Program-made: the position numbers and the translations under genes
The notes under the pieces: generated by a model
Database searches by the model: none
What the model was told of the DNA's origin: nothing
Seen by the model: the letters and a program-made list of their open reading frames with translations, nothing else
Origin: Epinephelus fuscoguttatus
Lineage: Eukaryota > Chordata > Actinopteri > Perciformes > Serranidae
Direction of reading: 5' to 3'
Length of the DNA stretch: 64,000 nt
Assembly (NCBI RefSeq): GCF_011397635.1
Contig: NC_064767.1
Span: 16,035,537 to 16,099,536 of the forward strand
Shown here: one piece after another, positions 1 to 64,000 of the stretch
Numbering within the stretch: position 1 is the first letter of the stretch
How the letters are laid out: every line of letters begins with the position of its first letter

Positions 1-280
1 TGGATTTTATTAATAGCAATATTTAATGGATAATGTAAGTAGGAGATAAAAATAAATTTAAACATCTCCATAATGGTGCTGTTATACCCTGATGTTTTAG
101 ATCACATTCCTTATTTACCATCATGCAGATCTTTTTAAGTTACCACTGAGAAAATCACGTAATATTACCTGTGTAACAACCGCTAATCTTGATATGGTTT
201 AATCATACGTGTTATAATGAGAACAAAATGTTGTCAGCAACTTGTTTTCTTCTCCTTTTTGCACAGAGTGAAAAACAGTT

Positions 281-340
<60 letters not shown>

Positions 341-883
341 ATGCACACACTCACAGAGGAAAGAGAAAATCAATATTGGATAATAACAGTTAAACTGATC
401 CGGGGCTTCTGCTCCCACACTCTTCATTCAAAGAGCTCAAACACACCGCAGCCCTTCAACTCAGTTTAAAACCTAACAAAACTGTTTCAATGAGAGTGGA
501 TTACTCCGTAAGAGGAGGGGAATATCATGATCCTGTCGCCTCCTGGAAACGGATTATCGCGGATTAGAAGCTCTCATTGATTTTTTTTCAGACAGGAATG
601 CTTAACGAAGTGCCAAATTCACCTGATGGTAACTTGCATACAAAATGACAGAAGAGCTAGTCTTATTTTCTCTCAAAAAACCCACAGATCAAAGGCGAGA
701 CTTTTCGAATTTTATGGCACATTTGTGGTTTATTCCAACTATAAATATGTGCATTTCTTTTGCACTGATGCATATTGCATGTAGTGTCTCCTGTCAGTGC
801 TAAAATTCTTAAAATATTTATAATTCAATGACAGGAATCTACTTTCACAGTTTTAGTTCTGGGTACATCAGAGCAGTGTTTAC
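1..883. other. PGBD5 intron 5 sequence, no gene seen
   Basis: AT-rich sequence downstream (minus sense) of PGBD5 exon 5. It holds a long CA microsatellite at about 282-338. The overlapping His/Thr- and Val/Cys-repeat reading frames there are translations of that microsatellite. I searched for the terminal PGBD5 exon on the minus strand and did not find it. Confidence 0.6.
282..338. repeat. (CA)n microsatellite
   Basis: Uninterrupted CA dinucleotide repeat of about 28 units, followed by interrupted CA. Confidence 0.95.
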
Positions 884-1081
884 CTTGCTTTGTTGGGGAA
901 TAAGCGTTAGTGAGGAACCTGAAGTGTCCCTTGTTGTACCAGCTGATCAGGGACATGCTGCCTTTCATCATAACTCGGGACTGGCCACGTTGCGCTGGCG
1001 TGGAGCCGCAAACCAGCATGCTTTGTGGTAAGCCTGTACAGTCACTCTTTCTGGTGCTCAGCAGACCGCAGCAGTAGATAT
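884..1081 (-). CDS. pgbd5: PGBD5 coding exon 5 (last exon inside the window)
   Basis: The acceptor is CCCTCTCCAG and the exon starts at 1081. With the leftover G it reads [20 protein letters not shown], then a divergent stretch, then [20 protein letters not shown]. It ends KQ G at AAG|GTAAAC, 198 nt, phase 1 to phase 1. The first residue is Asp where I expect Gly in mammals. An L2-like LINE fragment begins about 160 bp upstream in the intron. Confidence 0.9.
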
Positions 1082-4000
1082 CTGGAGAGGGAAAAATACA
1101 ATTTTATAAATAACTCTGCAACTGAGAGAAGTTCTAACAGTATATACACAGATATATTGCACAGACACATTTACTATGGATCAAATACCAAGTGGTAGTA
1201 GGGTGGCAATGGTATCAGTGGCAAAAATCCCAGAAAATATCATGGTTTCATGGTATATCCATTATTGTTCTCACTGTGCATGCTGCCACTTGGTGACATT
1301 ATCAGAGAACACAATGTCTGTTTCCATAGTTACGCGGATGACACGCAACTGTACATCTCTGCTGAACCAAATGATGCTGCAGCCATAGACTCCATTCCTA
1401 CCTGTCTTTTGGCAATTAATAAATGGATGAGCAATAATTTCTTAAAGTTAAATGGAGACGAAACTGAATTGCTGCTTGTTGGCCCTAAAACAAAAAGAGA
1501 AATGTTGCTTAATAATCTGGGGAAATTAACTCCCTGGATTAAATCCAGGGTTACAAGTCTTGGTGTGATCCTTGATTCAGCTCTAAGCTTCAAGTCCCAC
1601 ATTAACAAGGTGACGAAAACATAATTTTTCCACCTCAGAAACAAAGCCATGGTGCGACCATTTCTTAATGAAAAAGATGCAGAGAAATATATTCATGCCT
1701 TTATTTCAAGCCAAATTAACTACTGTAATGCACTTTTTACTGGCTGCCCAAAAAACACCACTGAGAGACTTCAGCTCAGCTATTAACCAGAACCACAGGA
1801 AGGTCCTCCTCTTTGTATACAAACCGTAAATAAGCTTGGACCGAGCTACATTGGTAAGTCCCTTGTTAACTATTTTCCTCCAAGAACACTGGGATCATCG
1901 GCTGCTGGTTTACTGGAGGTTCCAAGCAACAGCTGGAAGAAGATCGGGTATACAGCCTTTGTCAATTACACCCCAAAGCTATGGAACACACTACCTGTAG
2001 ATACTAGGGAAGCTAGCTCGCTAAATATTTTTTAAAATAAAGCTAAAAACTTATCTGTTCACTTTTGCCTTTAACTAGCTCTTTCTTTTTACACTTCATG
2101 CTGCTGCAACTCTTTTAAAACTAGCTTGATTTTACGATTTATAATTTTAGAACTCTAGAAATGATTTTATGAATCAGTTAATTCATGTTTTAAACTGTTT
2201 TAAATGTCCCTTTATGTTAAATTGCCTTATCTGGTTAATGTCCATTCTGTCTATTTTCATATGAAGCACTCAGTGCTTTAACTGCCCTTATTGTAAAGCA
2301 CTTTGTGCTGCATTTCTTGTATGAAAGGTGCTGTATAAATAAAGTTTATCATTATTATTATTCAGAAGTTTTTGTTGATGGGAGGTCTGACATGTCTCCA
2401 GAGTCGTCTTGGCCTCCTCCTTCTGTTTACGGAGAGTTTTTCTCATCTGGCTCAATACCAGATCAATGGCCCGACCTCTAGCTTGCTCATATGCCAGATC
2501 ATTCTCCATCAATTCTGCTCATGGACAAACCTCAGATTCTGCTGAATCCATGTCATGCTGTCGCACCATCTGGTAAAGTGTTGCGGGCTTTGCAGTGTTT
2601 TCAGCCGTTGCACAGTGCTGCTTTACGGCATCGTGCTCCCACCTAATCAAATAGAGTTCTTTTTGAAGGGCCTTTCTCTCACCCTTCGTCTGCTTAAGTT
2701 TGGCGAGCAGATTGTTGTTGGTGGAGGTTAGCTCCTCATGCTCTTGAGCCATCTTGGTCTGCAGCTGTCTGAGCTCCGACTGTTTGGCTTCCAATTCTTC
2801 TTGTGTGTCCTTGAGTGTTGTGCAGGTCTTCTCCAGCTGCAGTTTCAGAAATGTTATTTCTTTCTGATCTGCAGCCATCTTGCTCTTCACCTGTCTGAGT
2901 TCTGATTGCTGTTGTTCAAGTTCTTTATGAAGGGCCTCCTTTGCTCCCTTCACCTGCTCCAAATCAGCGCCCAGGTCCTTACTGATGGAAGTCTGCACCT
3001 CAAGATCTTTTTGTGTGGTCTTGAGCATTGTGCAGGTCTTCTCCAGCTGTGGTTTCAGATTCTGATCCTCAGCCATCTTGCTCCTTTCCTGTCTGAGCTC
3101 CGACAGCTGTTGTTCTAATTGTTTATGAAGGGCCTCCTTGCTCCCTTCACCTGCTCCAAGTCAGCGCGCAGGTCTTTATTGATGGAAGTCTGCACCTCAA
3201 GATTTTTTGGCGTCTGTCTGAACATTGCGCAGATCTTCCCCTTGGGCAATTTCTGCAACTTCTTATCGCTGGTTGGAGAGTCCATCTGGACTTGTCCATA
3301 GTCGGACTTGATGTTCTCCCGCTGTTCTTGGAGCTTGACCAGGAAATCGTCCAGCAGGTCCTCTTGGACGTCCGGGAGTACGCTCCCCTCTGTTGTACTT
3401 GGGGTGAGCCTGGCCCCACTGTCATTCAGTTCATGCTGCCACTGTTCCTCTAGTGAACTGAGATAAAAATTAATTTGAGGTTCCTTTTGTCTAGAATTGA
3501 ATATTATGAATTCCGTCCCTCTGTGTTATTTTTTATCGTTTGTCTTGGATGTGAGATCGAGCTCGATTTTGATCGACTACTATCACGGTGAGATGCTCTG
3601 AACCAAACTCTGAGCGTCTGATCTGATCTGAACAGCTCCTACTTCAATATTTTTGACCCTCTGAATGTGATGTCATTGTGATAAGAGAGTTCACAGTAGA
3701 TTCAGATATTACATATTACATATTACATATTAAGCACACAGGAGTCACATATGCAGGTTCGATGTTATACTGATGTAGTCCATTCTTTTGATTACTATAC
3801 AGTCACTGCTCTGCAATTATTTTGGTTTTCATTTAACTGTTTAAGTTATCTTTAAATCAAAAATGCCAAAAACAATCACTGGTTCCAGCATCTCAAATGT
3901 ATCTGTTGATTTTCTTCATATTATGTGACTGCTGTAGTTTATCGTCCTCACAGCTGAACCACTTTCACTTTTTCTGTCTTTCCACCCATTCAATTTCTTT

Positions 4001-7000
4001 ATTTCTTACATGGATGAGCAGCGACCAAACAATCATATGGCTGAGCGCTGCTGATTTGTTCTCAGTTTGGAGAATGATGTCTATCTGTGTAGTACAGTAC
4101 ATGTGTGTGTGTGTATGTGTCCACAGTAAGTGCTGCAGAGGTAATTAACTCTGCTAATTAATCCAGTGTGATAAAGTTGATAGAAAAATGTCGGACAATG
4201 CCTTCAGTTTTTTATTTTTTTTTCCAGCTGAGCCCTGTGGTAGCTTTGCCCAATTAGGATGACAAAATATTGATTTTATCTCTGGACATGTTTTTCTTGA
4301 CTTGACGTTCTGCAGCTCGGCCCGGCTGAGTTTAAAATTGCAGTATTTTTGATAACAGGGGTGTAAAACTTTTCACTTTAAGTCATGGTGATGATAATGT
4401 CAAAGGAACCTGATGTGTTGTGCTGAATGTTAGCTCTCTGCCGTCACTGATTTGCTCATTCTCAGCCTTTTATGTCACAATGACATTGTCCCATATTTTG
4501 CTATTATTACGAAAGAAGAAAACAGGTCAGTGAAGAGTATTCAAAAGTGACTCACCATAACCACAACAGGATTATGCTTTCATAATAAAATATGCCTTTG
4601 GTATAATGAGCATGACAATCAGAGCTCTGTGGAAACCTGCTTCAAAGACGGATTATCAGCATAAAATATCACAATTTCCTCCAGAACTATTTCCTGCAGA
4701 TTGCCTCCTGATAAAATATCTCACACTGAGAATATAAGCTACTAACAGTCATACAAAAAAAACCTGTTTGGATTCAGAAGGTGTAGCTGTCAGGTGTTGC
4801 AGTAAGTGGTGTGTCTTTAAAGTGTCCACTTTACCTATTGATTTTTTGAGCCGTGACAAGGCTAAACACTCCCCGCTGAATCTTCCATGATGCATTGTGC
4901 ACGTCAAAAGACAATTAACAGACTGTTGAAGCGCATGCTGGAACTGCTGGTCGATGTTGGTTGAACAGCAAAAAACCATCAATCTCAACGAGTCACTTAG
5001 TGGGAGATTTAGTTGTCAAAGTTTAGTGATGTAATTCCACTTCTTTTTAGTGCAATTTGTCTTTGTTTCAGGAGTTTGCAGCCATGAATGTGAATATTTG
5101 AAATCCTGACAGATACTATTACACAGTAATTCATATCAGGAAGAGATGTTACACCAGTCGCATATTCGTTTGACTTGTTTTTAGGAATTCTGCATTGACA
5201 AAATCTCAACATCAAGTTTTTTATCTTGTTTTGGAAACTTTTAATTCCCTAGCTGACAGATAAATACAAGAACAGTCTGTTGGCCCATGTTTTCACTGAC
5301 ATAAGACAGAGGCATGCTCGTGCTTTCACACATCCCCCATGTGGTTAAAGATTTTTCACTCGGGGTGTAAGTACGGACAGATGAAGAAAAGAAAATGAAT
5401 CATTCTATCTGCATACTGTGGTGCTGATATTTGAAGGTGAAACGTAACAGACTGTTCCTCCCTGTGCTGTTTGGCCTGGGGATGTCATCGTCACAACATG
5501 ACTAAAAGCAAATAAACAAATAAAAAATGCAAAAAGGGAGGGAGATGAGGAGAGAGACTACACCAAAGCAGAGAAGGGAGACGACGAGAGGTGACAGAGG
5601 AGGATGAAGAAAAGGTGTTTTACTTACGCAGCATGACCGAGACAGGCCGACAAATATCTGCTGCTACAGCTCGTTTGTATACCTTGTTTGCTGAATTCGG
5701 TGAAGAGGCTGAGGCTCGTGATGGACGGTCCGGTGAAGATGATGGTGTTTTTGCCCGAGATGTTCTGGCAGAGCTGCTTGGCCACAAGGCTGTGGAGCTG
5801 AGGCTTGTTCTTCAAGGTGGCCAGACTGTCTGTGCCCTCCTTCAGATGGACTGAGATCTGCAGCGTGGGCGGAAAAAAACACGTCGATAAAACAGACATA
5901 AAACTAACAAACTTTACTTCAATTTCAGTATGGTTTTATTGTCCTCTGGGACAGAAAATCCTGCAGCTGCTATTTAAGGCTTAACCCTCTGCAAGGCTGC
6001 AACTTTCACTCTTTAGCAGTGTGTGATGGAACAAACAGTAGTTTCATGATTTTGTTTTTCTTTATCTTACCAGCAGAGGCTAAAAAATTTCCCTTGAGGT
6101 GGCCCTAGGGAAGAGGCCAGGAGTGCCTTAAATCAAAATCTACCTGTATACATAAACTCATGAATGCATTTTCATAGCAATATGCCGATGTCATTTATGG
6201 GAAAAATGCCAGGTTGAAATATATCTGTGACTGGTTGCACAAAACACCTTAGGTTTTCTCCTTGAGTATGACACTTAAGACTTAATTTCTCTGTGGCTTA
6301 GGAACTTACACAGTTACACAGTTACACAGAATCCCCTAAAAAAATCCATTGTTAAGGAAAACTTATTTACTGGGTTGAAAGTGTGGTGATGAAAAGGCCT
6401 ACAAATACTTGACCCTTAAGGTCAAGTTAGAGGCAAAACCTGTTTACTAAAATTGAGCAACCCTGAATGGTCTCGCTCTGGAGAGAAGTCTTGGAGCAGA
6501 GTGACCTGGCAAACATTGTGATGGGGAAACATTGTGATGGGGAAACATTGTGATGGGGAAATAGATGTCGTTGACAGAACACCTTGTGGTAAAATGTCAA
6601 GTATTAAAGCTATAGTTGGTAATGCTGGAGAGCTAGCAAGATTTGAAAGCGGCACCTCCTCTAAGCTCCACCCCCTCCTCCCCCTCCCGTCAGTGCCGAC
6701 TCTCTTTTCTCAGCCTGTTTAGCGGGGCGAGCCGTTACAAGTAACACTGGAAGTGGTACTTTTGGCTGCATTTTCTCTGCCATTGGTCAGCAAACTCCTG
6801 CTAACTCTGTATTTCTGCTGAGGAGTGTGCTGAATATTTCCGGCAATGGTGACATGTGATGAGTGCACACAGGGAGGAGGGAGGGAGGGACAGAGGGGGG
6901 CTCGGGCAGGACGAGACATGAAGGCATCTGATTGGTTCTTTCCATTCGCACCGAATGGCAGGGATTGGTCAGAGTTTTTACAGGCCTGAAGCTGCCACAG

Positions 7001-8184
7001 AGGTCGGATTTTTTTCATCCCTTTTTCTGAACACATTATGTATTGACTACTCTCAGGATAGAAGGACCATTTCACCCAGTATAACAAAAAGTGTTTTTGA
7101 ACAGGATTACCAACTATAGCTTTAAGATAAAGTTCTGGAAACGGCAGGAAATTACACCCCCACATCCCCACACCCACACACGGAAAGTTAAGTATGATGT
7201 TTATCTGAGGAGGAGAATAAAAATGTTTGGTGAACTGCTGATTGTCCATGGAGATTTGCTTGGACTCATGCTTGTGATGCCTGTTATTTTCTCACAAAGT
7301 TGGCTTATAGTTAGTGAAAGAATGGCAGAAGAAAAGAAGACAAGAAAACCATACTGGTCAGAGGAGGAAAAGATTATACTTCTGGAGGAATACAATCATA
7401 GAAAGCACAAACTACAAAGTAAATTTGATCCACAAATACCAGAAAACAGAAAAGAGAGTGAATACAAGCATATTCAAGCAGACAGTGTGAGAAAAATTAA
7501 GTATTATTTAAAGCATGTAAACATGTTCTAGTAAAAAAGTATGAACCTGCATAATAGGTCCTAATCGAGGTCCCTTTTCTTTCCCTCCTTCATTTCCTGT
7601 CATCTTTTTACTGTTAAGTCTCTCATAAAGGCAGGAAATACCCAAATATATACAGCAAAAAAGTATATTTTAGTCTGATGTTGCCACAAGAAGAAAGCTC
7701 ATAAAGAGTCCAAAAATTAAAAGATTTCATCCTCTTGAGAACATCAATGTGTTCAGTAAATTTCATGGTAATCTGCCAAATAAGTTTTGATACCTAAAGT
7801 TGGGCTCTAACTTTTAAAAACATCCCAAGCTACCTATAATATCCAAACTGTGAGGGGATCACAGAGGTGTTTTAAGAGCGCCCACTGAGGGCTGTGATAT
7901 GAATATTTCATGGCAATCTGGCCAGATATGTTCCTCTGGATAAAGGCGGACTGAGCTGTGCTGGTACATGGTGCCCTTGAAGATACAAGTCTCAAAAGAA
8001 ATATGAAGAAAAGACTGACCTTCAAAGAGAGCCATTATTAAATATATACAAATAGAGATGCAAACCTTCAAAGAGTCCAGTGTCCTTATATTCTTGCCGC
8101 TGTTCACGAGCTGAACGGCATTAGCCTGATTAGTCTGCATCTACGTCAGGCCTTTAGCTATTACACTAAGTGGTCAGTCCATGC

Positions 8185-8241
<57 letters not shown>

Positions 8242-11200
8242 CGTGTGGTGCACTGGCTAATGGAATCTCATTGATTCACTCCATTAACTCATTTTATTTC
8301 TTTGAATTTTTTTTTCTCTCTCCCTTGACACAATTCATTTAAAGAGAGAAGATCTCAGTGCAGGCACACATCCACGGACTGGTAAAGACTGAGTGACTGC
8401 CAAATGGCCACAGTCAGTGTGAATGCTAATGCTTATTTGTTAAATGGATGGGATAATGGGATATGGCTCTAAAGGATGGAGCCTGGGATGCGTCTTTCGC
8501 ACAACTCGTTTTACACAGGAGATTTGGGATTACGAGAAAAATTATGAATTGATGTGATTTCATTCGATATAAAGCAACAATAAAAGAGAAAACAGCAAAT
8601 TAAAATTCTGATCGTGGTTGGTCCCTGACTCCGCTATTGTAATTCTGGACTACATCCAGGCTAAAGAAGGAAACGCTTCCCCTGCAGCGTAGTCTTATGC
8701 CCAAGATCTATCTATTTATGGGATCTCTGCAGTGAAAAGCCTTTTTCTTTACAATGTGAGATTATTGTATCACTGTACTTTCCACCAGAGTTCTCCAAAA
8801 GCCTGGTAAAGTTCCTTATTCTCATACTTGAGCAAGAAAATGTGAGCATGCTTTACTAACATCCTTCTTTTATTCTGTTTCTGATGCCAGCATTAAATAC
8901 TGCACTGCACTGGGTGTTATTGTTAAAAAATAAAAGATTAAAAAGGTCTCTTCCCATTGTGCCTCTAGTGCAAGCGATGAGGGACAAAATCTCCCTCAGG
9001 CACAACTCAACACAAAAACCCAAAAAGAGACTTTTGTTCTAAAAAGACTCAAGAAGATAACGACTTGGTTTGACTAACTCAGACAGCTGAAGCCTCATAA
9101 CAGCTTCAGATAAACTTTTAAATATATTTTTCACAAAAGAAGGATTGTGTCCGCCCATCACTGACATTTAAAGTCAGTTTGTCTGCTGTTACCTGACAGA
9201 TAATTAAAGCAAGCAAAACCTGTTCATATGGACAGTTCAGCAAGGGAGGACACGCACAAAGAGAACAAGAGAGACTGAAACTAGAGTCTGGATTTTAAAT
9301 TCTTTTAAATGTGAAAAAATGTGCAAAAATTGCAAACATTTCAGTCCATGTTGGACTCTCCTCAGTGCAAAACGAGGCGTGAGTCACCTTATATGTGGGT
9401 GACTCTACAGATGCACCTAATCAATCACCTGGGGCTTGACTGAACACACATGAAGCCAATTGTGAGCAAGTCAAGTCATCACAAGCACACCAGAATAATA
9501 CAGTTCCACAGCACTGACACATTCTCATACACATACTAACATATTTATAATTAACTTTAAAACTTAACACATTTAAAACACAAGGAGACTAAAACAACTA
9601 ACATGTCAAAAAAAGATAAAATAAGGAAGGCCAGAACTAAAATCAAGAAAACAGTTCTGAACAATCGGAAGTCTTTGCGAGGTTTTTGATGAAGATTATA
9701 AACTCCGATCAGCCAAAACATTAAAACCACTGACAGGTGAAGCGAATAACATTGATAATTTTGTCACAATGCAACGTTCTGCTGGGAAACCTTTGGTCCT
9801 GGCATTCATGTGGCTGCCTTGCCTCCAAAGTCCCCACATCCGGATCGGATCGAGCATCTGTGGGACGTGCTGGTTCCCCACCTCACAACCAACAGGTCAG
9901 ACACCACAGGAAACACCCCCAGAGGTTCTGTGTCCATGCCTTGACATGTCAGAGCCAAGTCCAATACAAAGTTGCACCACCGTGGATTAGAGGTACCTCT
10001 GGGAAACTAGCGCATCCCACAATTGCTCAATCAGATTGGGATCTGGGGAATTTGGTTTCAGGTCATTCCTGAGCAGTTTTTGGAGTGTGCTATGGTGCAC
10101 TGTCCAGCTGGGGATGCCAGTGCCATAGGGGAGTGTTGAGAACAGAAATGATAGACTTGTACACTGGGGATGGGACTCACTGGTACACGAAGATAGAGTC
10201 AAAGAAAAGCTTTCTAATGCTTTAATTTGGTCAAAGTCAAAGATATGTCTGCATTAACATTGAAGGAAAACTCCACTGCAACAATCAGGACCCTTGAATA
10301 TTGTGTTAAAACAGGCCTGAAAACTGTGACCCCATCCTTTGAGGTTAAGGTTAGCTACATACTACATGATAGTTACTATGATTAAAGAGTTGGTTTACCC
10401 AAATTTAAATCATATGCTCTCTCTTGAAACTGAAATTACAGTCTCTAACAGTCTCTCTGAAAACAGTCTCTGAGTAGAGCAGACACCATTTCTGGAGAGA
10501 CATGTTGAATTTTTAATGCAACGTTTCATCACTGTGAGCACCATAAACCCCAAAAAATTCCCTTCACCTTCAATGTACCAGGGTACATATGAAAATTTCA
10601 GAGACATATCTCAAAACCAGGACAAATAAAACCAAATTTATATGTCAAAAAAAGGTCTAGCTGCATAGTTAGTTATCACTGGAGGTAAATAAATTATGTG
10701 AATGATGGTGCTCCTCAGTATCGCAGTGCTGGTGTGCGTGAGTCCTGCATAATATTTATACAGTCATAAAAAATCACTTTAACAAGCTGCATCCTGCGGG
10801 AAACATGAGCGCTCTCACTTTCAGTTTAGCATCCACAAATGCAGTGCAGTAGTTAGGAGGGTTCCTCCATCACTTGTCACCACTTTAACAACACAGAATA
10901 AGAATGGCAGCCTCTTCCAGTTGTGGTTTATAATGTTTTCTCCTCAGTCCTCTGTAATGGTCAGGGTCGGTCAGGTCTGTCAGTGCTCCTGCAGTCCCTG
11001 GCCTCAGTTAAATGGTGCTGTTATATAAGCAACCGGCGTAGGAGTGGAAGGTTGGAGTAAGGGCAAGGTTGTTAGTGAGCAGAGCAGCCCTGCCTGCCTG
11101 AGATGTGACAACACAGATCTAATCGTGTGCCGGCGGCTATTCAAATCTAAAACAACATCAGAAGAAAAATCTTGACAACGAATATTTTTGCCCAGAAGAT

Positions 11201-14200
11201 ATTTTTCACTTCGATGAGATGAGTTTGATCATTTTTGAAAATCAAACTTTGTGTTTTCTGCGTGTAAAGCCTGCAAACATTCACCATCAATTTATTAAAA
11301 GTTATTTTATTCTTTGTAGCGCTGGCGAGTAATTGGCTGAATGCAAAACGAGGCAACATCGACAACCTGAGAATGAGATTTGAAACTTGGTGGAGATCAA
11401 AGACTCTGATGTTTTCATGAGAGCGTTTTTGACTTCGGGCACACTGACGACTTTTTCTTGCATTTTTGATGTAAAATATTATATTTCTGCCGTGAAGTTT
11501 GAAAGCAGCAAATTAATATACCCTCATGGCTAACACACAAACTCATACACTTTTCTCTCTCATCTCTTCACTCTTGCTTGCCTCTTTTCACCCTCAAATC
11601 AGACCTGAAACTGATGTGATCCTGATTGCTGAGTACACTGAGGGGCGAATACATAAAGAATGGATTGCAGCCACTGAAAGCACCGTGAATTGCTCATCAC
11701 TTGAAACCGCTATTTGTCCCATCCAAAGGTCTGATTCACAAGAGACATTGGCTACTATTATAGTACAGAGCAAACATGCCCATTAAGTTTTGCAGCTGAG
11801 TGAATTTCTTTTTTTTTTTGCATCTGTTGGAATTAAGCCGCATGGAAAAACACACATGTTGCCTTTGTGCCAAGAACACAGTGGGCAGATCAATGGAAGA
11901 GAGAAAAAGAAAACTGAAACTGAAACAGAAAGTCAAAAGTGAAATTCTCCTTTGATATATCTGCTCATGGCGATGCCTTTGCCTTCTACAATCACTGCTA
12001 CCATGATCACTGGGTAACCACATGTGGCAATTAGCGCTGGGCTTTGTCTATAGCTTCTTTGCATATGACATCATACATCAGTGCACTGTACAGATGGAGG
12101 GTAGTGAGCTGGAGGCAACACTACACAAACCTCCGTCTAAAAAAAGCCACTTAAAATCCCGAAAATAGTGAGATGTAAAGGGGAGAAGAAAAAACAAAAC
12201 AGAGAAACATCGCCAGGTGTGGATAAAACATCTCCTTCAGTACGCCGGAGTGGAGTCAACTAGTGTCAAACGTTAACATTAAATTGTTGTGTAACACATG
12301 CCTCAAATTGGAAGGAATTACAAAGCAACTTCTCCGTGTTTTTAGCCACGACCCAGATTTCTGACGGCATTTTAACAGACCTCTGGGGACAGTTGAACTC
12401 GTAGGTAGAAAATAATAACTAAAGTTAGCTAACGTTAGCTTGACAGCGGTGCATCCATGTACTAAGTTGGAATTGGGGGTGTGCCATATCATTTAATTCA
12501 CAATAATACCGGTATATTTTTTAATATCATATTAAAAACTCATGTTGTGATATTTGCAATATTTCGGCTTGTTGACATACTGACGTCATACTGTTACCCA
12601 CGGCAACAACAAGCATGGCTGAAAGAGAAATTATTATTGACTCCGCAGTGGTTCCAAAAAGAGGAGCAGCTTCAGTACTGTGACGTCCTGAATGTTTTAT
12701 GAACAGCCCCGGACTTCTCAGACTCTTTTAGCAACTTACAGCTCAGAGGGAACTCATTCAGCGGCTCCTCTGGCAGCAGCACAGCGTCTCTCCCTCTCCT
12801 CTCTCGCTGTGTGCACAGCAGAGTCGGTGTCGTCAAGTGATTTTGTCATAAACCTTTGGTAATGTAAACCTACGTGATGCTCGTGACTTCACAAAAACTC
12901 CATATATGTGAATGTGTGATAGTTGTGGTATCATAACAGCCTGTCACAGGTTACAGCGTGATGATTAGAGGAGAAATGGCAGAGCATAAAGGTCCAGGTG
13001 GAAAAAAACAACTCAGTCATTTAGGATTTTGTTAAAAGAAGGAAATCACCTGTTGATTTATATATATATAGATCCCAGGGGACTTTTTTTGTATTCGGGA
13101 GCTGTTTAAATGTGTAACTTGTGGTAGATTTCATTTTTTTGAACTATTAATATTGTATACAGAATCTTAATCTCACTCTGAGTTACTGTTGTTGTTCACA
13201 TACTAAACAGAAATGATCTCTCATTTGTTAGTTTTTACTGAATATTATACAAATCTGTTAAATCACCAGGAATATTGTTATCGCAAAAATACAATGAAAT
13301 ATCAAGATATTATTTCAGGGCCATATCGCCCACCCCTAGTTTGGAATATCAAAGGCAGTTATACTCAAGCACATTTACTCATCCTGCCAAAAACAAGACA
13401 GCAGTCATTTCAGTCATGAACCCATCTGTCCAAAAAGTACTTTTAGTCCACTGGACTCTTCCTACGTGCTATATCATAGGCAACTGGACTTGCTTCCTGA
13501 AGACGTTTCACCTCTCATCCAAGAGACTCCTTCATTTCTGAAGAAGCCATAAACTGAAGAGGCCTCTTGGATAAGAGGTGAAACATCTTTAAGAACTCAA
13601 GTAAGTCTAGTTGCCTACAGTATAGCACTGACCTGGATGACTCTTGGTGAATCTTCACCAACACCGGACTCTTGTTCACTTTCATTCACATCCACACCTT
13701 TTATCTTGTCTATTTTTACAGTTTTAATTTTATACTTGTTTTTAAGATCTATACACACTGTGTGTGCTTTCAGAATCTGTGTTGTGCGATTGTTTCTAAT
13801 CAGTGTATTGTCTTGTATGTGAAGCCACGTCAAAGAAGATTTTCTGTTAGGACAGACAATAAAGATTTCTGAATCTGAATCTGAATCTAAATTTGCTTGC
13901 TATGTAACGTTAGTAATGTTAGGAGAACTGGAGGGCGAGGGAATATGTGGAACGATGTGTCCAAGCCGGGCAAGTCGTTGGTTGTGGGACAAATGACTTT
14001 TCTTTGTATGGATCACATCAAACATGAGTTTCAGTTTTCTTCATCTTACCATTTCTGTATTCCCTTTCCTCTTTATCCTATCACGCAGCATAAGGATTTA
14101 TTGCTTCTTTCCCTCTGTTTGAGTTTGGCGCATCATAATAGTCATGTGGTTGCAAACAAGCTATTGGAATGTTTTTGCAATAAGGCTTATTTGCATGGAA

Positions 14201-17200
14201 AGGAACCAATTTTACATCAAATGTATGCATGCTACGTTATTTAAATAGGTGCAAATAGCACAGGAGCAATGAGAGAGCACCGCAGTTAATGGTACATTTT
14301 AGTTTGTGTGGGTGCTCTTAGAATTACAGTTTATTTATATCTTATTTGTGCAGGTTTAGCGGCCGCAAAAGCCGCGCAACCTCTTTCTGAATTCGTCTTA
14401 AGTATTGTTTGTTGTTACCTGACAGATGAATCCAGTCGAGGTACACTGTCGAACCCAGAGGCTGAACTTCCTCTTCTTCCTCTTCCTCAGCTCTCTTTCC
14501 GTGCAGGTGGTAATGAACACCGGATCCTCGTCTATCAACGGCTCATGAAGAACCTGCAAACACACAGGATGAGTTACTGTAAGTTTGTCTCGGTGGATTT
14601 TTATATAACCAAGTCACAAGTAAAGTACTCATTGTGTTCCTGGAGAAGAGCTGGCCTTGAGAAGAGAGAATAAAAAGTATTTTTGTGTGCGGCATAAGAG
14701 CGAGGTTGTGTTGATGATGTAACATTACAGTGAAGGGTTAGAGAGGGAAGGCAGCCAATCGAAGATCCTAACAAGTCTCGTATGTGTGTGAGTGTGATAC
14801 AGTAGAAAGAGAAAACACTGTCCCCGGCAGAAACACGCTCTCAGCTGTGCCGATCTGTCTGCAAAAGCCTTCAGAAGAACGCCTTTCCCTTTTTTCTGTT
14901 GTTTCAGTTTTTGCTTTGTCCTTCATATTTGCATTAATACGCTATCCGCTTCAGTATTTCTGTCTGTCTGCATCTTTCTTTTTATAACCACGAGAAGAAA
15001 AAAAAAAGAACAAAAGAAAGACATTGTCTGTGGTTCGCTTTTTAGCTTCAGACCAAAACAAAACAAAACAGACAAAATAAAAAATAAATCTAAAAAAATA
15101 AACAAGGCATGACTGTAACTGTGTCCCAAGTGGTAAAAATAGAGAGAAAAGAAGTGTTTACTCCTTCAGACTTTTCTCAACTTGGCTGTGAATGATGCAG
15201 GAAATTCATTGAGACCTGGGGGAAAATGTCTCGAGGAAGTTATCACAAAAACAGTGGTTCTGCTGTCTATTAAAAATTAAATATGATGGAAAATAATAGA
15301 GCCAAGCAGTTATCGAGTTATCTAAATGCTTTTATGATTCTCCACCTTTATAACAAGCACCAGAGTAAAGCTGGAATGACTGGCCAGTTAATCAATGAGT
15401 TGATCCAAGTCGTTGGTACTCTCGCTAGCATCAGAAATGCTGGTCGGATCAGTAGACGAAGTGAATATAGGCCTAACAGATGACGTCTGGGATAAATGTT
15501 TAAGGAATATACACAACTGTTCAGTCAATGTCAGACTCAGTCTTGCACAGTTCAAAACTTGAGAACATAGACATAGACTCTATTATTCCAGGGAAAGGCT
15601 ACATAGCTTTTTTTACTGATGTGCCACCTGTCTGTAATCGCTGTAACTCTACAATCAGCAGTTTAGCACATGCTCTATGGTCATGCAGTAAATTGTAGAC
15701 ATACTGAAAGAGCATTTTTCACTGTTTGTCTGAGGCTTCTGGGAAATCTTGGGAATCTGATCCACTCACAGCTATCCTCAGAGCGACTAGCTCCTTTTCC
15801 TCTGAGAATACCGAAAAAAAAAATGGCTGTTTTATTTGGAATGGTGATCGGAAAGAAGTTAATTTTATGAGTGTGGAAGATGGTCTCTATTCTACGGAAG
15901 CGTATTGCATTCACTTGACAAATTAAAAAAAGCCATGTTTTTCTGAGTAATTTTTTCTGGGGTTTTTTTTTTTTTTTTGAGTAATTTATTTATTTTTCTG
16001 TTTTTCGTGGTAATTTTTTTCTGTTTTTTGGGATAATTTTTTTTCCTGAACGAGGAGACGAGATACTTCAAAATCTCGCGAGAAGCTTCCACCTGGCACC
16101 TGCAAGTGACCCCTGCATCCATGGTGACTCCTGCTCATGGATGTATTTTGCATCCGTGCTCCTGCTCCTAGACAATTTCAACTACGGGATCAATAAGGGT
16201 AAGGCACGTAATTAGTTACACACAGGGTATGATAATCTTGCTATGTTTTCGACTGCATCCTTGTAGAGTAGGCCAGTCGCTCAATTTAACAGGTTAGGTT
16301 AAAAAAATAAATAAATAAATAAAAAATAAATAAATAAATAAATTACCATGAAAAACAGAAAAAAATTACCACCCCAAAAAAAAAAACCCCTGAGAAAAAA
16401 AATACCCCGAAAAACAGAAAGAATTACTCAGAAAAACAAGGCTTTTTTATTTGTCAAGTGAATGCAATACACTTCCATACTATTCCCACATATGATGTAG
16501 GGTTAAATGAAATGACTAACACATGACATCTTGGAGAGACTGAGATTCTATAAGGAGGACAAAGGGTGTTTGATAAGATCTGGGACCCTGTACTGAAATT
16601 CTTTCAGAGCGAATGCTAATGTAATAATATTTTTTACATGAAGCACCTTGCTGTGTATATCTTCCCTTTTCTGTATATGTAATTTTTACTACTACTACTT
16701 TGTGCTAATTGCTCTGACTGTGGCCACTGTTACATGTGATGGCTATGCTTGTTGGCTTTGTTTAAACATATAAAGAAATGCTAGTCGGTTAAATGTATTA
16801 TTAAAATACCCAGAGGAAAATGGGAGGAGTTTGAACAAACACATATGTGCACTCTCACACACACTGTACGTGTTCTTGCTAAGCTGAATGAGAGAGGTGC
16901 TTAGGGCTTTTCCTTAGTTGGCCCCATGGGAGATCCTGAAAAGACTGGACGTATGTGTGTGTATATGTGATTGTGTGTGTGATTGTGTGTGCGTGTGCAT
17001 GAAAGAGTTATCATGTGAGTGTGTTTTTGTTGAATGGAGATGAGTTGCGATGTTAAATACTCAGTAAAGAAATGCTTTTAGCTTTATTTATCAAGTCATT
17101 GTCATGTTTTTAGCGCACAGAGCACACACATTTCAGTAACATTTGAAATATGATCTGGTATTTGAAAAAATGTGATTAAAGCTTATAATATGCACAACAA

Positions 17201-18795
17201 TATTTTAGACAATGTTTGACCTGTTTGACCAACCTCCTTGTGGGAGAAAGCCAAGCAACCTGGAGAAAATACCCGCTGACACAAGGAGAACATAAAAATC
17301 TCCACGTGGAGAGGCTCCCCGACCCCAGGTTCGAACAAGGAAGAATTGCTATAGGCGACAAAGCTAATCACTGCACCACCATGTCGCCAATGTTTGACCT
17401 TACAGATTAAATGTAGCTACATTTTGTCTGTTAATTATAAATGGTAAATGGACTGTACTTGTATGGCGCCTTTCTAGCCCTTCCGACCACTCATAGCACT
17501 TTTACACTACATGGCACATTCACCCATACACACACTGGTGGCCGAGGCTACCACACATGGTGCCGCCCGCTACTCAGTAACCATTAGCACACACTCACAC
17601 ATCGATGAAACAGCCACTGGGAGCAATTTGGGGTTCAGTATCTTGCCCAAGGATATTCTGACATGCGGAGTGGAGGAGCCGGGATTGAACCGCCGATCTT
17701 GGGATTAGTGGACGACCCACTCTACTGAAAAAACTGAACATCTTGAACATCATGTGTTTTGTTTGTTGCTGATTTTGTGGTCATCAATTAAGCTGATGAA
17801 CACAACTGAAGAAATGTCTAAGTTTATATAAAAAAGCAGGGTGAACTGTGGCATCTTACTCTCTTCTTTCTCTTGTGCATTTACTGTTTCCCAGATCTGC
17901 TCACTGTCTTTAAATAGTCCAAAAAGGTCAGATGAGATACTGAGGATGAATTTCCCAACGGGGATTAACTAAAGCATTAAATGCTGGTGCACATTCACGA
18001 ACACATCGAAACAGGGGCATTAACAGGAAACACACACACAAAACCAAATATTATCTAACCCTTTCTTGGACAATTACATGAGCACAGTACACATAAATCC
18101 TGGCCAAATATTTCCTTTTGGCCACAACCAATATTTGCATTTCAAATTTCTCTTCCTTTCTCCGGTGTCTTCCCCGCCTCAGCCTCCTCCCGCTCCATCA
18201 TGATTTGACTAAAGCTGAAGTGCGCAGTGACCAACAGCTCTCTCCGGCTCCAGGACGGAGCGCAACAAGTCATTTCCAAGTCAAATATGGAGTTATGGAT
18301 TATACAAGTGGAAAATTAATTAGGCTATCTAGCCTCTGGATGGATGACATCACTCAAACCACAACGGCCTTTTAAGAAATATCTCATCCTGTCACTACCA
18401 CACATTAGCACAGCGGTAGCTCCTGCAGCATGCTTCTCTTGGTGACCAGATATTTCTCTGCACCTTATCTTAACAGCTGAAAAAAAGGTAGTGCTCATGA
18501 ATGCCTCGAGTAAATCATTTGCAAGGGTTCACTAATCCTGTGCTGGACAAAGAACGGAGGAAAATCAATCCACTCACTCAACTCACAGTCTTGCAGTGGA
18601 TGTTCTGTGAGGACTGCGACAAATGCTCTCAAAGATTTTACACTTGCAAATCAATACAAAGCAATGTCAACAGATCATCTTAGCGACTGCAAAACTGCCA
18701 GACTGACACAGAAAATGTGAAGCGTTGCTGTCAACAGGAGCTGACATGACATGCTAATATTCAGCACTGCATTTGTTCACACGTTAGCGCCCATG

Positions 18796-18863
<68 letters not shown>

Positions 18864-21800
18864 CTGTATTTGAACAAAAAAATGGATGATGCAGTTTCCT
18901 CCTGTTTCTCATTTTTTGACACTTAAAAATAGAGCTAAATTATTTTTAATCAATTATGATAATCAAAATAATAATAATAATAATTCACATAATCAAAACA
19001 GTCTTTTTTTTAAGCAAAAAATGCCCTAAATTCTCTTGTTCCAGCCTCTAACAGGTGACTATGTGCCTGTTTTCTTCTTTAAAGGAGCATTGTGTAGGAT
19101 TTAGTGCCATCTAGTGGTGAGGACTGCAGATTGCAACCAGACGAAACTTCCCCCATGTGCCAAACGGGAATCACGGTTAGGCTTCCTTCAGCGTTCATTG
19201 TTCAGGAGGTTTTTACAGGAAGCTGAATTATCTGCAGAGGTCTCTTCCTCTCTAACACAAACAGATCAAAGATTTAAACTGGTAAAAAACACTAAATAAA
19301 GCGGCTTCACATTACAAAATCATTGTTTTTCCGATGTAGTTTGGCTCGTTGGGGAGGGGCTGCTAACTATTTTGGCCAAGACGTTTTTGCGCCAGCCACT
19401 GATGTGGAATAATAATGATAAAGAATTGGTACATCATGACAATTTATAGTGTCTAACAAACAGGCACTGTAGCTACTGAAGGTACTTTGTGATGCTTCCT
19501 GTTATTCAGATAACCCATTCTGAAAACAAGTGCTTCTCCTCACATAACCAAATTTGGCCAGAGTCATGTCAGATCATCTGGCTGAAGTCACATCAGGTCA
19601 TCTACACTATAACATCAAAGTTAGCAGTGTTTACCAGTGTTTGGTTTGTCTATTTTGGGCTACTGCAGAAACATGGCGGTGCAACATGACAGACTCCAGT
19701 CATACTTACTGCAATAAATTCTATTTCTGCCAATAGAGTGTGCCAGGGCTGATGTCAAAACCCGGAAGTTTAGCATCGCGCTGGTTCCCGGAAGAGAAAG
19801 TGAATGTGATTTTTGCATTGCGTTTTGGATTATGTCAGAAAATAAGATCTGTGGCTAACACAAGTTTGTGATACTTACATGTTTTGTCCAGCGAGATAAT
19901 CTTCACATATGAACACCTTTCATACCACATTTGAAGCTTAAATGCGATCGCCAGAAGTAAAAAGCTAACGTGAAGCTTTATCGGACTACATGACTACTCC
20001 ACGGTCGCATGACACTTGACGTCACCGCCACTAACCTTTCAACTGATTTCAGCCGCTTTATTTTAAAAACATTGTATAATGGGGAAATCGGACTGTTTAA
20101 GCTAAATAAGAAGCTATAATGGCGGACTGCCAGCACTCTTGTCTGTTCGGGGTGATGACGTTTAATGTCCTCGACAGGGTTTGTGGTCGTATTGAGCAAC
20201 TTGTTAGCAACCGCCTTTTTTACGACATGTAAAAGCTTCAAAATTCACAAGTAGGGTATTTACTGACGTGTTTTATGTCGTAGAACAAAACCTGAAACTT
20301 GCTTAAGCTTTTGTTAACCACAGACCTTATTCGAGGCATTTTACCAAAATCCCATTCAAAAAACGTATTGACTTTTAGACGAGAGAACCGGAAGTGCTAA
20401 AAGCGCTAATGGAGTTCTGGGTTTACTGGCACACTCTATATATCCTCTTAAATCCTACACACTGGGCCTTTAATATCAACCAAACAGTGCTCAATTGTTG
20501 ATATTAAACACGACAGCTTGGACTTTTGAAAACTGTAATTTCCATTTTTTGCTATTTTCTGTCATTTCACTGACTGAATTATTAATTGATTCATTGTGAG
20601 AACAAACAACAGATTAGATGATAATGAAAATAATCCTTAGCTGCAGCCTAAAATCAAACCAGTACATCAGCCTTTTTCCTTCCTTCTACGTCAGTCATTA
20701 ATGGTCTGCCCATTTAATGACTTACTTTTCCATTGTCTGTGGAGCAACAGTTTCCGTCTGTGCCACTCTCGCTATCTGGGCCCACTCTCTGCCCCTGGCA
20801 CAGAAAACCAACAGATAAAACAAACTGGCCTAGATACACATGTACATCTCCACAGCTAACGACGCACACACGCTGTCTGACAGCCGGTCTGCCCTCATTG
20901 TTTCACTTTAGTCAGTTTCAGATTTAAGTGGATGGAGAGACATGAAACCGTTTATTACTTCACAATGCAATAAACTCATCAGGGTTTACATTCAGACCAC
21001 TTTGACGGCACAATGACACCGCTGATTGAGACTTGGATGTGATATGAGGAGGGGGGTTTAACAGCCTGTGTTCCCAAATGCATCACAGCACTGACATCAT
21101 TTTGCACAATGACGATGATGTTATAGCACTCATAGTGCAGGAAGGCAATTTAATCAACTGCTTCCCAGAAATTCATTAATTTTTAAGAGCTTGACAGTGT
21201 CTGCAGGGGTGGCATCAAGATCCCACTGGAATATGATTAGTCAACCCCGATGCCCTCCTCCTAACCACAGTCTGAATACGTCAGGTTGACTTTTATGCAA
21301 CCCACTCCCAAGGATAAATGGTGGTACTGTACCTTTCTTGTCTTGAAAAGCGCCTATAAATAAAACCTACTCTTCTTATTATCATTTGCAGGTTATTATG
21401 TAGCAGATATGTTGAACTTTATGTTTCTTTACGTTTTGGCAGCCCTGTAGTTAATGTGTGGTTATGATTAGGCATAAAAATCTCTTGGTTATGCTCAGGA
21501 CAAGATCATGTTTTGGCTGAAAATACTCAGTTTTGCTGGCACAGTTACAACTGGAGAGGCTGGGATGTTTCGGTTTGTTGGTTTTGAACATTGGTCTGCA
21601 GCTTGGCAGCCACCTCACTTAGGTCTCACGCTGTCCACCATCCCCTCCTCCTCCTGATGACAAAGTCTGCTCATTTACACACAATCAGACCTATGTAAAA
21701 ATGTATCGTATCTGTGGTTTCAAGAAATGTATAATGCTAACATTTGCCTCTAGCAACTGTGCTGGCTATTTTCTATGTTTCTAACTCATTGTTATTGCTG

Positions 21801-24800
21801 CCTATCTCGGCCAGAACACTCCCCGAAAGATTAAAGCTGCATTAGTCTTTTTTTTAACATAAACAATCGCTGAAATGACAGCATGTAAAGTATAAGTGTA
21901 AGGTGTCGCTTGTAGTGACATACCTACAGAGAATTATCACCTGACTTAGATTATGATATGATTATTTTAGGCCCTTTAAAGGGATAGTGCACCCAAAAAT
22001 GACGTTTGAATCTGGGGCGCCATAAGCCTCCATTAGGTGGAGTTTTGTTGCTACCTCCTCTCCCCTGGGATCTCCGCAAGTGTTGTGAGGACTCTAAAAC
22101 TTCACCTGAGCCTCCATCGGCATATGGGTGAGTAGATAATGGCTAAATTTTCATTTTTGGGTGCACTATCCCTTCAAGCTTATTGTTTTGGTTTTATGGC
22201 CCACGACTCTCCTGTTTTGGTCCACTCTCATTGCTCTCAGCACAATTTCAACTGCAAGAGGCAGCTGTTTTCACTAAAAAATGCTGCAATCTATTGAACT
22301 TGGAACATGGAAAATTGCAATGGAGCGATCATTTATGTCCGAATTGCAAGTCAGAAACTTGGAAAAGATTCAGTTTGCCTGATTTTGCCAACATAAACAT
22401 ATATGACGTCACAGCAACATGGCGGCGCTTACAGTGTATGGAGCACCATTATCTTTTCATTTGTTTTTATTTTTTATGTAGTGTTTGTGTTCTATAACTC
22501 TAGATCACACTATTACACTCGGCACCCACAATTTTGAGTTGTTGGTTATCTTAATGAGCAATGTAGCGCAAGACAGCTGGCTTATTTCATACCCCATCTC
22601 TCCTTACTAATGGCACTGTGTTGAGTGATGTAGGTCCTCTTTATATGCTTGTGAAGCTCAGAAACTTGCCGGACAAACATTATGATGACTTCTTGAGCAG
22701 ATGCACCGGGTTGCACTTAGATCGGAAGTCAGGGATACCCAATCAGAATTATCGACGTCTGACTTGCAATGAATTGCAGGGAAGCTCACATAAATTTGAC
22801 TGTACACTTCCTGCCCAGCATTGAAGGGTTGACAGACAAAATGAGCAACTAGCTGGTGAAATTTGTTTCTGGTGACTGGACCTCTCTCAACCATTTTCAC
22901 GAGTCAGTGGTAAATAAAAAGATGTTAACTTGGGACGATCAGGAGCAAACAACACACTATGATCTCTTTTCCTTCTGTGAATTGCCACAACACTCTGCTC
23001 TTAATAACACCCACTTCAAACTTGATCTTCATCAGCTTTCAGAAAACATGCTTGAGTGGTTTCTGCCGCCTCTCTTTGCTCAAGAAGAGCGCATCACTTT
23101 GTATTGTTTCTCAAGTTGAACAAGAGCACACAGATGATATACAAGTGCTAATCTGATATCACAGATTCTACTTCAATCTGGTTTGTTTATCTGCTGCTCC
23201 TTTAGAATCTGCAGTGCTGCTATTCATCCGGAGAAGAAAGTAAAGTAGGAGTTGAATAAACTTCCAGCCCACCCAAAATAGAGTAGCAAGGCTGGCGCTC
23301 CACTGCCCCAGTTGCATAAATGTAACTCTAATGCGTACAGTGCAACTGAAAACAAGTAGAAGTGAGTCCTCTGGAGGGGAAGTCGTCAACAATGACTGCC
23401 TCACCCAAATACTTGCTGTGTAGACGGTTTTCAAACTGGGGCTGCTTGGGGGAACTATTCAGTTGGTTCACCCTACTTCAAGAGAAAATTGTCTTTGCAT
23501 TTTTATTTTACAAGGTAACTGGGGGACTCCTTTGCTGCTGTATTAACAGTGCATACATATACCTTAAAGTGAACATACACTGTCAACCAGAAAACAGCGA
23601 GTCAGCAAATCTCTGATGTCTAAAATATGAACTTAAAATGTCTCGAAACATTTTGTCTGCTGTTTGCCAAACATAGATCACCACTAGAAGTTTCATATGT
23701 CGCATTTCTTAGAATACCCTGCATTATTAATGAGAGGTCATAAAAGATATAATGCTTGATGTCAGCTGTGTTGTTAAATCTCGTTGACCCCTGAAAGACA
23801 AGTTCTGGGTGTGAGTTAATAAAAAGTATAATGTTCAAAGCAGGTCACGGAAATGTAGAATCAGTATGAGAATGAGATATGTAGCACCGAGCTGTCTATA
23901 ATTATAAGATGCTTTAGGGCAGTGGTTCCCAACTGGTCCAGCCACGGGGTCCAGATTTCTGCTGAGTCATTAGTTCAAGGTCCAAACAGTTTAATACAGT
24001 CAGCGTCATACTTTCGTGTGGATATGTTGTTGAGCTAGTTTGCTGTCTGTCAAGTAGCTGTTACTCAATCTACTGCAGGAAACGGCACTTCAAAATAAAA
24101 ATTCTGTGCTGGAAGTTCACTGTACTTCAAAATAAAGTGTTTTTTACAAATCTGACAAGTGTGCAAGTCACTTGTCACTACTTTTTGGACCACGACCCAC
24201 CAGATGGGAACTGCCTTATCGACACCCAGGTGTGCAGGAGAGTTCACCCACCTGTGTCTGTGAAGGTCTGAAGGTGCAGCTGAACGACTGCTGCAGCGAG
24301 TCCAGGAAGGGCTGGATCTTGTACAGGCCCTGGTTGCTTCCCTGTGACGGCCGGAAAGCCACGATGTGGAAGTACTTGAGGATCTTCTCAAAGCGCGCCT
24401 GGCTCATCTTCAAGGCGATGCTCCGGTTGCTGAAGAAGCCCGAGCTCCAGATGCTGAGCACTGACTCACAGCGGTGCACGCTGGTGGAGGTGACGAAACC
24501 CAGGAAGGCCTTCATCTCCTGGGCTGTGACTGGACGCCAGCCTTCGTCTGAGCCAAAGCGCTCCTGGAACTTCTTGGCGTACATGTTAGTCTGGGTGACC
24601 ATGTTTTGGATGCAGTTGTCCGGGACGAAGAGCTGGAAGAAGTCCAGAGCTGTGGCAGTGGCTGGCATCTTCTGAGCGGGGCCTGGATCAGGAAAGAAAG
24701 GACAAAAAAAAAGGATTATGACAGAGGGAAACGGACAGATTGACAGATAGAGAGTCCCGTGTGGGATAACTCACAGACGCAAGTGTCACTTAATCCTACT

Positions 24801-27800
24801 TTTTAAAGTTTGGCAGCAGGCCTACAATTTGACTGCCTTTGCTGAATAAAAAGTTTCTCTTTTGACACTGTAAGACACGATAAAATTAGATTTTGTTGAG
24901 CCGTCACTGTCAAGGCTGTGTGGGATGCATGCAAACAGTCTCTTGCTTACATAAACTCCATTGTCATCTCATAAGACGAATCAATAAAAGACAGAACATC
25001 CATCAAGGTAGTCTTATGTTGTATTAAACTGTCAGAAGAACACACTACTCTCACATACAATCGCTGTGCTTTTTCATAAATCAGCCACAGCGGTGTTTGG
25101 TGTTAATGTCAGAGGCCCAGGGCAGCGGTTAGACTGTTTACACAGTATGACAGCCACCACACTGTTGTCCTTGTCACAGCGTGGCGTTCCTACGCTTGCT
25201 GAAGGTTTCAGTGTCTTGTTGTTTTAGCGTTATGGCAGGCAATGAGTCAAGATCATGATCTGATAGTCGTGTCAGGAGAGAGCCATGAATGAAAGGCGTC
25301 AGAAGTCGTACTGTCAGTAAAGCACCAGCTGGTGAAAGATAGGGTTGTATGCACGTTGTAATGTAACAGACCTTAAAGGGACAGTTCACCCCCAAATCAA
25401 AAAATACCCATTTTTCCTCCTAACTGTATAGTGCTGTTTATCAACCTTGATGTTTTTGTCTGAGCTGCAGAGTGTTGGAGATATCAGCTGTAGAGACGTC
25501 TGCCTTCTCTCTAATATAATAGAACTAGATGGCACTTGGCTTGTGGTGCTCAAAGCACCAAAAAAAACAAAGAGTTTCCCACACACACTTATTTTTAGCA
25601 GTATTTGCTGCCTGCCAGACATTAATTTTCTATTTTTGGAGCTGGAAAGTTAATTAGGAGCACTGTTGGAATATATATATGTTCCGTTATACTCTGGGCA
25701 CAACGCCAGGCACAGTGGAAGTGAAACTTTTTTTAATCCATACAAAAAATAAAATACTCTGTTAGAGTTCTTAGAGGAACTCCACTCTCATTTAGGTGTT
25801 GCCCGTCATTTGTTCAACCAATTTTACATGAAACCAGCTGCGTTCTCATCCAATCCATTGACCTGATCTGATCAACTCTGATTGATCCAACTACAAAACT
25901 GATTGACTGATCAAATCTCCACCCCGCGACTCAAACTCAACAAGCTTAATAGATGCATAGATTCTGATTCTGTGGGAAACACTGCAGCAGCAATGTCTCT
26001 CTCCAGAAATCCTGACCCGGTTACTCAAAATAATCCACAGACCTTGTTGTGAGCAGTTTCATGTTGGGACTATTTTCTTTCTGAACTGCACTGTGCAGAA
26101 GAAAGTGTGCATCGACTCATGTATGAGAGGCTTGTACTTGTGACAGCATGAGATGTCAACATTAATACAGTTGTCCTCCTCAGCTGAGCTGTAACATTAG
26201 CTAACACAGGTGAGCCTACGGGTGATTTTCATATGTATTTTTCTGCACTTTGAGCACCACATGCTGAGAGCAATCTAGTTTCTTTATATATATGATATGA
26301 TTTATATATATGATCTCCACACTTGGCAACACACACCAGAACAATCTAGAGTCATAAATAGCACTACAGGTAAGAGGGACTGATTTTGTGGTGAACTTTC
26401 CCTTTCAAGCAATAGCTATACTGTTGAAATTGTTATATTAAAGTAACAATTAAATGATAAATAGCACAAAATAATTATAATAAACAGCTTTGGGGGTAGA
26501 ACTAACAAAAAAAGTTAAGTCACCTCAACCAGCATGACTGGATTCAAAAAGTTTTCTCCCTGTTCTATGAAGCTATTTTCCCTCTTTTATATATTGTCAT
26601 TAATTAGTTTCCTGAAGGGAAAATTACATTTACCTTCCATTTAAAAGCTTTCTGTGTGTATGCTTTTAGGTGATGCATTGGAGTCACACAATCAATACAC
26701 AATGCAGTGACTGGCTTGATGTGTTTGCTCTAGTAAATTAGAGATTTTCTCTAAGGCTGTTGGATGCGAGAGAGAGAGTATGGACGTCGAGAAGAACAAC
26801 TTCAGGCTCAACTGAACAGCACGATCTCATTATCTCTGAGCAGAGCTGAACAAGGTTTTCACTCTCTCTCTCTATTCCGTCTCCAGTCCTGAGTGGCTGC
26901 AACCGCAATAATGAAGGACTTTTACTTCAAGTCTTTTAATGCTGAGTTAAAGATAACATGTACAAGGCTTAAACCTAAATGGTACACTATTCAAGCGGCA
27001 TGTGAAGAGCACAAGAAGAAAATAGACAGTAGAGTACAAGCACGCCCACAAAGCTGAGCTCGCGGCCAAGACAGCAGAAGAAGTCGGGCCGCGGCTCAAA
27101 ATCCACTCATTTGCATTCTATTAGACTTGAAAGCTGAATGTAAAATCCAGCGTGACTCCAAAAAATCGAGCCACTCCTCCATAAAAACATGAGACACTGA
27201 GATGGAAGGTCCACGGAGGCGAAATGACTCACCTCAGCTCCTCTCAGGAGTAAGCCAAAAATACAACCTGAAGAAGAACTCATTTTTACAGATAATGGAA
27301 TTGTTTCAATCTATTTCCTCCATAGATCTTCTTTATACACCCCTGCCAGCTTATCTACGGCACGGCCTACATCACGCTGATAAAACAGGATCAAACATTT
27401 ACATAATTCTTCTTTCAGACTACTAATATTAGCTAATGTTTCTCTACACAGGAAGCTTTCAAATATCAATTTCCCACATTACAAAACTCCACCTACGTTG
27501 CACTCACAGACAGAAGTATAATCCCTCATGATTATCAGCTGTTGTAGTATTTCTATTGGCGAGGGACAAACATCTGCCTGGTAGAGCTTTTATAGCCACG
27601 GATTTAAGAATAGGGGATTAGCGTGTAGTTGGGGTGGATAAACCCTTCATGTAGACGAAACATGCTTTGAGCTCAGTTTTTAGCGGAAATTACAGAAAGC
27701 ACTGAGACTGAGAGAGATTTCTGAGTACGCTCTCAGACAAATCCCTGCTATGGCTGGGCCATATACTAAAATTAATACCACAATATTAATAGAAATGTAC

Positions 27801-30800
27801 ATTTTTTTATGTCAATATACAGTGGTGTCATTAAAAATATTGATTTATCTATACATGTCAGTGGTGAAATCTTGAAATTGTTTCAATATTTATTTTCTGC
27901 AGTATCGATACACTGGTAGCAGCTGTGCTTTCTTGCTCTACATTATTGTTAAAGTTTATTGAAGTCATTCTGTTGTTATCTATTACTAACCAAGACAAGA
28001 AGAGTCATCATTGTAATGTTACAGCCTTGTTAAATATATCTCTTAATAAGAAAAATTAACCTTTATGCCCTCAATGCCAATTTTACCCATGGCAAATGGT
28101 GTGAAATCAATATTTTTCAATTCAGTTAATTCATTTTCTGTAACCGCTTATCCTGTCAGGTGTCTTGGGGGGGCTGGAGCCCATCCCAGCTGACACTGGG
28201 CGACGCAGGGTACACCCTGGACAGGTCGCAACACTATCACAGGGCTGACACATAGAGACAGACAACCATTCACACTCACATTCACACCTACGGACAATTT
28301 AGAGTCATTAGTTAACCTGTATGTTTTTGAACTGTGGGAGGAAGCCGGAGTACCCAGTGAAAACCCACGCTGACACAGCAAGAACATGCAAACTCTGCAC
28401 AGAAGGGCTCCCCCACCTTGGGTTCGAACCATGGGTTCTCTTGCTGTGAGGCAACAATGCTAACCACTGCACCACTTGTGCGAGAAAATGCTTCAAATTA
28501 CAGTAACCAAAGTTTAACGTTCACAACCTGTAACAACCAGACAACCAGTGGGTTCCCGGGGTCGGGGTCACTCACTGGACCCAGTTTTAGAAGCAATGAG
28601 TATTAAATATCTACGACAAGAGCAACTCTAGTAGGCTGCTGCCCAAGAAAGTGCTGGAAACTGTATTGCGTGGACGTTAGAAATTCCAGTATCATGACAA
28701 CACTATTAGAGTGCCAGACCACATATAAAATGATCTGTGTTCTACTGCTGTGCATTACATCAGAGAAAAAAATCTTCATATGTGTACAACAAAGACATTA
28801 AAAATTCATTTTGTTAGTTTTCTTTGCTATGAATCATTTATTTTGACAGCAGAATTGTCGTATCATATAATATCAGTCCAATTTTCTTTGTGTTGTACAT
28901 ACAGTACTATCATTATGTAAGAGTTTCCATATTTCATGAAATAGCTCACTAAGTTTCTCCCAGAAGCCTGAAAAAGACAGCAAGATGTCTTATTTAATTG
29001 GAAATATTTCTGATTCCTCCAAGATTACACGGTACAGTACATGTATTGTCAGTAATATATGAATTTAGTTATAGAAAAAGAAAACAAGAACATCTGATTG
29101 TGAAATTTGGTTTCCTTTATCCTGTTTTTTATGAGCACCATTTCAATACAATTCCACTTTAAGTCGATAAATCACTATAGACGAAGTTACATGACCTTTC
29201 AGTTATTTTTTTCTGTGTCAAGCATAAATGTTTGTTTTCCTGCCATCCATAGTTCATTTTATTTCATTTCATTTTGTATTTTTTGTCTTTGCATATCCAG
29301 GTCCCTTGTTGGATTGAAAGACCCAGACGTGCATCTCTGCCTGTCAAACAGCTGCTACATCACAGTTACCTTCTCTCTGTATCTAAATGCTTCAATAAGA
29401 AAATTATCAAAATTCTCTTTGTGTGTCTGTGTGACTGTGTTTTTCCATATGGCTGTGCAAACAGTAGGAGGCACTGTGCAGACAGGACAGACTGACAGCT
29501 AGATAAACTGACATATGCAGAGTCCCTGTAATCTATCGGACATGCTCAGCAAAGTGAATGAATAAATAGCTCTTTAATTCCCTTCAACATCATGATAAGG
29601 TGGTTATATAATCTGAGATGTGGATCTATGCTTCGTAATCCTCAGCTTGGTCCTTTGCCACAACCTCTCACACACACAGTGGCAACAGTCTCTCACTGAC
29701 ATGAGCATAACACATCACCTATAAGCCTGATCTTGTGTTAACCGCAACTCCGCGTGGTTTCAAACTTCTGCTACAGGTTCAAAGAAAGTGCAGGAGTTGC
29801 CACTGCGGCTGTTAACAAAGCCAAAACCCAAGCTACTTGAAGCCTTTGAGAGTCTGCATGAGGTTGACTTGATGCTTTCTGACGGTGGCTGATGATTTAT
29901 GTACTGGGTGCATAGTCTCCAAGGACTGGAGCTGTCACATCAGCACTGTGTCTGTGTCAGCACCGTCACAGCCGAGACAGGAAGACAGACAGGGAGGCAG
30001 GTGAGAAAAAAAAAGCCAGACAGGTGCGCAGATAGAGAAATACTGACATATGATAAAATTATCACTCATGATATTTCCTTTGCATCTGCCAGGGGCCGAC
30101 TTAGTGGCTTAAGCAGCCTCCCATCCCATCACAACTGATGGAAAAACATATTTATGTAGGTACGCTGAGGCTCGGGATGCAGTCAATCTTTACTTCTTCG
30201 GGCCGATAAAATCAAAGCACGCACTTGGCCACTTGAGGTCTGAAGTGTGATTATGCTCCCTGGCAGTCCTGCCATCCATCCAGTCTGGCAGCTCTTAATC
30301 ATGATGCAGGATGGCGGGACCACACCCACACTGGCTGTGCAAACAGACACTAACTGTATCTTTACAAACCAGACCAGGCTGTACGAAGCAGACAGACACA
30401 CCTGCTGCCTCCAGAGCTTAGGTCAACAGAGCAGTAAAACGTCAAACAGAGCAGGACAGGGCAGAACATCCTGTAGCCTCACCAAAGAACCTCTCATGAT
30501 AGTTTGGTTCAGATTATTTTGGATAAGTGAAAAAGGCACCACTCCTCTCATATCTCATGAAACAGGATTACTGAAGTTAGCTGGATAACCGGGCTCGCTG
30601 AAAAGCCTTCAAATCTGGAACATGTACATAAGTAAACAGAGCTGTTCCGGGTTGTGTTTGGCGTCCTGCTCGGTAATCCTGCTTTCTGGGACAGGTCAAA
30701 GCCACCACCTTCAATTTGGGTGCCATACCAACAGCAGACACAACAGCGAAAGACTTTTATCCCATCATCATCATATTGGGCTTTTTATTTTGGATTTTGA

Positions 30801-31857
30801 CGTACTCTGCTGGCATTAAAAGCTTTTTGCATGCAGTTTAATTTCCAGTGGTTTCCTGCCACTTTACCTCCATCCAATCGGGTGCTTGTGCTTTAAACAA
30901 TTTGCATATGAATGCTCCAACGTGTGTTTCCATGTTATGTGCGAGCAGCTTGTTCCATATCTGCTACAGCCATATGCTGCTGGTGCACCTCCAAGGCTGC
31001 CACAGTGCAGCATGTCACAGTGGATACAGGATGGCATTTCCACCCATCGCTGTGGCTTCAGCCGAGGCAGGAGAGATGGGGAGAGGAGGGCAAATCCAAA
31101 CGAAGCCTGACAGAAAGCGCTGCACTATAAACCCAAACCCCCGCTCCCCTGATGCATCACGCTGTACTTAGTGATAGATAAATGGATAAAAACTGTTCTG
31201 AGGAGGCAGACTGATGGCGTTGTACATGATGGGTTTTAAACAGAATGAGATCAGGCTTTTGGGGCATTTATCACAAAGACAGAACGAGACAAAGGAAGAC
31301 GGAGCAGTGTGGGTGCATGGTGCTGTCACGATTCAGAGACACAAACAGAAAGTGTGCAACCTGATCAGAGTGCCATGAGCTTGTGTCTCATGCTGATACA
31401 GTTATAAGTTGTGTTAATTAAGTAGAAAGCATGTGTGTGCATTTATTCTGCATGCTTACAGTGCAGTATATGATGTGTATGTGTGTGTGAGTGTGTAAAA
31501 CCAGGGGAGACATCACACTGTTTCTCTAAATTAACCAGCATGTCTCCCATGCCCTGCCCTGCGACCTGCACACACACCCTCACACACAGGACAGCATGTG
31601 CACCACAGCACCAGAGGGTGAGGAATCAAAGGCTAAGCGTTGGCAATACAGCAATTAACGATGCAGTGTCATGCTTCTCTCTGTCACTCACTCACTGGGA
31701 TGCACACATCACAAACCATAGTGAGACAAGCATCCAGTTGTTCCAGAGCACAAGCCTTTTGTGTGCAGCTCTGGCACCAGATTGAGAGCCTCAGTAAATG
31801 GCCTGCATGACCCCAAAAAACCATGAGCTGCACTATTTCTGTGTCTCCATCCAGTCA

Positions 31858-31913
<56 letters not shown>

Positions 31914-32323
31914 CTTCCCCGTTGCACAAATGACCTTATTCATGCTGTCGTGCATCACGTCTCACCATATGTCTCTTTGAACGGCGGCACCGTGACATCC
32001 TGCAGAGTCTCCGTCCAGCCCTCCTCCTCAGCCTGACTCCGGGACAGGGAGCCCGGGGGACCGGCTCCGCTGCCACCACCTCCTGCTCCCCCGCGGCTCT
32101 CCTTATCCCCCCTCTTTTGGTGGTGGTGCTGCTGCTGCTGGTCCTCCTCGCCTACCTCGGCTATGTAGTTGTCGGAGTCGGAGTCTCCGGAGGTGCTGTA
32201 GAAGGGATTGTCGCTACTGTCATCCCCGGACTCGCCGAACACGTCGTCGGATATCTGCAGGCTCTCGTACCGGGAGCGGGCCGCTTCCAGGAGAGACAGC
32301 GCCTTCCGCCCGCACTCCGCCAT
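884..32323 (-). CDS. pgbd5: PGBD5, piggyBac transposable element derived 5 (partial; 3' end off the left edge)
   Basis: Domesticated piggyBac-type transposase conserved in vertebrates and nuclear in mammals; human PGBD5 has been reported to mobilise DNA carrying piggyBac-type ends. Five coding exons read on the minus strand: 31966-32323, 24252-24682, 14419-14553, 5683-5857 and 884-1081. Junction phases agree (1,0,0,1,1), each exon has AG/GT borders, and together they give 432 codons plus one base. The human protein is about 520 residues, so roughly the last 90-100 codons should lie beyond position 1; I could not find them in 1-883. Recognisable blocks in order: acidic/Ser-rich N-terminus with a Gln/His and Gly-rich stretch; a core beginning near [13 protein letters not shown]; a basic [11 protein letters not shown] block; VHLKEG and KNKPQLHS; and [20 protein letters not shown]. 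Introns are 7.3, 9.7, 8.6 and 4.6 kb. Catalytic aspartates were not assigned because that needs an alignment. It is divergent from COG2, as in human. Confidence 0.93.
1240..2372 (+). mobile_element. L2-like LINE, 3' fragment with reverse transcriptase remnant
   Basis: Positions 1250-1624 encode a reverse transcriptase fragment with the catalytic YADD box in [12 protein letters not shown], followed by [16 protein letters not shown] and [20 protein letters not shown], typical of L2/CR1-type non-LTR elements. A stop at 1622-1624 interrupts it. The same frame then continues as [19 protein letters not shown] and [19 protein letters not shown] before decaying. The 3' tail ends in AATAAAG and an ATT repeat near 2350-2372. 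It is 5'-truncated, dead, and antisense within PGBD5 intron 4. Confidence 0.8.
2366..3457 (-). pseudogene. Coiled-coil protein gene fragment, frameshifted and stop-interrupted
   Basis: The minus strand reads a Glu/Lys/Gln/Leu-rich coiled coil with heptad character. It starts after a plausible acceptor (TTTTTATCTCAG, exon from 3457) with [20 protein letters not shown]. About 50 codons are duplicated: [18 protein letters not shown] and ALHK-LEQQ-SELRQ occur twice. In the upstream copy one base is missing relative to the downstream copy (near 3139), shifting the frame. A TGA at 2520-2522 interrupts the frame after AESEVCP, and the same frame resumes as [15 protein letters not shown] through [16 protein letters not shown]. 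The TGA could be a decayed CGA. The fragment abuts the LINE 3' tail. I cannot name the parent gene; golgin/rootletin-like coiled coils look similar but the likeness is not diagnostic. A functional gene with a sequencing error remains possible. Confidence 0.6.
3458..5682. other. PGBD5 intron 4 remainder, no gene seen
   Basis: AT-rich intron sequence with a short direct repeat near 3710-3732 (ATATTAC-type units) and a short GT run near 4102-4118. No exon-like frame with splice borders and no recognisable protein. Confidence 0.5.
5683..5857 (-). CDS. pgbd5: PGBD5 coding exon 4
   Basis: The acceptor is CGCTGCAG and the exon starts at 5857 with [18 protein letters not shown]. It continues through [40 protein letters not shown] and ends at CAAG|GTATAC. 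At 175 nt it goes from phase 0 to phase 1. The [11 protein letters not shown] block is a hallmark of PGBD5. Confidence 0.93.
6511..6561. repeat. Three tandem copies of a 17-bp unit
   Basis: AAACATTGTGATGGGG is repeated three times head to tail with essentially no divergence, ending just upstream of the TTAA-flanked MITE at 6604. A local slippage minisatellite. Confidence 0.8.
6604..7125. mobile_element. Non-autonomous DNA transposon (MITE) flanked by TTAA
   Basis: The termini are inverted repeats. The left reads TTAAAGCTATAGTTGGTAAT and the right, reverse complemented, reads TTAAAGCTATAGTTGGTAAT followed by CC. TTAA sits at both outer edges (6604-6607 and 7122-7125), fitting a TTAA target duplication. 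About 520 bp, no transposase. TTAA targets are used by piggyBac and Kolobok elements; the termini do not start with the CCY of classical piggyBac, so I leave the superfamily open. It lies in PGBD5 intron 3. Confidence 0.75.
7322..7531 (+). CDS. Small Myb/SANT-like DNA-binding-domain ORF, probably transposon-derived
   Basis: A 69-codon frame from ATG 7322, with no stop in the upstream part of the frame back to 7091. It encodes [20 protein letters not shown] followed by [13 protein letters not shown]. The [13 protein letters not shown]-x-R-K-LQSKF pattern resembles the Myb/SANT-like domain of Harbinger-transposon accessory proteins and their domesticated relatives (NAIF1 type): an aromatic, an acidic helix, then a basic segment. 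The frame ends soon after the domain, without the rest of such proteins. It is antisense inside PGBD5 intron 3, 200 bp from a MITE. It may be a dead transposon remnant; no promoter or splice context supports expression. Confidence 0.45.
   Translation: MAEEKKTRKPYWSEEEKIILLEEYNHRKHKLQSKFDPQIPENRKESEYKHIQADSVRKIKYYLKHVNMF
7532..9700. other. PGBD5 intron 3 sequence with a GT microsatellite
   Basis: Apart from a (TG)n microsatellite at about 8188-8238, I see only AT-rich intron sequence. No frame has both similarity and splice borders. Confidence 0.5.
8188..8238. repeat. (TG)n microsatellite
   Basis: About 25 uninterrupted TG units. Confidence 0.95.
9701..10140. mobile_element. Two Tc1/mariner remnants in opposite orientation
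   Basis: On the plus strand from about 9706: the terminal motif CGATCAGCCAAAACATTAAA and ACCACTGACAGGTGAAG, then, after an internal deletion, transposase-derived DNA (GTTCTGCTGGGAAACC..., then GAGCATCTGTGGGACGTGCT). From about 9990 to 10140 the same family reads on the minus strand as [18 protein letters not shown], then [15 protein letters not shown], matching the C-terminal Tc1 (IS630-type DDE) transposase with its IEQLW box. Both pieces are deleted and non-functional. Confidence 0.7.
10141..12470. other. PGBD5 intron 3 sequence, no gene seen
   Basis: AT-rich sequence with no recognisable protein, RNA gene or clear element ends. Open frames here (for example 11526-11786) lack similarity and splice context. 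Confidence 0.5.
12475..13338. mobile_element. hAT-like non-autonomous element
   Basis: The left end reads GGGGTGTGCCATATCATTTA and the right end, reverse complemented, reads TAGGGGTGGGCGATATGGCC. The two ends are imperfect inverted repeats in the style of teleost hAT elements. About 0.86 kb with no intact transposase; the interior is AT-rich. No clean 8-bp target duplication was found. Confidence 0.55.
13490..13886 (+). mobile_element. Non-LTR retrotransposon 3' end with hexamer tail
   Basis: Contains the widespread teleost motif GAAGACGTTTCACCTCTCAT CCAAG (near 13500) and its inverse (GAGGTGAAACATCTTTAAG, near 13577), and ends in GACAATAAAGATTTCTGAAT followed by (CTGAAT) repeats. A polyA-like signal plus a short tandem tail is typical of a LINE or LINE-mobilised 3' end. 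No coding capacity remains. Confidence 0.45.
14419..14553 (-). CDS. pgbd5: PGBD5 coding exon 3 (short exon)
   Basis: A 135-nt, 45-codon phase-0 exon between a TTTGCAG acceptor (exon starts 14553) and a CAG|GTAACA donor. It translates as [20 protein letters not shown], then a basic [16 protein letters not shown] block, ending CTSTGFICQ. This closes the gap between exon 2 (ends SQTQ) and exon 4 (starts ISVHLKEG) with no residues missing relative to PGBD5. It is too short to stand out as an ORF in its own frame. Confidence 0.92.
15894..16478. mobile_element. Long-inverted-repeat MITE (foldback)
   Basis: The left arm (from about 15896) reads GGAAGCGTATTGCATTCACT then TGACAAATTAAAAAAAGCC; the right arm is its inverse, ending CAATACACTTCC at 16476. 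The arms also share TTTTTCTGAGTAATT and have internal copies of a TTTTTCTG..GTAATTT unit. TA lies just outside both ends. The structure would fold into a long hairpin. It encodes no protein. Confidence 0.75.
17215..17385 (-). mobile_element. tRNA-derived SINE fragment
   Basis: On the minus strand the sequence runs GGCGACATGGTGGTGCAGTG, then a B-box-like GGTTCGAACC (the plus strand has AGGTTCGAAC), then the 'gtgtcagcgggtattttctcc' family body. It is the same family as the copies at 28126-28478, 56826-57185 and 62163-62465, but 3'-truncated and diverged. Confidence 0.65.
17437..17725 (-). mobile_element. Second SINE family copy
   Basis: A well-delimited repeat whose right end carries GGATTGAACC (inverse of a tRNA B box, GGTTCAATCC) and whose left end reads AAATGGTAAATGGACTGTAC and TTGTATGGCGCCTTTCTAG. 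It is therefore a tRNA-headed SINE on the minus strand with its tail at 17437. This motif is abundant in percomorph genomes, from general knowledge. Confidence 0.65.
18797..18860. repeat. (CA)n microsatellite
   Basis: About 31 CA units, uninterrupted. Confidence 0.95.
19079..20473. mobile_element. TTAA-flanked non-autonomous DNA transposon, 1.4 kb
   Basis: Left end TTAAAGGAGCATTGTGTAGG then ATTTAGTG. The right end, reverse complemented, is TTAAAGGCCCAGTGTGTAGG then ATTTAAG. TTAA is at both edges. The left interior contains the typical GCCATCTAGTGGTGAGG of this teleost family. No transposase frame. In PGBD5 intron 2; a relative starts at 50491. Confidence 0.75.
21976..22176. mobile_element. 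Short MITE, about 200 bp
   Basis: Inverted termini: left TTAAAGGGATAGTGCACCCA then AAAATGA; right, reverse complemented, TTGAAGGGATAGTGCACCCA then AAAATGA. The left edge is TTAA and the right edge TCAA, a decayed TTAA. Non-coding. Confidence 0.8.
22177..23919. other. PGBD5 intron 2 sequence, no gene supported
   Basis: Several modest open frames (22183-22497, 22618-22824, 22856-23119) occur close together, but none shows a recognisable domain, they do not join at splice consensus into a longer protein, and the AT-rich composition is not coding-like. Confidence 0.5.
23920..24213. mobile_element. hAT-like MITE next to PGBD5 exon 2
   Basis: Left end CAGTGGTTCCCAACTGGTCC AGCC. The right end, reverse complemented, reads CAGTTCCCATCTGGTGGGTC GTGGTCC. 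These are imperfect inverted ends of the CAGTGGTTCYCAA type common in hAT/Charlie MITEs. It ends about 40 bp from the PGBD5 exon 2 donor. No clean target duplication. Confidence 0.55.
24252..24682 (-). CDS. pgbd5: PGBD5 coding exon 2
   Basis: The acceptor is a pyrimidine-rich stretch ending TGATCCAG, and the exon starts at 24682. It joins exon 1 in phase 1 to read [19 protein letters not shown]. It covers residues 120-263 and ends FRPSQTQ at a GTGGGTG donor. This is the N-terminal part of the piggyBac-type transposase fold (DDE_Tnp_1_7 family), with motifs such as [15 protein letters not shown] and [17 protein letters not shown] hAT-like MITE end lies about 40 bp downstream of the donor. Confidence 0.94.
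25374..26408. mobile_element. MITE-like DNA element, about 1.0 kb
   Basis: Left end TTAAAGGGACAGTTCACCCC CAAATC; right end, reverse complemented, TTGAAAGGGAAAGTTCACCA CAAAATC. Edges are TTAA and TCAA. The interior is non-coding and AT-rich. Inside PGBD5 intron 1, upstream of exon 2. Confidence 0.65.
26409..28125. other. PGBD5 intron 1 sequence
   Basis: AT-rich non-coding sequence. A GGCTGGGCCATAT motif near 27753 looks like one end of a hAT-type element, but I could not find its partner. Confidence 0.4.
28126..28478 (-). mobile_element. tRNA-derived SINE copy
   Basis: Read on the minus strand: tRNA-like head with GTGGTGCAGTGGTTAGCATT GTTGCCTCAC and GGTTCGAACC, body with ACTCCGGCTTCCTCCCACAG and AAATTGTCCGTAGGTGTGAA, then the ACCTGTCCAGGGTGTACCCT tail and a GATAAGCGGTTACAGAAAAT end. 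A near-complete copy. Confidence 0.8.
28479..31857. other. PGBD5 intron 1 sequence, no gene seen
   Basis: Non-coding intron sequence. Overlapping frames around 30247-30588 and 30848-31171 show no domain and no splice context. Confidence 0.5.
31858..31911. repeat. (CA)n microsatellite close to PGBD5 exon 1
   Basis: About 26 CA units in intron 1, ending some 55 bp from the exon 1 donor. Confidence 0.95.
31966..32323 (-). CDS. pgbd5: PGBD5 coding exon 1 (start codon)
   Basis: The ATG is at 32321-32323 and the exon runs 119 codons plus one base to the donor at 31965 (ATATG|GTGAG). It encodes [19 protein letters not shown], an acidic Asp/Ser region (about residues 27-60), a Gln/His run followed by a Gly-rich stretch (about 63-90), and [15 protein letters not shown]. 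The low-complexity part reads CTG/CAC-rich in DNA. A longer overlapping reading on the same strand (32161-32625) is in another frame and lacks similarity. Confidence 0.93.
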
Positions 32324-32640
32324 CTCTCTCTGTAGTGATGCTCTGCTCCCCCCTTGTCTCTTCCTTCCTCCCTCCTTCTCACCCTTTCCACTACGGCTCC
32401 AGCGGCGTGCAAGTGGTCACGATCTTGCAGGAGCAGGAGGGGGGTGTTTGGCTCTAATGTGGCCGCTGCACCTTCCTGTATCCTGGGTATGATTATGATC
32501 CTGCCCGCCCTGCAGGCTCGGATGTGGAGCCCGGCGGTCAGAAGCGTGTGGATCCGGGGAGAGCTGTCCGCTTCAAGGGTACTGAAATATTTCCGCCCCC
32601 TTGCTCTGCCTACAGCGCTGCGCACTGGGCGAAATTATCG
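31966..32640 (-). promoter_or_regulatory. GC/CpG-rich 5' region of PGBD5
   Basis: From exon 1 to about 32640 the sequence is clearly more GC- and CpG-rich than the AT-rich flanks, with a GGGGGCGG-type GC box (minus strand near 32595) and no obvious TATA box. This is what a CpG-island promoter would look like, but the start site is not defined here. Confidence 0.4.
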
Positions 32641-32990
32641 ATAGTTGTGGCACAGCATCCGGGTTGGGAGACCAGTGATTTCTCCACAAAGAGAGGAAAA
32701 TAGAGAGAGTAGTGGCTGCCGCTGCATCACCTGACACCACAGCCCAGCCCTGCCGTCCAATAAGATGCAGCTTCTCATCCAAACTTAGAGAGGAGCGGCT
32801 GATGGAGCCCAAGAGTGCAAAAATCATAGGCATTAAACTGTAATATAATATTAGAATAAAATGTCTGACACAGAGAGGATCATCAAAGGATAGGACTAAT
32901 GAACATAAAATATATATGAAAATTAATATAATAAAAAAACTTGCAATTAGGCCTATGTTTTTCAGGATGCCCACCCTTAATTAGGTCCAC

Positions 32991-32991
32991 A

Positions 32992-33023
<32 letters not shown>

Positions 33024-33055
33024 TGATGATGATGATGATGATAATGATAATAATA
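32991..33055. repeat. (AAT)n-(GAT)n compound microsatellite
   Basis: AAT units followed by GAT/TGA units between the divergent PGBD5 and COG2 genes. Confidence 0.9.
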
Positions 33056-33297
33056 AAAGACTTCACAAACACCACCTCCAATACTGCTTTAACATTTTTA
33101 CAGGTGTTTACCATATCCTCCTGAGACCTCAGCTTTTGTTTAGTATGCATTTTTAATTTCTCTTAGCTATTTGGGATGTAATTATAAAAAATAAATAAAT
33201 AATATAATATAATATAATATGGCTGTGCAAAAACTAAATTACATATAATGCAACATATCTAAAAGCCTCGTGATTTACTAAATTCACAAAATAAAAC

Positions 33298-33541
33298 ACT
33301 AATAAAGTCCCAATGTCCTCAAATGAGTACTTCCTATTCAACAGTGTCAGTGTTGCTATACTTGGTCACATGTGTTGCCATATCAAACTACAAACACTAT
33401 TAATCATAAATAAACAAGTTTCAACCATTAAATGTGATCAGATTTTTTACCTTGTCCACTTTTGTGTTGGGATCAGCTGCAGACTGACTTGGCAGAGATG
33501 GCTGCCATCTTGTTTTTATAGATTAGTGTATTGTGCTCTTA
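33298..33541 (-). repeat. Dispersed repeat also present at 50673-50927
   Basis: This block is the near-reverse complement of 50673-50927. Both contain GGCAGAGATGGCTGCCATCT (or its inverse), AATAAAGTCC..ATGTC-TCAAATGA and GAGTACTTCC in the same order. It is a non-coding member of the TTAA-flanked family. It lies between PGBD5 and COG2. Confidence 0.75.
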
Positions 33542-33545
33542 CTTA

Positions 33546-34884
33546 CGGCAGCATATTGATGCCACACCAGGAAAAAAAAAGAGACCAGTATCAGATAATA
33601 ATATGAAAAGTTTCTTGTTAGAAGAAGATGTTTTTTATGTTTTCTGCAAGATACTTTTCATGTTATAACATGAAAAATGTGAAAAAAAATCATGTTATTA
33701 CCTGACACTGAGCTTTCTTTTTTCTCGGCTTAGCATCAATATGCTGCCGTACTTAATACCACTACATGGCACAAAAAAGTGTCGACAAATGAGGAGAACG
33801 TAGAAAGTATAAGGTGCAGGAAGCCCAATGTCCATATATGAAGACACAGGGTCTCAGGAGGTTAGATTTTTACTGATTAGACCCAGAGACTTTTATTTAG
33901 TGGACACAGAGTAACATGCATTTGGAGGCCCTAAACAACCTTCACCTTTCTGTCCCCCCAAAAAACAAAGCAGGTGATATATAGTCTATTCAAGCTATTA
34001 ATTAAACAAAAACAAACAACAATGACTAGAAAATATCCCCCCAAAATAAAGGAGTCCCAATGATAACTAACATTTGGATGTTCAGGGTGTTGTTTCTGGG
34101 AGCTGTATCTCCATGTTTGAAATGCATCACTTCATTTGAGCTAAAAAGCCATTATAAAGGCCAGGATATGTTATGAGAATTTGCTGATTGGCAGGGTCAT
34201 TATGGGCCTTTATTGCCCTGGTGTTTGGGCACTAGTGTGCTCACATGTATCAAACATCCTGCACTGCTGACCATAAATATTATTAAAAATATTTGATAAT
34301 GACTTCTGGTCAGGGTCAGCATTGAGGGTTGTGTCATTGAGTGGTGACCTTTGATGCTCTATATTGTCATGTATTCTCTTGTTAATAATGTATTGATTTC
34401 TAAAAATAAAATAAAATAAAATGGTTATCCTGCTCAAAATGGGTGCTGGCACACCTTTCTTTCTTTCTTTCTTTCTTTCTTTCAAAAGACACTGAAGCCC
34501 TGACATGGACATAAATATTTTACCCTGTCCAAATAATAAGCCTATGACAGCAGCATGTAACCCTACAGGGAACTCATCATCATCCTCTTAATCTAATGGA
34601 GTCACATACAACTTGAAGTTTATTAGACTTTTGTATCTACGGTGCAGCTGTTTCCTGGATTTATCTATCAACATTTGTTTCATGGCTGTATACTGGAAAA
34701 TGGCCCCATGCAGTTACCTCTTGTTGCCTTTAGAGGGCGCTGTGGTGTTAACTTGTCCACTGGTCCTCCTGACTCTTCTTCGTTGGTGCACTTGCCATGT
34801 TTGCGGAAGCCCGGGTGTAGGAGCTAGCTGGAGGCTTCTGACTTTATCTTGTGTGTATGTTGTAGCTGTGTTTAATTCTCCAAC
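33546..34884. other. COG2 upstream region
   Basis: AT-rich intergenic DNA with a (TTTC)n run at about 34456-34484. The last ~150 bp before the COG2 start codon are less AT-rich and lack a clear TATA box. An in-frame TAA at 34873-34875 precedes the COG2 ATG. Confidence 0.5.
34456..34484. repeat. (TTTC)n microsatellite
   Basis: Seven TTTC units. Confidence 0.9.
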
Positions 34885-37800
34885 ATGAATCTACCGAAGG
34901 GACCAGACTCTTTGTGCTTCGATAAGGATGTTTTTATGAAGGTAACAATTCCCTTGATCACGCGCTATAGCTAATGCCGTTAAACTCAAGCTAGCATTAG
35001 CTAACGTTAGTTGACAGTTAATAACTGTTCATACTGGAGGATCCTGGTTCTTTAACCTGTCTCGTTCGTTATTCGAAGCGTTTAATAATAAGCGTTTAAA
35101 CTCAAATCTCAGTTTTGCTAATGCTATTAATTAACAATAATCGCTAATTGTAAACGACGTTGATAAAAGGAGACTTAAGTTAATTCTGTAAAGTGTATTG
35201 GTCTTTTGGTCTGTCAGTCTGTCTCTAAATCTATTTCTCTCTGCGTTTTCTGTCAGTGATACTAGATATAACTGTGTGCATGGCTGCTGCTGTGATACAA
35301 ATGTGCCTGTCTCTCTCTCTGGTCTGTCTGATGTTGCTGTCTGTCGTCTCTCTGCCTGCAGGATGACTTTGACGTTGACCAGTTTGTGGCGGAGTGTCGG
35401 AAGCAGGTGCAGCTGGAGGAGATGAGGGAGGACCTGGAGCTCTACTACAAGCTGCTGAAAACAGCCATGGTGGAGCTCATCAACAAGGACTATGCAGACT
35501 TTGTTAACCTCTCCACCAACCTGGTCAGTTGTGCATCTTAGACTTTACAACCAGCAGCTTGTAGTCCACAGAAGACAGGGAGGGCATCTAGAAGTCAGTG
35601 GTCTGTTGGGAAATATTCTCTTACAAGGTCTAAATCGCAAAATTGACCTATAAAATATTTTGTTACATGCTCAGTGTATCGGCAAGTCATTGCTTTGATA
35701 GTATTATAGATACATTTGAATTGGTGTGTGTGTTAGTAAGGAAAAAATAAAAATGCAGAGCAGTAAGCTGCAGCAATAGTATTTTTTTAAATATCAGCAT
35801 CAGCCTCAAAAGGTCAGTACTGATGTGCTGGATGAACGCTGTATAGTTTGAATGTTTTTAAGTAAAGTTGAGATTCAGACTATTTCTAATCTCTGCTTTC
35901 TAATCTCAGGTGGGCATGGACAAAGCTCTCAATCAGCTTTCTGTGCCGTTGGGACAGTTGCGAGAGGAGGTTATGGTATGTAATCTGAGTAAACATACTT
36001 TGAGCTTTGATTAATTCCTGCCACAGAGTATTCATGCATGTTTCTGGCTGTTATCTGTTGCAGAGTCTGCGCTCCTGTGTGAGTGAGGTGATTCAGGCTA
36101 TAGACAACCAGCTCACCAAACAGGAGGATCTGCAGAAGAAAAAGGTTTGGCTCTTCATCTTCCGGTCTGTCTTCATCATTTGATCACATTTTGTAGTCAT
36201 CATTGAATATATTTAGTAGGGATGTCCCGATCCAGCTTTTTCTACTTCCGATCCGATACCAATATTACAGCCTTGAGTTTTGGCCGATACCGATCCGATC
36301 CAAGCACGTATTATACATATTCACTTATTTTGTTGTCAGTCATGTTAGAAAAGGTTTGATCAACTGATATTACTCTAACAAGAAGAACGTCTTAATCGGG
36401 TTAGTTAGAATGATCCACAACAGTTGGTATGAGAAACTGACCCGTTTATTGTTAACAGGGTTAAATAAACAAACTTTAAACTTGATCGTTAACATTAAAT
36501 AAAAAATATAGCTGGTTTGCTTTGGCCCCTTAATAAATAGAAAATAAATCAACACAAAAAATCTTTAAAATGTCTAACATTAAAATTAAAATAACAGCAA
36601 GACTCCACACACTTGTGCTTTGGCCCCCTAATAAATAAAAAATAGATTAACACCACAAGACATTGTTGACATTTAACAAACAATGCAGCCTTTCCTTTTC
36701 AGTTATTTTTGTGGTGTGAATGCAAGCGTGGTGCTGCTGTTTCCTGGAACCAACAGAGGGGACAAAAAAACCACACACAATATTGTACAACTGTTTAAAC
36801 AAGCAATAGTCCATCCATGGCTCCAGTTTCACTAATTGTGCCCAAAACAATGTCACCAGTGCTCTTACTTAAACAGTAAGAATGTAAACCAAATAAAAAT
36901 ATCACTCTCAAAAAAACCAGAGCAGAAAACAAATAGTCAGTTCACTAAGTTGACCGCTACTCTTCCTACCCTTCCCTCGTGTGTGTCTGCCGTCTGCATG
37001 CTGGCCTGGTGGATGATAGTAAGAGCTGGAGCGGATCACTGGAATGGACTGCTTGAATCACAGAGCACTGGGCTGGTCGGAAAACCTGGATCGGACTCCA
37101 TGAAAAACTGGATCGGAGTTCTTGGATCAGCATTTTTCCATGCAGTCCGATCCAATGCCGATGCACGTTTTTTGCTAATATCGGCGGCCATCGGGACATC
37201 CCTAATATTTAGTGATCACCTTTACATGCTCTTTGGTAGTCTAGTATGGTCAAACTGTGAGCTATATTTGGTGCCCATTTTTGAATTTTTGTATAGTAAT
37301 AGTAGTTTTTCAACTTTTAATTCAGAGAACAATGTGTAATGGTAGACGGTTGTCTACTCTGTGGGACAATTGCAATTAAATATCATCTTCCTTTTATCAT
37401 CCCATCCATCAGGTGTGTGTACTGAGGCTGATTCAGGTAGTGCGCTCAGTGGAGAAGATAGAGAAGATCCTCCACTCACAAAACTCCAAGGAATCTAGCT
37501 CTTTGGAAACCAGCAGGTGGGAAACTGACATGTCAACAAACCCACTGGTGTTACTTTGTAGATAACAGGCTCTTTACCAAGTAATGGCAGTGTCAGTATT
37601 TGAAAAAACATTTGAGCACACCAGAGGTTTGAATTATTTGAGCTTGATCACTACAGGAATGTAACGCTAAGCTTTTGTGTCTGACCTCATGTCTGTCTGT
37701 CTGTCTTTGTACAGTCCCTTGTTAGCAGGTCAGATCCTGGAGAGGATTGCTACAGAATTCAACCAGCTGCAGTTCCACGCTGTGCAGAGCAAAGGCATGC

Positions 37801-39037
37801 CCCTGCTGGACAAAGTCAGACCTGTAAGTATTAAAGGGCCGATCAGTCTGACAGCAGATGAATAATAGCCACTCAGTTAATCAGTGAGTTTGTCTGTTGT
37901 GGCTCAATCCATCAGTCCTGTATTTAATTTACAAAGATAATCAGATTCTGTTCGGTCTTTTCCAAAATATTTGATCCAAGTTTTCACATTGATTAATGAT
38001 TCACTTGTCTGTGTGTTTTGTGGAATATACTCTGTTGGGACATTTTCAATTCTTGGTTGTGTCCTCTGCCAGCGTATCGCAGGAATCACCTCCATGCTGC
38101 AGCAGTCTCTGGAGGGCGTGTTGATTGAAGGTCTGCAAACATCCAACGTGGACATGGTGCGTCACTGCCTGAGAACGTATGCCACCATAGACAAGACTCG
38201 AGATGCCGAGGCCCTGGTAGGACAGGTGCTGGTTAAGCCATACATGGACCAGGTAAACACACCACACATATATTGATATACTGGAGATGCCAGATTTTTT
38301 TTTATTTTTTTTTTTTGAGGACATTAATTCATAACTTTGACTAATTACTGTTTAGGTGATTGTAGAAGAGGTGGTGAAGTCCAGTCCGAATGGTCTCCAG
38401 CTGATGTACTCTAGACTGTTGGAGTTTGTTCCCCATCACTGTAGGCTGCTCAGAGAGGTGACTGGAGGAGCCATATCCAGGTATTGATGTTATCATGGAG
38501 GCAAATTCATTCAAAGCATGCGCAGATCAAGCAACTCTTTGTTGTGTTTTGAAATCCTCTTGCCTCTTTTAGAAGAGCAAATTGTCTGCTTTCATCTGTA
38601 GAGCTCTTACATTCAGTATAATGACCTCACTCTTTTGATATTTATTCATTTTATTTTTATATATTAATAAAATTATCATACATCATGTACTCAACATATT
38701 TGACCAACTACTATGCCTGAATTGTGCACGTAAAATGAATCAGTGGATGATTAGTAGCAGCCAAGTCGATGTTATTAATGACATGTTTTTTGATGTGCTG
38801 TTATTCTGTCTCTCCTCAGTGACAAAGCTGACATAGTGCCAGGTTATGATTTCCTGGTGAACTCTGTGTGGCCGGAGATGATCAAAGGGATAGAAGAAAG
38901 GCTGGCCTACCTTTTCAACCCTGGAAACCCTGACATATTCTTTGAGGTACAGCCACAATAACACAGTTCATGTGTGCATACATTCACTTCGTGAAAGTTC
39001 TGTTTTGTGTAATTCAGTGTGAGATTGAGTAGTTTCA

Positions 39038-39082
<45 letters not shown>

Positions 39083-42000
39083 TTTACCCTTCTCTTCTAG
39101 CGTTACAGCGCAAGTATGGAGTTTGTGCGGAGGTTTGAGCGTCAGTGCAGCTCGCAGGCCAGTGTGAAGAGACTGAGAGTGCATCCCTCATATACCAGCT
39201 TCCACAACAAATGGAACCTGCCTGTCTACTTTCAACTACGGTGCGTATTACCTCAATATGATCTATACTCTACATGCTACAGCCTATATATTACACTATG
39301 TTCAGTATACCCTCACGTTTCTTTCCAGAGCAAATTAGACATTTTGTAAACTGCAGGCTTCAGCCTTAATCATGTTGGAAGTGTGACTTCAAAATGCTAT
39401 ATATCCTTTGGAAAAGTAAGCAAATGTTCAGTACTCGTTTGTTGAAAATACAAAAACACACTTTTTTTCAGGGAATAGTTGGGAAGTTATCTGAGGAGAT
39501 CAATACCACTCTTATGTCTGTTTGTTTAATATGAAGCTGCAGCCAGGAGGGGGTTAGCTCAGCTCAACACGAAGACTGGAAACAGAGGGAGACAGCTAGC
39601 CTGACTGAAGTGTAAAAACAACAGTTTGTGGTGTTACGAGGGTTATGCATATTATTTCTTGGCTGGGAAAGGAAAAGCTGCCAGTATGATGTTTCAGAAG
39701 CACTTGTCAGATGGTTGGAAATCCCCCTCTCCCCCACACCTTTCCGATATTGGATCAGAGGAGGCTGTGTGTGACCATGTCTGTAACTTTCTGAAGCAAA
39801 CTTCCAACATTCACATGCATTTCACACCATGATCGGCCAGCTGGTGGATGTGAGACAGGAGCCAGGGTTTGAACTTCTCTCTCCAGCTCTCTTTTTTTGT
39901 TTGTTACACAACTATCTCTGTCACTTCATGTGAATAATGGAGAGACTGTCTGAAAATGTGCACTGTTATCCCCATATTTAAATAATTTAAAAAGAACCTT
40001 AACTGTCTATCACATAGTGATAGAAACTTGTCTTAGGTCAGGGGCTCACAGACAGCATCCCTCTGTAATGGTCGGCTTTTCACTCCACCTTTGAGTGTGG
40101 CCAATTAGTGCCTGAAGGTCAAGTCAGTTTTATTTATTTAGCACATTAAAAATAACAGAGGTTGACACACAGTGCTCTCCAGTTGAGGCAGATGGGTCGG
40201 GATTTGCCTCAATATAGATACACATGATTAAAGAACACCCAACACCCCAACAGGCAAAGATAGAGAACCAGCTGGACCAGCTGAAGTTTGTGGATGGACT
40301 TGAGAGGGAGACCAAAATGGAGCGAGTTACAGTAATCAATACAGGATGTAACCAAGATGTGAACAAGCATGGCGGTACTGTGCGGTGTGAAGGACGGGTG
40401 TAGACGGTTAATGTTGGGTAGATGGAAGTAGGCAGACCGAGTGACATTATTGATGTGAGATTGGAATGATAGAGTGCTGTCGAGGATGACACCCAGACTC
40501 TTAACCTGAGTGGAGGGGGAGACTGAGGAGTTGTCAGTATCAAGTGTGAAACTGTTGATTTTTGCTGAGGTGGATTTGATGCCAATGAGAAGTAACTCAG
40601 TTTTGTCACTGTTTAATTTGAAGAAGTTGCCGGAGAACCAGGATTTGATTTCCTGAAGGCAGTCAGAGAGGGAGGAGGGCAGGAGGATGGACAGATAGAG
40701 CAGGGTGTCATCAGCATAGGATGTTAAATTTATGGAAGATGAAGCCGAGACAGAAGGCAAGAAAAAAATAGGAAGTTTGGAGAAATGGAATAAAACCATC
40801 AACAGATTAAAAGGCAGAAAAAGACAGAAATATGTTAAGAGGGGACTTTACAAAAGCCATGGGGCAGCCGCAGACTGAACTAAACGCAAGCAAAAAAGTT
40901 GCGTCTTTAAATCTGATTTAAAATTATCCACGATGGAGCAGGTCTTAATGTAGAACAGGAGGCTATTCCAGAGTCTGGGAGCAGAAACAGCTGAGTCAGC
41001 TGTGGTTTTGAGGGACTGAGAGGAGATGTTAGGATGACCTGAGTGGCCTGAGGGTAGCATGCAGAATTAGCAGGTTGGTAATGTATTGTGAAGCTAATTC
41101 AAGTAGTAAGATTTTAAAATCAGTTCTGTATTTGATTGGTAAGGTGGCGTGAAAAGCAGATACATTATAGTTTACCTTTAAAGTCACTGTAGCTTTTCAC
41201 TATATGAGAGTGGTATTGACAGTCTCATCTAGCTCTTGGAGAGAAAGCATAATACTGTTCCTTCAAGTTAATGGATATTTTGGTTTAGAATGAAACACAT
41301 ACACACACACATACACAACCCTAGGTTAGATTATTTTATGTGCATGCAGTGGATAATAGGTGTGTTTTAATCTTTTGAATCTGGACCTGTCAGCTTGCAT
41401 AAACACAGACGTCGGAGAAGTTTGAATTTCTGCACAGCGTGTATTTTGAAGAATTGACTGGTCTCGTTTTAAGGACTCAAGAGACAAGCTTTGATTAAAA
41501 TTGCAGCCTGCCAGCGTTTTTTAGAGGAAAAAAAGACAAGTTGGCAGGTGTCCACGAGCTGAACAAAGCCCGTTTTTACAGGAATGTAGAAAATTGCTTG
41601 TGGGTGAGAGTTTCACACAGAATGATGACAAGAAGCAAAACTGAGGATGTGTGTCAGCATATTACTAAACACAGCCCATAAACATGACACTGGGCCTTGA
41701 CTGTATGGTCATTGATTTGTGTGAAAAAGTAGAGAGGTTGTTTGCCAGTCTTCCTCCTGCCCCTACAAACAGGCACACACTCTAATGATCAGGGCATGTG
41801 ACCTCATTTCACAACTCAGATCTGCACAGTTCAGCTTTTCTGGAAAGTCCATAATTTCCGAGGCACACTTTGTGTTTCACGTCATGAGTGTGTGCAAATC
41901 AGAGCTGATGCAACACATAAGCTGATAACACATTGATTGTTTTGTCCCTCCTTGTTTTTCCAGGTACAAGGAAATAGCCGGAAGTCTGGAGAACGCCATC

Positions 42001-45000
42001 AGTGACGGGCTAGAGGCAGCACCAGGTAGGAATTTAGTCTTTATCATGAACATTAGTGCGTAACTTATACTTCACCCACCATAACCGTGTATGTGTCTCC
42101 TCTTTCCCAGCTGGCAGTGTGTACCACCTGCAGGTATCTGAGGTGTTGTGGTCCTGTCTAATGAGATGTTGGTCAGACAAAGTGTACCTGTCACCTCTGG
42201 CCCATCGCTTCTGGAAGCTCACGTTGCAGCTCTACGCACGATATGCCAAGTTTCTTGATGAGGCAAGCCAGTAATTCCAGCAAAGCAGTATACAAATGAA
42301 TCGCCCTGTTGCTTTTGCTTGCCCTGGTTTCTGATTTTTATCGGTGTCTGCACAGGTGTTGACAAAGACTCCAGCCCCTGAGGTGACCAAAGAGCCAACC
42401 AGGCCTCTGCCGAGCTCGGCCTCCTCCACCTCCAGCCGAACGTCCATGGATGAGGGCGGCAGTGAGAGTGGGAGTCCTGCCTCCCTCTCCACCAAACAGC
42501 TGGTCTACATCGCAGCTGATATCCAGAAGCTGCAGGAGCAGGTGCACACGCGGAAACAAAATACACATAATTATATTTGTAGCTCCAATTTACCTACTTA
42601 TACTACATTATAGACTCACCAGGTCTTTTACATTAGGCAGAGTGTCTCTTTTTGAGAACTTTATAATGGTTTTCACTTATTTGTTTCCATACTGACAGCT
42701 TGCTCGTCTTTCTCATAGATACCAGAGTTGTCGGAGATGGTCAGACAACGGTTAGAAGCCATTGGATTTAAAAACTTTGCTATTGTGGAAGGTAAGCTAC
42801 TCAGACAGTGTGTATGGAAGTCTGCTACACTTTTCCTTTTGCAATGTTTGTTTGATCTTAGAAGAGGATCTTAATATAACTCCACAGCTAGGGTAGCTCT
42901 CCTGAACCTTTATAGATTCAAAACCAAGATGGGGAAAGGTTTCTTTGATCTATGCTGGTGCTACGGAGTGGAACAAACTGCCTCTTGCAATAAAGGAAGT
43001 GCAGAACCCGGAAGCCTTTCAGAAAATGTCAAACAGAGGCTGCTATATAACATCTCAGCAATATTTTGTCCATTAATGAGGAAGAAATGTGCAGGAGGAT
43101 CTTTTTTAAACAAGTATATAACACTGAATAGAAACTGTAACATTAGTGGAATCTGTTTGGAGGATTTTTTTGGTTATTCAAAGGGATGACTGCATCATAT
43201 CAGCTGTAGACTTATTTTTAAGGAAAACATTCCAAGAGACACACGGCAATTCAAACATGAACTCACAATGTTCACTGACATTTACAGATGTAACCATTCA
43301 ATCCCCAACAGGCTTTTCAGCATGACATCTTCAAAGAAAACATCTCAGTCACAACTATATTCATCCCTTGACCTTTGGCCTCCCCTGCTCGCCGTCCCCG
43401 GCTTTAGCATCAGGGTTACTCAGACCTTGTGTGTGTGCTTTTGCATTTACTTGTGCTCTCTTCTATATCAGATGCTCTTACAGACTCCAAGGCCTGTCTG
43501 TCAAGTAGCATTCCCACTCTGAACACCAGGATGACCCAACATCTGACTGAACGCAGTTGCCGCTTCCTGAAGAGTGCCTCCGAGGTTCCACGGCTCTACC
43601 GCAGGACTAATAAGGTCAGTGAAGCTGCAAACATGTACGTGTTTCTCCTATATGTCATCATATAACATTCTCTAAATACATATCTTGGAAGAAAAAATGG
43701 GAGCATTGTTAGTCTGATTTAGAAAAAAAAACCTGGAGGGTAAATGCACTCCATTTTTTCTCATAGAAATGTTATAATTAAAGGTCAGAATTTCCCCTTT
43801 TGAAATGAATTGACTGACCAGATTGAGATAAAACTCGGAGTGATTATGCGTGGACATGAATATACATAACATTAATGAATATTAATGAAATAAAAGATGT
43901 TTCAATATGAGTATGGGCACCCTTTGATGTTCTTCATATTATGGATGGGATGATATAAGATTTTATTATGGATAACAATAAAAAACACTCAAGTAGTTGA
44001 ACATAATGAATTTCTGTTGAAATAGACTTTATTGTCATTGAGCAAGAAGTACAACGAAATTTGCTGTGCCATGCCTGAATATTAAAAAGTAGAAAAATAG
44101 ACAGTAATAAATACACAACACATACACATACACAATCATCCCAAATCAATAAATATAAAAATATAACATTAAAAGCAGTATTGCACAAGTTGACCCACTA
44201 TTGCATGTTTGAGTTCAGCTGAATGTTATCTGAATAATCCTGAATATCGTGTTCAGCGGCGCCCAAAGAGATGGCTGGGCAACCAACAGTAAAAGAGTCT
44301 GCAAAACACGCTGTATGAGCACCAACCTCATATGTCTGGAGCTCTAGTGACAGAAAGTTTGAACAGGATATCAACCACCTCTCCATCCTCAACATGAACA
44401 AAACACTGGCCAGCATTTTTTTACACAAGCAAATATTCAAATGTGTTTCTTTTCAACTTTATTGACGTGTTTAGGATCTGCCGGTGCGTGCATCAGCCTA
44501 CATGGACAACGCCTTACGCCCGTTACATCAGTTGCTGACTGACTCTACGGGGTTGGTCAACCCCTCTACAGCACAGGAGTGGCTGCGAGTTGCACTGTCT
44601 GACTGCACACAGAGGTACGCTAACTCACCTGCAAACATAAATAGACCCAGATATAGTGCTGGTGTTGAAGAATTGCAAAGTAGTTTAATTAGTGATTGGG
44701 CTTATGATGTTTACAGTTATGATGTTGTATTTCATTTATTTTATAAAGTTATCGTTTCAGCTGCAGTCCACAGAGTTTATGTCTCCTGGTTTCATTTTTG
44801 ATCTCTCTTGTCTCCAGGTACTATGAGACCATCTCAGAGGTGCTGAGCTCAGTGAGAAAGATGGAGGAAAGTCTGAAGCGATTGAAGCAAGCCAGGAAGG
44901 GTGCGAGCACGACAACCACAGCAGGAGCAAACGGTGGACCCACAGACGACAGCAAGATCAGACTTCAGCTGGCACTGGATGTGGAATATCTGGGAGAACA

Positions 45001-45799
45001 GGTAGGTGACGTTTGATAAGTGCAGACACGTGCTGATCTGGACACTGGACCCCAAGATGGTGCTTCTTCAGTCCAATGAGACTTGCTCGCCTGGTGCATA
45101 TGCCAAGAAAGTTTTTAGTTTCCAGGGTTTGCTTCTGGGGTGTGAAACCCACTGAATATACCCAGTAGTGTTGCTCCTGCTGGCCCCATGAGTTCCTGCT
45201 TGGCCCATAGACTTCACATTGTGATGACTTTTCTTGGCTTGAGGAAAGTTGAACACATAAAAAGCCTCAAAGATCAAAAAATTTACAACAGAAAGAGTCG
45301 TAATTCATCTTGTTTGCAGTTTGAGGTGTCCTGTCAACAGTTTTACAGACTTCTCTTTTAGTTTAAAGTAAGGCATTTGCACATCCAACTGTCTCAGATG
45401 CAATTCGTTAGAAAATATCACTTGAATCTTTGAAAAGAAAATTCTGCACACTGCTCTTGCTCAGCTTTACAATTTATTAGTTACACTGGCAACACGTTTC
45501 AATCCTCCTGGACCTTCGTCAAGAGTGTTCAACACCATTATTTCCAACACTGAGTTAAATAGAAACTGCCCCACCCGTTTCACAGGTGTGCATGGGTGTC
45601 AAAAACATTAGTGCAGTATATACAATATATTCTGTATATATCATCTGAAATGCATTTGATTATTCCCTCTCTCACTGCTTTGTACTGTTGTGTGTCTCAG
45701 ATCCAGAAGATGGGTCTCAAGCCCAGTGACATCTCCATGTTCTCCACTCTCATGGACCTGGTGAAAGAGGCCCGAGAGCTCGCTGAGCAGAACCAGTAA
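34885..45799 (+). CDS. cog2: COG2, conserved oligomeric Golgi complex subunit 2 (complete)
   Basis: Lobe A subunit (COG1-4) of the COG tether, acting on the cytosolic face of the Golgi in retrograde vesicle docking and glycosylation. Eighteen coding exons keep one frame: 34885-34941, 35362-35523, 35910-35975, 36064-36144, 37413-37516, 37715-37823, 38073-38252, 38356-38480, 38820-38946, 39101-39240, 41964-42025, 42111-42262, 42356-42541, 42719-42791, 43472-43614, 44475-44614, 44818-45001, 45701-45799; 729 codons plus TAA (human 738). Blocks include [86 protein letters not shown] and [14 protein letters not shown]. The N-terminal COG2 domain is near residues 15-140 and the C-terminal domain near 580-715. 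An in-frame TAA 12 bp upstream supports the start. The exon 12 donor is GC rather than GT. The Ser/Glu/Pro linker in exon 13 is the most diverged part. Confidence 0.96.
36217..37204. mobile_element. hAT element with perfect 8-bp target duplication, in COG2 intron 4
   Basis: The ends are TAGGGATGTCCCGATCC and, reverse complemented from the right, TAGGGATGTCCCGATGG. They are flanked by identical 8-bp repeats ATATTTAG at 36209-36216 and 37205-37212, the hAT signature. 988 bp. The interior has GATCCGATAC-type repeats near both ends and no intact transposase. The element is clean, so insertion is probably fairly recent. Confidence 0.9.
39040..39076. repeat. (GT)n microsatellite just upstream of COG2 exon 10
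   Basis: About 18 GT units, ending 24 bp before the acceptor of exon 10 (39101). Confidence 0.9.
39470..41266. mobile_element. MITE split by a LINE insertion, in COG2 intron 10
   Basis: The left end (AGGGAATAGTTGGGAAGTTA, AGGAGATCAATACCACTCTT ATGTC) and the right end, reverse complemented (AAGGAACAGTATTATGCTTT, AGATGAGACTGTCAATACCA CTCTCAT), are inverted copies. L2-like LINE sequence (40115-41062) lies between them. The nested arrangement means the LINE arrived later. Confidence 0.55.
40115..41062 (-). mobile_element. L2-like LINE, rearranged reverse transcriptase remnant
   Basis: Minus-strand frame 40209-40802 carries [13 protein letters not shown] (RT catalytic YADD), [36 protein letters not shown] and [10 protein letters not shown]. 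Frame 40848-41060 carries [20 protein letters not shown], which is normally C-terminal to the YADD part but here lies upstream of it. So this is two fragments or an internally rearranged copy. The 3' tail ends near 40120 in TAAATAAATAAAACTGACTT. Dead element within COG2 intron 10. Confidence 0.75.
42940..43060 (+). mobile_element. Possible LINE C-terminal remnant in COG2 intron 14
   Basis: One frame reads [27 protein letters not shown]. The WN-LPL-IKE motif resembles the region after the reverse transcriptase in L2/CR1-type elements. Only about 35 codons, with no ends visible. Confidence 0.35.
44015..44420 (-). mobile_element. Retroelement 3' end in COG2 intron 15
   Basis: On the minus strand the block ends ...GTACTTCTTGCTCAATGACA ATAAAGTCTATTT, a polyA-signal-like 3' end seen in many teleost LINE/SINE copies. 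The boundary on the other side is unclear. Confidence 0.4.
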
Positions 45800-46366
45800 A
45801 GAGTTGACTCCGTAGTTAGTGAGAGCTGTTAACATGCTGCATTGCCTGAAGACTTGTGAAGGAAAAAACACGTGTATCAGTCCGGGCCAAGGTCATGGTC
45901 TGGTAACTGTTTATGAAGATCAGACCACGACGAATGTAAGACAAGAACTGACACTACTGAAATCCTTTTGTACAAAAACCATTTAACACAGACGTTAGAG
46001 CCACAGTGCACAAACATTTCAACAACAGGAAGCTGCCAGCTGTCCGATCAAGCTGTAAATTGTTGTTGGAAGCAGCAGAGGAACTTCTGTCTGAGAGTGA
46101 GACTGGATCATCATCATCAACTCTGCTGTAGGCAGCGTGAATAAAAGGGACTGCATGAAATGTTTTCCACAAAATGACTGACAACGGATGCTGGTGACGC
46201 TGTGCCATCTATTATTAGTTGTAAAGAGAGAATGTAACAAATTACTCGTCTAATTTCTGCTACGTGGTGAAGGTTTCATCTCATATCAAGAAGTCTGTCA
46301 GTGTGTAACATGTACATGTTTGTTCAAATCAAAGTTGTATAATATAATTGACATAATTAACTCGGG

Positions 46367-46372
46367 AATAAA
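46367..46372 (+). terminator. COG2 polyadenylation signal
   Basis: AATAAA, overlapping a second AATAAAA, about 570 bp after the COG2 stop. The most likely 3' end signal. Confidence 0.6.
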
Positions 46373-47755
46373 ATAAAAAACTTTGGATACAGTGTTGAGT
46401 TTGTGTTTTAATATAAAGGTTGTCGCACTGCATACATCTTTCCATCAGGACTGTCGACGAAGCCACAGGGTTCTGATCACTGTGTATAGAAACAAGTCAT
46501 TGAAAGCTTAAAAAACACAAATATATCTCAGTCAAAGTCAAACTGTGGAGTAGGGATGCACGGTAATATCAGCAGGTTATCGGTATTGGCTGATATTGGC
46601 TTGAAAATGAACCGTCAGAATCGGCCAACTTTTTTTTTTTTTTACACAATAAATGAACACATATGTTGAAATGTATTGTATACCATGTCTCCATCTGCTG
46701 GTGGGCCATCATGATAAGAGTGTGCATGTATAATGTTAATTCCACTACAGTAGAGACTGATGATCACTAAAATCAGGTGGGGAAAAAAGTGGATATGTCA
46801 ACATCAGTATCAGTCAGTGATCACTCTCAATATCTGCTCAACATTCAGGGTAGACTAACTTCACTTTGTCAACCAGTGACAGTCTGTTCTTTTATTATTC
46901 ACATAGATTTTGTTTATTCTTAAGTTTAGCTGCAAATTTATGTTGATAGTGGGAGAAAGACACATATGGGAGTAAACATGAGGATTTTGGAAGAGAAATA
47001 TGCGATTTATGAACTGAATTTAAAATGTTATGTTTTGGTTAAATAAAAATGAGTTTATGTACAGTAGTTGATGAAATGTGTCCAAAATAAATAACTGTCT
47101 GAATTATTATTCTGTTTCTCATCACAGTTTACACACTGTCCCCAAATGTATCCTCATCCCTCATACCATACCAGTACCAATACCAGCACTCAACTTCACC
47201 ACACCACAGACATGTTGTAGCTGCAACAATCACACATAATGGACCGATCACATGTTGCATAATATCAAAGATTGCTCTAAGTTATTGGCTGCAGACTAAA
47301 CCATACAAATTTTTATCTTCCTCTAGATCTGGGTACAAACAGGATTAAATGCATTAATCGTTTGACTGGCGAAGCTTCAATTCTACTTGGTACTGGGGTA
47401 TTTCAGTTGATCCGTGTAGCTGTCACACTACCCCTGCACAGACTCGCAGATTCAGCATTCTGTCCATATGCAAGACTTTTACTGACTGTTGCCTAGAAGA
47501 CAACAATAAAATCAGCCCTAAACATGTGCCTGTGGCTGCTTGGCTCCTCCAGCACAAGCCTCCCAGTCCATTCAGTTTCAACTCACCTGGTACCACTCTC
47601 ATGAGCCAACCCCCCACACCTCCACCCAGCAGCTGACTACTAACCACACCCAGCTCTAAGTGTATAAATTGCACAGAAGTAATTAATTCCAATTTTTTAA
47701 TTAAATAAACTGCTAGTCCTGTTTGTCCAAATAACCCAGTTCCTGTTTCTTCACA
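46373..47755. other. COG2-AGT intergenic sequence
   Basis: AT-rich. A TAGGGATGCACGGTAATATC motif at 46552 followed by GGCTGATATTGGC looks like the left end of a hAT element; I did not find its right end. No gene. Confidence 0.4.
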
Positions 47756-48306
47756 GAGGTAAATGGGAAGCCAGTGTGCTTGGTGTGCTCACAGCAGCTT
47801 TCAGTGCTCAAGGAATATTATCTTCAGCACCACTGTCAGACTCATCACAGTGAAAAATACAATAACTTACAAGGACAACTAAGAACAGAGAAGATGAATG
47901 AATTGTTGGCAGGTCTGAGGAAACATAAGTCTTGTTTTAGTTTTCGCAGCGAGATCAGCATTGCAGCTGTGAAAGCTAGCTACCTTGTTGCTAACAAAAC
48001 AGCATTAGCCTATAGCCAAACTCCAAGGGGGAGTTTGCTGAAAAACAGACAGTGTTGAAATTGCGCTTATTTTTCTTTCATCCTTCAGCCATCATCTCAG
48101 GCTGTTCGTTTATTTTTTTAAATGGATTGTTGAATTGTTTTCAAAATGTAAGCTACTTATAACGTCACTTCTTTACACTAAGAGAGGGAACATTCTGAAG
48201 ACTTTATCATTTACAGGTTATTGTGCAATGGTTTTACTGGTCCAGCCCACTTGAGATCAAACTGGGCTGTATGTGGCCCATGAACTAAAATGACTTTAAC
48301 ACCCCT
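47756..48306 (+). mobile_element. hAT transposase N-terminal fragment (BED-like zinc finger) with its 3' end
   Basis: The frame 47756-48057 reads VNGKPVCLVCSQQLSVLKEY, then HHCQTHHSEKYNNLQGQLR and SYLVANKTALA. CLVC plus spaced His residues and the HH-EKY block resemble the C2H2/BED-like finger at the start of hAT transposases and their domesticated relatives (GTF2IRD2, EPM2AIP1, SCAND3 types). The rest of the transposase is missing. At 48240-48306 a GGCCCATGAACTAAAATGAC ...ACACCCCTG end follows, matching the terminal region of such hATs. A deleted, dead copy. Confidence 0.6.
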
Positions 48307-48309
48307 GCC

Positions 48310-48560
48310 TTATAATCATAATAATAATGCATTTTATTTATAGGTGCCAATAATAAAAACACAATAAAAGTTAATAAAAATGACTACACAAAAATCATAA
48401 TTATCAGTATTAGTTATAAAATCATCATAATAAAACCATTATCATCAATGTGTGTCTCCATTAAATCAGACCGAATATGCCAGCTTGAAAAGGTGTGTTT
48501 TCAAACAGGATTTGAAAGTGGAAAGGGAGTCATTGCAAAAGTCGTGGGTGCGAGAGTCCC
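48310..48560 (-). mobile_element. LINE 3' fragment
   Basis: The minus strand carries a decayed S-F-FKSCLKTHLFKLAYS-like end of a LINE ORF (near 48480-48540), then an AT-rich tail ending in ATT repeats near 48310-48330. It abuts the hAT end at 48306. Confidence 0.4.
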
Positions 48561-48944
48561 AACAGCCGGGGCAGAACAATAGGCATCAAGTACTGATACT
48601 AGAGGTTTGGGATAAACAGCTATTGATGATAACCATGATATTTAAAAAAATAAATATTGATATCATATCAATAATACACACACAATAATATTGGATAAAT
48701 AATGCAGCACCTCTTTAATCATTTCTCTCCCTTCTCACTTAATCACCCTTTCTATCCCCCTACACTCGAATTTTAAGTCTAATTCATTCACCAAAACTGA
48801 GACAAAACACACAAACAAAACTGAAGAAATCTAAATAATATTTTTTCCACATTCTCTATAGATATCACAAAGATATCACAATCATGATTTTTTTTTTGTT
48901 GTTGTTTGTTTGTTTATTGAAAATTTGATACTGTGCCAACCCTG

Positions 48945-49470
48945 TCACGTTTCAGTTCAGAGGAGGACCCAAATGCAGACCAACAGACAGTCTGAGTTTC
49001 TACCAGAAACTGAGCTTTAATGTAGCCGATTGGAAACACCCAGTGCAGGTAGGCAACTCAAAGTCCAAACAAAAGCAGAGCAAAAACCTGAAACTGAAAA
49101 CCAACTGGGAAGAACACAATGAACAGGGATGAATGCAGGGATGAATGCAGGAACGACCACAGAATGCACCCAGGATGAACACAGACTAACTGACCAAGAA
49201 CAAAAGGAAACACACAGGTATATACACAGAAAAAAAATCACAAGAACGAGACACAGCTGGAGTCTGAAGACACAGGCAAAAGGAGGGAAAGGGGGATTGG
49301 CTAACAACAAGGGTGGAGCAGACGAGACTAATAGAGAACAGGTGTGAAGGGACGACTCAGGGAACAGGGAAGGGCTAACGAGACAGGCGTGGCAGAAAAC
49401 AGGCGGGAAAACACACAAAGACAGGAAGTAAAACCAGACATGACACATGAGGAGAGAATCTACAAAATAA
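48945..49470 (-). repeat. Unclassified dispersed-repeat-like block
   Basis: Contains motifs recurring in teleost intergenic DNA (minus strand ACTTCCTGTCTTTGTGTG, CCCGCCTGTTTTCTGCCACG CCTGTC). A 169-codon minus-strand frame spans it but is low-complexity, Cys/Phe/Leu-rich, and I reject it as a gene. No clear ends. Confidence 0.35.
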
Positions 49471-49509
49471 AACAGGAAGCAGATTAGAATTATATCGGGA
49501 TACAAATGT

Positions 49510-49515
49510 TTTATT
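49510..49515 (-). terminator. AGT polyadenylation signal
   Basis: AATAAA on the minus strand (TTTATT on plus) about 315 bp after the AGT stop. Confidence 0.55.
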
Positions 49516-49828
49516 GCAGAAATCACAAATCATACCAAAACAAAAATAAACTCTTAGTTACAATATACAACGTATCAGTCATTCATGGTAGAGGTTCAAG
49601 GTTACTGTACCTACTCTACTGAAAATACTGTACAGAACTCTGCTATAATAAATTTTACAGAAAGATTGAAAAGTTCAGCTTAGTGTAACAGGTTCATATA
49701 AATACTGACACAGTGACTGTGAGTTTGTGGAGAGCTCTGATGGCTGATGACAACTACAACACTGTTGAATACTGATAGATTCTTCTTGAGCGAGGCTGCG
49801 CTATTGAGTTTTTAAGTACTATATAACT

Positions 49829-52800
49829 TTACAGTGTAGGATTGGTGATCTTGCCGAGCATGAGGATGGCGTTAGAATTTCCCTCTATGACAGAGAAGAA
49901 GAACGGACGGTTGATGAACAGTTTCAGAGGGACACCTGCTTCCTGGATCTTGTCCTGAGGTTCTGCTCCTTCCTCGGACATCTCAAACGTCACCCTGCTG
50001 ACCGCCTGAGAGGACAAAGAGAGATCAGTTAAAGACGCGCGCACACACACAGTAAGTGTTTTCCACCACAAGATGGCCACTCATGTAGTTCACCTTATCT
50101 ATAGTGAAGGGTTTGATGTTGCTGAGTTGGCTGAACTCAGCCAGGGAGCCCAACAGCTTGGCCTCAATTTCTGGATCCATGTGGGTCAGCAGGTCGCGCA
50201 TATCAGTCACAGCGGACATGGAGAACTTTGGGAGGGACAGCTCCAACAGACTGGACACATGGACACAAGAGGAAACAGATTTTAAGATGACAAGTGTTTG
50301 AACTAAAATGGGACTCTTTCTCCCTTTAAAATCTATAGGGATGACATGTTAATGATTGACTGATAGACAGTTACTAGCTCAGGTATTTAACTTAGAAGCC
50401 AATAAAATGGTGCATTCTGTAAGACCAGGAGCTCTGAATGCAGAATACTTGGAGCAGAATACTTCTATGCTGTGGTATTGCTACTTTAACTTAAAGGTCC
50501 AGTGTTTAGGGTTTAGGGGCATCTATTGGCAGAAACTGGATATCCTCCTGAGACTTTGTGTCCTAATATTGGGACATCACATTTTGGGTTTACTTGACCT
50601 TATACTTCATTCTACTTAACTTAGACCTGTTGTCCTTGTTCATGGGCACTTTTTCGTGCCATCTAGTGGTAGTAAGAGCACAATACACTAATCCATGTAA
50701 AAACAAGATGGCAGCCATCTCTGCCAAGTCAGTCTGCAGCCAATCCCAACACAAAAGTGGACACAGTCCAAAACCTGATCACTTTTTATGTTTGAAACTT
50801 GTTTATTTATGATTAATAATGTTTGTAGTCTGATATGGCAACACATTTGACCAATTTTAGCAACAGTAACAAGATAAGATGCTGTTAATTAGGAAGTACT
50901 CATTTGAAGACATCAGGACTTTATTACCGCCTCATTTGAGGACACTGGGACTAAATTATCGTTGACAGTGTTTAGATTTTTATACTCATCGGGTCCTACT
51001 GATCCCAAATAGCTAGGAGAAATTAAATATGCATACCAAACAACAGTTCAGGTCTCAGGAGGATATGATATTTATAACTATGTTTTTATTAGTTTATGAT
51101 CACCTGAAAATAAGAATTGTTGTGTTTACATCACTGTAGAACGAGTCTATAACATACAGAGCGGGTCCTCTTCTAAGACGTCCGCCATGTTGTTCTACAG
51201 TGGCTCAAAACTGAGAAGTCAAACACTGGCTCTAGACAGAACCATCTGCATCTTCACGTTGGCCACCGTAGTTCTCCTGCACACTTAGCACATCGGAGAA
51301 GTTTTAGCTCTGCAACCTTCTACACACCAGGGGTCTCATTTATAAACATTGCGCACACACAAAACGAGGCCTGAAAAGTTGTGATCTACAAAAACAGATT
51401 TAATGGGAGAAACTTTGATCAATTCTTACGATCATTTTGGAGATAGGAAATTGGTGATGCAGATGGTGAGGTGAAGGCCTGATTGTAGGAATTGTCTAAT
51501 ATTTTTTGGGGCATGCCATTTTTGGAGTTTGTCTGCTCTATATTGTTAGTATGCACTGTTTTACAAATGAGACCCCAGACCTTTAAATAAAAGTTCTCAG
51601 TACTTCTGCCACTGTAGGATATTGAGCATGGAGACATGGTGATACTACTCTAGGTCTGGTTATAAAAAAGCACTCACCCTTCCTGGAGGCTCTGGTACCA
51701 GTCGGACATGACGTCGGTGAGCAGCTTAGACTCAATGTCATGGAGGTCGGCCCCTTCATGAGGCAGGACCAGCAACATGTAGGACCGTTTGCTCAGAGAC
51801 AGCTTCACAACTGTGCACCGCCGCACCTTCATGGTAACAACAGAAAAATATTGTGGATGAATCCTTACCCAAGTCCGTTTCATATTTTCACATATAAACA
51901 AATGAGCCAATGAATTAAAAAGATGCACTAAGATTTACCTTATCATTTAGGTAGTGGTACCGACCCGTGTGGGTCATCAGAGGAGCCATCACTGTGGTTG
52001 TTTCATCCACATGAAACTCCTGCAAGGAGGTCTTCTCTGGCTGAAAAGCTGTTCTCCAGTTGCCTAAACAGACAATCAAAGACCAGTCAGGTACTGCAAG
52101 ATGGTGCAGTAGTTGACAGAACTATAAACGTTGTTATCTGTAGGATTTCAGTTTGATGTATCAGCAACAACACAAATCTAAGTGTGTTTGACTGGCACAT
52201 GTAAATACTCTGTGGTAAATGTACTTAGAATTTATTGCAAATCTGATCATGGTCATTAGAAGTGGTACCAGGCTTGATTTAATATCATCATCCTGGCATT
52301 GTGATAAAGATTAAAGTCTTGTGGTGTCTGTTCACACTCCTATAATACAGGTAGTTAAATTATGAATGTTAATCTGTGTATTCTGTATAATCATTTTAAC
52401 AGAGGTCTAAGCAAAACAGAGGACGAGCCAGACCTTGGAAGTTGAAGGAAGTAGCAAACAGAAGGTCGCTGCTGGAGTTCAGATCTTTGAAAATGCCCTT
52501 CACCCTCCCGTCTGATGTCTTCTCCACGAAGCTGTTCACCAGCTGCTCCGCCTCCTCAGGTTTGGAGAAATCCACACCGCGGATGAATGATGTGTCAGAG
52601 AAGTCCTGCGTGCCTTGAATAAAGTCCTCGGACAATTGAGCGTCCTGGCGAGTGAAGGTCCAGACCTGGGTGGTGATTTCATCTTTGGGTCCGTCATCCA
52701 CCAGAGAGTTGATGCCCTGCAGGGTCTTGAGAACCTTGTGTCCATCCACCAAGGACACACAGTCCTCTCGGTCGGTTTCGCTGCTCAGGCCCAGTAGAAG

Positions 52801-53391
52801 CTGAAAGGAAAGGTGGGAATTGAGAAAGATTAACGTCTTTGAGTAAACGTACAGCACCTGATAATCAGATAGATGGTAAGGATCGTACCCAAAATAGTAA
52901 AGGATCACCAAGTACTGCTTGCCTAAAACCCTTTTGGGCCATCTCTACAATGAGAACAAATCAAAAACAAAGACCTGGAATGAGCTTGCTGTCTTCTTGG
53001 AGGCCCCCAGGTAGAAGGTGACGAGGGATCCGTAGGTGTTGACCGGAGAGAGGAGAGTGTTGGTGCTGCGCTGCTTGCTGCTGACAGCCTGGTACATCCT
53101 CAGGCCCAGAGAGTTCAACAGCTCTGCCAGAACCGCCGTCCTCTCTGTGATGTTCTGCCTCTGTGTATCCACTTTCAATGGGTCCCTGCTGTCTGGTGTC
53201 AGGACTTCAATATCAAGCAGGGACACAGGAAGTGTCTCCAGGGGCTTTGACGCCTGGGTCTGCAGGGTCTCACAGGTGACATTCTCGGCAGCGAACAGGT
53301 GGAAGGGGTGCACATAGACACGGTTGGCTTGGGTTCCTGAGAGGTAGCAGCAGAGTAGGAGGGCTACCACAGGCACGCGCAGTATCTGCAT
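49829..53391 (-). CDS. agt: AGT, angiotensinogen (complete coding region)
   Basis: Secreted non-inhibitory serpin (SERPINA8) and precursor of angiotensins; renin releases angiotensin I from its N-terminus. Six coding exons: 52975-53391, 52434-52800, 51939-52063, 51678-51826, 50094-50250, 49829-50005; 463 codons plus TAA, all AG/GT with matching phases. Residues 1-22 are a signal peptide (LLLCCYLSGTQA). Residues 23-32 are NRVYVHPFHL, angiotensin I with Asn1 and Val5. Cys40 (mature Cys18) and Cys153, in EDCVSLVDGHKVL, match the two cysteines of the human redox-sensitive disulphide. NVT at 37-39 is a glycosylation site. The C-terminus NRPFFFSVIEGNSNAILMLG ..NP is serpin-typical. Human AGT has four coding exons, so two extra introns are inferred. 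An acceptor at 53430/53431 (TCTCTCTGCAG) shows that the 5' UTR is split. Confidence 0.96.
50491..51329. mobile_element. TTAA-type non-autonomous element in AGT intron 4, right end diverged
   Basis: Starts TTAAAGGTCCAGTGTTTAGG GTTTAGGGGCATCTATTGG, the same family end as at 19079. It contains the block shared with 33298-33541. The expected inverted right end is only weakly visible near 51300-51329 (TGCAACCTTCTACACACCAG), so that boundary is approximate. Confidence 0.55.
51330..51576. mobile_element. Short MITE in AGT intron 4
   Basis: Ends GGGGTCTCATTTATAAA and, reverse complemented from the right, GGGGTCTCATTTGTAAA. 247 bp, non-coding, immediately next to the preceding element. Confidence 0.75.
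53323..53325 (-). other. agt: AGT signal peptide / angiotensin I junction
   Basis: The Asn1 codon of angiotensin I follows Ala22, with the decapeptide NRVYVHPFHL next and Phe-Ala after it. The renin-type cut would fall after Leu32 and the converting-enzyme cut after Phe30. His at position 9 differs from the Asn9 form known in some salmonids. Confidence 0.8.
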
Positions 53392-54691
53392 TTTACCTTT
53401 TGTTGGTATTCACCTTAAAACAATTCTTTCTGCAGAGAGAGACAGATATTTTTAGTTTTACAACAAATTACCTGGAGTTTATCAACCTATCAGCTGGCTC
53501 TTGAATCCTTGGAAAGTTAGTATAGGGTGGCCTGTGGAGCTACATCACTATTAGCGTGGCTTTCGTCAGAAATCTGGCTGGATCTGGTTTTCCGTCTGTA
53601 ACAGGATTGGCTGGCAGGGACATTGGACATAGAGCGCCATGTCAGTGATGGATTGATGGCTCTTTGTGTTGCCTTTTTTCTGCTGGTCAGTGAATGAGAG
53701 CAGGCATTACCCTCTGCAACAGAGGTCGCATAGATAATGAAGACGCATCTACGTGTGTCTGTGTGCAAACTTGTTTGTGTTCACAAACTAAAATAAGATG
53801 GATGATTCATTTGAATTTTGTTTGTTGTTTATTTGAATCCTGGTAAAGCAGCCTTCAGATGGAGGATGCAAACTGAGTGTGCTCAGGCAGGCCCCAGACC
53901 AAATTGTCCCAATACATTAAGACAAAACAGTTCACCTTGGACACCGTGATTGGAAAATATGATACTTGTGACAAATTTGGCAGCATTTATGTTGTAATAC
54001 CTGCACAAATAAACACATCATCTAGAATAAATGACAAGACATAAGTTGCAAAACAAACTTTTACACACCTATAGTATATAATTAAAAATAATGGACAAGT
54101 TCATTGACGTGTTTCACATTTTCTCAAGTTCCCAAACACTTTTTATGCATTGACCTAGATGTCTGTAGAGGAGAGTAACTTTGGTGAGCGCTCTTATGCA
54201 AAAATAGGACTTTATCCTTTGAGTTGAACGTGCAGAAAATGTGGACTGATGGACTCTTGGAAGATGTGAGCAAACACTAGATTTTCCTCTATTTGGAAAT
54301 GTACCACAGGACATGGCCTTGGTACCTTGTCAATAAAAGCAGTGTTCTTATACACAACCAACCCACCTATGTACCCAGTGACACAATGGAGGAGGTCAAA
54401 AAACCTGCCTGATTCATTGTCACTGATGTTTTCTGTCAAGATCCAGATTTCTAACTCATTGGATGTGATTCATTATAACCTTGTCTTTGAGTGGAAACTT
54501 AGTTGTACTGTTTATTTTTATAAAGTATTTAACCCTCACATTAAATGATACATTTCAAACATTAAGTTTTGGCTTTGAATAAGATTATAGATTTGTCACG
54601 AGTTATAGGACTCCAAAAGTTTCCCCTCGTCTCTTTAGAGTTTCTACATTCACTGCACAAGCAATTGATTAGAGATAAAGTTTGCTCTTAC

Positions 54692-54866
54692 CGTATGTGT
54701 CTGCTGCTGCTGCTGCTGCTGCTGATTGAGGTGCTGAGTGAAGTCCTGGCTCCTCTGCTCCCTCTCTTTAACCCGTCCAGCCTGCCGTGGTGCTCCCACC
54801 CTGGTTACTGATTAACCAGAGGAGCATTGAGTCAGGGGCTCTGCTGTCATGACTTACACCCCGCTT
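54692..54866 (-). promoter_or_regulatory. agt: Candidate untranslated exon 1 and promoter of AGT
   Basis: On the minus strand ACACATACG|GTAAGAG at 54692/54691 is a strong donor that would splice to the acceptor before the AGT start codon. The exon would hold a (CAG)6 run (54700-54723). A TATTTAT box lies at 54891-54897, placing a start site near 54865. Inferred from consensus only; the exon start is approximate. Confidence 0.42.
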
Positions 54867-54897
54867 TGTACTGACGCGCTACTGCTATAGATAAATA

Positions 54898-55880
54898 GAT
54901 CTGACAGAGAGAGACCACCCAATGTCCCTCTGCATGTTGACTTTAGGCTGATGATGCAAGCACATCCTGGAGGGGGTGACAGGGGGCTCAACTTCCACAA
55001 AGGACGAGTGGGAAGCAGAAGGACAGCCAGGCTTGTTTGTGTTTGGTAGTGACTCACTGAAATGTCACCATATTGTGGGGTGTTTATTTGTAGAGAAGAA
55101 AATGTGTTATTGATTAATTACGCATGTTCTTTGACAACCCAGGGGTTGAACAAGTAAAGAAGTGTCAAACCTGAATAACTTAAATCAGCGTGAGAAAAAG
55201 AAGACAGAAATTATTTTCATGTTTTATCATTCTGTTCTGCTATTATTGTTCCTGTTTTACTGTCTTTATCTCTATACACTTCCTCCGGTCTGATGTAGAT
55301 GTACTCTTTGCTATGAATTTACAATAATGCTCATTAGATGTGTGAAATTCTGGACATCCCACTGACTTGGATGTTAGTTCAATAAATGCCCTCAAAAGTG
55401 AGGACTAATCAAAAACCCTCTAGTGTCAAACTGTATAAAGTTACGACTGCATTTAGAGAGATAATAAACCCAACATGTCCTTGGAAAAGAGCAAATATTT
55501 TTTGTAGGCGGGTAAACAAGCTTATTAAGCACATTTAGTAGCTCGTATTTGCTATTAAAGGTCAACATCCGTGACTTTAATGAGGAAAATCCTTCACGCA
55601 CACCTGATTCAACAGGGCAGGGTACACTAGGTTTTCTCATCAGAAAGAAGAACATTGTGTTTTACATCAGGTGTTTTACAGCCCTGGCTTTATCTTTTAT
55701 AAACATTGTTGCAGTGATAATTGATAACTGGAAGTTAAGACTGTGTAAAGCAAAAGTGGATGACTTTATGTGATAATGACAGTTGGACTGATTGGAATCT
55801 AAAATTAGTCATCTAACTGTTAACAATGTGAAACTAACCAACAACCAGTATGTTACACTTTATGTTGTTGCTGATAGCTA
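54898..55880. other. Region upstream of AGT, no gene seen
   Basis: AT-rich intergenic sequence. I see no coding frame with similarity and no defined element. Confidence 0.5.
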
Positions 55881-56450
55881 CATTTTAGAGTTCAGAGTTA
55901 GAGTACATTCAGTATTGAATTTAAATCCTTTTCCTCACTTACAAAGCTCTAAATGGCCAGGCTCCATCATATCTTAGAGAGCTCATTGTGCCCTATTATC
56001 CCACCAGAACTCTGCACTCTGAGAATGCAGGGTTACTCGTGGTCCCTAAAGTCTCCTAAAGTAGAACAGGAGCCAGAGCCTTCAGCTATCAGGCTCCTTG
56101 TCTGTGGAACCATCTTCCTGTTTCGGTCCGGGAGGCAGACACCGTCTCCACATTTAAGACTAGACTTAAGACTTTCCTTTTTGGTTAAGCTTATAGTTAG
56201 GGCTGGCTCAGGCTTGTCTTGGACCAGCCCCTAGTTAGGCTGACATAGGCCTAGTCTGCCATCTATGATACACTGAGCTGCTTCTCTCCTTCTGTCTCTT
56301 GCTGTAAGATTCTGAAAAGTCTTCTTCATTTGCTAACATTCATGTCCTGTTACTGCATGTCACTAACCCCTCTTCTTCTCCAGAGCCTTTGCACTCTGCT
56401 GTCTTGCAGGTTCCCCTGGACTCTTAACAATCTTAAAATTTTAACTTTCA
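55880..56450 (+). mobile_element. LINE 3' fragment (jockey/L2-like clade)
   Basis: The plus strand reads LTYKALNGQAPSYLRELIVP, YYPTRTLRSENAGLLVVPKV and, after an in-frame stop, AFSYQAPCLWNHLPVSVREA then FKTRLKTFLFG. This is the extreme C-terminal part of a teleost LINE ORF, followed by its conserved 3' tail (AAGCTTATAGTTAGGGCTGG CTCAGG). Frameshifts and stops show it is dead. Confidence 0.75.
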
Positions 56451-56825
56451 CTAAATTTGCTAGTGTCTCTGTAAAGCTTTGGCTAAACAGTGCATTGAGC
56501 TAAATGCTAATGTCGGTATGCTAACACACTTACCATGACAATGACAATGTGTAAATGTTAAGCAAATACCATATTCATCATCTTAGTTTAGCAAGTTAGC
56601 ATGCTTTCATTTGCTAATTAGCACTTAACACAAAGTACACCTGAGGCTCATGGGAATGTAATTTGATAGCAGGTATTTAGTCATAAACCAGCGAATTGGA
56701 CAAATTAAAATTTGGACATTATGATGGCGCTAGATGAAAAGTTAAATAATCACCAAAGTTACTTCCAGTCTCCTTTAGGGAGGCATGAATGTGTGTAATA
56801 AATTTCATGGCAATACATCCAACAG

Positions 56826-57185
56826 CAGTACGGTGGTATGGTGGTTAGCATTCTCGCCTCGCAGCAAGAGGGTTCCCTGTTCGAATCCAGGGTGGGGGGC
56901 TCGAACCCCGAGGTGGGGGTGGAGCTTGCATGCTCTCCCAATGTCAGCTCTCTGGGTACTCCGGCTTCCTCCCACAGTCCAAAGACATGCAGGTCAATTG
57001 GTGACTCTAAATTGTCCGTAGGTGTGAATGTGAGTTGGTTGGTTGTCTGTCTCTATGTGTCAGCCCTGTGATAGTCTGGCGACCTGTCCAGGGTGTACCC
57101 CGTCTCTCGCCTAATGTCAGCTGGGATAGGCTCCAGCTTTCCCGTGACCCCTATCTGGATAAGCAGAAAGTGGAAAACGAATGAA
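56826..57185 (+). mobile_element. tRNA-derived SINE, near full length
   Basis: The head GTACGGTGGTATGGTGGTTA GCATTCTCGCCTCGCAGCAA and GTTCGAATCC are pol III A/B-box-like. The body has ACTCCGGCTTCCTCCCACAG TCCAAAGACATGCAGG, and the tail CGACCTGTCCAGGGTGTACC CCG ends at GGATAAGCAGAAAGTGGAAA. Same family as at 28126 and 62163. Confidence 0.85.
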
Positions 57186-57930
57186 AGAGCATCCAAAAGC
57201 TGGTGGTGCCATAGGTAACATCAGGAGATAAAAGTCACCAAGGTCAGTAGGATTCATCCACGGGTCACCATGAATGTGAGTGTCTGTCAAAAATTACAAA
57301 ATAAACACTATGATAGTATAACAACATAAAATCTAGATGTTTTTACTACAAAATTTGCAATGAAATGTGAAGATATGTGAATCTTCAGCTGCAAAAGAGG
57401 TATGCTTCTCATTTAATCTAATATAAAGAGCATCAATTAACCTGATCTATGTGTGTGCATGATTACAGGACAATGCAATTGTAAGCTTCTGTATGGTGAA
57501 TTTTATTTTAAGTTTTACAAACATGAAACCATATCAGTATTTTCTTTAAGTCTGAAAATAGACATGAACAGGTTTTTGGTGTTCACACTATTTCCTGTAG
57601 AAGCAATGCAGCTGACGCAGCAGGATTCGTGCGGTGGCAAATGTCAGCCATAAATACTACAGCATATGTCAGTTACCCATTCAAGATCATCATAGTGGAT
57701 CTTTAATGATCTGTTCATCTGCAAGTTCCCAAAAACCCTCATGAAGTTTTATCACGTCTTGAATAAATATCTTAAAACACATCCTGAAGCTATGGAGGTG
57801 AACAATCTTTGCGTACGCTTTATGACAGTTAACCAACTGTGGTGTTTCTCAGCCGTAATGATTAATGAGTAATCCATCACTATCACTATTGGTGGCTGCA
57901 GAAACTTTACGGGTGCTACACCAAAGTGTT
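57186..57930. other. Region upstream of the CUB/SMB gene
   Basis: AT-rich intergenic DNA without a recognised gene; it probably holds the regulatory region of the gene starting at 57976. Confidence 0.4.
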
Positions 57931-57934
57931 TGGC

Positions 57935-57941
57935 TATTTAA
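57935..57941 (+). promoter_or_regulatory. TATA-like box of the CUB/SMB gene
   Basis: TATTTAA, 41 bp upstream of the ATG at 57976, which would leave a very short 5' UTR of about 5-15 nt. The box suggests a tightly tissue-specific promoter; inferred from position only. Confidence 0.4.
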
Positions 57942-57975
57942 ACTGCCCTGTTCAGCATCTGAATCAAGCTGGAGG

Positions 57976-60900
57976 ATGAGCAGATTCACCATGTGGACTC
58001 TTTTAGTTCTTTGCAGCGTGATCGTCTTACATGGAGTGCAAGGTATTGCCCACTAATTTCTTAATATGTTTGTTTCTTTGGTTTTCAATTGGGTTTTAAC
58101 ATGATTTTTTGCTGTTGTTACTAATGCTGTCTCTGGTCTTTAAGTTGGCACACTCTGACCTTTTGTCCTTTGTGTTTTACTCATGATACACCAGGTGTTG
58201 ATCGCCTTGGAACAACTAAGGCAATGTATCGACCAACAGGACCAGCAGGTACGGTGTAAATAATATAACTGTGGTTTAGCTTTAACTGTGCTGCCATATC
58301 CAAAATGTTGCTGGCATGAATTGTCCCTTTGAAGACCCACTGGGGCATTTTTTGACTAACTATATATGTTTCTTGTATGATGGCATTCCTTTTGTTTTCA
58401 TCATATTCAATTTGTTACTATTTTATTCTTTATGAGTCATTTTTAATTTCATGATCCTGTGTTTCTTCTGGTGTAGATCCTAACTGTGTCAGTCGGCTTC
58501 TTGGCAGGACGGGGGCTCTTGCCAGCAAAAACTATCCAAATCCGTACCCTAACTCAAAAACCTGCATTTGGTATATCACACCGAGCAGTGGAATCGTGGA
58601 GCTGAGCTTCCGTGCTCTATCGTAAGCATATGCTCTGCATATACAGAAGGGCCTATGATTACTAACTACTGTTACTGCATCGTCTGTAGCTTTAAATCCA
58701 AACTTCTGTTCTTCTTTTGTCCCTATTATAGCATTGAATATCACCCGACTTGTGATTATGATGCCCTTTTCATCTTTGACGGCCCTTATACCAGTAGCAG
58801 GCTCTTGGGCAAACTGTGTGGCACAAACAGTACCACCTTCCGCTCTACCGGGCCTGCTATGACTTTGCAGTTCACGACTGATAGAGATACTAGCTCCTCG
58901 GGATTTTATGCTGAATTCAGGGCTAAGGGTAAGTCACAATGCTTATGACTTAGATGTTTATGGAATTTCTGAAATGTCTCCATTGTAATTAAATCTAGGA
59001 TTTTATGTGTAGCATTAAGTCTCATTACAGCCATGCAGAGAGCGACCTAAACTGTGTTTTCAGTTGTGGTGAATGGTTTTGTGTGTGTTTGTCTCTGCAG
59101 GTGGAACTTCCTGCAGAAACAGCTGTGGCTACTGGCTCGGAAACTGCTCATGCTCCTCAAGCTGTGAACAAAGAGGGAACTGTTGTCCAAACTTCAAAGG
59201 TAAGCAGTGGTTGAAAGAAGCTAAGTACATTTACTCAAATACTCTACTTGCATACAGTTTCAGGGAACTTTAATTCAGTATTTTGATTCTGTGCTACTTT
59301 TTACTTCGTGGTGCCTCTAATCTAATGTTGAGTCGTCAGCAGTTTGCACCAGCTTTTCACGTGGTTTCATTTAAATATCTGTTATCTATAAATATAGTAT
59401 TCATTATTTAGGCCCATAGACATGAAGGTTAGGTTAACTGGTGTACGCATGAACGGTTGTCTGTCTCTAGGCCTTTTTACACAGACAGCTCTATAGAGCC
59501 GCAATGTAGGCCCCTCTGTATGCCGGCTTTGCATTATTAGGCCCGTTTCCACTGAAGAAATTCCTGGTACTATTTGGGGGGCAGGAACTTTACAGAAACG
59601 TCCTCTGCTCGGCCCTCTCAATTGCCGTGTCTCCACTGAGAGGGCAGAGTAGGAGGAAGTTACCGGGCTCTGGATGTGACGTAATCGTTGCATGACCCTT
59701 TTGACCGGGGCGACGCGGCAAAGAAACAAACAATTTGCAACTTGCTTTTCTTTTTACGACTCCTCGTCTGCTGAGTTGTAAAAATGGCGGCTATTTTGTC
59801 GCTTTCTGTTGACGTCACATCCCACCTTGAGTATAGTTCCGGAACGCTGTCCTTCGGGGGTGGTTCCTGCGGCGGAGACACGCACCAACGGCCCCGACCC
59901 CGTAAAATTACACCGAAGTTCCTGCGGTGGAAACGGGCCTATTGTTACACAGAAAACAAACAACGGCGGCATCACACCGCCCTAGTGTGTCATTCCAAAT
60001 AGCATGCCCGCACAAGGAAAAGACGCGTGGCAGACATGACATGTAACACAACAGCATCGGACAGTAGTGTGACATATAACAGACACATAAGCAGTGCGTC
60101 ATCAAACAATAACAATGGTATAACACGGCAATAACAATCATTTACCGTCCCTGTTAAATAGCTGCTGATCTCGTCCTTGGCTTGGGGAGTAAGGAGCTCC
60201 CAGACCTCATTGTTTTCCCAATTTGTGGACATTTTCTTCTATGAGTTAGCCGCTAACTGCTATCACCTACTTTTTAAATCTTCTTAAATCTATCTGTGGT
60301 GGGTGGCACACATAACACATAGTCAAAATGTCACGTCTGTGCCGCCCATGATCCCATCCTGCTGGCTGTCCCTCTTATACAGACATTGCGGTACTGCTAA
60401 CCTCTTTGAATAAAGTAGCTCACCTGATTTTTCCCTCTGACGATCAGTAAAGGCTATTTATCTATCTATCTATCTAATAATTCTGATATATCAACTAATC
60501 TAATCTCTCTGTTTTACAGATTACTGTGCATTCTCACCCACATACACAACTACACCATCAGTATCATGTAAGATGCAGTTTTATTCTCACTCAGTAAAAG
60601 TTTCATTTAAGAAATACATTTTTTTGGGGAGGCAATCTTGCTGTAACCTAAACATTGTCTCTCAGATCAGCCCTCATGTCGTTACAACTGCGGCGGGCAC
60701 CTGGGAAGCTGTTCCTGCACAAGCTCTTGTCAATACTATGGCAACTGTTGCCATGACTACAGCTGTAAGTGCCAAGTCTAACAAATCAACAGTGTTAACA
60801 ACCTCTGCAGTCCTGTCTTGCTTTGAGCAATCAGTCTGTCAATTCCAGTGTAATGCTGTGCCGAGAATGAAACACACCTTTGTCCCTTTTTTTGTTTTTG

Positions 60901-63900
60901 TTTAAGTCTACAAAATAAACAGTAGATGTATTATAATTTATTACGCAGTAACACTAGGAATAAACTTTATTTTTCTCTCTCTGTCTTGTAGATTACTGCC
61001 CAGCCACAACTGAAGGACCCATCACACGTAAAAACCCTTTAAGCCTGAATTTACCTTGAAGTACTTGATATGCAACAATCCCTGTGTGCTGTAATGTCAG
61101 CGTCAACCTGTGTTTCACAGCTCGGCCCTCGTGTTATAACAACTGTGGCGGGCACATGGGAAGCTGCTCTTGCCGGAGCTCTTGTCAATCCTATGGCAAC
61201 TGTTGCTATGACTACTACAGTAAGTGCCAAGTCTAACAAATCAATAGCATTAACAGGTTCTGCATCCCTCTCTCGCTGAAGGAATGAGTCTGTCAGATTC
61301 CTCAGTGCTCACACGGACATGAAGGGATACAATGTTTTTGTGTGCAGAAAACACAGCAGGAGGAGGTGTATCATGATGTTTGCCTCACACAGCAAGAAGA
61401 GGTGTAAAAGACTGTAATCACTTTATTCTCTTCTCTTTGTCATGTAGCTACCTGCCTGCCAACGACTACTGGTATACCTATCAGACCAACAAGCTCAGGT
61501 GTGAAACCTCTCAACAAGCTACACGGCAAACTGTAGAACATATTATCAGTCACTGAAATGTTATAATGCTCTCTCTAAGATGGGTACTCCTGTCGGAACA
61601 ACTGTGGCAGCTACCTAGCAGCCTGCTCCTGCGTAAGCACTTGCCGATCCCAAGGAAACTGTTGTTATGACTTCTACTGTAAGTATCACATCCCTCAAAG
61701 CTCAGCAGAGAAGCTGCACACCATGACATGAACAAATATTATCCCTCCACCACAGAAATTGACTTTACAGAGACAAAATCTTCTCTTCTACTTAATATTA
61801 TATATTTCCTGTTGAAACAGGATGCTGGGGCAGGTACTCAAGACATGTATAGAACTCAAATGAATAGAACAGCCTCGATAGCAACGTCAATCTTGTCTAA
61901 CACGCTCGTCATAATTGTTATTACTCCACATTGGTTCTGGTGCACCGCTTGACAAGGCATTAGTCCCAACTGTGGCACTAATTGCCTAATCAAGTCCTCT
62001 TGAAAAAATTAGTCATCTTCAACATTTGTGGTGTTGTAGTTTCAGAATGATGAAGACAGTTTAAGAAAAATTAAATACCAAATAGGACGTAGGCTCTACA
62101 GGATGTTTTTCAGGCATTCTCTTATCTAAAATGAATGGCTTAAAAAATATTGCTGTAAATGGGGACGGCACGGTGATACAGTAGTTCACATTGTCGCCTC
62201 ACAGCAAGAGGGTGGGGGCTTTGTGTGGAGTTTGCATATTATCCCTGTGTCAGCGTTTTTCTCCAGGTACTCCGGCTTCCTCCCACAGTCCAAAGACAAG
62301 AAGGTTAGGTGAACTTGGAAGTCTAAATTGTCCGTAGGTGTGAATGTGAGTGTGAATGGTTGTCTGTCTCTATGTGTCAGCCCTGTGATAGTCTGGTGAC
62401 CTGTCCAGGGTGTATCCTGCCTCTCTCCCAATGTCAGCTGGGACAGACTCCAGCCCCAGCCCCTGTTTGCAGTTACAGAATAAACAACAGGTGCATGTAC
62501 CAGTAATAACAGGTGTAAAATAATTTCATAATTTTATTCTCTCTTGCAGCTCACTGCTACACGACAATTCCAGCCACCACAGGTCAGAAAAACCCTCAGA
62601 AATCTGGAGTATATGGGAATAAACCAACATCGAATAATTTATTGTGCTCACTGAAATGTCTTCCTACTCTCCCGTGTCTCTCAGCTCAGCCCTCATGTCG
62701 CTACAACTGCGGCAGGCACATGGGAAGCTGCTCCTGCGCAAGCTCTTGTCAATGGAATGGCAACTGTTGTTATGACTACTACTGTAAGTAACCAGTAATT
62801 CAAAGCACGGCGCATTTTGATCACCAATCATCATCAGTCATGTTTGTATGTGCGTTCTGTCTCTTTTTTTTGGCAAATTAACTTAGTATAGGGATTTCGG
62901 AGAGAGAGTCTGCAATCTTAACTTCCCAAATGATGAGATTTTCATGCATTCTCTTATCTCAAATGGCTTAAATGATATTGCATATAGCTGCTGTAAATGC
63001 GGTAAAAAATCACATGGGGGAACATGCCCCCAGACTCCCCATGTTTGGGCTGACCACCAAATGTTTAAAACATCTGGCTCCGCCCCTGTTCGCAGTTGCA
63101 GAATAAACAACAGGTGCATGTATCAGTAACAAAAGGTGTAAAATAATGTCATAATTTTATTCTCCTCTCTTGCAGCTCAATGCTTCACGACCACAGGTGC
63201 TCCACCCACCACAGGTAAGAAAAACCCTCAGAAATCTGGAGTATATGGGAATAAACCATCATCGAATAATTTATTCTGCTCACTGAAATGTCTTCCTATT
63301 CTCCCGTGTCTCTCAGCTCAGCCCTCATGTCGTTACAACTGCGGCAGGCACATGGGAAGCTGCTCCTGCGCAAGCTCTTGTCAATGGAATGGCAACTGTT
63401 GTTATGACTACTACTGTAAGTAACCTGTGCTCTGAAGCATGGCACATTTTGATCACCGTTTCCACCAAGAAGTCAGACTGAAACCCATGTTGTCTTGGGT
63501 TTTCTTTTTCAAACAGCCTACTGCTATTACACAATGACATTTTTACGACATGATTATCGTGGGCAAAAGAGTTCACAATAACAATATCATCGCAATATCT
63601 CTAGAATTTTTTTTTTTTTAAAAAAAGCTCTATCAATCAAATTTGCATGTGCGTTCTGTCTCTTTTTTTGGCAAATTAACTTAGTATAGGGATTCGGAGA
63701 GAGAGTCTGCAATCTTAACTTCCCAAATGATGAGATTTTCATGCATTCTCTTATCTCAAATGGCTTAAATGATATTGCATATAGCTGCTGTAAATGTGGT
63801 AAAAAATCACATGGGGGAACATGCCCCCAGACTCCCCATGTTTGGGCTGACCACCAAATGTTTAAAACATCTGGCTCCGCCCCTGTTCGCAGTTGCAGAA

Positions 63901-64000
63901 TAAACAACAAGTGCATGTATCAGTAATAACACGTGTAACAATGTCATAATTTTATTCTCCTCTCTTGCAGCTCAATGCTTCACGACCACAGATGCTCCAC
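57976..64000 (+). CDS. Secreted CUB plus tandem somatomedin-B-like domain protein (partial; 3' end off the right edge)
   Basis: Not recognised as a named gene. Exons: 57976-58042 (signal peptide WTLLVLCSVIVLHGVQG), 58195-58248, 58477-58621 and 58732-58928 (CUB, about residues 44-153, with CDYDALFIFDG as the usual calcium-site region). Then six 99-nt exons (59101-59199, 60666-60764, 61121-61219, 61580-61678, 62685-62783, 63317-63415) alternate with linker exons (60520-60567, 60992-61027, 61448-61498, 62550-62582, 63176-63214, 63971 onward). From exon 4 on, every junction is phase 1. Each 99-nt exon gives seven cysteines spaced C-x3-C-x6-C-x-C-x3-C-x5-CC, and the next exon adds the eighth (YYC, TTC, SQC), matching the somatomedin B pattern. 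At least 431 codons. Linkers are Thr/Pro-rich, probably O-glycosylated. Teleost DMBT1/GP2-like mucosal proteins combine CUB and such repeats with a ZP domain; a ZP C-terminus here is a guess. Confidence 0.85.
58477..58928 (+). CDS. CUB domain exons of the CUB/SMB gene
   Basis: Two exons (58477-58621 and 58732-58928) encode the CUB fold: DPNCVSRLLGRTGALASKNY, PNPYPNSKTCIWYI, EYHPTCDYDALFIFDGPYTS, LCGTNSTTFRSTGPAMTLQF and SSGFYAEFRA. Four cysteines are in the canonical CUB positions, and the YP-NPYPNS start and GFYAEF end are typical. NST is a possible N-glycosylation site. Confidence 0.88.
59539..59940. mobile_element. MITE in intron 5 of the CUB/SMB gene
   Basis: The ends AGGCCCGTTTCCACTG and, reverse complemented from the right, AGGCCCGTTTCCACCG are inverted, flanked by ATT on both sides, fitting a 3-bp target duplication as in Harbinger-type MITEs. 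402 bp, non-coding. Confidence 0.75.
59941..60519. other. Intron 5 remainder with a (TATC)n run
   Basis: Non-coding sequence with a short (TATC) repeat near 60455-60475. Minus-strand frames here have no similarity. Confidence 0.5.
62163..62465 (+). mobile_element. tRNA-derived SINE inside intron 11 of the CUB/SMB gene
   Basis: GGACGGCACGGTGATACAGT AGTTCACATTGTCGCCTCAC head (B box partly lost), ACTCCGGCTTCCTCCCACAG body, and CTGTCCAGGGTGTATCCTGC tail. It interrupts intron sequence that is uninterrupted in the paralogous introns 13 and 15. Confidence 0.8.
62583..64000 (+). repeat. Recent tandem duplication of an SMB exon + linker exon unit
   Basis: 62583-63214 (intron 12, SMB exon 5, intron 13, linker exon) is repeated as 63215-64000 onward. 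The intron 12/14 copies share about 100 bp with a handful of differences, the SMB exons differ at one base, and introns 13/15 share about 300 bp. The second copy carries roughly 165 extra bp (about 63455-63640). The linker exons differ at one base (GGT Gly in 14, GAT Asp in 16). Confidence 0.85.

Follow-up and report, generated by a model that had tools for sequence, protein, structure and literature searches.

The locus raises the question of what kind of protein is encoded by a gene beside AGT in Epinephelus fuscoguttatus that begins near the right end of the window (the whole 64,000-nucleotide stretch analysed) and is cut by its edge. The gene continues 5.3 kb rightward in the same genome, and our model of it comprises 25 exons encoding 884 aa on the + strand, from position 57976 to base 5329 past the window edge, with GT-AG borders in all 24 introns and no internal stops. 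The splicing is our own prediction from the DNA. In the model a signal peptide is followed by a CUB, seven somatomedin-B (SMB) modules, a second CUB, a ZP domain and a 15-residue charged tail, and the locus looks like a complete fish gene for a secreted protein that probably forms filaments. Its elements, together with one relic exon, are:

57935..57941, + strand: TATA-like TATTTAA upstream of exon 1 (read by eye)
57976..58042, + strand: exon 1, start codon(s) and putative signal peptide (gene model, hydropathy)
58195..58248, + strand: exon 2, short linker, phase 1-1 (gene model)
58477..58928, + strand: exons 3 (58477-58621) and 4 (58732-58928), CUB domain 1, residues 44-151 (gene model, Pfam)
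59101..59199, + strand: exon 5, SMB module 1, Cys 1-7 (gene model, Pfam)
60520..60567, + strand: exon 6, Cys 8 of module 1 and Thr/Pro/Ser linker (gene model)
60666..60764, + strand: exon 7, SMB module 2 (gene model, Pfam, module search of genome)
60992..61027, + strand: exon 8, Cys 8 and linker (gene model)
61121..61219, + strand: exon 9, SMB module 3 (gene model, Pfam, module search of genome)
61448..61498, + strand: exon 10, Cys 8 and linker (gene model)
61580..61678, + strand: exon 11, SMB module 4 (gene model, Pfam, module search of genome)
62550..62582, + strand: exon 12, Cys 8 and linker (gene model)
62685..62783, + strand: exon 13, SMB module 5 (gene model, Pfam, module search of genome)
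63176..63214, + strand: exon 14, Cys 8 and linker (gene model)
63317..63415, + strand: exon 15, SMB module 6, 98/99 nt as in exon 13 (gene model, alignment)
63517..63534, + strand: relic of a linker exon of the exon-18 type, its first 18 nt with an acceptor just before, inside intron 15 (alignment)
63971..64000, + strand: exon 16, cut by the window edge and ending 9 bases past it (gene model)
bases 138-236 past the window edge, + strand: exon 17, SMB module 7 (gene model)
bases 337-372 past the window edge, + strand: exon 18 (gene model)
bases 458-965 past the window edge, + strand: exons 19-20, CUB 2 (gene model, Pfam)
bases 2113-5145 past the window edge, + strand: exons 21-24, ZP (gene model, Pfam)
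bases 5283-5329 past the window edge, + strand: exon 25 with the stop (gene model)

Two start codons are available, at 57976 and five codons later at 57991; the context of the second, which reads CACCATGT on inspection by eye, makes it the likelier one. Over 19 residues, hydropathy peaks in the 884-aa protein at the stretch starting at residue 6, which is taken as the putative signal peptide. The original prediction had described a secreted-type multi-domain protein with a signal peptide, a CUB domain and at least six SMB modules. This description was borne out, with all these elements at the places given and Pfam CUB and Somatomedin_B above their cut-offs; six modules do lie inside the window, but the count for the whole gene is seven, the last lying beyond the right edge. 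The 431 residues predicted at that time are accounted for by the 421 aa of exons 1-15 and the 10 that exon 16 contributes before the window edge, and the rightward extension then proposed for finding the C-terminus, with a ZP domain among the options named, revealed the second CUB and the ZP domain. Scans of the window for tRNA and Rfam families found none, and a scan for bacterial-type promoters gave chance level, as expected.

The SMB assignment of the modules is borne out by sequence. In the spliced 884-aa model Somatomedin_B (PF01033) was matched above cut-off in seven stretches (E 7.1e-24, 84.3 bits), and single modules scored 24.8 and 26.9 bits against a cut-off of 23.1. The eight cysteines predicted for each module are kept in 7/7 cases, Cys 1-7 being encoded in one 99-nt exon and Cys 8 close to the beginning of the exon that follows. 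Each of the 14 exons for modules and linkers begins in phase 1 and has a length that is a multiple of three, in agreement with the proposal that an exon pair can be added while the frame stays intact. In its exact form the cysteine pattern was found at seven places in the gene region and at no other place in 104 kb (both strands); none of 300 shuffles of this region that kept the dinucleotide counts contained it. The best solved match of the module profile was the SMB domain of SUSD2 (PDB 2cqw; ungapped, E 4.1e-5), in which the eight-cysteine spacing is identical; the profile also matched ENPP1, ENPP3 and EndoU, and a search with the full-length protein matched ENPP2 and ENPP3. The SMB domains of vitronectin, ENPP and EndoU have the Pfam domain in common with the array, whereas in all eight of the other SMB domains compared in this genome the Cys 2-Cys 3 spacing is larger by three to four residues and the eighth cysteine lies within the same open frame (eight loci scanned, one of them not fitting the pattern). 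By sequence, we classify the modules of the array as short-loop SMB. SUSD2 itself has a single SMB copy in a membrane protein of other architecture. An AlphaFold model of one 32-residue module exon, which lacks Cys 8, had a mean pLDDT of 57 and no confident fold. The matches listed from a genome-wide Pfam SMB search included 16 other exons but not the modules of this gene, presumably because an exon on its own does not reach the score needed there. A genome search with a single module returned seven places in this gene and a weak place on C19 (E 0.79; ten candidates scored); the latter was inspected as a possible second gene copy and taken for chance.

In the same spliced model CUB (E 7.3e-50, in two stretches) and ZP-C (E 7.5e-28) were both matched above cut-off, while matches to DUF7592 and BppL_N were below theirs and were disregarded. 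Solved relatives of the CUB domains are cubilin and PCPE-1. Uromodulin (4wrn) matched residues 598-869, the whole ZP module, with E 2.7e-17, and choriogenin H (8bqu) matched residues 599-703, ZP-N only, with E 2.2e-5. The sequence features looked for in a ZP protein are present, namely ZP-N, ZP-C, a C-terminal basic site (RCRR) and a following hydrophobic patch (LVLGPIQL), the last two being read by eye near the C-terminus. The protein has no membrane segment, since beyond residue 600 the hydropathy of a 19-residue stretch reaches 0.85 at most. Genome-wide, ZP exons gave 75 matches, and the ZP tail has one other relative, which is weak (34%). No SRCR domain was found by Pfam in the 884 aa, and the SRCR matches listed for the genome (152, with 150/348 candidates scored) include a single one on C16, at 38.5 Mb. 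SRCR and ZP exons are also present on C1 near 40.65 Mb; kinship with these SRCR-ZP genes was rejected, as in the one 10-kb piece read by eye the ZP exons look to be of a different type and do not have the LVLGPIQL tail.

The genomic surroundings give a context for this architecture. AGT, named as a neighbour from the start, is confirmed on the left, and the right flank holds zinc-finger ORFs at positions 75198-78184 and two homeodomain ORFs at 107986-116871 of the extended sequence. We provisionally take the zinc finger to be IKZF5 (Ikaros-type) and the homeobox pair to be HMX3 and HMX2 (HMX-type), and with these assumed names the flank resembles the surroundings of DMBT1/CUZD1 in human and cattle. 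The best solved matches of the zinc-finger ORF were a designed zinc finger, ZNF568, PRDM9 and CTCF, with Ikaros and Helios lower. Neither ACADSB nor PSTK, both expected close to IKZF5 from the mammalian lists, was recognised among the open frames that were read from the gene as far as the HMX pair. The human gene order in a table of PMC10340279 is DMBT1-PSTK-IKZF5-ACADSB-HMX3-HMX2, and a cattle gene list in PMC4831767 likewise resembles the right flank. The original prediction had put no name to the gene and had offered insertion or fish-specific synteny as explanations for its presence beside AGT. The gene does have a context: its CUB-CUB-ZP core and the genes to its right are similar to those of the DMBT1/CUZD1 region, and of the two explanations insertion is therefore the less likely; the locus would be a DMBT1/CUZD1-type block meeting the AGT block.

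In PMC3100851 and PMC3654630, DMBT1 and CUZD1 are described as secreted epithelial and glandular proteins that each have two CUBs and a C-terminal ZP domain, DMBT1 being placed directly upstream of CUZD1; the former paper also places SRCR14 between the CUBs of DMBT1 and suggests an oligomerisation role for ZP domains. Human CUZD1, which lies beside DMBT1 at 10q26.13 and has 607 aa and nine exons, shares with the fish gene two CUBs and one C-terminal ZP, but the fish gene has 884 aa and 25 exons without a membrane segment, and carries seven SMB modules between its CUBs, where no further folded domain is expected in CUZD1. DMBT1 (gp340, hensin, ebnerin) has, like the fish gene, the order CUB, inserted module, CUB and ZP, Ser/Thr/Pro-rich linkers, secretion and a changing repeat number. 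It is defined by SRCR domains, however, whereas the fish gene has SMB modules of ~36 residues instead, with the array in the position of SRCR14. The SRCR repeat number of human DMBT1 changes at a very high rate, for which PMC4851238 quotes 0.7-2.7% per generation in one copy-number region. The warning on “epaktologs” in PMC3927612, that common mobile domains alone are no proof of common descent, applies to such comparisons. Published tables and lists contain transcripts that are CUZD1-like by name only, and that may not represent this gene, in salmon gill, in the scaled skin of Gymnocypris (together with mucin-5AC), in killifish (with muc2 and muc5ac) and in American eel. Among the literature matches listed for SMB combined with ZP, CUB, DMBT1 or fish, no such gene was recognised.

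Taken together, the reading that we favour, with a probability of about 0.68, is that the locus encodes a secreted filament protein of the form CUB-SMB(x7)-CUB-ZP that belongs with CUZD1 and DMBT1 and whose SMB array would serve as a multivalent arm on mucosal or epithelial surfaces. Cleavage at the basic site before the hydrophobic tail patch would allow the ZP domain to polymerise the protein into filaments, from which the two CUBs and the seven disulfide-rich SMB modules would project as a multivalent binding arm. The Thr/Pro linkers between the modules are possible O-glycosylation sites, and at a fish mucosal or epithelial surface the array may take the multivalent role of the SRCR repeats of DMBT1.

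Recent expansion of the array, as originally proposed, is supported by the near identity of modules 5-7, whose exons 13, 15 and 17 have 97-98/99 nt in common in the alignment, and by the relic exon. Among the 14 introns that lie between exons 5 and 19, intron 15 alone contains the relic, and an exact 24-nt match tied to it is found at 63511 and 64331 only. On this alignment we read the relic as left by tandem duplication, the process by which the array grew recently. The dN/dS of the module exons is uninformative on recent positive selection: dS exceeds dN in 19/21 pairs, with exons 7/15 nearly equal. The remaining two are exons 13/17, which show no synonymous difference, and exons 5/7, for which no estimate was obtained; all other pairs with exon 5 are near saturation (dS ≥ 1.4). 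That modules 5-7 are partly an assembly artefact, in which one or two true modules were falsely duplicated, might be suspected from a difference of just 1-2/99 nt between exons in one assembled haplotype, but we consider it very improbable, as the introns of the duplicated blocks differ both in sequence (91% over 728 bp with 16 gap openings for one pair, 92% and 85% for two others) and in length (392, 555 and 100), only one block holds the relic, and modules 1-4 are clearly distinct.

A ZP domain with a match to choriogenin H could also belong to an egg-envelope (chorion) protein, with the ZP part forming the coat and the CUB/SMB arm serving in contacts with the egg coat or with sperm. The many ZP exons expected from fish chorion families would fit the 75 genomic matches, but the gene has a CUB-CUB-ZP order and a flank like those of CUZD1/DMBT1, whose products are described as secreted proteins of epithelia and glands, and uromodulin is the stronger match, although the comparison is unlike since choriogenin covers ZP-N only. 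Choriogenins carry a P/Q-rich repeat, which is absent from the protein as read by eye. Egg-coat function is thus unlikely, and of the mucosal or egg-coat type originally suggested, a mucosal or epithelial surface is favoured by domain order and flank. Even less probable is a vitronectin-like role in adhesion or protease control, with SMB binding PAI-1, uPAR or similar and an RGD binding integrins. The SMB domain of vitronectin binds PAI-1 and uPAR, has DEL between Cys 4 and Cys 5 and lies next to an RGD. The modules here are SMB by sequence and the protein has one RGD, at residue 756; this RGD, however, lies inside ZP-C and not beside SMB, the modules are of the short-loop form nearest SUSD2 and not vitronectin, and the DEL is replaced by SSS, TSS, RSS, VST or ASS.

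It is tempting to speculate, though we regard this as tentative and rather less probable than not, that the DMBT1/CUZD1 locus has, in the lineage of this fish, exchanged SRCR repeats for a fast-expanding array of short SMB modules, possibly varying in number between individuals like the SRCR repeats of human DMBT1, and so acquired a convergent, hypermutable mucosal recognition arm of unrelated fold. Human DMBT1 is a mucosal defence protein, and the fish gene, similarly placed and built on the same CUB-CUB-ZP frame, bears an unrelated module that has likewise been expanding recently. If confirmed, this would allow a natural test of what selection at the locus favours, multivalency in itself or the chemistry of SRCR, and the near-identical modules would be on offer for binding assays.

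The predicted gene runs past the right edge of the window (C16:16035537-16099536 of a 1.047 Gb genome, a fish judging by gene content), and the sequence to the right was included, first 40 kb of it and later 100 kb; positions there refer to this right-hand piece (L009) or are given as ext, the L009 position plus 64000. The model spans ext 57976 to 69329 in 25 exons with GT-AG at 24/24 introns, and its frame is open up to the final stop, giving 884 residues. The start codon may lie at 57991 rather than 57976, since the context there is better (CACCATGT); TATTTAA is seen by eye at 57935, upstream of both.

Pfam recognised two CUB domains, seven Somatomedin-B (SMB) stretches and ZP-C in the protein, and Protein Data Bank matches covered the whole zona pellucida (ZP) module (uromodulin) and ZP-N (choriogenin H). 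The protein thus begins with a signal peptide and a CUB domain, continues with the seven SMB modules, a second CUB and the ZP module, and ends in a charged tail of 15 residues, an architecture of secretion type. The signal peptide is the 19-residue stretch of highest hydropathy (1.85), and the maximum of 0.85 for such stretches past residue 600 indicates a protein without membrane segment. There are five N-glycosylation sequons, a basic cleavage-type site, RCRR, seen by eye upstream of the patch LVLGPIQL in the ZP tail, and one further motif:

Residue 756, exon 23 (L009:2721-2881): the one RGD motif, within ZP-C

Each SMB module is an exon pair, phase 1 throughout, in which a 99-nt exon carries cysteines 1-7 and a 33-51-nt exon carries cysteine 8 and the Thr/Pro/Ser linker. 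All eight cysteines are kept in 7/7 modules and are among the 14 positions invariant in the six distinct module sequences compared. The spacing, C-x3-C-x6-C-x-C-x3-C-x5-CC-x6-C, occurs seven times in the gene region, is absent from the rest of the 104 kb and did not turn up in any of 300 shuffles. Eight other SMB domains from this genome have three to four more residues between cysteines 2 and 3, and in them the eighth cysteine lies within the same open frame (eight loci scanned; one, L006, did not match the spacing pattern used). The top solved match of the module profile was the SMB domain of SUSD2 (gap-free alignment, E 4.1e-5), followed by ENPP3, EndoU and ENPP1. Tandem open frames at C19:26923942 (~0.78 kb period), encoding a Cys-containing protein, were considered as a possible second copy and taken for a chance match of the module search. 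In the modules at 62685-62783, 63317-63415 and L009:138-236 the exon's last base is T, followed by GT, and read-through gives Cys-Lys-stop, so that intron retention at exons 13, 15 and 17 would truncate the protein right after a substitute eighth cysteine.

The array has expanded recently, on its right-hand side. Among the 99-nt exons, numbers 13, 15 and 17 differ pairwise at 1-2 positions, while exons 7 and 9 share 81/99 with each other and 81-87 with those three, exon 11 shares 69-73 with exons 7-17, and exon 5 shares 52-57 with all others. On self-comparison two blocks matched over 728 bp at 91%, one of them ending at 63534, and there were further pairs of 376 bp (92%) and 402 bp (85%). Intron 15 holds a relic:

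63517-63534: linker exon of exon-18 type, acceptor and first 18 nt

Its exact 24-nt match is shared with exon 18 only in the 104 kb searched, consistent with the remnant expected of unequal exchange with a breakpoint within an exon-18-type exon. Module number is thus likely changeable, one haplotype being seen here.

The flanks carry the following features:

52399-53409, minus: angiotensinogen (AGT; PDB 8h55, E 5.5e-36), left of the gene
ext 75198-78184, minus: zinc-finger exons, right of the gene
ext 107986-108717, plus: homeodomain ORF
ext 116098-116871, plus: homeodomain ORF

AGT and the gene are divergent, with ~4.6 kb between start codons. Beyond AGT follow ORFs that are presumably COG2, without Pfam match, and PGBD5, with a piggyBac-type transposase domain (Pfam). 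The zinc-finger exons are provisionally labelled IKZF5 and the homeodomain ORFs HMX3 and HMX2; among solved matches of the zinc-finger ORF, designed fingers, ZNF568, PRDM9 and CTCF outscore Ikaros and Helios. PSTK and ACADSB were not recognised among the right-flank open frames examined. An excerpted human list runs DMBT1, PSTK, IKZF5, ACADSB, HMX3, HMX2 (PMC10340279), and a cattle excerpt keeps that order after DMBT1 with a few genes interspersed (PMC4831767), both without CUZD1 in the excerpted part; another excerpt places DMBT1 directly upstream of CUZD1 (PMC3654630). From these orders and the provisional labels, the gene appears to sit where a DMBT1/CUZD1 relative could be expected, and the window apparently spans the junction of an AGT-side and a DMBT1/CUZD1-type block.

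Both DMBT1 and CUZD1 carry a pair of CUBs and end in a ZP domain, and in DMBT1 the CUBs flank SRCR14 (PMC3100851, excerpt), a slot that the SMB array occupies in the fish gene. Since Pfam found no SRCR domain in the 884 residues, assignment as DMBT1 was rejected; CUZD1, unlike the fish gene, is without the array. With its array the gene is best described as a new variety within the CUZD1/DMBT1 group; common descent is proposed, and mobile domains in common may mislead about kinship (PMC3927612, excerpt). One weak relative of the ZP tail was found (C24, 34%; 15 candidates scored).

SRCR exons are plentiful in the rest of the genome (at least 152 matches, above all on C1 and C18 among those listed), with large arrays at:

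C1:40.65-40.995 Mb
C18:39.9-40.44 Mb
C5:1.72-1.76 Mb
C20:34.36-34.48 Mb

These form a separate, larger module expansion. C1 exons at 40.87-40.89 and 40.99 Mb have near-equal scores and ~0.6 kb spacing; among the matches listed, ZP exons adjoin C1 groups at 40.65, 40.70 and 40.77 Mb and none lies beside the two large C1 arrays. Within the window, open frames with YADD-type reverse-transcriptase motifs (1202-1621 plus, 40212-40847 minus) are probably LINE fragments, and 2522-3525 minus holds two long, internally repeated coiled-coil-like frames, the first resembling CENPU weakly in Pfam, at a score below cut-off.

As the probable mode of action, cleavage would free the hydrophobic patch, the ZP domains would polymerise, and the CUB/SMB part would stand out as a multivalent arm. 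CUZD1-like transcripts appear in excerpted fish lists from gill, skin, killifish (with mucins) and eel, a match of name that does not imply gene identity. Together with the proposed CUZD1/DMBT1 kinship, these lists favour a mucosal setting for the protein.
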